Source: a virus
DNA length: 47,150 nucleotides
IMG/VR virus record: IMGVR_UViG_3300021091_000131
Coordinates: 1-47,150 of that record
Strand: one strand, 5' to 3'
In this document: piece after piece, positions 1 to 47,150 of the stretch
How positions within the stretch are numbered: position 1 is the stretch's first letter
How the letters are laid out: each line of letters opens with the position of its first letter
The notes under the pieces: model-generated
The model's input: only the letters and a program-made list of their open reading frames with translations
Database searches by the model: none
What the model was told of the DNA's origin: nothing
Translations under genes and position numbers: made by a program

Positions 1-147
1 AACCAAACTTGGTTTATTGGGTCAATTGGGGGTAGTTCATTTTTTATGGATGCCAATTTAGGTCAATTCAGAATTTACAAATCATTAAGAACTACATCTG
101 AAATTTTAGATGAATATAATAATACAAAATCAAGATACGGTCTCTAA
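1..147 (+). CDS. C-terminal end of a LamG/concanavalin-like virion protein (partial)
   Basis: The reading frame is open from the first base and stops with TAA at 145-147, giving 48 residues of a protein that begins outside the window. The end of the peptide contains FRIYKSLRTTSEILDEYN followed by NTKSRYGL. This is the usual closing strand and tail of laminin-G/concanavalin A-like domains in phage structural proteins, which often end in a YN-x-TK-x-R-[YF]-G-L pattern. Such domains bind sugars or decorate tail and fibre proteins, so a receptor-binding or decoration role is plausible. The family call rests on this short piece only, and the rest of the protein is not visible. Confidence 0.6.
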   Translation, partial: NQTWFIGSIGGSSFFMDANLGQFRIYKSLRTTSEILDEYNNTKSRYGL

Positions 148-172
148 TTCAACCATAAAATTAGAGTGAGTA

Positions 173-925
173 ATGAAAATATTATTTTCATCTGTAAGTG
201 TTATAAATTTTAATATAAATGAATTAAACTTACTTTATAATTCTGCGAAAAAATTTTTTTTACAAAACCATACTTTAGATTTTGTTTTATTTTCTGACAT
301 TGATATTAATATAGGTGGTGTCAGGACTATTAAAATAGATACTCCACATATACAATCTACAAATTTTTATCAGTTTTTAAAAGTTTTAACTTTAAATGAA
401 ATTGATATAAATGTATATGATTATATTTTTGTTAATGATAACGATCAAATGTATGTAAACTATGTTGAGGAATCTGATATTTTAACAAATGAATTATGTA
501 TACTATCTCATTTTTATCCCTCAGTAAAAACAAAAGATCAAATAATTTTATGGTCTGATATTGTTGAGATAAATGATCCGAACAAACAACATACTATGGG
601 TAATTTTTTTGGTGGACCTAAATTTCTTATGCAACAATTTTTAAACTTTTGTAATAATTTTTGGGAAACTCATAAAGATTATAGTTTCAATGGGACTGGA
701 ATTTTTTCAGTATATCCTGAAGAAGTTTTATTAATAAAATTTTTAATAGATAATAATATTCAAGAAAAAAGGTTAATATCACAATTACATTTTGAAAATA
801 AAGGATTTATGACTAATATAAACGCCTACGGGAATCTAATTGAAAACATAAAAAACTTTAAGTTAATCCACAATACAAAACACGATTTAGATTTTTCACA
901 AAAAATATTTGATTTAGTAAACTAA
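173..925 (+). CDS. Glycosyltransferase, family 6 (ABO/alpha-galactosyltransferase-like) candidate
   Basis: The 250 aa protein has a GT6-like order of motifs. An N-terminal strand-helix is followed by KKFFLQNHTLDFVLFSD (26-42), matching the 'FL-GH-VDY-IFTD' block. FVNDNDQMY (86-94) occupies the place of the metal-binding DxD; it reads as both NxN, common in bacterial GT6 enzymes, and DxD. MGNFFGGPKFLMQQFLNFC (142-160) resembles the FFGG acceptor-site block, and YPEEVLLIKFLI (181-192) sits where GT6 enzymes have the WHDE-x-LN helix. From family knowledge, these enzymes add Gal or GalNAc to a terminal sugar. No signal or membrane segment is seen, so it would act in the cytoplasm. The acceptor could be host surface glycan precursors or a phage protein. 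A different GT-A family is the main alternative. Confidence 0.55.
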   Translation: MKILFSSVSVINFNINELNLLYNSAKKFFLQNHTLDFVLFSDIDINIGGVRTIKIDTPHIQSTNFYQFLKVLTLNEIDINVYDYIFVNDNDQMYVNYVEESDILTNELCILSHFYPSVKTKDQIILWSDIVEINDPNKQHTMGNFFGGPKFLMQQFLNFCNNFWETHKDYSFNGTGIFSVYPEEVLLIKFLIDNNIQEKRLISQLHFENKGFMTNINAYGNLIENIKNFKLIHNTKHDLDFSQKIFDLVN

Positions 926-1017
926 TTTTTTTTATTCAAATAATTTTTGTTATTATTGTAATATAAGACAAACTGTAATTAAGTTTACAAGCTAATAGGT
1001 CACATTAAAATTATAAC

Positions 1018-3915
1018 ATGAAAGAGATTATTTCTCAAGAAGTTATCGAAAACTTCTTAAATGGTGCCGATGCAGAAGAGTTCATTGTTGGTGTTGAATA
1101 TGATTATCCAACAAATAAAATTTACAAAATTATACAAGATCCTGTTCAAGGAAAAATTATTAAACAAGATTCATTTATTCCGTTTCTTTGGGTTAGTGAT
1201 TTAAGTGGTTTGAATTTTTATAAAAATTCGAAATCATTACAAAAGAAAAAAATGAATGAACATGGTATTATAATTGAAAAATTAGAAACCAAAGGTAATG
1301 AACGTTTAGAAAATGGTTTAAAGTTTTTAGTAAAAAGTATTAAGAGTTATACAAACCTTACAAGTTTTTTTAGGGAAGGTGGTTTAGATCCGTGGGATGA
1401 TAAATATAGACAATACTTTCAGGTTTTATCACCCGTAGAACAATATTTGATAGATAAAAAGAAAAGACTTTTCAAAGGTATAGATGACTATTCTGATGTT
1501 TATAGATTTGTATTTGATATTGAAACGACAGGTTTAGAACCTGAAACCAATAAAATAATTTTAATTGGTGTAAAAGATAATCGAGGTTTACAAAAAACAA
1601 TTTCTGCTTTTGGTGAAGATGGTGAAAAAAAATGTATAGAGGAATTTTTTGAAATAATTAAAGAACAAAAACCTACAATTATAAGTGGATATAATTCAGC
1701 ATTTTTTGATTGGCCATTTATTTTGAAAAGAGCAGAAATACTTGGTGTTAATGTCCAATTATTGACAAGTATTTTTACAAGTAAAGGAATTATCGAAAAA
1801 GAGGGAGTTTTAAAACTAGCAAACGAAATTGAACCTTATACACAACATGTTATATGGGGTTTTAATATCATAGATATTGCTCACGCTGTTCGTAGAGCAC
1901 AGGCAATTAATTCAGAAATTAAATCTTGGGGATTAAAATACATAACAAAATATTTGGAAAAAGAAAAACCAAATCGTGTTTACGTTGATGGTGCATGGAT
2001 TTCAAAAATTTATCTTGATAATGAAAGTTATTATATTAATCCAAAAACTGGAAATTATAAAAAAATTGGTGAACCGGGAACTGAGGGTTTACTTGAAAAA
2101 TTTCCTGGCAAATACGAAATATGGCCTGGCAGAAAAATTGTAGAACAATATTTGGATGATGATTTGTACGAAACTATGATTGTTGACGATTCGTTTTCAC
2201 AATCTACATTTTTACTTTCTAAATTAGTTCCGACAACATATGAAAGAATTGCAACAATGGGAACCGCAACATTATGGAAGATAATCATGTTAGCTTGGTC
2301 ATATGAAAATAATCTAGCGATACCATGTAAAGATGAAAAACGCGCAATTACAGGAGGTTTATCAAGATTATTAAATGTTGGTTACTCAAAAAATATTGTC
2401 AAATTTGACTATGCATCTCTTTATCCGTCAATTCAACTTGTTTATGATGTGTTTCCTGAATGTGACGTAATGAGTGTACAAAAGTCGATGTTGAAATATT
2501 TCCGTGACATTCGTATCAAATATAAAAGACTTGCTGGCGAACTTACAAAGACAAATCCTGTTGAAGCGGAAATGTATGATCGTAAGCAATTACCAATTAA
2601 AATTTTTATTAATGGATATTTCGGTTCACTATCCGCGCCACAAGTATTTCCTTGGGGTGATATGAATATGGGTGAAACAATTACATGCACAGGTCGTCAA
2701 TGTCTTCGTATGATGATTATGTTCTTTATGAAGAAAGGATATAAACCTCTTGTAATGGATACAGATGGTGTCAACTTTGAAATGCCTCTAAATGTTGAAA
2801 ATACTATTTATGTTGGTAAGGGAAATAATGAATTAGTGGAAAAAGATAAAGAATATTGGGGTGTTGAAGCGGACACTGCCGAGTTCAACGACATATTCAT
2901 GAGAAATGAAATGGGGTTGGATATTGACTACTTTTCTTCAGCGAGTATTAACGTTTCTCGTAAGAACTACATCATTAAGTTGTTAAAAAAAGGTAAAGAA
3001 AAAATCAAATTAACAGGTAATACTATTAAATCAAAAAAGTTACAACAATACGTTGTTGAATTTTTAGATGAAGGTTTAAAACATTTATTGAATGGTGATG
3101 GAGTTGCATTTATAGAATTATATTATGAATATGTTAATAAAATATTTAGTAAAGAAATTCCATTATCCAAAATTGCAAACAGGGCTCGTGTTAAACAATC
3201 AATCGAAGATTATAAAAAACATATAAAAAAAACAACTAAAGCGGGATCATTAATGTCAAGACAGGCACATATGGAACTTGTAATATTAAATGATTATCCG
3301 GCTGGTTTAGGTGAAACAATTTATTATATTAATAATGGAACAAAAAAGTCATCAGGAGATGTTCAAAAAATTTCTAAACCAACAAAAAAACAACAAGAAG
3401 AATACTTACAAAAATATAATAAACAAATACCAAATGATTTCATTGAAATAAATTGTTACATGATAATGGAAAAGGAAATTCAAAATAATCCCGATATGAC
3501 AGGTGATTATAATGTTCCTCGTTACATGAATATTTTTAATAAAAGAATTGAGTCATTGCTTTGTGTTTTTAAACCAGAAATTAGAGACGAAATATTAATT
3601 GAGGATCCAAAAGATAGACAATATTTTACTAAACTACAATGTGAATTAGTAAATGGTTTTCCACTAAAAGAAGGTGGTCAAGATAAATTTGAAGAGGTGA
3701 TGACACTTTCAGACTCTGAAGTTTTATTTTGGAATAGGGTAAAAAAAGATCCATTCTTTATGTATGTTGATAATAGTTTAGATTTAGTTGATAAATATTG
3801 GGTAGATCACAATAGAAAAGTTGTATCATTACAAGCAAATAGTACAATAAGTAATGAAGATGAAATTATTGAAAGTAATGGAAACGATTTTGCTTATCAT
3901 GCGGTAGAAATTTAA
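1018..3915 (+). CDS. 43: DNA polymerase, family B (T4 gp43-like)
   Basis: A 965 aa replicative polymerase, slightly longer than T4 gp43 (about 900 aa). The 3'-5' proofreading domain is intact: Exo I FDIETTGLE (D167, E169), Exo II SGYNSAFFDWP (D231) and a YLDDDLYE segment suitable for Exo III. The polymerase domain has motif A FDYASLYPSIQ (D464), motif B-like NGYFGSLSAPQVFPWGD and motif C MDTDG (D581, D583). Motif C has Gly where most family B enzymes have Ser. Roughly 60 extra residues lie around 320-385, before the palm. The 92 nt upstream are A/T-rich and have no TATTTAT motif, which fits early or middle expression. It converges on the minus-strand gp13-like gene 38 nt downstream. Confidence 0.97.
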   Translation: MKEIISQEVIENFLNGADAEEFIVGVEYDYPTNKIYKIIQDPVQGKIIKQDSFIPFLWVSDLSGLNFYKNSKSLQKKKMNEHGIIIEKLETKGNERLENGLKFLVKSIKSYTNLTSFFREGGLDPWDDKYRQYFQVLSPVEQYLIDKKKRLFKGIDDYSDVYRFVFDIETTGLEPETNKIILIGVKDNRGLQKTISAFGEDGEKKCIEEFFEIIKEQKPTIISGYNSAFFDWPFILKRAEILGVNVQLLTSIFTSKGIIEKEGVLKLANEIEPYTQHVIWGFNIIDIAHAVRRAQAINSEIKSWGLKYITKYLEKEKPNRVYVDGAWISKIYLDNESYYINPKTGNYKKIGEPGTEGLLEKFPGKYEIWPGRKIVEQYLDDDLYETMIVDDSFSQSTFLLSKLVPTTYERIATMGTATLWKIIMLAWSYENNLAIPCKDEKRAITGGLSRLLNVGYSKNIVKFDYASLYPSIQLVYDVFPECDVMSVQKSMLKYFRDIRIKYKRLAGELTKTNPVEAEMYDRKQLPIKIFINGYFGSLSAPQVFPWGDMNMGETITCTGRQCLRMMIMFFMKKGYKPLVMDTDGVNFEMPLNVENTIYVGKGNNELVEKDKEYWGVEADTAEFNDIFMRNEMGLDIDYFSSASINVSRKNYIIKLLKKGKEKIKLTGNTIKSKKLQQYVVEFLDEGLKHLLNGDGVAFIELYYEYVNKIFSKEIPLSKIANRARVKQSIEDYKKHIKKTTKAGSLMSRQAHMELVILNDYPAGLGETIYYINNGTKKSSGDVQKISKPTKKQQEEYLQKYNKQIPNDFIEINCYMIMEKEIQNNPDMTGDYNVPRYMNIFNKRIESLLCVFKPEIRDEILIEDPKDRQYFTKLQCELVNGFPLKEGGQDKFEEVMTLSDSEVLFWNRVKKDPFFMYVDNSLDLVDKYWVDHNRKVVSLQANSTISNEDEIIESNGNDFAYHAVEI

Positions 3916-3953
3916 ATTATTTTATAAGTGACATTTACTCTTGTAATTTAATA

Positions 3954-5072
3954 TCAAATTACATTAAATGGTGATTGCATTGGTCTATATTTCAATGACT
4001 TGTTTAGATTTTCTGCTTCGTTACCTTTTCTTTCAAGTATTTTTTCAGGACGAAGTCTCTCAAGTCTTTGCATTAATTCTTCGATAAGTTTTGATCTTTC
4101 ATCTTTTGCTTCAGTAAGTAAAGTTGAATAATCAAGTTTAATTGTGCTATCGGGAACCTGTAGATCACCTGAAAATTTACCCCATATTCTGGCCAATCCT
4201 TCTTTTGCAAATGTTATAAGATATTTTCTAACCCAGTTTTGTGCTGGTCTATTTAAAATGTCCCATGTCAACATTTCTGTTTCAACGTCTGATGGAAGTT
4301 TGACAACATCAGCATTTTGTTCTAAACACGTATCTCTATCGAATGTATCATAATACCAATACCAAACTTTGAAATTGTTATTTGTTATTGAAGCAAAGTC
4401 AAATCTCCCTCCTGGAACGTTGTATAAATGAACATTTTTTGTTCCATTTGGACCCGCCGTAATCCTGTAAGTTAATTCACCACCAATTAATCTGTTTTTA
4501 AGATTTCTATCTTGCATTCTTAACAATAAATCAAATGCCGGTAAAAGAAAATATGATCCTGAAGAACCAACTTGTGCAAATCCACCAACACCACCAAATC
4601 CAACGCCACCAAGACCACCAAAACCACCTAAGAACGGATCAACTATTGAGTCTGTTAATTCTGATCTCGTAAACCATAATAATTCATTAATTTCTCTGCC
4701 AGCAGGTATTGTGTAGTTTTGGACTCCTCTTGTTAATTCAAAATAATCTTTTTTAAGTTCCCAAGGTCCGTTTGATTGCAAACCAACAATTTTAGAATAT
4801 GAATAGGAATATTGAGTTTCATACTCTAAACTTCTTGTTGTAAAAGCTCTTGAAAGAGACTGAGCATCAACATCCAAACCAACTAAAGCGGACCACTGAG
4901 ATTCGATTAACCAATCATTTACATACTGTTCGTATTCTGACATGGATAATTCTAAAAAAGTGTCCATTTGTTCCTCTGTAAGTTCAATACCTCTAACTGG
5001 CATACCTAAAAGGTGGAAAACTTGTGTATATAGTTTATCTTTTTGATCCTGTGTGATTATTGTCGCGGACAT
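3954..5072 (-). CDS. Neck/head-completion protein, gp13-like candidate
   Basis: A 372 aa protein read from the ATG at 5072. An in-frame upstream extension exists but would cross the divergent promoter region. The N-terminus (KLYTQVFHLLGMPVRGIELT, then EEQMDTFLELSMSEYEQYV) follows the layout of T4-type gp13 neck proteins: a helix, 'LG-P-I-V/L', then a helix with 'D-ALE-Y-EY'. A Gly/Phe-rich loop lies in the middle (GGFGGLGGVGFGGVGGF), and the C-terminal part is charged and probably helical. From T4 biology, gp13 with gp14 closes the filled head and docks the tail. The gene runs opposite to most of the tail cluster. Without a profile search, 'conserved virion protein' is the safe call and gp13 the best guess. 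Confidence 0.5.
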   Translation of the reverse strand: MSATIITQDQKDKLYTQVFHLLGMPVRGIELTEEQMDTFLELSMSEYEQYVNDWLIESQWSALVGLDVDAQSLSRAFTTRSLEYETQYSYSYSKIVGLQSNGPWELKKDYFELTRGVQNYTIPAGREINELLWFTRSELTDSIVDPFLGGFGGLGGVGFGGVGGFAQVGSSGSYFLLPAFDLLLRMQDRNLKNRLIGGELTYRITAGPNGTKNVHLYNVPGGRFDFASITNNNFKVWYWYYDTFDRDTCLEQNADVVKLPSDVETEMLTWDILNRPAQNWVRKYLITFAKEGLARIWGKFSGDLQVPDSTIKLDYSTLLTEAKDERSKLIEELMQRLERLRPEKILERKGNEAENLNKSLKYRPMQSPFNVI

Positions 5073-5114
5073 AATTTCTTTGTATATTCTAATAAATAGT
5101 TTAGATTTGTGAAT
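5073..5114. promoter_or_regulatory. Divergent promoter region with TATTTAT motif (minus-strand sense)
   Basis: These 42 nt separate two divergent genes. Read on the minus strand they contain ACTATTTATT (5091-5100), about 19 nt before the gp13-like ATG. The same CTATTTAT sequence precedes many virion genes in this window. The plus-strand gene must start within or next to this segment. A GTG at 5109 is in frame with the ATG at 5115. Confidence 0.45.
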
Positions 5115-6101
5115 ATGATAAGAGACCAATTTGTGGAAATATATAATAAAAAAAAGTTGGTTAGGGATTTATTAAAAAATACCCTAAACGAAGTTTTACC
5201 TACAGTAGATTTTTCAAATACTGCAAAGTATAGATATAACAAGATTAAAGGTGGAATAGAAATAAATTTGTCTGGTTGTTGGGTTTGGTCTTGGATGAAC
5301 ACCTTAAACACAAATTATTCATGTTTATATTTGTTGATTGATGAAATTAACAGAATTGAACCAAAAAAAATTTTAGGTGATTATTTAGAAAATAATACGG
5401 AAATCACTATAGAATATTTTAAATCGTGTTTGATAAAACATAAACAGGTTTTTTTTACTCGTGGTTCTAATATTTTTAGAGACATGTTTTTTATTACACA
5501 AATGACATGGAATAAAGGTCTTATATCGGTTATATCAGGTTTAATAACATTTTCAAAAAATTTTAAAATTGAAAATTTTAATGTTGATTACAAAAGAGGT
5601 CAAATAGATGATATGACCAAAGGATGTGATTTAGAAATATTCTTCGATGGTAGAAAAAATAAATGCCAACACAAAATTTCCAAACTATATGATAAAGGTG
5701 GTTTTTTCATTTCAAATAATTTTATATATAGTGAAGAAATATATAGAAAACATGTAGATTTAATTTCGATAGAGTCAGACGAAAAAATTTATTTGTTTCA
5801 TAATTCAAAAGATAAAAATTTATGTGGAACAGATGAAAGAGGTAATTTTAAAATATATAAATCAATATTAATACATCCACCAATGTATAAAGAAAATCAA
5901 GAGGTAACAAAGTTTTTAACAATGTTAAATCAACATTGTTTTACTAAAAAAATCATATTTGAATTTGAAAAGGGAGATGTTTTGGAAAATTATTTCGAGG
6001 ATGTAACAAATAATAACGTGAGAATAATCAAACTTTTTTTAAATAATTTTGATGACGACAATTTAGTAGAAAAAATTAAAAATCAAATAGACAAACTATA
6101 A
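5115..6101 (+). CDS. Unknown protein with a PD-(D/E)XK nuclease-like signature
   Basis: A 328 aa protein from the ATG at 5115; a GTG two codons upstream is possible. It does not match a family I can name. One segment stands out: GCDLEIFFDGRKNKCQHKIS (170-189). It has the pattern of the restriction-endonuclease-like core, an Asp (D172) on a strand, a turn, then a hydrophobic strand ending Q-x-K (Q185, K187). An acidic residue upstream could complete the site. The protein is Lys/Asn-rich with no membrane segment. Its 3' end overlaps the last codons of the convergent helicase gene by 6 nt. Nuclease function is inference from a single motif. Confidence 0.5.
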   Translation: MIRDQFVEIYNKKKLVRDLLKNTLNEVLPTVDFSNTAKYRYNKIKGGIEINLSGCWVWSWMNTLNTNYSCLYLLIDEINRIEPKKILGDYLENNTEITIEYFKSCLIKHKQVFFTRGSNIFRDMFFITQMTWNKGLISVISGLITFSKNFKIENFNVDYKRGQIDDMTKGCDLEIFFDGRKNKCQHKISKLYDKGGFFISNNFIYSEEIYRKHVDLISIESDEKIYLFHNSKDKNLCGTDERGNFKIYKSILIHPPMYKENQEVTKFLTMLNQHCFTKKIIFEFEKGDVLENYFEDVTNNNVRIIKLFLNNFDDDNLVEKIKNQIDKL

Positions 6102-7838
6102 CAACTCCTTAATTAAATCTTTACTAAATGTTTCAGAATATTCTCCATCACCCATAACCTGATCAATTATATTCTTTTTCTTCTGTAGTATATTGTATAT
6201 TACCTTTTCAATCGTATTTTCAAATACAGGATAAAAAACTAAAACACTATTTTTTTGTCCGTATCTATATGCTCTGTCTTCCGCCTGACTATGATGTGCC
6301 GGAACAAAAGATAAATCGTTCATTATAACTGTTTCCGCTGCTGTCAGCGTAATACCAACTCCACCCGCAACTATATTAGAAATAAATATTTTTACCTTGT
6401 CTTCGTTTTGAAATCTGTCAACCGATTCTTGTCTACGTTCTTTATTCATTCTACCATCAAGAATAACCGATTGTTTTTTGTATTTTTCGTGTAACATATC
6501 TAAGGTCATTGTGAAATTAGTAAACACAATAACTTTTTTACCTTGTTCCAAACAACGATCAATCAGTTCGCATGTATAGGGTATTTTTTCATATGAAATA
6601 AGTTGCCTCACTTTCATGAGACGATTTAATGTTACACTTACAGTATCAGTTTCTTTATTTTCTTTACTTATTCTAGTAAATTCTTCTAATTCTTCATCGT
6701 ACATTTTTGAATTTAATTCAACAAAAATTGGTGTTACAATTTTTTCAGGTAAATCAAGAATATCTGTTTTCATTCTTCTCAAAACAACATTTTTTGTTCT
6801 CTCTCTCAGTTCGTCTAAATTACTTGCGCCGCTTGTATTCCAAACTTTTCTATTACCAACCCTAAATTGAAATCCTTTACAATATCTTCTTACATATGTT
6901 TGCCAATTTAATGTAAGCGGTGACCCAACAATTTTTAATAAATTGAAATAATTTATTGGTCGTGATGTCATAGGGGTTCCTGTTAATAACCAAACTTTTT
7001 GTATTGTGTTCAAAACATCATTTAAAAGTCTTGTTCTATTTGCAGTTGTATTAGAGATATAGTGTGCCTCATCTACTATTGCAATATCAAATTTTTCATT
7101 AACCAATAATTTATAATCTTCACTATCTTCGCTTTTATCTGTTGTATGATAATTTTTTAATATATCATAGTTTATAATATAATAATCAAAAGTAGATCCC
7201 CATTTTCTACCTTCCACAATTAAAATTCTTTTATCTGAATAGTTTTCAATCTCTCTTTTCCAATTTATTTTCAAAGAAGCTGGACATACAATCAAGACTT
7301 TTTTTACACTACACTCTAAAGAAGCTATTACCGCGGATGTACTTTTACCCAAACCCATATCGTCAGCAAGAATAAACTTATCATTGGCCAATAATTTTTC
7401 TATTGCAAACTTTTGATGTTCCATCGGTGGCCGATTTGAATATATTGAATAATCAATTTCTCTATTTAATTTTTTTTCGGGTTGAACAACCGCAGCTTTT
7501 GGTAACCAAAATGCACTATTATGTTCCGAATCTAAAATTTTACCCCAAATATGATATGCCTTTTCGGTTTCACACAATAATTTTTCACACCATATTTGTA
7601 TAGGTGGAATTGGTAGTAATTTATCTTCCTGAATTTTTTCACCAAATGTTGAAACTATTTGTATATGCTTTCTCGCAACTTTAGGTGTTGTTTCTTTATA
7701 TTTTAAAACATATTCGGCTTGAGGTCTTGTTAATTTAAAGTTTTTTAAATCAATAAATTTACGTTTCCATTCTAATAGTTGATTATTAGAACCGTCATAT
7801 GTTGACAATATTTCTCTTGCTTCTATTTCCGGTATCAT
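6096..7838 (-). CDS. SNF2-family DNA helicase/ATPase (superfamily 2)
   Basis: A 580 aa protein with a complete SF2/SNF2 motif set. Q-like PPMEHQKFAIEKLL (137-150) is followed by motif I DDMGLGKS (159-166), Ia VLIVCPASLKINW, motif II DEAH (256-259), motif III LLTGTP, motif IV KVIVFTNFTMTLDML, motif V VAGGVGITLTAAETVI and motif VI QAEDRAYRYGQ. The 'RxYRxGQ' form of motif VI and the 'NW-REI' block mark the SNF2/SMARCAL1 group and not T4 UvsW. About 135 residues precede the ATPase and may carry a DNA-binding domain. In phages such proteins are thought to remodel forks or displace proteins from DNA; that role is inferred. TATTTATA lies about 17 nt upstream of its start on the minus strand. Confidence 0.92.
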   Translation of the reverse strand: MIPEIEAREILSTYDGSNNQLLEWKRKFIDLKNFKLTRPQAEYVLKYKETTPKVARKHIQIVSTFGEKIQEDKLLPIPPIQIWCEKLLCETEKAYHIWGKILDSEHNSAFWLPKAAVVQPEKKLNREIDYSIYSNRPPMEHQKFAIEKLLANDKFILADDMGLGKSTSAVIASLECSVKKVLIVCPASLKINWKREIENYSDKRILIVEGRKWGSTFDYYIINYDILKNYHTTDKSEDSEDYKLLVNEKFDIAIVDEAHYISNTTANRTRLLNDVLNTIQKVWLLTGTPMTSRPINYFNLLKIVGSPLTLNWQTYVRRYCKGFQFRVGNRKVWNTSGASNLDELRERTKNVVLRRMKTDILDLPEKIVTPIFVELNSKMYDEELEEFTRISKENKETDTVSVTLNRLMKVRQLISYEKIPYTCELIDRCLEQGKKVIVFTNFTMTLDMLHEKYKKQSVILDGRMNKERRQESVDRFQNEDKVKIFISNIVAGGVGITLTAAETVIMNDLSFVPAHHSQAEDRAYRYGQKNSVLVFYPVFENTIEKVIYNILQKKKNIIDQVMGDGEYSETFSKDLIKELL

Positions 7839-7894
7839 AATTGAACAATTAAAATATAAATAATTTAAATATAATACTAAACTATTTACATAAG
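7839..7894. promoter_or_regulatory. Divergent promoter region between helicase and sulfotransferase-like genes
   Basis: A 56 nt A/T-rich divergent spacer. On the minus strand TATTTATA (7855-7862) precedes the helicase. On the plus strand CTATTTAC (7882-7889) lies 5 nt before the ATG at 7895. Both are in the sense direction of the gene they precede. The plus-strand reading of 7855-7862 is TATAAATA, which equals the T4 late promoter. However, the other sites in this window support the TATTTAT orientation. Confidence 0.4.
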
Positions 7895-8461
7895 ATGGGT
7901 GCCAAGTTCTATTCAGAATCTATTTTAATATTCCAAAAGTGTGGAACTAGGTTTTTTAAAAAAACTGAACCATATTTAGGATTACCCCAAATCGTATCTC
8001 CTTTTTACAATTCAGAGTTTGATTGGAACAAAGTCAAATATGTGATTGTAAGACCTCCAAGTGACGTTTTTTTATCTTCATTACATACAGAATACTTTAA
8101 TATTAAAAGAATTGGTGGATCTGAAATTATAATAAATAAAATGTTGGATGTGGTTGAAGGAGGTGGTCATTTTCATCCAAAACAAAACGAATATCTTTAC
8201 CATTATTGGTGTGATTATAATTTCAAAACTATTAATATCTCTAATTTAAGTTTGTTTACAAAATTAATGACAGGAATAGAAATTTCTATTGAAAATTCAG
8301 ATACATATTTAGAATTTTCAAAAAATATTACAAAAGAAAAAACATTTAATTTTTTTAAAGAAAAATATCTAAAAAAAATAGAAAAATTATTACGTTTGGT
8401 TGAAGAAGATAATATTTGGTATAAAAGGTTATTGGAAAAATCAAGACTGACTTCTTTTTAA
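7895..8461 (+). CDS. Sulfotransferase-like protein (carbohydrate sulfotransferase family candidate)
   Basis: A 188 aa protein, short for the family. The first strand and loop, ILIFQKCGTRFFKK (10-23), resemble the 5'-phosphosulfate-binding loop 'PK-x-G-[ST]-T'. KYVIVRPPSDVFLSSLH (48-64) resembles the 3'-phosphate-binding block 'VRDP-x-R-x-x-S'. HFHPKQNEYLYHYW (92-105) resembles the 'HF-x-PQ' motif of Golgi-type carbohydrate sulfotransferases. If active, it would move sulfate from PAPS to a glycan in the host cytoplasm. It lies between a replication-type helicase and virion neck genes, so the context does not define a pathway. The loop lacks a canonical GS/GT-T triad, so it might be a degenerate or divergent member. 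Confidence 0.55.
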   Translation: MGAKFYSESILIFQKCGTRFFKKTEPYLGLPQIVSPFYNSEFDWNKVKYVIVRPPSDVFLSSLHTEYFNIKRIGGSEIIINKMLDVVEGGGHFHPKQNEYLYHYWCDYNFKTINISNLSLFTKLMTGIEISIENSDTYLEFSKNITKEKTFNFFKEKYLKKIEKLLRLVEEDNIWYKRLLEKSRLTSF

Positions 8462-8462
8462 A

Positions 8463-8470
8463 CTATTTAT
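8463..8470 (+). promoter_or_regulatory. CTATTTAT motif upstream of gp14-like gene
   Basis: CTATTTAT begins 2 nt after the previous stop codon and ends 6 nt before the ATG at 8477. If it is a -10-type late promoter, the transcript would start almost at the AUG. Confidence 0.4.
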
Positions 8471-8476
8471 TAGTAT

Positions 8477-8989
8477 ATGGATAATAAACTACCAATTACC
8501 AGATTGTCAAAGTTTTTTTCGAAAGAAGACTTTGATGTGAACATAGAAATGGGTCAAGAATATCTTCATGGTGATCTTAACATGAAGTTGGTTCTTTATC
8601 GTGTAGATAAAACAAGCACGGATACCGACGCAATATATGCTGAGGTTGGTAAAGATGAAATAAAATTTTTTCCTCCTATAGAATTTAATGCTTTGGTTAA
8701 AATTGATGAACCAAAAAACTCCACTTATAAAAATGGATTAGTTAGGTATAATGAACCAGGAAATTTGACAATATCTGTATATATAAAACATCTCGAAGAT
8801 CTTAAAATAGATATAAAATATGGTGATTTTATTGGCTATGCAGATTCTGAAGATAAATTAAGATTTTATACTGTTGTAAATGATGGTAAAATAACTTCAG
8901 ATAATAAACATAAAATGTTTGGATATAAACCACATTATAGAACTGTGATTTGTGTCTCAGCACAACAATCAGAATTTAGAGGAATTTAA
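8477..8989 (+). CDS. Neck protein, gp14-like candidate
   Basis: A 170 aa protein. The order of elements follows T4 gp14: an N-terminal segment followed by LVLYRVDK, a 'KFFPP' stretch, then NLTISVYIKHLEDL (96-109 region). After that comes YGDFIGYADSEDKLRFYTVVNDG, where gp14 has 'EGDLIYFP-x4-LFEI-x-WVE'. It is shorter than T4 gp14 (256 aa). The neighbours support the call: a gp15-like gene starts 1 nt after its stop, and the sheath follows. From T4 biology, gp14 caps the portal vertex and receives the tail. Sequence similarity by eye is weak, so the assignment leans on motif order and position. Confidence 0.5.
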   Translation: MDNKLPITRLSKFFSKEDFDVNIEMGQEYLHGDLNMKLVLYRVDKTSTDTDAIYAEVGKDEIKFFPPIEFNALVKIDEPKNSTYKNGLVRYNEPGNLTISVYIKHLEDLKIDIKYGDFIGYADSEDKLRFYTVVNDGKITSDNKHKMFGYKPHYRTVICVSAQQSEFRGI

Positions 8990-8990
8990 G

Positions 8991-10244
8991 ATGGGTATAC
9001 CTAAAAGAAAAAATAATATTGATGTTTACGGAGGTAAAGAATATTACAGAGGTAAACAATTACTAGACAGGAGACAAGAATTATTAGATAGAATAACCAA
9101 ATCCGATTCTTTTCTACCTGATTCCATTTTACATGATGATTTAGATAGTGGTATGTTAGATTTTATTAAGAAAAACTTTGTAGTTGTATCTGACGGTGAG
9201 AAAATTCCTATTGTACCAAAAATATTAACTGTCCAAAGATGGGGGGAATTTACAAATACGTGGCAATTTACTGATGAAGATGAAAATATAAAATTACCAT
9301 TTATTGCAATAATTAGAAAACCAGATGTTCAACCTGGAACAAATCCCGTTACACAAAGAACAATACCAGATAGAAGCACTTTTTATTACGCATCTGTTCC
9401 TACATGGAACGGAACACAAATGGGTGCGAATATATATAAAATTCCACAACCAGTTGCCGTTGACATTTCTTTTGAGGTAACAATTGTCTGCACGAAATTT
9501 AGAGACTTAAATAGATTTAATAAAATTGTTTTACAAAAATTTTCATCAAGACAAGCCTATACTACAGTTAAAGGACACTATATTCCTATTGTATTAGATA
9601 GTATTGAAGATAATACACCCATGGATACTATGGATGGTCGTAGATTTTATCTTCAGAACTATAAATTTACTATGTTAGGATTTTTGATTGATAGTGAGGA
9701 ATTTGAAGTTAAACCAGCGGTAAGTAGATTATTTCTTATGAATGAATTTATACAGAGTAAAGCGTATCAAAAAAAGTATATAAATAAATCAATTGATACT
9801 ACGGTTGCCACATTTATTGCAGATGGAATACAAACAGCTTTCAGTGTTGGTGAGAGTATAGGAATATTATTTAGTGGTGCTGTAAATGGATTATTACAAG
9901 AAAGAGATTTGGATTATTACCATGTTGCTTTAACATCAAAAATAACATTTGTAACTCCACCAGTAGAAGGTAGTGTTATATCCATAAGTTATTACAAAGG
10001 AAGAAATAATGTTTTTATAGACAACTATGGTAAACCCATTTTTGTGGCCACAGAATATTTCACATATGACGGAAGTTCACTAAGTTTTAATACTGTCAAT
10101 GCGATTAATAGTGTAGTTAGTTTTGATATTAATGGTCTTATAGAAGAAGAAGGTACTGGGTTTGATATTACGGGTAGTAACGAAATAACCTTGAATTTTT
10201 CTCCTGTAATAAACTCGAGAATTGGTGTAATTTATTTGTATTAA
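8991..10244 (+). CDS. Tail completion/terminator protein, gp15-like candidate, with two C-terminal beta domains
   Basis: 417 aa from the ATG at 8991, which follows the gp14-like stop by 1 nt and has AGAGGA upstream, one of the few Shine-Dalgarno-like sites here. A 12-codon in-frame extension overlapping gp14-like is less likely. The middle (about 140-250) has the layout of gp15-type tail terminators: PVAVDISFEVTIVCTKFRD, 'NRFNKIVLQKFSSRQAY', then RRFYLQNYKFTMLGFL. T4 gp15 is about 270 aa. The extra length is two consecutive similar beta-rich segments (about 268-335 and 352-417), each with 'F-x-x-D-G-x-x-x-x-F', 'V-x-G-L-x-x-E' and a final 'I-x-x-x-Y'. It probably caps the tail tube and sheath and may carry surface beta domains. 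The stop abuts the stop of the minus-strand small gene. Confidence 0.5.
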   Translation: MGIPKRKNNIDVYGGKEYYRGKQLLDRRQELLDRITKSDSFLPDSILHDDLDSGMLDFIKKNFVVVSDGEKIPIVPKILTVQRWGEFTNTWQFTDEDENIKLPFIAIIRKPDVQPGTNPVTQRTIPDRSTFYYASVPTWNGTQMGANIYKIPQPVAVDISFEVTIVCTKFRDLNRFNKIVLQKFSSRQAYTTVKGHYIPIVLDSIEDNTPMDTMDGRRFYLQNYKFTMLGFLIDSEEFEVKPAVSRLFLMNEFIQSKAYQKKYINKSIDTTVATFIADGIQTAFSVGESIGILFSGAVNGLLQERDLDYYHVALTSKITFVTPPVEGSVISISYYKGRNNVFIDNYGKPIFVATEYFTYDGSSLSFNTVNAINSVVSFDINGLIEEEGTGFDITGSNEITLNFSPVINSRIGVIYLY

Positions 10245-10406
10245 TTATTCCCCATACAGGTCTTTCTTTTTTTGTTTACAATTTTCTTCAATCCACTTTT
10301 CCAAAAGTTTATATATTTTTAATCCGTTTTTTTCACAATACGATTTTAATATATCGTGATATTTTTCACTGATTTTTACGTTTTTAGTTTTTGTTATTTC
10401 ACTCAT
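10245..10406 (-). CDS. Small ribbon-helix-helix-like protein
   Basis: A 53 aa frame too small for most ORF thresholds. It starts with ATG at 10404-10406 and ends in TAA at 10245-10247, directly abutting the opposite gene. The peptide has KTKNVKISEKYHDILKSYC (6-24) followed by KNGLKIYKLLEKWIEENC. This is a beta strand with alternating polar residues, helix, turn and helix, as in Arc/MetJ-type ribbon-helix-helix repressors. A Lys-rich tail follows. The codons are coherent throughout, and TATTTAT on its own strand lies 22 nt upstream of the start. If it is a DNA-binding protein it could regulate the divergent sheath promoter. Function is inferred from predicted fold only. Confidence 0.65.
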   Translation of the reverse strand: MSEITKTKNVKISEKYHDILKSYCEKNGLKIYKLLEKWIEENCKQKKKDLYGE

Positions 10407-10526
10407 AGATAAAAAAAGATATTTTAAGATAAATAACTATCTTTTTAAAAAAAAATACGGAAATCTTTGGTAAAATCAAAGATATTTATAGAGTAAATAA
10501 TAATATTTTTAACCAAACATTAATCA
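10407..10526. promoter_or_regulatory. Divergent promoter region upstream of tail sheath
   Basis: A 120 nt A/T-rich gap with no gene. On the plus strand ATATTTATA (10482-10490) lies about 37 nt before the sheath ATG. On the minus strand TATTTAT (complement of 10429-10435) lies upstream of the small ribbon-helix-helix-like gene. The two motifs point away from each other, each toward its own gene. Confidence 0.5.
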
Positions 10527-13403
10527 ATGGCAAGTTCAAACAGAGTATTCGTTTCTCCCGGTGTCTATACCTCAGAGAAAGATTTAACATTCGTAGCACA
10601 AAGTGTGGGTGTAACAACTTTAGGTTTAGTAGGTGAGGCTTTAAAAGGTCCAGCTTTTGAACCTATTTTGATTACAAATTTTGATGAATATAAGACATAT
10701 TTTGGTACAACATCTCCTATAAAATACGGAAATGATTACCCTAAATATGAAATGGCTTATGTTGCAAAATCATATTTACAAGAGTCAAATCAACTTTTTG
10801 TAACAAGAGTTTTAGGAAAAACAGGTTATAAACCTAATAAAAGTTTTGGTATTCAAACTTTAGGTGGTGTTGAAATAGATATAACAAGTTATAGTCAATC
10901 AGGAACGACTTTAGATCCATTAGATGTTTCATCTTCTTCATTATTTGTAGAACTATCAGGTAAAACTGCTTTTGATGGAACATCAATTACAACATATATT
11001 GAAAGAGAATATAGTGGTAATACATCAGGAAATACAGGACAATGGTTCGTAATTGGTGATATACCAACAACAGGAGTTACTGCACTTACATCTTCACTTG
11101 AAGAAGTTTCTCCATTAACAAACAAAACAAATTCAACAAATAATAATAACAAAGAATGGTATAATGTATTTTTCACTAAATCAGGTGTTACTGATTCTAC
11201 AATAACTGGTGTTTTTTCATACCTTTTTGTTTACAACAGTGGATCGAGTGTTTTTGATGTAACAAGATACGAATATAGTGCAAGTTTAAATGTTGATTAT
11301 GCGGGAGTTGTTGTAGCCTCTTTAAGATCAAGAGGAGTTTACGTAGGTGAAACATTATCATTGGAAATTACCGGAAACACTAAATTTTTAATTTCAGAAA
11401 CAGATGATATAGAAACTAACCCTTTAGGTAATTTTGTGATCAATGCAACGGGTTCTACTAGTGGTGCGGTTAGTTTTGGTGTTTCTTTGGATACAACTTC
11501 TTCTAAGTATATAACTAAAGTATTAGGTGTAGATGTTTTTGACAAAGACAGATCAGAGTTCCCTTTATATGTTCATGAAGTATATCCTAATTTATTAAAA
11601 TCTTTATATGATAAGGGTTTAGTTAGAGGTATCAGTTTAGATGAATTATATGAAACTGAGTCAGATAATTTCTTAAGAGAATGGGATACAGCGAATTCTC
11701 CAATGGTGGTTTCTGAAGTTAGAGGTGGAAAGGTTGATGATTTATTCCAAGTGTTAACCATTTCAGATGGTGAAGATTCAAACTTTCAGGTTAAAATTAC
11801 AATACAAAATATTGATTTAGATAGTGGTGATTTTGATTTAGTTGTTAGAGATTTTAATGATACAGATGACAATGTAGTGGTTTTAGAAAAATTCACAAGA
11901 TGTAATATGAATCATGACGTTCCTGGTTATGTTGCAAGAAAAGTTGGAACATCAGATGGTGAGTATGAACTAAGATCAAAATATATTATGTTGTTGATGG
12001 CAGAAAATCACCCATATGATGCTTTTCCAGCTGGATTTAAAGGATTTACAGTAAACAGTTCATTTGGATCTGGCGGAGTTTTAGGATCAGTTTATTTTAA
12101 AACAAAATATCATATTTCTGGTGATGTTTTCAGATATGACAGTGATGGAACACCAAACATTGAGAGTAGTGATAAAGTAAGAAAATCATATTTAGGTTTA
12201 TCGTCTCAGAATGGATATAAATTCGACAAAGATTTATTTAAGTTCAAGGGTGTAAATTCGAGTGGTGTGTCTTATGGTTTCCACATGTCTAAAAACGCAT
12301 CAGGAATTACTGGTAACACTCTATCGGGTTATCAATTCCAATCTACAACTTATGATTTAGAAGGAACAAGTAAGGGATTATTAGAAAGTATTTTATACCG
12401 TAAATTTACTTTTGCAGTATGTGGTGGATTTGATGGATGGGACATCTACAGACAAAACAGAACAAACACAGATGCTTATATATTTGGTAAAACTAAATAT
12501 ATCTCTGGTCACACAACAAATGGTGGGGTTTTCAGTTCATCAGTAGGTAATTCAGACTATTATGCTTTCTTAGATGGAATAAACAAATATTCAAATCCTG
12601 AAGCCGTTGATATCAATGTATTCTCAACTCCTGGTATAAACTTCTATGATCACAGTTCTTTAGTTTCAGAAGCAATAGACATGATAGAAAACGATAGAGC
12701 TGATTCTCTTTATGTTATAGGTTCAAGAAATGTAACAACATCAGATGAAGTTATTGATGACTTAGATTCGGTATCTTTAGATTCAAGTTACTCAGCAACA
12801 TATTGGCCTTGGATTCAAGTTAGAGATGTTGAAAATTCTACTCAACTTTATATACCACCAACTGGTGAGGTTTTGAAGAACATTGCATTAACTGATAACG
12901 TTTCATATCCATGGTTCGCAGTTGCTGGTTATTCAAGAGGTCTTGTAAATGCAATTAAAGCACAAAAGAAATTAACTCTCGATGAGAGAGATGATTTATA
13001 CAAGGCAAGAATAAATCCAATTGCAACATACTCAGACACAGGAACTATCATTTGGGGTAACAAAACCCTTCAGGTCAGAGAGTCTGCACTTGACAGAATC
13101 AACGTAAGAAGATTATTGTTAAGAGCAAGAAAATTAATCTCAGCTGTTGCGGTAAGATTGTTATTCGAACAAAACGACGAACAGGTAAGAAATGAATTTT
13201 TAAGATTGGTAAACCCAATTTTAGAAAACATAAAAAAGGAAAGAGGTTTGACAGATTTCCGTGTTACAGTATCTAACGATCCTGAAGACCTTGATTCTAA
13301 TACATTGAGAGGTAAAATTTATATTAAACCCACTCGTTCTCTTGAATTCATTGATGTTGAGTTCATAATTACTCCAACAGGTGCTTCTTTTGAGAACATC
13401 TAA
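10527..13403 (+). CDS. 18: Contractile tail sheath protein (gp18-like)
   Basis: A 958 aa protein, much longer than T4 gp18 (659 aa). The N-terminus has the family hallmark FVSPGVYTSEKDLTFV, then LGLVGEALKGPAFEPILI and DEYKTYFG (about 8-60), which forms the conserved tube-contacting core. The C-terminal core is also clear: PWFAVAGYSRGLVNAIKAQ, 'INPIATY-DTGTIIWGNKTLQ', 'DRINVRRLLLRARKLI' and a final strand LEFIDVEFIITPTG. The middle 500 or so residues are Ser/Thr/Gly/Asp-rich and probably hold the extra surface domains. The protein polymerises around the tail tube and contracts on infection. A terminator follows 21 nt after the stop. Confidence 0.96.
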   Translation: MASSNRVFVSPGVYTSEKDLTFVAQSVGVTTLGLVGEALKGPAFEPILITNFDEYKTYFGTTSPIKYGNDYPKYEMAYVAKSYLQESNQLFVTRVLGKTGYKPNKSFGIQTLGGVEIDITSYSQSGTTLDPLDVSSSSLFVELSGKTAFDGTSITTYIEREYSGNTSGNTGQWFVIGDIPTTGVTALTSSLEEVSPLTNKTNSTNNNNKEWYNVFFTKSGVTDSTITGVFSYLFVYNSGSSVFDVTRYEYSASLNVDYAGVVVASLRSRGVYVGETLSLEITGNTKFLISETDDIETNPLGNFVINATGSTSGAVSFGVSLDTTSSKYITKVLGVDVFDKDRSEFPLYVHEVYPNLLKSLYDKGLVRGISLDELYETESDNFLREWDTANSPMVVSEVRGGKVDDLFQVLTISDGEDSNFQVKITIQNIDLDSGDFDLVVRDFNDTDDNVVVLEKFTRCNMNHDVPGYVARKVGTSDGEYELRSKYIMLLMAENHPYDAFPAGFKGFTVNSSFGSGGVLGSVYFKTKYHISGDVFRYDSDGTPNIESSDKVRKSYLGLSSQNGYKFDKDLFKFKGVNSSGVSYGFHMSKNASGITGNTLSGYQFQSTTYDLEGTSKGLLESILYRKFTFAVCGGFDGWDIYRQNRTNTDAYIFGKTKYISGHTTNGGVFSSSVGNSDYYAFLDGINKYSNPEAVDINVFSTPGINFYDHSSLVSEAIDMIENDRADSLYVIGSRNVTTSDEVIDDLDSVSLDSSYSATYWPWIQVRDVENSTQLYIPPTGEVLKNIALTDNVSYPWFAVAGYSRGLVNAIKAQKKLTLDERDDLYKARINPIATYSDTGTIIWGNKTLQVRESALDRINVRRLLLRARKLISAVAVRLLFEQNDEQVRNEFLRLVNPILENIKKERGLTDFRVTVSNDPEDLDSNTLRGKIYIKPTRSLEFIDVEFIITPTGASFENI

Positions 13404-13424
13404 TTTTAAATGAAGTAAAAGGTA

Positions 13425-13453
13425 AAGGGGGATCCACGTCGGTCCCCCTTTTT
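13425..13453 (+). terminator. Intrinsic terminator after tail sheath
   Basis: AAGGGGGATCC (13425-13435) and GGTCCCCCTT (13441-13450) form a GC-rich hairpin with one bulged base and a 5-nt loop, followed by TTT. It lies between two convergent genes. On the minus strand the same stem is followed by only a short T run, so it may serve both directions, more weakly on the minus side. Confidence 0.85.
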
Positions 13454-14093
13454 ATAAAAACACCCTTATCTCATTATAGATATACTCAGAAATGAGTTTA
13501 TATCCTAACAAGTTTGGATGGAATTTGCCCTCCCGAAATTTCTGTTTTTCATTCCAAACACTACGACTTCCATACTCCCATACAGAAACATCGTTTCTTA
13601 ATTCATATTCTTTGAGATAATCTGATACTGTTCCACGTGGATTTATAAAATATGATGGTAAAATTGATATATCATAGTCTTCCTCGTCTTTAAATGTGGG
13701 ATAAAATGAATTGAAGTAAAACCTTTTAAATGGTTTCAAAAGTTCCTCTATTTGGTTGAAAATGATTATAGGACTGTTTGATTTACTTCCATTTCTGTTT
13801 CTATGAGGGTATGAGAACATAACAACAATTATGTCTTCTTCTTTTATTAAATTTTCATCAGTCAAAATCTTGATTTCTTGGTGTATATTATCGTTTCCAG
13901 ATCCACTATACCCATTATTTACAAAAGGACAATCTAATTTATCGGCCAAGTATCTTGGCCAAGAATTAAATCTTCTTAAATTAATTATAAAACCTTTTCC
14001 TATTAAGGGGTTACCGTCATGTTTGAAACTAATATTGTCCTCAACTCCGTGTCCAGCTGTCCAACTATCACCAAATGTTATTAATCTTTTCAT
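13452..14093 (-). CDS. SGNH/GDSL-type hydrolase
   Basis: 213 aa from the ATG at 14093; an in-frame GTG four codons upstream is less likely. All SGNH blocks are visible. Block I is ITFGDSWTAGHG (nucleophile Ser in GDSW), block II is NNGYSGSGNDNIHQE (Gly), block III is VVMFSYPHRNRNG in the place of GxND, and block V is GKFHPNLLGYKLISEYI (catalytic His, with 'F-H' in place of 'D-x-x-H'). Such enzymes cleave acetyl or acyl esters on sugars and lipids. No signal peptide is seen. It sits alone on the minus strand between sheath and tube, as an accessory insertion would. It could deacetylate host surface polysaccharide or act in glycan modification. The substrate is unknown. Confidence 0.85.
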   Translation of the reverse strand: MKRLITFGDSWTAGHGVEDNISFKHDGNPLIGKGFIINLRRFNSWPRYLADKLDCPFVNNGYSGSGNDNIHQEIKILTDENLIKEEDIIVVMFSYPHRNRNGSKSNSPIIIFNQIEELLKPFKRFYFNSFYPTFKDEEDYDISILPSYFINPRGTVSDYLKEYELRNDVSVWEYGSRSVWNEKQKFREGKFHPNLLGYKLISEYIYNEIRVFL

Positions 14094-14344
14094 TAAATGT
14101 TCCACATGGAACCAATTTTTATAAGAATTATATCATTATATTTATTATATTCTTTTAAAATTTGATATACTAGTATTTATTATTAATATTAAAAGATATT
14201 GTAGAAAATTCTAGAACTTATATACTGCGCTAGTAAAAAACTACAATTTTTTTTTGATAAAATCAATCATATTTGAAAATAAAATTATTTACGATTGTGA
14301 TATATTTATAAGAAATAAACAACAAAACTTAACAAATACAAAAC
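14094..14344. promoter_or_regulatory. 251-nt gene-free divergent region with TATTTAT motif upstream of tail tube
   Basis: No open frame of any length starts here on either strand. Three things are visible. GTTCCA-CA-TGGAAC (14099-14112) is a 6-bp inverted repeat just upstream of the minus-strand hydrolase start. ATATATTTATA (14300-14310) contains TATTTAT at 14303-14309, 35 nt before the tail tube ATG. The leader between the two is A/C-rich with no secondary structure. The region probably holds the promoters of both flanking genes. Confidence 0.5.
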
Positions 14345-14833
14345 ATGGCCGATTTATTAATGAAGATGCCGACTCCTTATGAGCCGAAACGTCAAAACAG
14401 GTTTATCGTTAGATTTCCATCATCTTTGGGTATTAACGAGTGGTATGTAACATCTACATCTAGACCAAACGCAAAAATTACTTCAGTTGCGATTCCTTTT
14501 TTAAATACATCAACATACGTTGCTGGTAGATTTGAATGGCAAGAAATTAGGGTAACATTCAAGGATCCAATTGGACCTTCTGCTTCACAAGCATTAATGG
14601 AATGGTTTCGTTTACATGCTGAATCAGTTACAGGACGTATGGGGTATGCCGCTGGTTACAAGAAAAATGTAGATTTAGAAATGTTAGACCCAACAGGAGT
14701 GGTTGTTGAAAAATGGATTCTTGAGGGTTGTTTTATTACCGATCTTAACTTTGGTGATTTGGATTACTCAAGAGATGAATTGGCAACTATTACTTGTTCT
14801 TTAAGAATGGATAGATGTATTCAAGTATATTAA
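14345..14833 (+). CDS. 19: Tail tube protein (gp19-like)
   Basis: 162 aa, nearly the length of T4 gp19 (163 aa). Characteristic segments are the N-terminal PYEPKRQNRFIVRFPSSLG, IPFLNTSTYVAGRFEWQEI, VTFKDPIGPSASQALMEWF and the C-terminal WILEGCFITDLNFGDLDYS followed by ITCSLRMDRC. These match the beta-barrel subunit that stacks in hexameric rings inside the sheath. The position downstream of the sheath is as in T4. A strong terminator follows, so it may be a single-gene transcript with high output, fitting a protein needed in many copies. Confidence 0.95.
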   Translation: MADLLMKMPTPYEPKRQNRFIVRFPSSLGINEWYVTSTSRPNAKITSVAIPFLNTSTYVAGRFEWQEIRVTFKDPIGPSASQALMEWFRLHAESVTGRMGYAAGYKKNVDLEMLDPTGVVVEKWILEGCFITDLNFGDLDYSRDELATITCSLRMDRCIQVY

Positions 14834-14852
14834 TATTTTAAAAAAATATATG

Positions 14853-14891
14853 AAAAGGTCATTACATTTTGTAGTGACCTTTTTATTTTTT
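14853..14891 (+). terminator. Intrinsic terminator after tail tube
   Basis: AAAAGGTCATTAC (14853-14865) pairs with GTAGTGACCTTTT (14871-14883) over 13 bp with one T-G wobble and a 5-nt loop, followed by ATTTTTTT. This is a convincing rho-independent terminator 20 nt after the tail tube stop. Confidence 0.88.
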
Positions 14892-14931
14892 GAAACTTTA
14901 CTTTGATGTAGTTATTGTATATATTTTAATT

Positions 14932-15681
14932 ATGGAAACTTATAACATTGACCCAACAATATCATATGATGTAATTGAATTACCAAGTCAAGGTATTCAT
15001 TATTCAAATAAAAAAAAATCTTTAAGAATTGCATATCTTACTGCTGCAGATGAAAACATATTATCATCACCAAGTTTAATTGCTTCAAGTAAAGTAACAG
15101 AAGAATTAATTAAAAGAAAAATTTTAGACAAAGATTTTCCGATTGATGAACTTGTAGAAGAGGATAAACAAGCTATTTTAATATTTTTAAGAAATACAGC
15201 ATTTGGTTCAGAATATAAGATTACAACAACTGATCCAGTAACAAATAAAGAATTTTCTTTCGAGGTAGATTTATCTTCATTAAAAATTAAAGAATTTAAA
15301 TTAAAAGAAGATAATAACGGGGAATTTTCATTTTTTTTAGAAAAAAGTAAAGTAGATATCACATTCAAATTTTTAACACAAAAACAAGAAAAAGAAATTC
15401 AAGATATCGGAGATAGTTGGAATGGTGTTGGAGTGGCACCCATTGTTACAAAACAATTGGAGTTCATGATAAAATCTGTTAAAGGTAACAGAGATCCAAT
15501 GGTTATAAGAAATTTTGTTGACAATCTACCAATTAAAGATTCACAAGATTTTAAAAAATATGTTAGAGAAAATAAACCAGGTTTAGATTTAACACAAAAA
15601 GTAAAAGCCCCATCAGGAGAAGAAGTCCAAATTGAAATTGGATTCGGGGTTGAATTTTTTCGCCCTTTCTACGGAATATAA
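14932..15681 (+). CDS. 26: Baseplate/tape-measure chaperone, gp26-like (zero-frame product)
   Basis: 249 aa from the ATG at 14932; an upstream in-frame ATG at 14890 lies inside the terminator T-tract and is rejected. The layout is that of the T4_baseplate (gp26) family. N-terminal YDVIELPSQGIHYSNKKKSL is followed by IAYLTAADENILSSPSL, a helix with LIKRKILDKDFPIDELVEED and a beta-rich part. The final helical region has KFLTQKQEKEIQD and FVDNLPIKDSQDFKKYVREN. T4 gp26 is 208 aa. It lies immediately before the tape measure gene, the usual place for tape-measure chaperones. The zero frame ends in FFRPFYGI, but a coherent 49-codon continuation exists in the +1 frame, described separately. Confidence 0.85.
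   Translation: METYNIDPTISYDVIELPSQGIHYSNKKKSLRIAYLTAADENILSSPSLIASSKVTEELIKRKILDKDFPIDELVEEDKQAILIFLRNTAFGSEYKITTTDPVTNKEFSFEVDLSSLKIKEFKLKEDNNGEFSFFLEKSKVDITFKFLTQKQEKEIQDIGDSWNGVGVAPIVTKQLEFMIKSVKGNRDPMVIRNFVDNLPIKDSQDFKKYVRENKPGLDLTQKVKAPSGEEVQIEIGFGVEFFRPFYGI
15655..15663 (+). other. Candidate +1 (or -2) ribosomal frameshift site
   Basis: The zero-frame codons are TTT TTT CGC. If the tRNA-Phe in the P site slips from TTT (15658-15660) to TTC (15659-15661), reading continues as GCC CTT TCT in the long frame. TTC is a perfect match for the usual tRNA-Phe anticodon, and CGC is an uncommon Arg codon in this AT-rich window, which would slow A-site entry. A -2 slip along the six T's gives the same frame with one extra Phe. 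A -1 slip ends after 11 codons. Confidence 0.6.
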
Positions 15682-15811
15682 AAAAGGACAATTAGACGAA
15701 ATTTTATTTTTAATTAAAAGAGGTTTCACTTACGGTGACATTATCACCATGCCTGTTTATATTAGAAGATATTATGTTAACTACTTAATAGAATTAGAAA
15801 CTAAAAACTAA
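15662..15811 (+). CDS. Frameshift-encoded C-terminal domain of the tape-measure chaperone
   Basis: A frame of 49 codons in the +1 frame relative to the gp26-like gene. It is open upstream only to 15605 and has no ATG or GTG before an internal ATG at about 15752. The peptide begins ALSTEYKKGQLDEILFLIKR and continues GFTYGDIITMPVYIRRYYV and NYLIELETKN. This 'Y-x-x-G-x-L-D-x-IL-x-LI-x-RGF-x-x-x-D-I-x-x-MP-x-YIRR-YY' layout resembles the second, helical domain of tail assembly chaperones that bridge to the tape measure. It ends 14 nt before the tape measure start. Expression by frameshifting from the upstream gene (product about 292 aa) is the best explanation. A sequencing indel in the T6 run is the alternative. 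Confidence 0.75.
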   Translation, partial: ALSTEYKKGQLDEILFLIKRGFTYGDIITMPVYIRRYYVNYLIELETKN

Positions 15812-15812
15812 T

Positions 15813-15820
15813 CTATTTAT
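15813..15820 (+). promoter_or_regulatory. CTATTTAT motif upstream of tape measure
   Basis: CTATTTAT begins just after the stop of the frameshift-encoded domain and ends 5 nt before the ATG at 15826. Same sequence and orientation as upstream of other virion genes. Confidence 0.4.
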
Positions 15821-15825
15821 TTAGT

Positions 15826-17739
15826 ATGGGTATGGATATTATTGAATTATATAACAAGTATTCAAATGATAAATCAAGTTTCGTAAATGAGGCGGTGTCT
15901 AAAAATCTTGCATCTGATAAGGCAAGTGCGGGTTCATTTTTTGATAAATTTAAAAAATTAAAAGGCGGATCACAAACATCAACAGCAACAACTTCAGGAG
16001 ACGGTGGAGGAAATCAACAAGGAGTTATAACAAAAGGTTTAGATATGTTGAAGGGGTTAATAGACACTCAAAAAACACAATCACAACAATATGATGAATC
16101 AGAATTCACAAGAATAAATGACTTTCTTGATATAATAAACAAGAAAGGTCAAACAATGGGGGGAATAAAGGATGTGATGAGTAGGGTTGTAGGAGGACTC
16201 GGAAACGCACTTGTAGAACAATTGAAACAAGAAGCACAATTAAGAACAGACATAAATGAAAAAGTAGGTTTACAAGGTGAATTATCAAAAGGATTAAGAG
16301 AGGAAATGATTGCAGCATATCCATCTGTGTTAAGACTTGGTTATGGAATAGATCAGTTGTCAAATATGATGTCAAGTATGATGACTCAAACTGGTAGATT
16401 TAATGTTATATCTGAATCAACAATAAAAAGAACGGCAGAGGTTGCTAGAGCTTTTGTTGGTGATTTGTCATCAATGGGAGAAGTAATTGGACAATTTGAA
16501 AAAGCTGGTGTTGGTGCTGCAGATGCAATGAATGCAATAGAAAAGGCGGGAAAAAGTTCGCTCACTTTAGGGTTGAATTCTAAAAAAACAACTGAAGAAT
16601 TAAGGACAAATCTTAATAAATTAAATGAATATGGATTTAAAAATGGTATAGACGGTCTTAACAGAATGGTTCAAAAATCAATTGAATTTAGAATGAGTAT
16701 GGAATCTGTTAAAGCACTTGCCGATAAAGTTTTTGAACCAGATAAAGCATTAGAATTATCTGCAAATTTACAAGTTTTAGGTGGGGCAATAGGTGATCTC
16801 GGAGACCCAATAAAACTTATGTATATGGCAACAAACAACGTTGAGGGTTTACAAGACGCATTAATAGGTGCGGCAGGATCTTTAGCAACTTATAACTCTG
16901 AACAAGGAAGGTTTGAAATTACAGGCATCAATTTAAGAAGAGCAAAACAAATGGCGTCAGAATTAGGTGTTCAATATGAAGATTTGGCAAAGGGAGCAAT
17001 CGCGGCAGCTGAAAGATCTTCAGCTGCAACTGATTTAATGATGAGTGGATTAGTAATGGATGATAAAGAAAAAGAATTTATAACCAATCTATCTCAAATG
17101 AAAGGTGGTAAAATGGTTATTGAAGTTCCACAATCATTATCAGATGAATTTCAAGGTAAAACAGAAGTTGCCTTGTCAGAATTAACAGACGCACAAAAAA
17201 CAACTTTATTATCAAATCAAAAAGCATTCGAAAAAATGTCTGCAGAAGATATTGCAAGAGGACAACTTAGTGCGACGGAAAATATTCAAAGAGATGTTGC
17301 ATTTTTGGCCGCAACAACAAGAGGACAAGCAGTGAAAGCGGCAAAAAGTGCAATGGAGGCTGCTGGTATAGATTTAGATAAACAAGCCGAAGGTGTTAAA
17401 AAAATGATTGACGGAGTTGTTAAAGGTGAAATAAGTGGAATGGAGGAAGTCAATAAATTTATAAAAGATTTTGTTCAGGACTTATCTGGTGATAAAACAA
17501 AAAAAGGTAAAGCCACAGGTGAAACTAAATCCATAGATGTAAAATCTGCTGAAGAAAAAAATAAGAAAAAAAGTGAATCTGGAGGATCATCAGAGACTAC
17601 AGTTAATCTTAAACATTCATTTGGAACAGTAGAACCAATATTAGATGAATATGGTAGATATATAATGAAAAATCCTGCTGCATATGATGATATGTTTTCA
17701 GTCGATCCCAATTCATATACAACCCCACCCCGTAAGTAA
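15826..17739 (+). CDS. 29: Tail tape measure protein (gp29-position)
   Basis: 637 aa; T4 gp29 is 590 aa. An alternative start two codons in (ATG at 15832) is equally possible. The protein is mostly predicted helix, rich in Ala, Lys, Glu, Met and Gly, without Cys or Trp. It has long amphipathic stretches such as SSMGEVIGQFEKAGVGAADA and a hydrophobic middle (GGLGNALVEQLKQEA, AYPSVLRLGYGIDQLSNMM). A Lys/Ser-rich, low-complexity tail follows from about 560. It directly follows the chaperone gene, as tape measure genes do in contractile and siphoviral tails. From T4 biology, the protein sets tail length inside the tube and is ejected on infection. The assignment rests on composition, length and position more than on residue motifs. 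Confidence 0.8.
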   Translation: MGMDIIELYNKYSNDKSSFVNEAVSKNLASDKASAGSFFDKFKKLKGGSQTSTATTSGDGGGNQQGVITKGLDMLKGLIDTQKTQSQQYDESEFTRINDFLDIINKKGQTMGGIKDVMSRVVGGLGNALVEQLKQEAQLRTDINEKVGLQGELSKGLREEMIAAYPSVLRLGYGIDQLSNMMSSMMTQTGRFNVISESTIKRTAEVARAFVGDLSSMGEVIGQFEKAGVGAADAMNAIEKAGKSSLTLGLNSKKTTEELRTNLNKLNEYGFKNGIDGLNRMVQKSIEFRMSMESVKALADKVFEPDKALELSANLQVLGGAIGDLGDPIKLMYMATNNVEGLQDALIGAAGSLATYNSEQGRFEITGINLRRAKQMASELGVQYEDLAKGAIAAAERSSAATDLMMSGLVMDDKEKEFITNLSQMKGGKMVIEVPQSLSDEFQGKTEVALSELTDAQKTTLLSNQKAFEKMSAEDIARGQLSATENIQRDVAFLAATTRGQAVKAAKSAMEAAGIDLDKQAEGVKKMIDGVVKGEISGMEEVNKFIKDFVQDLSGDKTKKGKATGETKSIDVKSAEEKNKKKSESGGSSETTVNLKHSFGTVEPILDEYGRYIMKNPAAYDDMFSVDPNSYTTPPRK

Positions 17740-17754
17740 TTAGTTTTTTATATA

Positions 17755-17772
17755 TTATCTATTTATAGATAA
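17755..17772 (+). promoter_or_regulatory. Palindromic CTATTTATAG motif upstream of large baseplate gene
   Basis: TTATCTAT and ATAGATAA form a perfect 8-bp inverted repeat around TT. The repeat contains CTATTTAT at 17759-17766, 15 nt before the ATG at 17782. It has the same core as other upstream motifs. The palindrome could also form a weak hairpin ending the tape measure transcript. Confidence 0.45.
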
Positions 17773-17781
17773 AAGAATATA

Positions 17782-20700
17782 ATGCCAAGTTATTTAGACT
17801 TTAATTCCACAAAGAAACTTAGGGAGGACGTTTTAAAAAAGAATTTAAAAGTTCAAAACGGACCTTTGTCTCAAACAAACAGTAATTACCAAGTTAGGGG
17901 ATTGAATAACTATTCTGTTATAGATCAGGCGAATGTAGAAGTAGAGAGAGGAAAACAACTTACAGAAACAAACAAAGTAAACATATACAAACCCACCGAA
18001 TATTTTATACAAGAAAAATTAAATGTTTTCTCAAGAAGAGCTAATTTACGATTATATTATAGTAGTGGTTCACCATATTTTTTACCAAGAAAACACAATC
18101 TTTTTAGTATTGTAAATGGAGAAGATTATAGTAGAGAATCTGAATTATTTAAGTTCGCGTCAAACTATATAAAAACGGCGGAAAATGGACCGTTTAAAGC
18201 GAGAATTAGACAAAATTTAGAAGCAAACACATTAGGTAAAGTAAGGTTATTAGATGCATTAAATGGTAATACCGCAACCGCGGTAAATTTGTTAACAGGT
18301 AAAGAACCTTTAATAGAAAAAAATTATAAAATAACAGTTGCTAAAACGGTACCTGGTAAAGTAGTAGATTTTTTACAAACAGTTGCGGGTGTTGAATTTC
18401 CATTTACGGAAATTCCTGGTAATTATTTAAGTAACCCGATAAATCCTGTAAATTTTAGACCAGAAGCACAGACCGTTATTGGTAGAGGAATTCAAGATGT
18501 TACAGGTGTTTTAGGTTCTTTAGTTGGTATACAAAGAAGACCAACAAGATCGTTTAAGCCCTCTGATATTTTTATTGATTTTATGGGAGAGGGACAAAGA
18601 CAAATTTTATTTGACCATTTATTATTCTCAAGATATGCACCAAATTATACTACATCTGCAAGGTCACAACAATCTACAAAATTATTTTCTTTTGTAGATA
18701 GAGTTGGTGGATTGGGTAAAACTTTATTAGGATTAGAAGCTCCACGTGGACAGGCTTACATTGGTGATGACCGAGGAAACGACGTTAGATATGCTACTTC
18801 AGATTTTAATGATAGAATTGTTAGAAGTAACTATTACACATCTTATTTGTTTGACCCAATTCAAGCTGAGTTATTCAAAAAGGATAAAAATATAGGTGAA
18901 GGTGGACCAATCGCGGGAAGGTTAACATGGATAAGTAAAAAATCAAATAATAAACTTGGTGAACATAATAAAGAATTTAGTGCAGAAAAATCACTTTTAG
19001 AAGATACTTTATCAAAGAATTTGAATTTTAGAGAAGATTCAATATTGGCGGAAACACAAAGAATTTTGGATTCAATGCCAAGCGATGGTGGTGCCGCTAG
19101 ATCGCATGTTGCAAATGTGATAGATCAAACAAGTAGAGTTTTTAGAGAAGGTGATGTTATGTTATCAAAAGGTTCTGCGGTAAAATATGTAGATAAATTT
19201 ACAGGTGAAGAAACCGGAGTTGAATTTGGTCGTGTATGGACAAAAGATAGACCATACATGAACTATTCTGATACTATGAAAAGAACTACCAATATTAGAA
19301 AATTTGACAGTAGTGTCATGACAACACCTTGGAATTTGAACTATGCACCAATGTCAAATGGTAAAAAGGGATTCGACGGTTCTTCAAATATTGCAAGAAA
19401 GGGCGATGGATTTTACGCGAAAAAATATATGTTTTCATTAGAGAACTTAGCTTGGAAATTATCGAATAGACAAGGATTTAGAGTTTCCGATTTACCATTT
19501 TGTGAGAGAGGTCCAAATGATGGTAGAATTATGTGGTTTCCACCATATGATTTAAAAGTTACTGAAAATAATAGTGCGAGATGGGAATCAAATACTTTTT
19601 TAGGTAGACCAGAACCAATATACACGTATCAAAATACTGAAAGATCTGGTCAAATATCTTTCAAAGTTGTTGTGGATCATCCTAGTATTTTAAATTTACT
19701 TGTAAGAGAACACTTTAAGAATATGTCAGATGAAGAGGCAGATAACTATATTAACGCCTTTTTTGCTGGAGTTGAAGAACTTGATTTTTATAATTTAATT
19801 AGATTATATACAACATTAGATGCTGACGATGTAAAAAATATAAAAGCGTATTTGGATAGTAATAAAGATCCTGAGACAATAAAAAAATATAGAGTAGTGA
19901 CAGATGATATTAAATTACCTGTCCCAAACACTAGTCCAGATCCTAATTCTGGTAAACCAAAAAAATTAAGTGTATCTCTAAATTTTCCAAATGATTATCC
20001 TTTAGGTAATACAGAATTAACTTCTACACAAAAATATAATGATATATATAATTATTATAATGGAAATAGTTCAAAACAGATTAGTGATTTCAATACTGCA
20101 GCCGATACTCTTTTGAAAAAAAGTAGTAACAATAATAAAAATGTTAAGAATGATAAATTAGTAATTTTTGGTAAAGAAGATATTCCTTCATCTGAAACAG
20201 GAACAACCCTAACAACACAAACTACAGAGTTAACAAATTCATTTAGTAAGTTACAAACAAACTTTACCGAATATTCAAATAAAATTACTGAATTAAAAAA
20301 TGATATATCAGGTAAAACAATTCAAGAAATTAAAATAACTTTATATTCTACATCTTCATCTATTGCCGATGAAAAATATAATTTAAATTTATCTGTTAGA
20401 AGAAGTAATAGTGTTGTTCAAGATATATTTGATAAAATATCTAATGGAAAAACACCGGATATAAAATCGAAATGGATTAAATCTGTTGTAGGATTAGAAA
20501 CGTCTGGTGCTAAATTTTCAAACGAGTTTACTTTTAAAGAATTTGGTTATGATAATGATGGAAAAATAATAATAGAATCACAAAATTTTGGAGAAAAATT
20601 CAAAGGAACAATAAATGGACAACAAAATGTTGATTGTAATGGAAAAGAAGTATATACAGATAAAATATTAAAAAGAACTGCTCCTATTACATTTTATTGT

Positions 20701-22533
20701 AGACAAACAACAGTCAAATTTGAATATACACCTAAAGTAATACAACCTACAGAAAGTAATAAAAATAATATTCCACCAATAGAAGTTCCTAAAACAAGAT
20801 TAGAACCAATACCCGATTCTGATAAGCCTGGACAAAGAACAAAAAAACCACCGATAGATGTTTTAAAAAGAATAATTATGAAAACATTATCGGAGTGTTA
20901 TTATTTTAAAAAATTAGAAGAGGACTCACCAGTATCATTTAAATCTTTGAAAGAAAAATTAAGATATTTTCATCCAGGTTTTCATTCAACAACACCAGAA
21001 GGACTTAATAGTAGGTTGACCTTTTTACAACAATGTATCAGACCGGGTGATACTATTCCAATAAAAGGGATATCGGATATAAGTGATTTACCTGCAAGAA
21101 ACACAACATTTGGTCCTCCACCTATTTGTGTTTTGAGAATTGGTGATTTTTATCATTCTAAAATTGTAATTAGAGATGTAAACATTTCTTATGATGAAAA
21201 TGTATGGGATTTAAATCCTGAAGGTATTGGTGTTCAACCTATGATTGCAAGCGTTCAATTACAAGTAAACTTTATAGGTGGACAAGGAATTGAAAAGCCG
21301 GTCGAAAGACTACAAAACGCCCTATCTTCTAATTTCTATGCAAATACAGAAATGTATGATGAAAGATCAATTTCAACAAACACACTAATTGGTGGTGAAT
21401 CAACAAGTGGGTTTACTAAAAGTTTCTTAGAGGATTTACAAAAAATTAATGATGTTTCACCATCCGCAATTAATGACGCGGGCAATTCTGAAAATACTAT
21501 TAATGGAAAATATATTGGTGATTTCAACCAATCAACAAGTGGATTTACATATACAAATATTGTAAAAGATTTATTTAAGAATACTGACGACTATTTTAAA
21601 AAATATCCATCATCTTTTAATATAATTTATAAAAAATACGGACCAATTATTACAAGTGTTGTGTTTTCTGAAAATTATAGATCAATAAAAAATTTAGAAG
21701 TCAATACAAATGGTGTAGGAGGGACAAGGACAATATCTTTAATGGGTCTATATAGAGAACCAAAAAGTTTAAGTTCTTTAATTGAAAAATTTTTACCAGT
21801 AATATCAACGGAAATAGAAAATCAAGATATAACCACAATGTTAAATTTTGACAATGTTTTAAAAAATTCAGAAATTATAAATAAATCAAATACTCTTTTA
21901 AAACCTTTTATTAAAGATTATATTAAAACAGAATTAAATAATTTAGTTGTATCAAAAGAAATTAAAGATTTGGAAGATGTTAGAAATAAATTAATAAGTT
22001 CAGTAGATAAATTGAACTATATTGTAAAAAATGGGTATGATTCAAAATTAGATAAAAAGGAAAATACAAAAGCAAATTTAAGTGGATTCACATCTAATTT
22101 ATTGTACGATGAATATGATCACTGTTTAGATTACATTGAAAAAAATCAACCAAAACTTAATGATTATGATGATAATTCTATTGATTTTAATTCACCAACA
22201 ATAAGTTTATCAACACTCAAGCACATATTACAAGTTTTATTGAAAGAACAAAAACAAAATATATTAAAACTTTATGAAGTTGATAAAACTCTTTTTACTA
22301 CAAGTGATTTAGAGAAAATGGGTAATAAATTTGATAAGTTTATTGAAACAATTAAAGAGAAAAAATTTAAAAATTCTAATTTTAAAAATAGAAAAAACGA
22401 TAAAGAAATTTCATTTGGTGTGTCTACTTTTCAACCTCTAACCGATAGTACCGCAACAACTGAAATAAGTAAAATAATGAAAAAGAATAAAGTTCCGGCT
22501 GAAAACAATAAGTTAAATTTCTATAAACCATGA
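17782..22533 (+). CDS. Giant baseplate/tail-tube-initiator protein with an internal OmpA-like domain
   Basis: A 1583 aa protein directly downstream of the tape measure, where T4 has gp48 and gp54. Two conserved-looking blocks flank a long variable middle. The first, at about 560-670, has SDLPFCERGPNDGRIMWFPP, then FLGRPEPIYTYQNTERSGQ and VVVDHPSILNLLVREHF. The second, at about 1110-1195, has PPICVLRIGDFYHSKIVIRD, WDLNPEGIGVQPMIASV and FIGGQGIEKPVERLQNALS. Between them, at about 835-890, IQEIKITLYSTSSSIADEKY followed by NLNLSVRRSNSVVQDIF (867 on) resembles the 'N-x-x-LS-x-RR-A-x-x-V' helix of OmpA-like peptidoglycan-binding domains. The C-terminus is Lys/Asn-rich and helical. It probably forms the central baseplate around the tube. 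Its stop overlaps the next start (ATGA). Confidence 0.65.
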   Translation: MPSYLDFNSTKKLREDVLKKNLKVQNGPLSQTNSNYQVRGLNNYSVIDQANVEVERGKQLTETNKVNIYKPTEYFIQEKLNVFSRRANLRLYYSSGSPYFLPRKHNLFSIVNGEDYSRESELFKFASNYIKTAENGPFKARIRQNLEANTLGKVRLLDALNGNTATAVNLLTGKEPLIEKNYKITVAKTVPGKVVDFLQTVAGVEFPFTEIPGNYLSNPINPVNFRPEAQTVIGRGIQDVTGVLGSLVGIQRRPTRSFKPSDIFIDFMGEGQRQILFDHLLFSRYAPNYTTSARSQQSTKLFSFVDRVGGLGKTLLGLEAPRGQAYIGDDRGNDVRYATSDFNDRIVRSNYYTSYLFDPIQAELFKKDKNIGEGGPIAGRLTWISKKSNNKLGEHNKEFSAEKSLLEDTLSKNLNFREDSILAETQRILDSMPSDGGAARSHVANVIDQTSRVFREGDVMLSKGSAVKYVDKFTGEETGVEFGRVWTKDRPYMNYSDTMKRTTNIRKFDSSVMTTPWNLNYAPMSNGKKGFDGSSNIARKGDGFYAKKYMFSLENLAWKLSNRQGFRVSDLPFCERGPNDGRIMWFPPYDLKVTENNSARWESNTFLGRPEPIYTYQNTERSGQISFKVVVDHPSILNLLVREHFKNMSDEEADNYINAFFAGVEELDFYNLIRLYTTLDADDVKNIKAYLDSNKDPETIKKYRVVTDDIKLPVPNTSPDPNSGKPKKLSVSLNFPNDYPLGNTELTSTQKYNDIYNYYNGNSSKQISDFNTAADTLLKKSSNNNKNVKNDKLVIFGKEDIPSSETGTTLTTQTTELTNSFSKLQTNFTEYSNKITELKNDISGKTIQEIKITLYSTSSSIADEKYNLNLSVRRSNSVVQDIFDKISNGKTPDIKSKWIKSVVGLETSGAKFSNEFTFKEFGYDNDGKIIIESQNFGEKFKGTINGQQNVDCNGKEVYTDKILKRTAPITFYCRQTTVKFEYTPKVIQPTESNKNNIPPIEVPKTRLEPIPDSDKPGQRTKKPPIDVLKRIIMKTLSECYYFKKLEEDSPVSFKSLKEKLRYFHPGFHSTTPEGLNSRLTFLQQCIRPGDTIPIKGISDISDLPARNTTFGPPPICVLRIGDFYHSKIVIRDVNISYDENVWDLNPEGIGVQPMIASVQLQVNFIGGQGIEKPVERLQNALSSNFYANTEMYDERSISTNTLIGGESTSGFTKSFLEDLQKINDVSPSAINDAGNSENTINGKYIGDFNQSTSGFTYTNIVKDLFKNTDDYFKKYPSSFNIIYKKYGPIITSVVFSENYRSIKNLEVNTNGVGGTRTISLMGLYREPKSLSSLIEKFLPVISTEIENQDITTMLNFDNVLKNSEIINKSNTLLKPFIKDYIKTELNNLVVSKEIKDLEDVRNKLISSVDKLNYIVKNGYDSKLDKKENTKANLSGFTSNLLYDEYDHCLDYIEKNQPKLNDYDDNSIDFNSPTISLSTLKHILQVLLKEQKQNILKLYEVDKTLFTTSDLEKMGNKFDKFIETIKEKKFKNSNFKNRKNDKEISFGVSTFQPLTDSTATTEISKIMKKNKVPAENNKLNFYKP

Positions 22534-22856
22534 GTAGACAATACTATAATAGGTATCAAAATTTTGTAAGTGATGGTAGTTTTAGGATAGTTCCTGGTAT
22601 AGAGATACCTATAAAGTCTTCTGACAAATATATTCAGTTTAAAAAAAATAAAGACAGGTTAGATAAACTATCACAAGACCACTATGGTTCACCGTTATAC
22701 GGATGGTTGATTATGTCAGCTAATCCATTATTGGGTAGTGTGGAGTTTGAGATCCCTGATAATTCATATTTAAGAATTCCATTTCCTTTAGTAGAATCTT
22801 TACAAGATTATAAAAGGGGTGTAGAATTATATAGTTTATATTATGGGGAACAATGA
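22530..22856 (+). CDS. 53: LysM-like baseplate protein (gp53/tail protein X type)
   Basis: A 108 aa protein. KKNKDRLDKLSQDHYGSPLY followed by GWLIMSANPLL is a typical LysM-like stretch of tail proteins ('D-x-LD-x-IA-x-x-YG-x-x-x-WW-I-x-x-ANP'). It is followed by IPDNSYLRIPFPL, the 'I-x-x-G-x-x-L-x-IP' strand. T4 gp53 contains a LysM-like fold and is a baseplate wedge component; small phage LysM proteins also link hub to tube. Its start overlaps the previous stop and its 3' end overlaps the next gene by 14 nt, so the three are translationally coupled. The LysM resemblance is clear by eye; the choice of gp53 over protein X is not decided. Confidence 0.65.
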   Translation: MSRQYYNRYQNFVSDGSFRIVPGIEIPIKSSDKYIQFKKNKDRLDKLSQDHYGSPLYGWLIMSANPLLGSVEFEIPDNSYLRIPFPLVESLQDYKRGVELYSLYYGEQ

Positions 22857-25800
22857 TTTATCGAATAGTGAAAATATATTAGTTAAGGTCGATCAAAACA
22901 ATTTGATATACATAGACCCTAACAGTGTTATTGATGAAAATGGTGAAATACAACCAAGAGGAATTAGACAGGAAAATCTTGCAATGTATGTAAATCTTGA
23001 GGCGGATTTAATACCAAGAAGTGTATTAATTGCTGATGGAGATAAAACAACATTAACATCAATAGCAAAAGGAACACTCAACTTAATGAAAAACGGAAAA
23101 GTTGACAGTGATCGAGACGGTGTTCCTGATGGTGATTTTGATGCAACATGGACTGATACTTATTTACAATATGCCGAAAACCCAAGCATCAAAGGTGAAT
23201 TTATACAGTCAGACCCAACCGCACAATCATTTGGTATTGATTCAATATCAATAAATGTTAAAGGGGGTAATTTTATTCCACAGGTGACAATTAATTTTAT
23301 TGATGTTAGAGGTAAAACATTATTTGAATCACCAGAAAATTCACCTTATAAAGCATTTTTTCATTTACCATGGCCAATTTTTTATTTGACGGTTAAGGGT
23401 TATTATGGTAAGGCAATAAGATATAGATTACACCTTGTAAAATTTAATACAACATACAACCAATCAAATGGAAATTTTGAAGTTAATACGACTTTTGTTG
23501 GATCGACTTATGCATATTTAAACGATATACCATTGAGTGGTATTTTAGATGCTCCTTACATGTTTATGATTGAAAGTAACAAGGATCCTAAAAAGTTTAA
23601 TGAAAAAACACAGAAGTATGAAAAGAAAGTATCTAAATCTTCGAAGGGTTATGCTATACTTAAATCTGTATATGATGAATATAAATCTAAAGGATTAATA
23701 CCTCAAAACTTTCCTGTTAGAACTTTACGTGAATTAATAACAATTGCACAAACATTAGATAAAACATTGGAAAGAAAAATCTTTGACCAAGTTGTAGATA
23801 TGAAAATATTTGCAGGAGTCAAAGATTTTGAAAAAAGAATACAAGAATTTGAAACTGCAGTTAGAACATGGTCTTCTCAAAGACTTTCTGAAGAAATAGA
23901 AGTTATAAATAACAAAAATTATTATTTACAAAAAGGTTTAGAAAAAGATAAAAATAGTTTGAATTTTATTACTGGTGCAACTATTACGGGAACATTAGAA
24001 AAAATTATGGTTGCTTATGTTGATGAATTAAAAAAATCTAGTCTATTTGCAAATGATTTAATTGAAAAGGGAGGAAAAGAATTTAGAAATACAACTTTCA
24101 ATTTTGTTAATACGGTTGGAAACATAAAAGATTATTATGAAATAAAAAATGGAAAAGTTGTTGTTGCCGTAACCGAATTGATAGAAAAAATATTAGATAT
24201 TCAAAAATCTTTTGTTGAACAAAGAAACAAACTTGAGGACAAGGTTGAACAAGAGATGAATAATATTATAAAAGATCCAAATAAAGGTATCGGGTTTGAA
24301 CCTACAGTAAGAAACATATTCGCAGTAATTTTAGCGTGTGCCGATACATACATAAGATTATTAAAGGATGTTCATTATAAAGCGTTTCAATCTGCAGAGA
24401 GAAGAAAAAATATTATAAAAGGTCAAAGTGATGAAACAGATGGTGAAAACATATATCCTTGGCCTGAAATAAAAAAACAAACAGCAGGAAATAAACAAAA
24501 AGTAATTGCATATCCTGGAGATCCTGATTTATTACAAAAATTAAAATCATTTGATAAATCTTTGTGGCCCGAAGTTGACTTTTTAGAGACATTTAAAAGT
24601 GTTGCAACAAAAAGAGTAGATCCTTTAGATGATAAAGAAAACACTACAAGTAAAGTTAGTTTTATTTTTGAATCGGATACGATAGAATATCAAACCAACA
24701 ACATCGGTTCATATGGTATAATAACTAAATTATTACCATATACCGATAAAATAATTGCTAATATATTGTATGAGATTTATGAGCGATCAAAATACACTAC
24801 ATTTTTTGATTCATTTAATAACAAATCACTTAGGGAATTAGCGTTAATAGAATTCCAAAATTTATCTAAATCAATTCAAGAAGATTTTGATATTATTGAT
24901 ATATTAAAAAGCGGTATCAAAAATGAAGATAATTTAAAAAGTTTGATGTTATCTTTTTCGACTTATGATAGATATCCATATTATAAAGATCAGTTACCTA
25001 CAGTTTCATATTTCAAACAGATATTAAGTAAATCACATAAACTTGAATACTATATACCTGGTGATAATTCTAAAACTAATAACGATAAATTATATAGTGA
25101 ATTAAAAGAAAATTTAAAAAATTATAAAGTAGAAGATTATAGAAAAAATATATATCCGTTTAATTCTAATACATATATTTCTTATTTAGACACAAAATTA
25201 AATAAAAAAACAAAACTAGTAGATAACGATTTTAATTTTAATGGAATATTAAACATTGATACATTAAATGGTTTGATTTGTTCTCCAATAAATCCAAACT
25301 CATGGGTTAAATCAGGTTATACTGAAAATTTGTTTTCACAAAATTTAGAAGTTTCAGGAAAAACTTTTAATATTCTTAATACTCCATATTTTCATAAACA
25401 ATTATATACAGATTTTACAAATCAAACACCATATGGAAAATATGTTGGATCTGCATATCTTTTTTTAAATTCATTACCGTTTGTCGATTTAGAAGATTAT
25501 ATAAACTTCCCTTTCAAAGAATTAAATGGCACAACATCTAGCACTCTTTTATCTTCTATATTCAGAGAGGTTGGATCAACTCATTTTATTCCATATCATT
25601 TAATATTAAAGTGGGGATCAATATACCATAGGTATAAAAAATATATTATAGATAATGTTGATATTATAAGTGGAGTCACGACCTCAATTGATACTGATAA
25701 TTTTTTTGATAATAATTCGGGTATAACTTTTACAGTATCAGGAACAAGTGTTCCATATTCAGGAACAACTGACGTTGGAATTCATCCATATTATCAAAAC

Positions 25801-28587
25801 ATATTTCACCAAATTATTCAAGATTATTCTTTTTATTCAACAAATTCTGGAAATACGTCGTATTCGGCAACAACAGTAAATGGTAAAAATATTTCAAGAA
25901 GTAGAACAAAAAATTCATTCAATTTATGGACATCACTTATTGATAATTCTAAATTTTATGATAGCCAATTAACATATACGTTATTACCTTGTGATGGAAA
26001 TGGCACATTTTCGGGAATTACATCTTTCAATGATTCGAAACAAACAAATTTTAGGATTGTTTGGGATGACGATTCTAATGTAAATGAATTTACATTTAGT
26101 GGAAGAACATTTCCTTCTTATAATGAATATAATAGAAGATATATCACAGGATCAACGGAAGACAACAAATATTCCATTACGGGAAATTATAGAAAAGTAT
26201 TAGATTTAATTGCCACTTTTAATCCATCTATATTAGAAGAATTTGAAACGGCGTTTTTAGAATTTAGTTCTGAGAATTTACAAGTAGAAATTCCTTATCG
26301 TAGATATGAAAGAGTAATAAGTAAAAATGATAAAACCGAAACTTATGGTGTAAAACATTATAATTTCCAAACCTTATTAAAAGAAATTGTTACAGTTGAA
26401 AAAATCAAAGGTGACCCCACAGATAATTTTGAAATAATTAGATTGGCTACCGTAAGACAAAAAGATAAATTAAAATCTTTGACTAATGATATTTTAAGTA
26501 ATGATAATTTATTAAAATTAACTATATCTAATCCTAAAGAATTGGACCCATATGTTTTAGGAGGGTTTACAAATACAGATGTTATAAATTTTGCTTACAA
26601 TACATATGATTCTGTTGGACAAGCAGCAAATGTGAAATACATTTCACTTTATTTGGGTGAAGATGTTGACGGATATTATTTAGATTTCTTTGATTATAAT
26701 AATGTTGAATTAAGTGAGGATAATGTGATATTGTTAAGACCGATCATTCAAATGTATGCCGGATACATTAAAAATGGCGAAACAAATACAAAAAGTGAGT
26801 TCATAAAATATTTGAAAAACAACATTATAACAAAAAGTTCAGGAGACACTTTAGGATCTTCAAATAGATTATCATTATTCTTATCAATATTTTTAGGTGA
26901 GTTTGGAAATTTAAAACCATTAAAGGAATCAAATAGGTTAACAATTTATAATGGATATAATGACACTCCTTTAAAATTAGAATTATACAATTTCTTTAAA
27001 TCCTTCAATGATAAATGGATTGCAGGTAATTCAATAGGACAAAGACTTTTAATGGAGGAATTTTTATTTTTGGATAAAGCAAATGTTGATATAGGAAGTA
27101 AAGTTTTTATGAGTTTAGAAAAATTGATTCCTTTAGAAGATGATAGAAACGCTAAGCAAAATTTATATGGAGTAATAGGTATCTTAATAACCGGAACAGG
27201 ATTTGACATGAGACCGTTACCGGCATATGTTAATTTTTATGGAACAAATTTTTCCAACAAGGTAAGACTAACACCATCAAAAAAAGTGGCCAGCAATATT
27301 TTTGGAACATTTTTAGAAGTTGATTATCAAGAAGCTTCACCTAAAATAATATTACAATATGTGGGACCAACATCTAAACATTTGGATATGAAAGAAATCA
27401 ATCAGAAATACAAATATTTGAATGATAGTTTTAATGTTGGAAACCCTAATAAAAATCCATTGATTATAACAACACCACAAATTTTTAAAACAGACGAATT
27501 AGCTCAATCAAATAAAGTTGTTGCCTTCGAAGTAAGTTTTGGTGACCAAAACCAAGGAATTTTCAAGGGTGTTCAATTAGATCAATCTTCAATTAGAAAT
27601 ACCACAGAATCTTTTATTGCAATGGAAAATTTAGGTAGATCTGAGTCGGGTGCAGGAGTATATCAAGTTGATGTAGGATTATATGACATTTACAGACAGG
27701 CATCATACACTTGTGAAGTTACTTGTATGGGAAATGTAATGATACAACCTACAATGTATTTTTATTTGAAAAACATACCTATGTTTAGAGGAACATATTG
27801 GATAATGGAAGTAAATCACTCCATTAAAGGAAATAGTATTGTAACGTCTTTCAAGGGTACAAGAATACCAAACGCATCATTGCCTGATCCAAAAGATTCC
27901 TTCTTATCAAGTTATAGAGTGCTATTTGATAAAGTTACGAATACCGCGATTGCCAGAATTAAACAAGAAAGTAACACTTTGAGTGGAGCAACAAAAACTG
28001 AAGTTGTAAAAAGTTTTGATAACGGAAGTTATAGTATAGATATGGGAACAGACGATAAAAAAGTTCAAGGTGAAGTTTTAGTTGATGAAAGTGGTATAAC
28101 TGAATATGGTATTCCATATAATGGATTTAGAGGTGAAAAATACATACAGAAAGTAAATTATGAAAATAGGACATGGTTAAGAGCACAAGCTGTAGAAATG
28201 GGTGGTAAAAATTATCCGATAGAAGATAATATTGCCATGAGTATAATTAATCAAGTTACAGAAATAAAAGGGTTTCCTGTTAATATAAGTGATAAAGTGA
28301 CATGGTCTAAAATTAAAGATAACAAAGACAGTTGGTTTTTCTCAACAAAATATGCTCTTGATGTTTCTTCACCCAATAAAATAATCAAACCAACGACATA
28401 TTTTAAAAATCCTAATGATAAAAATGGATCAATTGTTATTGTTCAACCATTAGAATATATAACATCACCTAAAGGTCCGATTAATATAGGACCGAAAGTT
28501 ACGGGTTATGGTATTGGATTATCTTCAGCATTGATGAAAGAATTGAAATTAAAAGATGGGGATGTTGTTTATTTTTCAAATGAATAA
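22843..28587 (+). CDS. Giant baseplate hub protein (gp27-like region in a 1914 aa polypeptide)
   Basis: The largest gene in the window. N-terminal VKGGNFIPQVTINFIDVRGK and WPIFYLTVKGYYGKAIRYRL (about 135-200) resemble the first barrel of hub proteins. The C-terminal part has VGLYDIYRQASYTCEVTCMG, MIQPTMYFYLKNIPMFRG and TYWIMEVNHSIKGNSIVTSF, like the second barrel of gp27/gpD-type hubs ('GN-x-x-I-P-G-x-x-x-L-x-x-V-P-F-G-Y-I-x-x-V-H'). Between them are about 1400 residues, partly Asn/Lys/Ser-rich. VDSDRDGVPDGDFD (87-100) is a D-x-D-x-DG-x-x-D calcium-binding loop as in thrombospondin type 3 repeats. No lysozyme domain of the gp5 kind was recognised. From family knowledge, the hub trimer links the tail tube to the spike. 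Confidence 0.65.
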   Translation: MGNNDLSNSENILVKVDQNNLIYIDPNSVIDENGEIQPRGIRQENLAMYVNLEADLIPRSVLIADGDKTTLTSIAKGTLNLMKNGKVDSDRDGVPDGDFDATWTDTYLQYAENPSIKGEFIQSDPTAQSFGIDSISINVKGGNFIPQVTINFIDVRGKTLFESPENSPYKAFFHLPWPIFYLTVKGYYGKAIRYRLHLVKFNTTYNQSNGNFEVNTTFVGSTYAYLNDIPLSGILDAPYMFMIESNKDPKKFNEKTQKYEKKVSKSSKGYAILKSVYDEYKSKGLIPQNFPVRTLRELITIAQTLDKTLERKIFDQVVDMKIFAGVKDFEKRIQEFETAVRTWSSQRLSEEIEVINNKNYYLQKGLEKDKNSLNFITGATITGTLEKIMVAYVDELKKSSLFANDLIEKGGKEFRNTTFNFVNTVGNIKDYYEIKNGKVVVAVTELIEKILDIQKSFVEQRNKLEDKVEQEMNNIIKDPNKGIGFEPTVRNIFAVILACADTYIRLLKDVHYKAFQSAERRKNIIKGQSDETDGENIYPWPEIKKQTAGNKQKVIAYPGDPDLLQKLKSFDKSLWPEVDFLETFKSVATKRVDPLDDKENTTSKVSFIFESDTIEYQTNNIGSYGIITKLLPYTDKIIANILYEIYERSKYTTFFDSFNNKSLRELALIEFQNLSKSIQEDFDIIDILKSGIKNEDNLKSLMLSFSTYDRYPYYKDQLPTVSYFKQILSKSHKLEYYIPGDNSKTNNDKLYSELKENLKNYKVEDYRKNIYPFNSNTYISYLDTKLNKKTKLVDNDFNFNGILNIDTLNGLICSPINPNSWVKSGYTENLFSQNLEVSGKTFNILNTPYFHKQLYTDFTNQTPYGKYVGSAYLFLNSLPFVDLEDYINFPFKELNGTTSSTLLSSIFREVGSTHFIPYHLILKWGSIYHRYKKYIIDNVDIISGVTTSIDTDNFFDNNSGITFTVSGTSVPYSGTTDVGIHPYYQNIFHQIIQDYSFYSTNSGNTSYSATTVNGKNISRSRTKNSFNLWTSLIDNSKFYDSQLTYTLLPCDGNGTFSGITSFNDSKQTNFRIVWDDDSNVNEFTFSGRTFPSYNEYNRRYITGSTEDNKYSITGNYRKVLDLIATFNPSILEEFETAFLEFSSENLQVEIPYRRYERVISKNDKTETYGVKHYNFQTLLKEIVTVEKIKGDPTDNFEIIRLATVRQKDKLKSLTNDILSNDNLLKLTISNPKELDPYVLGGFTNTDVINFAYNTYDSVGQAANVKYISLYLGEDVDGYYLDFFDYNNVELSEDNVILLRPIIQMYAGYIKNGETNTKSEFIKYLKNNIITKSSGDTLGSSNRLSLFLSIFLGEFGNLKPLKESNRLTIYNGYNDTPLKLELYNFFKSFNDKWIAGNSIGQRLLMEEFLFLDKANVDIGSKVFMSLEKLIPLEDDRNAKQNLYGVIGILITGTGFDMRPLPAYVNFYGTNFSNKVRLTPSKKVASNIFGTFLEVDYQEASPKIILQYVGPTSKHLDMKEINQKYKYLNDSFNVGNPNKNPLIITTPQIFKTDELAQSNKVVAFEVSFGDQNQGIFKGVQLDQSSIRNTTESFIAMENLGRSESGAGVYQVDVGLYDIYRQASYTCEVTCMGNVMIQPTMYFYLKNIPMFRGTYWIMEVNHSIKGNSIVTSFKGTRIPNASLPDPKDSFLSSYRVLFDKVTNTAIARIKQESNTLSGATKTEVVKSFDNGSYSIDMGTDDKKVQGEVLVDESGITEYGIPYNGFRGEKYIQKVNYENRTWLRAQAVEMGGKNYPIEDNIAMSIINQVTEIKGFPVNISDKVTWSKIKDNKDSWFFSTKYALDVSSPNKIIKPTTYFKNPNDKNGSIVIVQPLEYITSPKGPINIGPKVTGYGIGLSSALMKELKLKDGDVVYFSNE

Positions 28588-28609
28588 AGAATAATAACAA
28601 TTTTTGGGA

Positions 28610-28616
28610 TATTTAT
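28610..28616 (+). promoter_or_regulatory. TATTTAT motif upstream of small-gene cluster
   Basis: GATATTTATAATAAAAACT precedes the ATG at 28627. The motif ends 10 nt before the start codon and lies in the only gap (39 nt) between the giant hub gene and the next gene. Confidence 0.4.
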
Positions 28617-28626
28617 AATAAAAACT

Positions 28627-28830
28627 ATGGAAAACTCAAATTTATACGGAGTTGTTGATCAGTTTTTGAATCCAAAAAAATACAGAACAATTTCTGACGA
28701 CGGAAAGAGTCAGGAAGTGTGTGATTTACAAACGGGTGAATGTTATGTAATAAGATCCAAAGACGGAATTGTTGAAAGAATTAATAAAAAATATATAACC
28801 GAAGACGGTAGACAACTTTTACAAGATTAA
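28627..28830 (+). CDS. Small conserved-looking protein of unknown function
   Basis: 67 aa, acidic/basic mixed, with two cysteines in VCDLQTGECYVIRSKDG (32-48). The short beta-like repeats 'G-E-C-Y-V-I' and 'DG-I-V-E-R-I', then 'ITEDGRQLL', suggest a small beta-sheet domain. It is the first gene after a TATTTAT motif and is followed 4 nt later by the proline-rich gene, so the two are probably co-expressed. I do not recognise a family. Confidence 0.75.
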   Translation: MENSNLYGVVDQFLNPKKYRTISDDGKSQEVCDLQTGECYVIRSKDGIVERINKKYITEDGRQLLQD

Positions 28831-28834
28831 AATT

Positions 28835-29488
28835 ATGGAACTAGAAAAAAAACTACAAGAGGAATTAAATCGTTATAGAGCTATTAATAAATATACTAAA
28901 ACGATGGTTATGGAACAAGAAATTCCACCTCCCCCCGCTGATCCTGCTGCCGCACCTCCAGAAGGAGGACTTCCACCTGATCCAGGTGCGCCTGCAGATG
29001 CTGGTGCATTACCTCCACCCCCACCTGCGGACGCGGGTATGGGATCACCAGTAGGAGGAGACACCACAGAAGAAATAGATATTACAGATTTAGTTGATAT
29101 GGTTAAAAGTATCAAAAAAGATCAAGATGATTCTAAAGGAGACACTGGAGATGTTATGGGACAAATGGATGCAGTATTTACTAAATTATCAGATTTAGAA
29201 CAAAAGTTATCTCAAATGGATAGTGTTCTAATGAAAATTGATCAATTAGGAAGTAAAGTTGAATCAATGAGAGAGAAAACTCCACAAGAAAAATTAGAGA
29301 TGAGATCTTTGGATTCTTATCCTTTTAGTCAAAATCCTCAAGAGTTCTTCTCTCAAAAACAAGGAGAAATGAAAGCAAGTGGTAAGAACGAATATGTTCT
29401 TACAAAACAAGAAGTTAACGATTATTCAAAAGATATGATAAAAAACACCTTTAATCCTGAAGTAGATCAAGATGAATTTAAATTCTAA
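28835..29488 (+). CDS. Proline/alanine-rich linker protein with coiled coil, unknown function
   Basis: A 217 aa protein in three parts. A short N-terminal helix (1-28) is followed by a Pro/Ala/Gly-rich segment (29-73) with PPPPAD, PPDPGAP and LPPPPPAD runs. Then comes an acidic helix and a probable coiled coil (MGQMDAVFTKLSDLEQKLSQ at about 105-124, MKIDQLGSKVESMREKTPQE after it). The last 60 residues (SLDSYPFSQNPQEFFSQKQG, KNEYVLTKQEVNDYSKDMIK) look like a folded docking segment. The Pro-rich codons make a local GC-rich island in an otherwise AT-rich sequence. An extended rod plus coiled coil would suit a virion scaffold or connector, but no function is assigned. Its end overlaps the next gene by 17 nt. 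Confidence 0.75.
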   Translation: MELEKKLQEELNRYRAINKYTKTMVMEQEIPPPPADPAAAPPEGGLPPDPGAPADAGALPPPPPADAGMGSPVGGDTTEEIDITDLVDMVKSIKKDQDDSKGDTGDVMGQMDAVFTKLSDLEQKLSQMDSVLMKIDQLGSKVESMREKTPQEKLEMRSLDSYPFSQNPQEFFSQKQGEMKASGKNEYVLTKQEVNDYSKDMIKNTFNPEVDQDEFKF

Positions 29489-29843
29489 TATTAACTTATT
29501 TTTGGGACTACACGCTCAATTAAAAGTTTTTCATTGGCAAACTAAAGGGTTTTCTAGACATAAATCGTTTGCAAAAACAAGAGATACTTTAGAGGATTTG
29601 ATGGACGAATTTGTTGAACAAGCAATGGGTCAATATGGTAGATTTGAACTTGATGATGAAACAAAAAGTATTAGCTTAATTAATTTATCTGAAGCCAAAC
29701 CTTCACAAATGGCAGAAACAATATGTGAAGCTTTAGTTCAGATGACTGATCAAATTGATGAAAAGGACACTAATCTTTTGAATTTAAGAGATGAAATATT
29801 GGGACTTGTTCAAAAGTTAAAATATCTTTTGACTTTAGAATAA
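29472..29843 (+). CDS. Small helical protein resembling the Dps/ferritin helix motif
   Basis: 123 aa, predicted almost entirely helical. LHAQLKVFHWQTKGFSRHKS (13-32) then DTLEDLMDEFVEQAMGQYGR (38-57) resemble the 'H-x-x-x-x-x-HW-x-x-G-x-F-x-x-H-x-x-x-x-L-x-x-x-x-D-x-x-x-E' pattern of Dps helices A and B. It is shorter than Dps (about 160 aa) and lacks a clear second metal-site helix pair. Proteins of this look are common in T4-type marine phages and have no proven role. A metal-binding or purely structural helical bundle are both possible. A terminator follows 24 nt after the stop. Confidence 0.75.
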   Translation: MNLNSNINLFLGLHAQLKVFHWQTKGFSRHKSFAKTRDTLEDLMDEFVEQAMGQYGRFELDDETKSISLINLSEAKPSQMAETICEALVQMTDQIDEKDTNLLNLRDEILGLVQKLKYLLTLE

Positions 29844-29867
29844 AAATAATTTTTGAAAAAAAAGTTT

Positions 29868-29897
29868 AAGCCGAATTTTACTATTCGGCTTTTTTTG
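29868..29897 (+). terminator. Intrinsic terminator upstream of SSB gene
   Basis: AAGCCGAAT (29868-29876) and ATTCGGCTT (29883-29891) form a perfect 9-bp stem with a 6-nt loop, followed by TTTTTTG. It separates the virion small-gene cluster from the replication module. Confidence 0.92.
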
Positions 29898-29934
29898 TGT
29901 ATATTTTTTTATATAACAATTAAATTTTTATTTT

Positions 29935-30777
29935 ATGTCAACATTTGATTCAGTTCTCGCTCAGTATGAGAAAAACAAACAAGCCACAAGTGGCAACTCA
30001 AACAAAGTATCCTTAGAGGATAGAATGAAAAAGTATTTTACTACTGTCCTTGCTAAAGGAACTAAAGGTGAAGAAAGAAGAATTAGAATTCTACCTACAA
30101 AAGATGGTTCTTCTCCTTTTAAAGAAGTATACTTTCATGAAATCCAAGTGGATGGTAAATGGGTTAAACTTTATGATCCAAAACAAGAAGGTAAAAGATC
30201 TCCACTAAATGAGGTTAAAGAAGGATTAGAAATGACGGGTTTAGATTCTGACAGAGAGTTAGCTCGTCAGTATAGAAGTCGTAAATTCTATATTGTAAAG
30301 GTAATTGATAGAGATCATGAAGCAGATGGTGTTAAATTTTGGAGGTTTAAACACAATGCAAAACAAGATGGTATTTTGGATAAGATATTTCCAATTTTTC
30401 AAAAAAAGGGAGATATTACCGACATACAAAAAGGTCGAGACTTAATACTATTTTTGACATTAACAAAATCTGGAACAGGAAAAGAATATACCACAATTAA
30501 CTCTATCATACCTGAAGATGCATCTCCTTTACATCAAGATGAGAGTGTATCTAAATTATGGGTTGAAGATGAATTGATGTGGTCAGATGTATATTCTAAA
30601 AAACCAGAAGAGTATCTCGAAATGGTTGCTAAAGGGGAAGTTCCACGTTGGGATGTGGAAGGAAAAAAATGGGTATCTAATTCTCAATCAGAAGAAACAA
30701 TTGGATCACTGAAAAAATCAACACAAATAGACGACCCCCAAGATGAGGAGGGATCAAGTGACGATTTACCATTCTAA
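29935..30777 (+). CDS. 32: Single-stranded DNA-binding protein (gp32-like)
   Basis: A 280 aa protein; T4 gp32 is 301 aa. A Lys-rich N-terminal segment (KKYFTTVLAKGTKGEERRIR, about 32-51) is followed by the OB-fold core: RILPTKDGSSPFKEVYFHEI, KFYIVKVIDRDHEADGVKFW and GRDLILFLTLTKSG. The C-terminus is acidic and ends DDPQDEEGSSDDLPF. No Cys is present, so the zinc site of T4 gp32 (one His, three Cys) is missing. The DDLPF tip looks like that of bacterial SSB proteins, which bind partner proteins. It heads the replication module behind a terminator, with an A/T-rich leader that has no TATTTAT motif. In T4, gp32 coats ssDNA and loads helicase and recombinase. Confidence 0.88.
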   Translation: MSTFDSVLAQYEKNKQATSGNSNKVSLEDRMKKYFTTVLAKGTKGEERRIRILPTKDGSSPFKEVYFHEIQVDGKWVKLYDPKQEGKRSPLNEVKEGLEMTGLDSDRELARQYRSRKFYIVKVIDRDHEADGVKFWRFKHNAKQDGILDKIFPIFQKKGDITDIQKGRDLILFLTLTKSGTGKEYTTINSIIPEDASPLHQDESVSKLWVEDELMWSDVYSKKPEEYLEMVAKGEVPRWDVEGKKWVSNSQSEETIGSLKKSTQIDDPQDEEGSSDDLPF

Positions 30778-30792
30778 TTAATGGTTTAACAA

Positions 30793-30826
30793 GGGGTTTG
30801 GAGATAACGTCAAAGGCCCCATTTTT
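30793..30826 (+). terminator. Possible terminator or attenuator between SSB and uvsX
   Basis: GGGGTTTG (30793-30800) pairs with CAAA and CCCC (30811-30814 and 30817-30820) with GG bulged out and a 10-nt loop, followed by ATTTTT. It would partly end the SSB transcript, which is usually needed at far higher level than UvsX. Confidence 0.5.
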
Positions 30827-30838
30827 CAAAATAATATT

Positions 30839-31825
30839 ATGGCAATTAAGAAAAATAGTTTTGACGCGATAAAGAAAAAGTTCTCTAAAGAAGCTGAATA
30901 TAAACCAGATAGATTTTTGGATTTGGGTGATGCATTTTTAGATGCAACGGGTATACCTGGTCCAGCAATAGGACATATCAATATGTTATTAGGACATAGT
31001 GACACCGGAAAAACAACAGCTTTAGTTAAAGCAGCCGTAGATGCACAAAAGAAAGGTATTATTCCTGTTTATATTATTACAGAACAAAAATGGAATTGGG
31101 ATCATGCGGTTTTAATGGGTTTTGATAAAGATTCAGACTATCTTTTTAATAGTGATTTTGAATATATTGAACAAATTACAGATTATATTAATCAAGTATT
31201 AGATGCACAAGATAAAGGAGAAATAGATGCCGATCTTTTATTTCTTTGGGATTCTGTTGGATCTGTTCCATGTAAAATGACGTGGGAAGGTAAAGGTGGT
31301 AAACAACATAATGCATCTGTGTTATCTGATAAAATCGGAATGGGAATCAACCAACGTATCTCAGGATCAAGAAGAGCAGATAAAAAACATACCAATACTT
31401 TGATTATTGTTAACCAACCATGGGTTGAATTACCTGATAATCCATTTGGACAACCAAAAATCAAAGCCAAGGGTGGAGAGTCAATTTGGTTGAACTCAAC
31501 TTTAGTTTTCCGTTTCGGAAATGAAAAAAATGCGGGAACAACAAAGATAAAGTTGACAAAAAATAAAAGAGAAATCAATATTGCTACAAGAACTAAAATT
31601 ACCATCATGAAAAATCACGTTAATGGTTTGGGGTTTGCGGATGGTAAAATTATGGTCACACCACATGGATTTATGATGGCAAAAGATAATATCGAAGAAA
31701 AGGCGTCAAGAGAAATTTACATTAAGGACAACTTGGATTACATCAGTAAATTATTTGGTGAACAAGTTTCAGATATTAGTGAACTAGGATTTAAAACAGA
31801 AACCTCATCAGAAGATGATGAATAA
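30839..31825 (+). CDS. uvsX: RecA-like recombinase (UvsX)
   Basis: 328 aa; T4 UvsX is 391 aa. Walker A is GHSDTGKT (52-59). A catalytic Glu sits in YIITEQKWNWD (E82), and Walker B is DLLFLWDSVGSVP (132-144, D138). The L1/L2 DNA-binding region follows, with the conserved LIIVNQPWVELPD and KGGESIWLNSTLVFRF. The protein ends in a short acidic tail (TSSEDDE). It forms a presynaptic filament on ssDNA for recombination-dependent replication and repair. It lies between SSB and a 5' nuclease in a tight run of nucleic-acid genes. Confidence 0.93.
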   Translation: MAIKKNSFDAIKKKFSKEAEYKPDRFLDLGDAFLDATGIPGPAIGHINMLLGHSDTGKTTALVKAAVDAQKKGIIPVYIITEQKWNWDHAVLMGFDKDSDYLFNSDFEYIEQITDYINQVLDAQDKGEIDADLLFLWDSVGSVPCKMTWEGKGGKQHNASVLSDKIGMGINQRISGSRRADKKHTNTLIIVNQPWVELPDNPFGQPKIKAKGGESIWLNSTLVFRFGNEKNAGTTKIKLTKNKREINIATRTKITIMKNHVNGLGFADGKIMVTPHGFMMAKDNIEEKASREIYIKDNLDYISKLFGEQVSDISELGFKTETSSEDDE

Positions 31826-31836
31826 ACAAAGTATTA

Positions 31837-32856
31837 ATGTCTGTATTATTAGTAGATGGAGATAATTTACTCACGATTGGTTTTTATGGTCTCAAAAATT
31901 ATTTCTTTAAAGGAAAGCATATTGGAGCAATTTATCATTTTATTAATACTCTTAGGAGAGCGTTTGAAACATATCATTTAGATAAAATAGTTGTTTTTTG
32001 GGACGGAGAAGATGGGTCTCAATCAAGGAAAAAAATCTATCACCTTTATAAAGAAAATAGAAAATCAAGATTAAGAACAGACGAAGAGATCGATTCATAT
32101 AATACTCAAAGAATAAGAGTAAAACAATACTTAGAAGAATTATATGTTAGACAAGGTGAGTTTCCTTTGTGTGAAACAGATGATTGTATTGCATATTATA
32201 TTCAACAATCTCCTAATGAAAATATAACAATATATTCTGCTGATGGAGATTTAACTCAATTAGTTTCTGAGAATATTCAGATATATAATCCCTCCCATCA
32301 AAAAGTCTACAAAAAAAACGACACAATTTTATACGATCACCAAGAAATTAAAGTTGAAAATATTAAAATAGTTAAAATTCTTTGTGGAGATCCATCTGAT
32401 AATATTTCTGGAATTAAAAATTTGGGTATTAGAAGATTACTATCACTTTTTCCCGAATTGAAAGAAAGAAAAGTGACCTTATCAGAGATTAAAGAAAAAT
32501 CCAATTTGTTGTTTGAAGAAGATAAAAACAATTGGTTAATTAAAAATCTTTTGACTGGTGTAACCAAACACGGTGTATTTGGTGAAGAGTTTTTTTACAT
32601 AAATGAACGTATTGTTAGTTTGGAAGAACCATTCTTAACTGATGAGGCAATGAGAACAATTTTAGAATTAATAAATGAAAACTTGGACCCCGAAGGTCGA
32701 TCATATAAAAACACTATGAAAATGATGATGGAAGACGGTTTGTTTCAAATATTACCGAAATCCGATGATGCTTGGATAAACTTCCTGAATCCATTTCTTA
32801 GATTAACAAGGAAAGAAAAAAATAAAAGAATAATTAAAATTAAAAACTATGAGTAA
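31837..32856 (+). CDS. rnh: 5'-3' nuclease, FEN/RNase H type (T4 Rnh-like)
   Basis: A 339 aa protein with the acidic metal-binding residues of the PIN-like 5' nuclease fold. LLVDGDN (D7, D9) is followed by FWDGEDGSQSRKKIYHLYK (D56 and helical-arch basic residues). Further on are ETDDCIAY (E113, D115, D116), SADGDLTQL (D136, D138) and the helix-hairpin-helix region CGDPSDNISGIKNLG (D185, D188). T4 RNase H is 305 aa. It removes RNA primers and flaps from lagging-strand fragments. It starts 11 nt after uvsX and its end overlaps the next gene by 8 nt. A structure-specific flap nuclease with another role is the only real alternative. Confidence 0.9.
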   Translation: MSVLLVDGDNLLTIGFYGLKNYFFKGKHIGAIYHFINTLRRAFETYHLDKIVVFWDGEDGSQSRKKIYHLYKENRKSRLRTDEEIDSYNTQRIRVKQYLEELYVRQGEFPLCETDDCIAYYIQQSPNENITIYSADGDLTQLVSENIQIYNPSHQKVYKKNDTILYDHQEIKVENIKIVKILCGDPSDNISGIKNLGIRRLLSLFPELKERKVTLSEIKEKSNLLFEEDKNNWLIKNLLTGVTKHGVFGEEFFYINERIVSLEEPFLTDEAMRTILELINENLDPEGRSYKNTMKMMMEDGLFQILPKSDDAWINFLNPFLRLTRKEKNKRIIKIKNYE

Positions 32857-33295
32857 CCAAGAAAACGTAACCAAATTTGAATTTTTATTAACATTAGATG
32901 GTCACATTGTTTGTCAAAGATACTTCAATGTGAAAGAACATGTTGTTCAGTCAAGAAGATCCATGGATCTTCACGAATATGTAAAAAATATTTGTGAAGA
33001 AATTGCTTACGATTTGAAAATAAAAAGTTCCAATTATCTATGTGAGAATCAAAATTTTTTCCTAAATTCTGATGTTGTGGAAGAAACAAAAGTTGCCGAA
33101 AAAGAAGAATTTTTATTGCAAATTAAGCTAGGCGATGACGTATTTATTTCTAGAATATTTCCTGCATATTACTATCATCCTAAAGTTAGGTATACGGTAG
33201 ATATTCGCCCAAAACTTAAGAGAATTTTGTCAGAATTGACTGACATTTTATCATCTGAAGAATTGGAAACAACTTATTTACAATACGAATTATAA
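32849..33295 (+). CDS. Hypothetical protein in the replication module
   Basis: 148 aa, overlapping the 5' nuclease gene by 8 nt and followed 25 nt later by the helicase gene. The N-terminal part is a beta-rich FEFLLTLDGHIVCQRYFNVK, then RRSMDLHEYVKNICEEIAYD. The C-terminal part has FISRIFPAYYYHPKVRYTVD and a Leu-rich helix with 'LKRILSELTDILSSEELE'. I do not recognise a family. Its place between primer-removal nuclease and replicative helicase suggests a replication accessory, possibly in the position of a helicase loader, but no motif supports that. Confidence 0.8.
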   Translation: MSNQENVTKFEFLLTLDGHIVCQRYFNVKEHVVQSRRSMDLHEYVKNICEEIAYDLKIKSSNYLCENQNFFLNSDVVEETKVAEKEEFLLQIKLGDDVFISRIFPAYYYHPKVRYTVDIRPKLKRILSELTDILSSEELETTYLQYEL

Positions 33296-33320
33296 AAATA
33301 GAACATATATATTAAATTTT

Positions 33321-34700
33321 ATGCAAGAAAGAAATTTTGGACAATTAGGATTTTCATTTCAACAATCATTAATTAAGGCAATTATCGAAGATAAAAAGTA
33401 TGGTGAAACTATTATTGATGTATTAGAAAGTAAGTATTTTGAAAATAACTCTTTTAAATTTATCATGGAAAACATTAAAGAGTTATTCAAACAATTTAAT
33501 AAAATCCCCGATTATAATACCGTAGCACAGAAAATTATGTCGGAGAATGGTAGTAGAGACAACAACTCAAATGTTCACATTGACACCCTTGAAAATATAA
33601 AACTGTCAAACAATGATATTGAATTTCCAAAGGTGACGGCATTAAATTTTTGTAAACAACAGAATTTAAAACGTGTGTTGAAAAATGTCCAAAGTATAAT
33701 CGAGAATGGTGAATTCGAATCTTATAACACAATTGAGGAAGAAATAAAGGGGGCATTACAAGTTGGTGTAACTAACGAAGAAGCTTTTGATGTTTTCCAT
33801 AATATTGATGAAGCATTAGAAAAAGAAAATAGACATCCGATTTCTCTTGGTGTTACAGGTTTGGATAACTTATTAAATGGTGGTTTAGGAAGAGGTGAAT
33901 TAGGTGTCGTGTTAGCACCAACTGGAACAGGTAAAACAACACTTTTAACAAAATTTGCAAACACCGCTTTTAATTTAGGTTTCAATGTCGTTCAAATATT
34001 TTTTGAGGACAATTCTGGTAATATTAAAAGAAAACATTACACAATTTGGTCAGGTGTTCCATCGGATCAACAACCTTTTTTAAAAGAAGAAGTTAAAGAA
34101 AAAGTCGACCAAGCACAAAAAAGATCAAAAGGTTCTATTAAACTTCTTAAATTACCTTCAGACAATGTGACAATTTCTGAAATTAAATCAAGACTTAGAA
34201 AGATGATTTCAGAAGGTTTTAAGATAGATCTCCTTATCATAGACTACGTAGATTGTATTAGTCCTGAGAGAGTCGCTTTCGGTGAAGAATGGAAAGGAGA
34301 AGGGTCAATTATGAGAAGTTTGGAGGCTATGACGGGTGAATTTGATATAGCAATATGGACAGCAACTCAAGGTAATCGTGAATCAATATCCTCTGATGTA
34401 GTTACAGGTGACCAAATGGGAGGATCAATCAAAAAGGCACAAATAGCTCACGTAATTGTTTCTATTGCAAAATCTTTGGAACAAAAAGAGAATAATATCG
34501 CAACATTGACACTATTGAAATCACGTATAGGTAAAGATGGTGTAATATTTACTAATTGTAAATTTAACAATGAATTATTGATAATTGATACAGATATACA
34601 AACAACATTACTTGGTCACGAAGAACAAAAAGTTCAAAAAAATGTGAATAGAGCCACAGAAGCATTCCATAGAAGACAACAAGTAATTAATAATAAATAA
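33321..34700 (+). CDS. 41: Replicative DNA helicase, DnaB/gp41-like
   Basis: 459 aa; T4 gp41 is 475 aa. An N-terminal helical domain (1-150) precedes the RecA-type ATPase core. This has LGRGELGVVLAPTGTGKTTL with Walker A at 199-207, FFEDNSGNIKRKHY, Walker B LLIIDYVDCI (D308) and the DnaB-like 'TQGNR' sensor segment WTATQGNRES. GSIKKAQIAHVIVSI and LTLLKSRIGKDGVIF follow, corresponding to DnaB motifs 4-5. It would form a hexameric 5'-3' helicase at the fork. No separate primase (gp61) was seen in this window, and no primase zinc motif is present in this protein. Confidence 0.93.
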   Translation: MQERNFGQLGFSFQQSLIKAIIEDKKYGETIIDVLESKYFENNSFKFIMENIKELFKQFNKIPDYNTVAQKIMSENGSRDNNSNVHIDTLENIKLSNNDIEFPKVTALNFCKQQNLKRVLKNVQSIIENGEFESYNTIEEEIKGALQVGVTNEEAFDVFHNIDEALEKENRHPISLGVTGLDNLLNGGLGRGELGVVLAPTGTGKTTLLTKFANTAFNLGFNVVQIFFEDNSGNIKRKHYTIWSGVPSDQQPFLKEEVKEKVDQAQKRSKGSIKLLKLPSDNVTISEIKSRLRKMISEGFKIDLLIIDYVDCISPERVAFGEEWKGEGSIMRSLEAMTGEFDIAIWTATQGNRESISSDVVTGDQMGGSIKKAQIAHVIVSIAKSLEQKENNIATLTLLKSRIGKDGVIFTNCKFNNELLIIDTDIQTTLLGHEEQKVQKNVNRATEAFHRRQQVINNK

Positions 34701-34719
34701 AATATAAAAAAAAGTAGAA

Positions 34720-36981
34720 ATGCAGAAAGGAAAAAAGTTTCTAAGTGATTTAAAGTTACACTCGGATTATTTTAAATGGTTAGAAGAAAAGGGTAGGTAT
34801 GAAACATGGGATGAAGCGTGTGAAAACATAATAGATGGTCATAGAAAAAAATATGTTGATTATTCGAAAGAAATTGAACCATACTTACAATCTGCTTTAG
34901 AAAGTATAAAAGACCAAGCTGTTTTGGCCTCCCAAAGAAATCTACAATATAGACATGAACAAATAATGAAACATAACACGAGAATGTTTAATTGTACATC
35001 TGGTCAGATTACTCGTAATAGAGTGTTCCAAGAAATTTTTTATTTGTCTCTAAGTGGATGTGGTTTCGGTGGTGGATTATTGATTCCATTTGTAAATAAT
35101 TTAAGTAAACTACAAAGAAGAACGAAAGGAACAAAAACTTTTGTTATACAAGATAGTATAGAGGGTTGGGCAGATTCGTTGGGTGTATTAATGTCTTCTT
35201 ACTTTGTTAATGATCAACCTTTTCCTGAATATGCAGGATACGCGGTTAAATTTGATTATTCACAAATTAGAGAAAAGGGTTCATTTATAAGTGGTGGATT
35301 TAAAGCTCCCGGTCATGAAGGTTTAAAACAATCTTTAGAAAAAATTGAAACTTTAATTGAAAAGTGGATTACAAATGAAGGTGAAAAAATTAGACCAATT
35401 TTGGCATTTGACATTATTTGTCATTCTTCAGATGCGGTATTATCAGGTGGTGTAAGACGTTCGGCACTCAATATGATCGTCGATCCTAATGATGATGAAA
35501 TGATACATGCTAAAACTGGCAACTGGTTCACTGAAAATCCACAAAGAGGTAGAAGTAACAATTCAGTTTTACTTTTAAGAAGTGAAGTAACAAAAGAACA
35601 ATTTGATTACTTAGTAAAATTGAATGATGGTGCAAATGATATTGGATTTGTTTTCGCAAATAGTTGGTTTGATATGTTTAATCCATGTTTTGAAATTTTG
35701 AAAATTCCTGTATTAGACAATATAGATTTTTCAAAAATACACTATGATGATATCGAATTATATGTAAAAAAGAATAAAAATAAATTTGGAATACAAGGTT
35801 GTAATTTGACAGAAATAAATGCCGAAAAATGTTCAACTAAAGATAAATTTTTGAAAGCGTGTAAAGACGCATCTATTTTAGGAACATTACAAGCGGGATA
35901 TACAAATTTTCCATATTTAGGTGAAACGTCTAAAAAAATATTCGAAAGAGAGGCTTTATTAGGTGTTAGTATTACTGGTTGGATGAATAATCCTAAATTA
36001 TTTAACGAAGAGTTATTAGAAGAGGGTGCACAAGTAGTTAAGGAAACCAATAAAGAGGTTGCATTTTTAATTGATATAAATCAAGCAGCAAGAACTACAT
36101 GTGTTAAACCATCGGGTAACGCGTCGGTTGTTTTAGGTACAGCATCAGGTATACATCCAGAACATTCTGAGAAGTATTTTCGTATTATGCAGTTAAACAA
36201 AGAAAGTAATACTGCTAAATGGTTAACAGATAATATGTCGTTTTTACTCGAAGAAAGTGTTTGGTCATCAACAAAAAGTGATTATGTTGTTTTCGTACCA
36301 GTTGAAAATCCTAAAAATGGATTATTCAAAAAAGATATGAAGGGTACTAAACATCTTGAGTTAATCAAGTTAGTCCAACAACATTGGGTTAATGCGGGAA
36401 CAAATCCTGAGTTATGCACATATAGTCCTGTAAATCATAATACTTCTTGTACTGTTATTATTGACGATAAAGATGTAATTGTTGATTACATATGGGATAA
36501 TATAAACTTTTTTACCGCGGTAAGTTTTATATCTGATTATGGTGATAAAGATTTCAATCAAGCACCATTTACATCTGTTTTGAATCTTGATGAGATTGTT
36601 GCATCATATGGTAAGGGATCAATTTTAGCTTCGGGTCTCGTTGTGGATGGGTTACATTATTTTAATAACAATTTATGGTCGGCATGTGATCATCTGTTAG
36701 ATAACACTATTCCAATAACAGGTAATAGAGAACAAGTGTTATTGAAAAAATATTGGATAGAAAGAGCTAAAAAGTTTGCGAAAAACTATTTTAAAGGTGA
36801 TTTGAAAAAAATGGTTTATTGCTTAAAAGATGTTCATTTATTCCATAAATGGGAAACAGTAACACGTCAGTTTAAAGAAGTTAATTTTGGTGAAATTTTA
36901 GATAAACCACAATATAAAGATGTAAGTGATTTTGCATCTATGGCTTGTAGTGGAGGATCTTGTGAAATTACTAAAATATGA
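34720..36981 (+). CDS. nrdJ: Class II (adenosylcobalamin-dependent) ribonucleotide reductase, monomeric RTPR type
   Basis: 753 aa, close to Lactobacillus RTPR (739 aa). The reductase barrel has the first active-site Cys in FNCTSGQ (C92), a Gly-rich SLSGCGFGGGL, and the finger-loop GCNLTEI (C361, E365). Also present are SGGVRRSALN and VKPSGNASVVLGTASGIHPE. The tail CSGGSC (C743, C748) has the C-x4-C spacing of the RTPR redox pair that takes electrons from thioredoxin. From family knowledge, it makes dNTPs from NTPs with vitamin B12 coenzyme and without oxygen dependence, so the phage relies on host or environmental cobalamin. Its stop overlaps the next start (ATGA). Confidence 0.95.
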   Translation: MQKGKKFLSDLKLHSDYFKWLEEKGRYETWDEACENIIDGHRKKYVDYSKEIEPYLQSALESIKDQAVLASQRNLQYRHEQIMKHNTRMFNCTSGQITRNRVFQEIFYLSLSGCGFGGGLLIPFVNNLSKLQRRTKGTKTFVIQDSIEGWADSLGVLMSSYFVNDQPFPEYAGYAVKFDYSQIREKGSFISGGFKAPGHEGLKQSLEKIETLIEKWITNEGEKIRPILAFDIICHSSDAVLSGGVRRSALNMIVDPNDDEMIHAKTGNWFTENPQRGRSNNSVLLLRSEVTKEQFDYLVKLNDGANDIGFVFANSWFDMFNPCFEILKIPVLDNIDFSKIHYDDIELYVKKNKNKFGIQGCNLTEINAEKCSTKDKFLKACKDASILGTLQAGYTNFPYLGETSKKIFEREALLGVSITGWMNNPKLFNEELLEEGAQVVKETNKEVAFLIDINQAARTTCVKPSGNASVVLGTASGIHPEHSEKYFRIMQLNKESNTAKWLTDNMSFLLEESVWSSTKSDYVVFVPVENPKNGLFKKDMKGTKHLELIKLVQQHWVNAGTNPELCTYSPVNHNTSCTVIIDDKDVIVDYIWDNINFFTAVSFISDYGDKDFNQAPFTSVLNLDEIVASYGKGSILASGLVVDGLHYFNNNLWSACDHLLDNTIPITGNREQVLLKKYWIERAKKFAKNYFKGDLKKMVYCLKDVHLFHKWETVTRQFKEVNFGEILDKPQYKDVSDFASMACSGGSCEITKI

Positions 36982-37193
36982 GTAAATTAATTGTGGGTGA
37001 AGATTATACAATAGAGGAGAAGTCGGGATTATTGGTCCTGACTTCTTTTTTTTTGACTAAAAGAGGATATTGTTGTGGTAATAAATGTATAAATTGTCCA
37101 TATAAACCCGAATCAATGAACGGTAATAAAATATTGGGTAACCCTGATTTATTTAAGGATAGATTAAATACACCCAAGACTCGACAATATTAA
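36978..37193 (+). CDS. Small CCxxxCxxC protein (DUF5522-like), coupled to the reductase
   Basis: A 71 aa protein whose start overlaps the reductase stop by 4 nt. LLVLTSFFLTKRGYCCGNKC followed by INCPYKPE (18-45) matches a small bacterial family with 'V-x-T-x-x-x-x-KRGYCC-x-x-x-C-x-x-CPY', which I know as DUF5522. The four Cys could bind a metal or carry out thiol exchange. The overlap with the B12-dependent reductase suggests co-translation. A role in reductase reduction or metal handling is speculation. A strong terminator hairpin lies inside the coding sequence, 40 nt after the start codon. Confidence 0.8.
   Translation: MSKLIVGEDYTIEEKSGLLVLTSFFLTKRGYCCGNKCINCPYKPESMNGNKILGNPDLFKDRLNTPKTRQY
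37018..37054 (+). terminator. Intrinsic terminator inside the CCxxxCxxC gene
   Basis: AGAAGTCGGGA (37018-37028) and TCCTGACTTCT (37036-37046) form an 11-bp stem with one G-T wobble and a 7-nt loop, followed by eight more T's (37047-37054). By form this is among the best intrinsic terminators in the window, yet it lies in codons 14-26 of an apparently real gene. It would end most transcripts shortly after the reductase, with the small gene made only by read-through. Confidence 0.8.
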
Positions 37194-37209
37194 GGGTGAA
37201 TATCGAGTC
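37171..37209 (+). other. Interleaved inverted repeats (possible RNA pseudoknot)
   Basis: CACCC (37171-37175) can pair with GGGTG (37194-37198), and GACTCGA (37178-37184) with TCGAGTC (37203-37209). The two stems are interleaved in H-type pseudoknot order around the stop codon of the CCxxxCxxC gene. The 7-bp repeat is clear; the 5-bp one may be chance. Confidence 0.35.
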
Positions 37210-37210
37210 A

Positions 37211-37245
37211 CTATTTATTACAATTTTTTCAATCTTTATATTTAT
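37211..37245 (+). promoter_or_regulatory. Two TATTTAT motifs upstream of the wedge cluster
   Basis: CTATTTAT at 37211-37218 and TATTTAT at 37239-37245 precede the gp25 start at 37251. The second ends 5 nt before the ATG. They mark the switch from the replication module, whose examined leaders lack the motif, to the baseplate wedge genes. Confidence 0.45.
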
Positions 37246-37250
37246 TTCAT

Positions 37251-37703
37251 ATGGCTACAACATATGGAATAGATTTTCCCTTTAGGGATAGTAAAACAGG
37301 ACAATATCTTTCTTTAACGAATACTCCCGAAAGAGAGGTTAGGGCCAATCTCATACATCTACTTTTAACAAAAAAGGGAAGTAGATATTTTTTACCAAAT
37401 TTTGGAACAAGAATATACGAATACATTTTTGAACAAAATGACATAGTTTCTTTTAACTTAATAGAAGATGAAATTAGAGAGGGAGTTAGAAAGTTTATAC
37501 CGAATTTAGACATAAATTCAATTACCATAAACTCAGCGGAATTGGATCCTGAACAAGATAGAACATTTTCTCAAGAGGAAGATGAAAGATTATTTAGAGT
37601 TTCAGATTTTTCAAATAAACCATATACCGCAAAAGTTAGAATAGATTACACAGTAAATAACGCCGCCTTTTCTTCTTCTGATTTTATAATTATTAATATA
37701 TAA
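37251..37703 (+). CDS. 25: Baseplate wedge protein, gp25-like
   Basis: 150 aa; T4 gp25 is 132 aa. The N-terminal YGIDFPFRDSKTGQYLSLTN is followed by ANLIHLLLTKKGSRYFLPNF and GTRIYEYIFEQND. This matches the gp25/W family core, where the 'T-x-x-GxR-x-x-x-P-x-FGxxL/I' block forms the wedge contact. In T4 and other contractile systems gp25 joins the gp6-gp7 core bundle to the sheath. The gp6 gene starts 1 nt after its stop, the order common in contractile tails. Confidence 0.92.
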   Translation: MATTYGIDFPFRDSKTGQYLSLTNTPEREVRANLIHLLLTKKGSRYFLPNFGTRIYEYIFEQNDIVSFNLIEDEIREGVRKFIPNLDINSITINSAELDPEQDRTFSQEEDERLFRVSDFSNKPYTAKVRIDYTVNNAAFSSSDFIIINI

Positions 37704-37704
37704 A

Positions 37705-39537
37705 ATGGCAAAAAAAATATCATACGCAGTAAGGGACTTCGCAGGATTAAGACAAGAATTGGTTAATATGACCAAAGAATATTATCCTGATTTAGTAAAA
37801 AATACAAATGACGCATCAATTTTTTCAGTATTGTTGGATTTAAACGCCGCTGTAACTGATAATCTACATTTTCATATTGATAGAGTTTGGCAAGAAACAA
37901 CACTAGATTTCGCACAACAAAGACAATCATTGTTTCATATTGCAAAAACATATGGTATGAAAATTCCTGGTAATAGACCATCAGTATCTTTAAGTGATTT
38001 TTCAATAAATGTTCCTGTCTCGGGAGATAAGGAAGATGTTAGATATTTAGGAGTGTTAAAGGCTGGTGCACAAGTATCAGGTGGAGGACAAGTTTTTGAA
38101 ACAATTGAAGATATTGATTTTTCAAGTCCATTTAATTCAAAAGGAGAAGTAAACAGATTAAAAATTCCAAATTTTGACGCAAACGATAGATTAATATCAT
38201 ATACTATTACCAAGAGAGAAGCGGTTGTGAATGGGGTTACAAGAATATTCAGAAGAGTTATTACTGAAATTGATCAAAAACCATTTTTAAAACTTTATTT
38301 ACCTGAAACGAATATTTTAGGAATAGTCTCAGTCATTCATAAAGATGGAACTACTTTTGCGGGTAATCCAACTTCCACTGAATTTAATACAAGCTCGAAT
38401 AAATGGTATGAAGTTAAATCGTTAATAGAAGATAAAGTTTTTGTTCCAGATTCAACATCAGCATCAGATAGAGATAATTTTAAATCCGGTAATTACGTTA
38501 GAGTTACTAATAAATTTATAACAGAATACACACCTGAAAGTTTTTTTTCATTGACATTTGGATCAGGAAACATTGACCCAATGAGTAATTTAGATGATTT
38601 TATGTCAGGAGATTTAAAAGTTAATTTGTCAACTTATTTAAATAATATATCATTAGGTAGTTTACCTAAACCTAACACAACAATTTTTGTAAAATATAGA
38701 ATCGGTGGTGGTAAAAATTCTAATTTAGGTGTTGATGTAATAACAAGTATTGATGATATTGAATTCGAAGTAAATGGACCACTATCAAATGTTAATACAC
38801 AAGTTGTCAATTCTTTAACAGTAAGAAATGTTACACCGGCAATTGGAGGTTCTGATCAACCTACAATAGAGGAGATTAGAAATATGATCGCATACAACTT
38901 TGCAGCACAAAACAGAGCGGTAACATTAAATGATTATAAATCATTAATTGAAACAATGCCGTCAACTTATGGTGCACCAGCTAAAGTAAATGTATTGGAG
39001 GAAGATAATAAAATTAAAATTAAATTATTGTCTTATGACGATAAAGGTAATTTAACTGATGTAGTATCAAATACTTTGAAAAACAATATTTTAAATTATC
39101 TTTCAGAATTTAGAATGATAAATGATTATATTGAAATACAAAGTGGTGAAGTAATTGATTTAAGTTTAGAAATTGATTTAATTATAGATAAAAATGAATC
39201 AAGATCTGATGTAATTAGAGAGACAATAAACAAAACATCACAATTTTTTGCAATAGAAAAAAGAAAAATGGGTGATCCTTTGTTTGTTGGTGATCTATCG
39301 AGAGAAATTGGTAATGTCGGTGGAGTAACAAATGTTGTAGAAATAAGAGTTTTTAATAAAATAGGTGGCGAATATTCATCATCACAAGTTACCCAACAAT
39401 ATAAAAATCCTGTGACAAAAGAAATTTTACAATCTGACATGACTATTTTTATGAAAGCAAACCAAATTTATCAAATTAGGTTTCCTAATGTAGATATTAA
39501 GGTTAGGGTTAGATCCTTAGGTTCAACTACATTTTAA
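37705..39537 (+). CDS. 6: Baseplate wedge protein, gp6-like (baseplate J family)
   Basis: 610 aa; T4 gp6 is 660 aa. The N-terminal DFAGLRQELVNMTKEYYPDL, then SIFSVLLDLNAAVTDNLHFH and FAQQRQSLFHIAKTYGMKIP are the usual start of gp6/J proteins, with one helical layer then beta domains. The C-terminal half has AVTLNDYKSLIETMPSTYGA, the strongly conserved 'T-x-x-DY-x-x-x-x-x-x-P' block, followed by alternating beta and helical segments. In T4, dimers of gp6 form the inner ring of the baseplate. It is tightly linked to gp25 upstream and separated from the next gene by a 54-nt motif-bearing gap. Confidence 0.92.
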   Translation: MAKKISYAVRDFAGLRQELVNMTKEYYPDLVKNTNDASIFSVLLDLNAAVTDNLHFHIDRVWQETTLDFAQQRQSLFHIAKTYGMKIPGNRPSVSLSDFSINVPVSGDKEDVRYLGVLKAGAQVSGGGQVFETIEDIDFSSPFNSKGEVNRLKIPNFDANDRLISYTITKREAVVNGVTRIFRRVITEIDQKPFLKLYLPETNILGIVSVIHKDGTTFAGNPTSTEFNTSSNKWYEVKSLIEDKVFVPDSTSASDRDNFKSGNYVRVTNKFITEYTPESFFSLTFGSGNIDPMSNLDDFMSGDLKVNLSTYLNNISLGSLPKPNTTIFVKYRIGGGKNSNLGVDVITSIDDIEFEVNGPLSNVNTQVVNSLTVRNVTPAIGGSDQPTIEEIRNMIAYNFAAQNRAVTLNDYKSLIETMPSTYGAPAKVNVLEEDNKIKIKLLSYDDKGNLTDVVSNTLKNNILNYLSEFRMINDYIEIQSGEVIDLSLEIDLIIDKNESRSDVIRETINKTSQFFAIEKRKMGDPLFVGDLSREIGNVGGVTNVVEIRVFNKIGGEYSSSQVTQQYKNPVTKEILQSDMTIFMKANQIYQIRFPNVDIKVRVRSLGSTTF

Positions 39538-39546
39538 TTAGATTTT

Positions 39547-39584
39547 TATTTATAATAATAGAAATTTCCATGCTTTCTATTTAT
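39547..39584 (+). promoter_or_regulatory. Two TATTTAT motifs upstream of gp7-position gene
   Basis: TATTTATA at 39547-39554 and CTATTTAT at 39577-39584 lie in the 54-nt gap before the ATG at 39592; the second ends 7 nt before it. Confidence 0.45.
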
Positions 39585-39591
39585 TATAAGA

Positions 39592-42500
39592 ATGATACAA
39601 AAACATAGAATTGCGACAAATATAGGGGTAGACCAAAAAGTAATTGTAGAATTGAAACAAAACTACGATTTACTAGAAATCTTGTCTTTAAAATTTAGTC
39701 AAAAACAAACCTATACTTCACTATGTTCCGATTATGGAGTTGTTTGTGGTAGAATTTCGGTAAATAATGGATTTGGAATACCGAATGCAAGAGTTTCAAT
39801 TTTTATTCCTTTGTCAGATATGGATGAAAACGATCCGGTTGTATCTGCATTATACCCATACAAATCCCCAACAGAAAAAAATGACAATGGTTTAAGATAT
39901 AATTTATTACCAGAAAGGAAGCAACATGGTGGACATGAACCTGTTGGTTCTTTTTTTGATCAGAGTGACGTTTTGAATAATGAGTCAAAATTAGAAGTGT
40001 TTGAAAAATATTATTCATATACGGTAAAAACAAATGATGCTGGTGATTTTATGATTTGGGGAGTTCCAATAGGACCACAAATATTACATGTTGATATTGA
40101 TTTGTCCGATATAAGTTGTTTTTCACTTAGGCCCGATGATTTTATAAGACAAGGTATTGGAGTAGACCAATTTAAAAACACATATACTTTTAAGTCATCA
40201 ACAGATTTATCTACATTACCACAAATAGTATCTTTTGACAAATCAATTGAAGTTTTCTCTTTTTGGGGAAATGTCGATTTATGTGAAATTGGAATTACTA
40301 GAACTGATTTTGATTTATCCGATGAGGGGGTAAAGGTTGAACCTAAAGCTTATTTACTTGGTTCAGTATTTTCAGATCAAGGTAACAATTCTGTTAATAA
40401 AAACTGCACACCAAAAAACACAATGGGATATAAATGTAATTTAACATCGGATCCCGCAGTTATTGAGGTATTGAGATTCACAAGTAAAAAAGATATAAAT
40501 AACAGACCAATACTTGAACTCTATGAAATTAATGAAGATGTAGATGATAGTGGATCATTTGTATTAACATTACCAATGAATATGGATTATGTTTACACAA
40601 ATGAATTTGGCGAAAATGAAATAACTAATGATCCTAATAAAGGTATACCAACATCAGGTTGTTATAGATTTAGAATATCAACAAAAAACGAATCAGTAGG
40701 TAGAGTAAGAACAACCGCGTCTTATTTGGTACCTAATATAAGAGAATTTGAAAATGAAATAGATAAATCATATGCGTGGTCAACAGATTGGAGTGATTAT
40801 CCAATAGGTGCAACAAATAATTCAATTATTTTTTATAGTGAAAATGGGAGATATTACCCTAAAGATTATTTTTATCGATTGACTTATAATAAAGTATATT
40901 CTGTATCATCTTTCATGGGTTCATATTTTAGCTCAAGTGGTGGTGGGAGAGATACTTTCTTAGGAATAAAAGAAATTTCACCAAAAAAAGAAGATGATTG
41001 TGAAGAAAACGTTGTTACACCACCAATAAATTTTGGTATAGAAAAATTCACATTTGCAATTCTTATTGCAACCATTTTGAATATATTTGAGAGATTAATA
41101 TATTATGCTTTTATTGCTGCTGTTCAAATTTTAATAATACCATTTCAAGCTTTATATAATTTTAGAATTAGAATAAGAGCATTTCGTGTCACAATAATTG
41201 ATTGGAGACCATTTGAATTTTTAGATAGAGCGGTAATAGAACCATTACAAAGATTTGGAACTGTTAGATTAGGTATAGCAATTTATCCGGATTGTGAAAC
41301 TTGTGATAATTTAGATTATGTAAATGAACTCCCCAATACAAACGAAGACCCCGCATTACTATTTACCGAGATTGCAAGTGGAACTGCAATACCTGACAAT
41401 TATATGGTAACATATGGATGTGCAGGATATACAGACGATGATCCTTCATTGACTAGACTTTATTTTGTAATACCTGGTGGAACATGTTCGCCAGCATCAG
41501 ATGTTGAACCAACGTTTTTGGCTTCATATAATTTGACTATGTTAATAAACGAACCATCAAGATTTGTTGTCAAATTCAATAATAGTCAACTTTATGATAC
41601 CTTAGTGTTGAATCAAGAAATTATTAATGGTATAACTACACACTATTTTGATGATTATGTTAAATGTTCATATACAAATAACAGGTTAAATGAACCAACA
41701 GAACCAATAACATATAAAATATATGATAAAAACTCTTTATTATTAGGTGGAAGTGGTGGAAGTGGTTTACAAAGTGAACTTCAAGGCGGTTGTCAACAAT
41801 ACGTTTCAGTCTATAGAGAAAATATTGTTAGTCATAGTTATTGTGTTGTAGATCCATCGATATCATATAATTCACTTACTACGTCAAATTTAGTTTTAGG
41901 ATCATCATGTCCACCTGATAAAATTAATGTTGGACAAGTTATTAGAAATGTAGATGCAAATCCGTGTGGTACGTGTGGAACCAAAAGTGGGTATTCTGAA
42001 TTTAGATTTGGTTTGTTCACTATTATTCCAGCAGCGAGTACTAGAAATTGGGGTGTAAATTTTGACGCTATAACCGAATATGCAATAAGAAAACTTGTTG
42101 CCAAGTTATTTTGTGAGGGATATGTAAACTATTCATTTATTGACAACTGGTTGACCGGTGCATTATATATATTTCCATTTAAATCAAAAGTTAGATGGGA
42201 TAATGAGGAAGAACTTGATTTAAATTATAGAAGAACAAAGTATTGTGATAATTTAGTTTATTACAAAGTAGGAACAATAAATAATCCTGATAAAAGATTT
42301 TATTATAGATCTACAAAATATATTTCGGGTAAATTTAACAGAAGTATTAAAAATACATTAGGTCATCCGACAACTATAGTTGATTTGGGACCAAGAGATG
42401 AATTTATTAAAGAAATTTGTGTAGATGCATCTGTAGATCCTAATTGTTCTATTGTTAGAAGTATAGGCCCCACATCATATCAAAATTTTAAAGAATTACT

Positions 42501-43425
42501 AGGACTTTATATAAATTATAAACTTGATTATTTGGGCCCTGATGGTGGTATTAAATCATTTTTTAAAAATAATGGATTTAATACAATATTACCAAACAAA
42601 TTAGATGGAAGAGTTTTAAACGGTGATATTTTACAATTGATATCTATAAATAATGAAACCGGTATTGAAGAATTTGATTTACAAAATAGAAATTATGCCG
42701 TTTATAGTCCACAGATTTTGGATGTAGAAAGTTATCCAACATTGTTAGATGGTGGACCCATGCCGATAAATTTTGTTTTAGATGGGACGAGTAATGTAAC
42801 GGGATCTGTGTTTGATGGTGAAGGTTTTAGAGTTAGAGCATGTTTGAATGAGATAGGTAGATTGACTGAAGCATCACAAGACGTTCCTTTCTTTTTATGG
42901 GATAAAGGAGGAGATGGATTTGGTTCTGGTACAAATCATCATTGGGATTATAATAACATAGAAGTTCAACCGCTACAAGGTATGACTAAGGAATATAAAT
43001 ATACTGGTGATTCTACACATAAGTATATTTTATTTCCGATGACTAAATTATATAGTGGAAATACATTTACATACCCAAGTATTCAATTTAATGATATAAT
43101 AGCGGATGTTGTGAGTACAAGTGCGGTTCATACAAACTATGACATGCAAGAAGAGGGATTTAGTGTTTTAGAATGTGATGATGAAGATAACCCGACAACA
43201 GGAAATTTATATATTAGAACTGGTGATACAGCAAACTGGGCAACAATATCTTGGACAAATACAACAGATTTCCTTATAAAACCAACAACAACAAATTATA
43301 ATGGAAATCAACAAATTTTATCAACACCATTTTTATTTTATTTTGGATTGAGACCGGGCAAAACTGCGGTTGATAAATTTATGGAAAGATTCGGGCCGAA
43401 AGGTGCTTTTAAATCTGCTGAATAA
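39592..43425 (+). CDS. Giant baseplate wedge protein in the gp7 position
   Basis: 1277 aa; T4 gp7 is 1032 aa and also follows gp6. The N-terminus (1-60) is helical with LLEILSLKFSQKQTYTSLCS. It is followed by a beta-sandwich of the carboxypeptidase-regulatory type: YGVVCGRISVNNGFGIPNAR, VSIFIPLSD, then YYSYTVKTNDAGDFMIWGVP. Other visible parts are the Tyr-rich SAWSTDW-like region near 400 and an unusual hydrophobic stretch at about 486-520 (FAILIATILNIFERLIYYAF, then AAVQILIIPF). Cys-rich loops include DCETCDNLD and NPCGTCGTKSGY. Similar large proteins are known from other T4-type marine phages, as far as I recall. Wedge function is inferred from position and size; residue similarity to T4 gp7 is not evident by eye. 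Confidence 0.6.
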   Translation: MIQKHRIATNIGVDQKVIVELKQNYDLLEILSLKFSQKQTYTSLCSDYGVVCGRISVNNGFGIPNARVSIFIPLSDMDENDPVVSALYPYKSPTEKNDNGLRYNLLPERKQHGGHEPVGSFFDQSDVLNNESKLEVFEKYYSYTVKTNDAGDFMIWGVPIGPQILHVDIDLSDISCFSLRPDDFIRQGIGVDQFKNTYTFKSSTDLSTLPQIVSFDKSIEVFSFWGNVDLCEIGITRTDFDLSDEGVKVEPKAYLLGSVFSDQGNNSVNKNCTPKNTMGYKCNLTSDPAVIEVLRFTSKKDINNRPILELYEINEDVDDSGSFVLTLPMNMDYVYTNEFGENEITNDPNKGIPTSGCYRFRISTKNESVGRVRTTASYLVPNIREFENEIDKSYAWSTDWSDYPIGATNNSIIFYSENGRYYPKDYFYRLTYNKVYSVSSFMGSYFSSSGGGRDTFLGIKEISPKKEDDCEENVVTPPINFGIEKFTFAILIATILNIFERLIYYAFIAAVQILIIPFQALYNFRIRIRAFRVTIIDWRPFEFLDRAVIEPLQRFGTVRLGIAIYPDCETCDNLDYVNELPNTNEDPALLFTEIASGTAIPDNYMVTYGCAGYTDDDPSLTRLYFVIPGGTCSPASDVEPTFLASYNLTMLINEPSRFVVKFNNSQLYDTLVLNQEIINGITTHYFDDYVKCSYTNNRLNEPTEPITYKIYDKNSLLLGGSGGSGLQSELQGGCQQYVSVYRENIVSHSYCVVDPSISYNSLTTSNLVLGSSCPPDKINVGQVIRNVDANPCGTCGTKSGYSEFRFGLFTIIPAASTRNWGVNFDAITEYAIRKLVAKLFCEGYVNYSFIDNWLTGALYIFPFKSKVRWDNEEELDLNYRRTKYCDNLVYYKVGTINNPDKRFYYRSTKYISGKFNRSIKNTLGHPTTIVDLGPRDEFIKEICVDASVDPNCSIVRSIGPTSYQNFKELLGLYINYKLDYLGPDGGIKSFFKNNGFNTILPNKLDGRVLNGDILQLISINNETGIEEFDLQNRNYAVYSPQILDVESYPTLLDGGPMPINFVLDGTSNVTGSVFDGEGFRVRACLNEIGRLTEASQDVPFFLWDKGGDGFGSGTNHHWDYNNIEVQPLQGMTKEYKYTGDSTHKYILFPMTKLYSGNTFTYPSIQFNDIIADVVSTSAVHTNYDMQEEGFSVLECDDEDNPTTGNLYIRTGDTANWATISWTNTTDFLIKPTTTNYNGNQQILSTPFLFYFGLRPGKTAVDKFMERFGPKGAFKSAE

Positions 43426-45197
43426 TGGAAAAGAGAGAAATATTATTACCAAGTAAATTATTTAAAAAGGCAAATGATGCGGATTTAAATATAAGAGTTG
43501 GATTAGATGAATCTGAAGCGTTATTAAGGAATGGCGATAGAGACATTGTGCTAGATCTTGCAGAATTATTTAATAAAGAAAGACAAGATAGTAAAAATTA
43601 TAAGATACATGGAAAAATAAAAATGGTTTTTAGAAACATGTATAGTGGATCAACAACGTACCCGTATTTAGAAGAACGATTATATTTAAATGGTGACGGT
43701 AGTAATAATAATTTTGATGGATTTTTACCTTATAATGAATTTGCTTTTTTGAGAAATGATGTTGTAAGGGAAGTAACCTTACCGACATCCGTTAGTGGGT
43801 CTACTTTAGGAATATACACCCCAACTAGAATTATAACTGGATCAACTGGTCACACAACAATAACAACAGCATCGGCACCATATCATAATTGGAACATTTA
43901 TCTTTCTTATGCATACACTGGAATAACAAATTATCCCATGGTATATACATTATCGGGTTCACCAAAAACTGAATTTAGTAATATTGTTCATTTTACAAGT
44001 GGTGACGGAATACCATTTAGGTGTCAACAATCTGATAGATATTATATTTTTACAAGCCCTGTTAAGCACGGAATGTCTGCTGGAGAGTTTATATCATTTT
44101 CAGGAACGTCTATTACCGGAAATGTTTCGGGAAGAACATACACAATTAATAGTGTCGGTAACGAAACATTTGATTCTGAAAATTATGTAATTAATATTTT
44201 GAAATCACAATTCAAAACGGGAACAACAATTAGTGGAATTTACTTAGGTAAAAGGTGTTTAGATAAAAGAAATATCAGTGGTACCACTTCACAATATTAT
44301 GTTCATAAATTAAAAACACTTAGAGAAACTAAAGATTATATTTTAGATAAGATTGGGTTTGAAAGCCCAATATGGGAGGACGAAAAAAAATTATTGTTTG
44401 AAAATAGTGCCGGTACTAATGATGTATTAGTTGTAAGAAATAGAATGGAATCTTTGATATATGATTTTAAAGAACCATTTGTTCTTTCTGGAATAACTAA
44501 TAATTTAGGATTTACTCCTACCGATGTATATGTTTCAATTTTATTTAGGAATGGAAATGGTTATTTTATTAATCCACCAAAAGTTGGTTTCAAATTTAAT
44601 CTTCATGATACGTGGATAGATGAACACTTTTCAGGAAATACCTCGAATGAGTTATCAATGAGCGGTGTTACTATTTTTAGTGGTGCAACTGCAGGGTTTT
44701 CTTTTTCTGGTGGAACATCACTACAAACAGGAACAACACTTGTCGGGTCGTTTGTTGAATATAACAGAAAAGAATTAAAGGAGAGAATAATATCGGAATC
44801 AATACATAAAATTATTAATCCATTATCAATATTTGATTATGAACAAAATAATTCTTCAGTTTTTTCTGGTTCAACAACGGATAATCCGTTTGGTTTGATA
44901 TATCAACCACATTATAGAGTCAAATTAAGAGAATTATCTCCATATACTGAATTTTCAAATACAAACGAAATTTATAATTTACCTGAAAATACAAAATATG
45001 ATAGTGAAGATAATGTGTGGAGATGGAGAGATCTTTATGATCATGGTAATATTGATCCTGATGGATTTGGAACAGATTTTTCTTTTATTAATAATATTCA
45101 CTACGTAAAAAGAGATATAAATTTCTATTTAAGAAATGAAGCATATTATATGAATAAGTTAGATGGCTTAGCCAAATTTAAATCTCCTAAATGTTAA
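43425..45197 (+). CDS. Virion protein in the gp8 position
   Basis: 590 aa, starting on the last base of the previous stop (TAATG), so translation is coupled. The protein is beta-rich with many Ser/Thr/Gly turns (SGSTLGIYTPTRIITGSTGH, FSGGTSLQTGTTLVG). More conserved-looking blocks are LKTLRETKDYILDKIGFESP, VRNRMESLIYDFKEPFVLSG and WRWRDLYDHGNIDPDGFGTD near the C-terminus. T4 gp8 (334 aa) follows gp7 in the same way, but I see no convincing motif match. It may be a gp8 equivalent with inserted domains or a different peripheral baseplate or fibre-attachment protein. Confidence 0.5.
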   Translation: MEKREILLPSKLFKKANDADLNIRVGLDESEALLRNGDRDIVLDLAELFNKERQDSKNYKIHGKIKMVFRNMYSGSTTYPYLEERLYLNGDGSNNNFDGFLPYNEFAFLRNDVVREVTLPTSVSGSTLGIYTPTRIITGSTGHTTITTASAPYHNWNIYLSYAYTGITNYPMVYTLSGSPKTEFSNIVHFTSGDGIPFRCQQSDRYYIFTSPVKHGMSAGEFISFSGTSITGNVSGRTYTINSVGNETFDSENYVINILKSQFKTGTTISGIYLGKRCLDKRNISGTTSQYYVHKLKTLRETKDYILDKIGFESPIWEDEKKLLFENSAGTNDVLVVRNRMESLIYDFKEPFVLSGITNNLGFTPTDVYVSILFRNGNGYFINPPKVGFKFNLHDTWIDEHFSGNTSNELSMSGVTIFSGATAGFSFSGGTSLQTGTTLVGSFVEYNRKELKERIISESIHKIINPLSIFDYEQNNSSVFSGSTTDNPFGLIYQPHYRVKLRELSPYTEFSNTNEIYNLPENTKYDSEDNVWRWRDLYDHGNIDPDGFGTDFSFINNIHYVKRDINFYLRNEAYYMNKLDGLAKFKSPKC

Positions 45198-47150
45198 ATG
45201 AAAATAAGAAGAAGTTCTGAAGATTTAAATTTTATTTTTAATGGTGATACTTCATTCAAAGCAGACGCTGGATGGGAAGAAAATTTAAGAGACTTTGAAA
45301 AAGAAACTCTTACTTCAATTATTAATCCAGCTGAAAACTATGAAACGGTAAGATATATTCATAAGGAATATAATTGTGGTAGTGGTATAACACAAAATGA
45401 CATTTGGTTTTATTTTTATTTTTTAGATAACACAAATAATTACACAAATGGATTAGACTATAGTTTAGTAGATATAACACCTAAAGAAAATGCACAAATG
45501 TTGGCGCAATCTACAAATAGTTTCTTTAGGTTAGAATTTTATAAAACACCAAACAATACTCCACCTGATAGATCTAATAGAAAACTTGCTTTTGCTAAAA
45601 ATCTTTCATTACCAAACGGTGAAAAATATTTTTATACAACTTTAAATGATTACATATTTGTTCCTGTATTCACTGGATCTAATTATAGAAACTCTGAAAA
45701 CATGTATTTGTATTGGTTTCAGGATGATTCCGTTTTAGGTGACACAACATTATCTGGTAACACATTTTGGATGACTGCTAGATTTTTTAATGCTAAAGAT
45801 GGATCAATATCTAATTTTCATAATAGAGTATTAACACCAAACCACGAATTTATTGAAGAAGAAGATTTTTATTATAGAGTAACATTTGATAAAAGTTTAC
45901 ACACTTATGAAATATGTTCATATAGTGGTAATACTTTATTTGGTCCATGTAATACTAATGATGTTAGAGGTAAAGTTTGTAACTCAGTCAATTTTTATCA
46001 AAGTTACACACCATCAACAACTACAATTCCACAAACAACGAGGACGCCCACACCAACAATTAGTGTAACCGCAACCCAAACAATTACACCAACACCAACT
46101 AGAACACCAACAAAAACGGCAACACAGACTCCTACACCAACTCCAACAAGAACACCATTTTCTACCTTGACACCAACACCTTCAATTACTGCCTCTCCAA
46201 CTACAACACCTACACCTACTCAAACATTAACGTCAACACCTACGCCAACTCCAACTCCAACACCTACTCAAACATTAACACAAACAGTTACACCAACGCA
46301 AACACTTACACAGAGTGTAACGGCAACTTCTACGCCAACACCAACACCTACGCAAACTGAAACAGCAACGCTAACTCCAACTCCAACACCAACGCAAACA
46401 TTAACACAGAGTGTAACGGCAACTTCTACGCCAACTCCAACACCAACGCAAACACTTACACAGAGTGTAACGGCAACTTCTACGCCAACTCCAACACCTA
46501 CGCAAACTGAAACACCTACACAAACACTTACACAGAGTGTAACAGCAACGCCAACGCAAACTCCAACACCTACGCAAACTGAAACAGCAACGCTAACTCC
46601 AACTCCAACACCAACGCAAACACTTACACAGAGTGTAACGGCAACTTCTACGCCAACTCCAACACCTACGCAAACACTTACACAGAGTGTAACGGCAACT
46701 CCTACGCCAACTCCAACGCAAACACTTACACAGAGTGTAACAGCAACGCCAACACCAACTCCAACACCTACTCAAACATTAACTCAAACAGTTACATCTA
46801 CACCTACACCTACGCCAACGCAAACACTTACACAGAGTGTAACAGCAACTTCTACGCCAACCCCAACGCCAACGCAAACATTAACACAGAGTGTAACGGC
46901 AACTTCTACGCCAACTCCAACGCAAACACTTACACAGAGTGTAACGTCAACTTCTACGCCAACCCCAACACCAACGCAAACATTAACTCAAACAGTTACA
47001 TCTACACCTACACCTACACCAACGCAAACACTTACACAGAGTGTAACGGCAACTTCTACGCCAACACCAACACCTACGCAAACTGAAACACCAACGCAAA
47101 CATTAACACAGAGTGTAACGGCAACTTCTACGCCAACTCCAACGCCAACG
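45198..47150 (+). CDS. Mucin-like Thr/Pro-repeat virion protein (3' end outside window)
   Basis: The frame opens with ATG directly after the previous stop and stays open to the last base, giving at least 651 residues. The first 270 or so residues look globular and beta-rich ([40 protein letters not shown]). From about 275 on, the protein is almost only Thr and Pro with some Gln, Ser, Val, Ala and Leu, in tandem modules. This extended, rigid and Thr-dense composition resembles mucin stalks and could be O-glycosylated. Position after the wedge genes suggests a peripheral baseplate or fibre component with a long stalk. The distal part, which might bind the receptor, is not in the window. Confidence 0.8.
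46030..47150 (+). repeat. In-frame Thr/Pro tandem repeat array
   Basis: At least 1.1 kb of repeats, running off the window. Three module types alternate. One is [18 protein letters not shown] (54 nt), recognisable by CAGAGTGTA, which I count 12 times. The others are [14 protein letters not shown] (42 nt) and [16 protein letters not shown] (48 nt). The nucleotide copies are nearly identical, including synonymous positions, which points to recent duplication or ongoing gene conversion. All modules are multiples of three, so copy-number change keeps the frame. Assembly errors in copy number are likely here. Confidence 0.9.

Follow-up and report, generated by a model that had tools for sequence, protein, structure and literature searches.

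Organization of the putative chaperone locus

The window analyzed here is the whole stretch of 47,150 nucleotides of the IMG/VR virus record IMGVR_UViG_3300021091_000131, which derives from a T4-related bacteriophage. The following features are located at the chaperone gene and next to it:

14345..14833, plus strand: tail tube protein (gp19 type), upstream neighbour; PF06841, E 3.4e-7; phrog_4542, E 3.6e-29
14932..15681, plus strand: zero-frame ORF, predicted short form (gp26-like tail assembly chaperone, TAC-N), 249 amino acids; ATG at 14932, TAA at 15679-15681; matches to PF12322 and phrog_150
15608..15611, plus strand: conserved CCCC (codons 226-227), possible 5' arm of an upstream RNA helix
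15646..15649, plus strand: conserved GGGG (Gly239 codon GGG), possible 3' arm or anti-Shine-Dalgarno contact
15655..15663, plus strand: putative shift site TTT TTT CGC with an inferred P-site slip; A-site CGN in 212 of 294 contexts
15662..15811, plus strand: +1-frame extension of 49 codons (15662-15808) plus stop codon (15809-15811), predicted to be the gp51-type (TAC-C) C-terminal domain in the long form; supported by substitution pattern and homology to -1-frame gp51 ORFs
15826..17739, plus strand: putative tape measure protein, 637 amino acids, assigned by position and length only

When the sequence was re-read, both frames were directly seen, and the coordinates and codon counts given in the preliminary description for the gp26-like frame ending at 15681 and for its 49-codon +1 extension proved to be right. 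The T run occupies positions 15655-15660 and is followed by CGC (15661-15663). The next ORF begins at 15826, which is 14 nucleotides past the end of the extension. This ORF did not match any family in Pfam-type and phrog profile searches, and its tape measure identity is positional. The chaperone gene follows a tail tube gene identified by profile match and precedes the putative tape measure gene assigned by position; in the relatives, a long ORF starts within 60 nucleotides downstream of the extension in 218 of 276 contexts. Searching the window for tRNAs yielded no hits. At the far end of the window the last ORF (45198-47150) turns into a long Thr/Pro-rich repeat, which runs past the window edge.

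The zero-frame protein matched PF12322 (T4_baseplate) with an E-value of 4.4e-8 (33.5 bits, cut-off 24.5) and positions 17-233 of the 282 positions of phrog_150 (E 1.1e-10). When the two frames were fused, the phrog_150 match extended to positions 17-281, with a small gain in score from 42.4 to 46.8 bits. The two T4 proteins cover positions 14-235 (gp26) and 13-280 (gp51) of this profile, and since the ends nearly coincide (233/281 vs. 235/280), the short form agrees in length with gp26 and the long form with gp51. For the fused product of the closest relative (L004) the phrog_150 match reached position 238 only. Neither T4 gp26 nor T4 gp51, taken as single sequences, gave a significant result when compared directly with the fused profile. 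Among solved structures, a sequence search with the fused profile gave Rab8a as sole match (E about 0.03), which we took as chance.

A profile search of the extension against tail chaperone second domains had been suggested. The extension alone matched no family in family profile searches. However, a profile of the -1-frame gp51 ORFs of ten other T4-type phages (see below) matched the +1 extensions with a score of 32.1 (E 2.5e-6, for one comparison), whereas 50 column shuffles scored 13.6 at most.

Conservation of the extension in related viruses

Related loci were collected by five homology scans, which used zero-frame proteins only, and were supplemented with known phages. This gave 405 loci representing 296 distinct contexts, and the latter number is the better count since some contigs were fetched twice. 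By a mechanical length rule, the out-of-frame extension that the preliminary description had proposed to look for in relatives was found in 391 of the 405 loci. Nine of the other 14 are cut by contig ends, and two (L332, L375) carry the extension on inspection, with both frames open and a homologous +1 peptide. In two more, Stenotrophomonas RAS14 and Rhizobium RHph_I1_18, the shift is -1 instead of +1, and the last one (L318, zero frame 2001-2717) is the sole relative among the 405 loci in which the extension is shortened by a stop codon. In all of the first 80 relatives the zero frame ends at residue 249 or 250, and the +1 extension is kept up to the contig limits (the contigs of L019, L043, and L066 end early). 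Extensions in the +1 frame are also present in Microcystis Mel-JY01, Streptococcus GXN1, Bacillus SP-15, Listeria LIS04, Pseudomonas QdP_Psa3, and the metagenomic sequence LR756508. The extension is listed as a hypothetical gene of its own in Mel-JY01 and is without annotation in GXN1 and LIS04.

Between close pairs, substitutions in the extension fall on codon positions 1, 2, and 3 in a ratio of 23/7/81, and the changed codons comprise 79 synonymous and 23 nonsynonymous cases. This ratio indicates that the extension evolves as a translated +1-frame protein, on which, as judged from the sequences, purifying selection acts. The broken copy in L318 is what a non-functional relic might look like, but the selection in the +1 frame and the near-universal retention make such a relic a practically negligible explanation for the extension.

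The extension had been described as lacking a normal start codon. This is correct for ATG and GTG, neither of which precedes the domain in the +1 frame, but in the window, TTG codons of this frame precede the site. These codons would fit a separately started small gene or a product of termination and re-initiation, as would the cyanophage annotations that give the homologous piece as a gp51 gene of its own. On the other hand, in 76 of 289 contexts (a count for which the Phe pair had been misassigned in phages with a gene end of TTC TTT TAA) a +1-frame stop codon is located upstream and no start codon follows up to the site. Since relatives have such a stop and no start, the TTG codons of the window are probably not used. 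Moreover, the first 22 codons past the site are without a usual start in 63 of 114 contexts, and conservation begins right at the Phe-Phe junction. Consequently, we consider a separately started product highly unlikely.

Putative shift site and probable direction of the slip

The preliminary description had asked for a conserved TTTTTTC-type site in relatives, and such a site was indeed observed. Across the 294 contexts, TTT occupies the P site in 289 cases, CTT in four, and CTA in one; the A site holds CGN in 212, TGG in 56, and TAC in 19 cases. Thus, TTT_CGN prevails and most other contexts carry TTT_TGG or TTT_TAC. At the junction most contexts have TTT TTT. However, 11 contexts have TTC TTT ahead of CGN, TGG, or TAC and four have TTT CTT TGG, and all of these retain the extension.

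These variants lacking the T6 run favour a +1 slip over the other ways of joining the two frames. A Mu-like shift of -2 on the T run would reach the same frame and add one Phe; it had been put forward next to +1, and the T6 run of the window and the TTT TTT of most contexts permit it. At TTC TTT CGN and TTT CTT TGG, re-pairing two bases back is impossible, although the extension is kept there, and so we regard a -2 shift as very unlikely. The comparison of relatives backs the shift into the +1 frame. The homopolymer might also suggest RNA polymerase slippage or an assembly error. However, hundreds of contigs show the same split, as do deposited phages, and some of these sites have no T6 run. 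Because hundreds of related viruses keep this arrangement, the frame split is real rather than a sequencing slip, and slippage of the polymerase or misassembly is extremely improbable.

CGC had been called an uncommon Arg codon, and codon counting bore this out: in 21 ORFs of the window it accounts for 2 of 457 Arg codons, CGG for none, and AGA for 79%. For this reason a slow A site is plausible at CGC, depending on the tRNA supply of the host. As a sequence feature, the site combines the UUU_C P site with the rare A-site codon that characterize +1 sites of the UUU_CGN type.

Upstream of the shift site, CCCC and GGGG are kept at synonymous sites (the Gly239 codon is GGG in 91 of 99 representatives), and RNAalifold pairs both. 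The stretch between CCCC (15608-15611) and GGGG (15646-15649) contains the conserved sequence TCAGGAGA. Both arms are changed in 12 of 111 thinned CGN contexts, most of which look like one group of relatives; the A-U pairs in these contexts may reflect preferred codons only. With TTT in the P site, a helix could hardly act because GGGG would then sit inside the ribosome. In this position, GGGG would lie about where a Shine-Dalgarno contact would sit. An Rfam search over the region returned no match.

Proposed mechanism and comparison with known frameshift systems

Tail chaperone genes shift by -1 in phage lambda and by -2 in phage Mu. For the present locus, the preliminary description had proposed a short and a long chaperone from one gene. 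The conserved +1 extension and the phrog_150 lengths, which resemble those of T4 gp26 and gp51, agree with this proposal, and from these sequence comparisons we conclude that one gene very probably gives rise to two forms of the tail assembly chaperone via a +1 shift near its end. We infer the occurrence and efficiency of the shift, the tRNA step, and the chaperone function as follows. The majority of ribosomes would translate through to 15681 and release the 249-residue short form. A minority would stall with Phe-tRNA on TTT (15658-15660), waiting for the slow decoding of the rare Arg codon CGC in the A site. Here, the tRNA-Phe would slip from TTT (15658-15660) to TTC (15659-15661), and skipping of one base would place the 49 codons 15662-15808 in frame and yield the long form. 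If the lambda gpG/gpGT model applies here, the short form may cover the tape measure protein, and the additional domain in the long form may bring in the tail tube protein.

As in lambda, an out-of-frame C-terminal domain is located at the end of the chaperone gene, and comparison of the relatives showed the conserved extension without its own start that is typical of gpG/gpGT; however, the lambda shift is -1 whereas the one proposed here is +1. T4 has two separate genes for gp26 and gp51, in contrast to the single gene with a proposed +1 shift in our phage. T4-type chaperones belong to the same family (PF12322, phrog_150) and also have a short and a long form. In ten sampled cyano- and proteobacterial T4-types (S-CAM22, Syn33, S-RIM44, phiM12, Melnitz-2, pf16, Cr30, PX29, RHph_I1_18, RAS14), a small -1-frame ORF is open across the gp26 stop and adjoins TTT TTT, TTT TTC, or TTT TTA. 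Here, the homologous C-terminal piece is joined near the Phe-Phe junction, as in the window, but by a -1 shift. Annotations of cyanophages and other T4-types (L409-L416) treat the C-terminal piece as a short gene of its own (gp51, hub assembly catalyst, or hypothetical), although its -1 frame stays open through the gp26 stop.

Vladimirov and colleagues reportedly found, in 2022, that shifting is conserved in several T4-like groups. The preliminary description knew of no described case of frameshifting in a T4-type gp26. According to papers citing their work, however, Vladimirov, Gautam and Davidson (2022) identified the T4-type chaperones; one later paper (PMC12846349) refers to this work for poly-T -1 signals and another (PMC10885494) for two-gene T4-types. 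As far as these citing papers convey it, frameshifted T4-type chaperones are already known. The chaperone frameshift has been called widely conserved except in T4, and a +1 shift was considered very likely for the tail chaperone of the haloarchaeal virus HSTV-2 (Atkins et al., 2016, PMC5009743). In influenza A virus, PA-X is formed by a +1 shift at UCC_UUU_CGU, as shown by protein sequencing, and a UUU_C class of +1 sites with a CGN preference was predicted (Firth et al., 2012, PMC3498833). Our site shares with PA-X the UUU_C P-site slip and CGN in the A site. However, PA-X belongs to a eukaryotic virus and an unrelated gene, and its E-site codon is UCC, whereas UUU or UUC is found here.

The new part may be the +1 direction with the UUU_CGN cassette, which is itself known from PA-X. 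A more far-reaching proposal, which we regard as possible rather than probable, is that a single family uses the same Phe-Phe junction for a -1 shift in cyano- and proteobacterial T4-types and for a +1 shift (UUU_CGN, UUU_UGG, UUU_UAC) in a large group including this phage, and that CCCC/GGGG is a novel stimulatory element within the CGN clade. In some of the deposited phages examined, the gp51-type domain has been missed or split off as a separate gene. The relatives provide a large natural set of likely +1 sites with varied P-site and A-site codons, which should be useful for learning what causes forward slips. Taken together, the comparison suggests that the direction of the shift has changed within one protein family while the junction and the product were retained.
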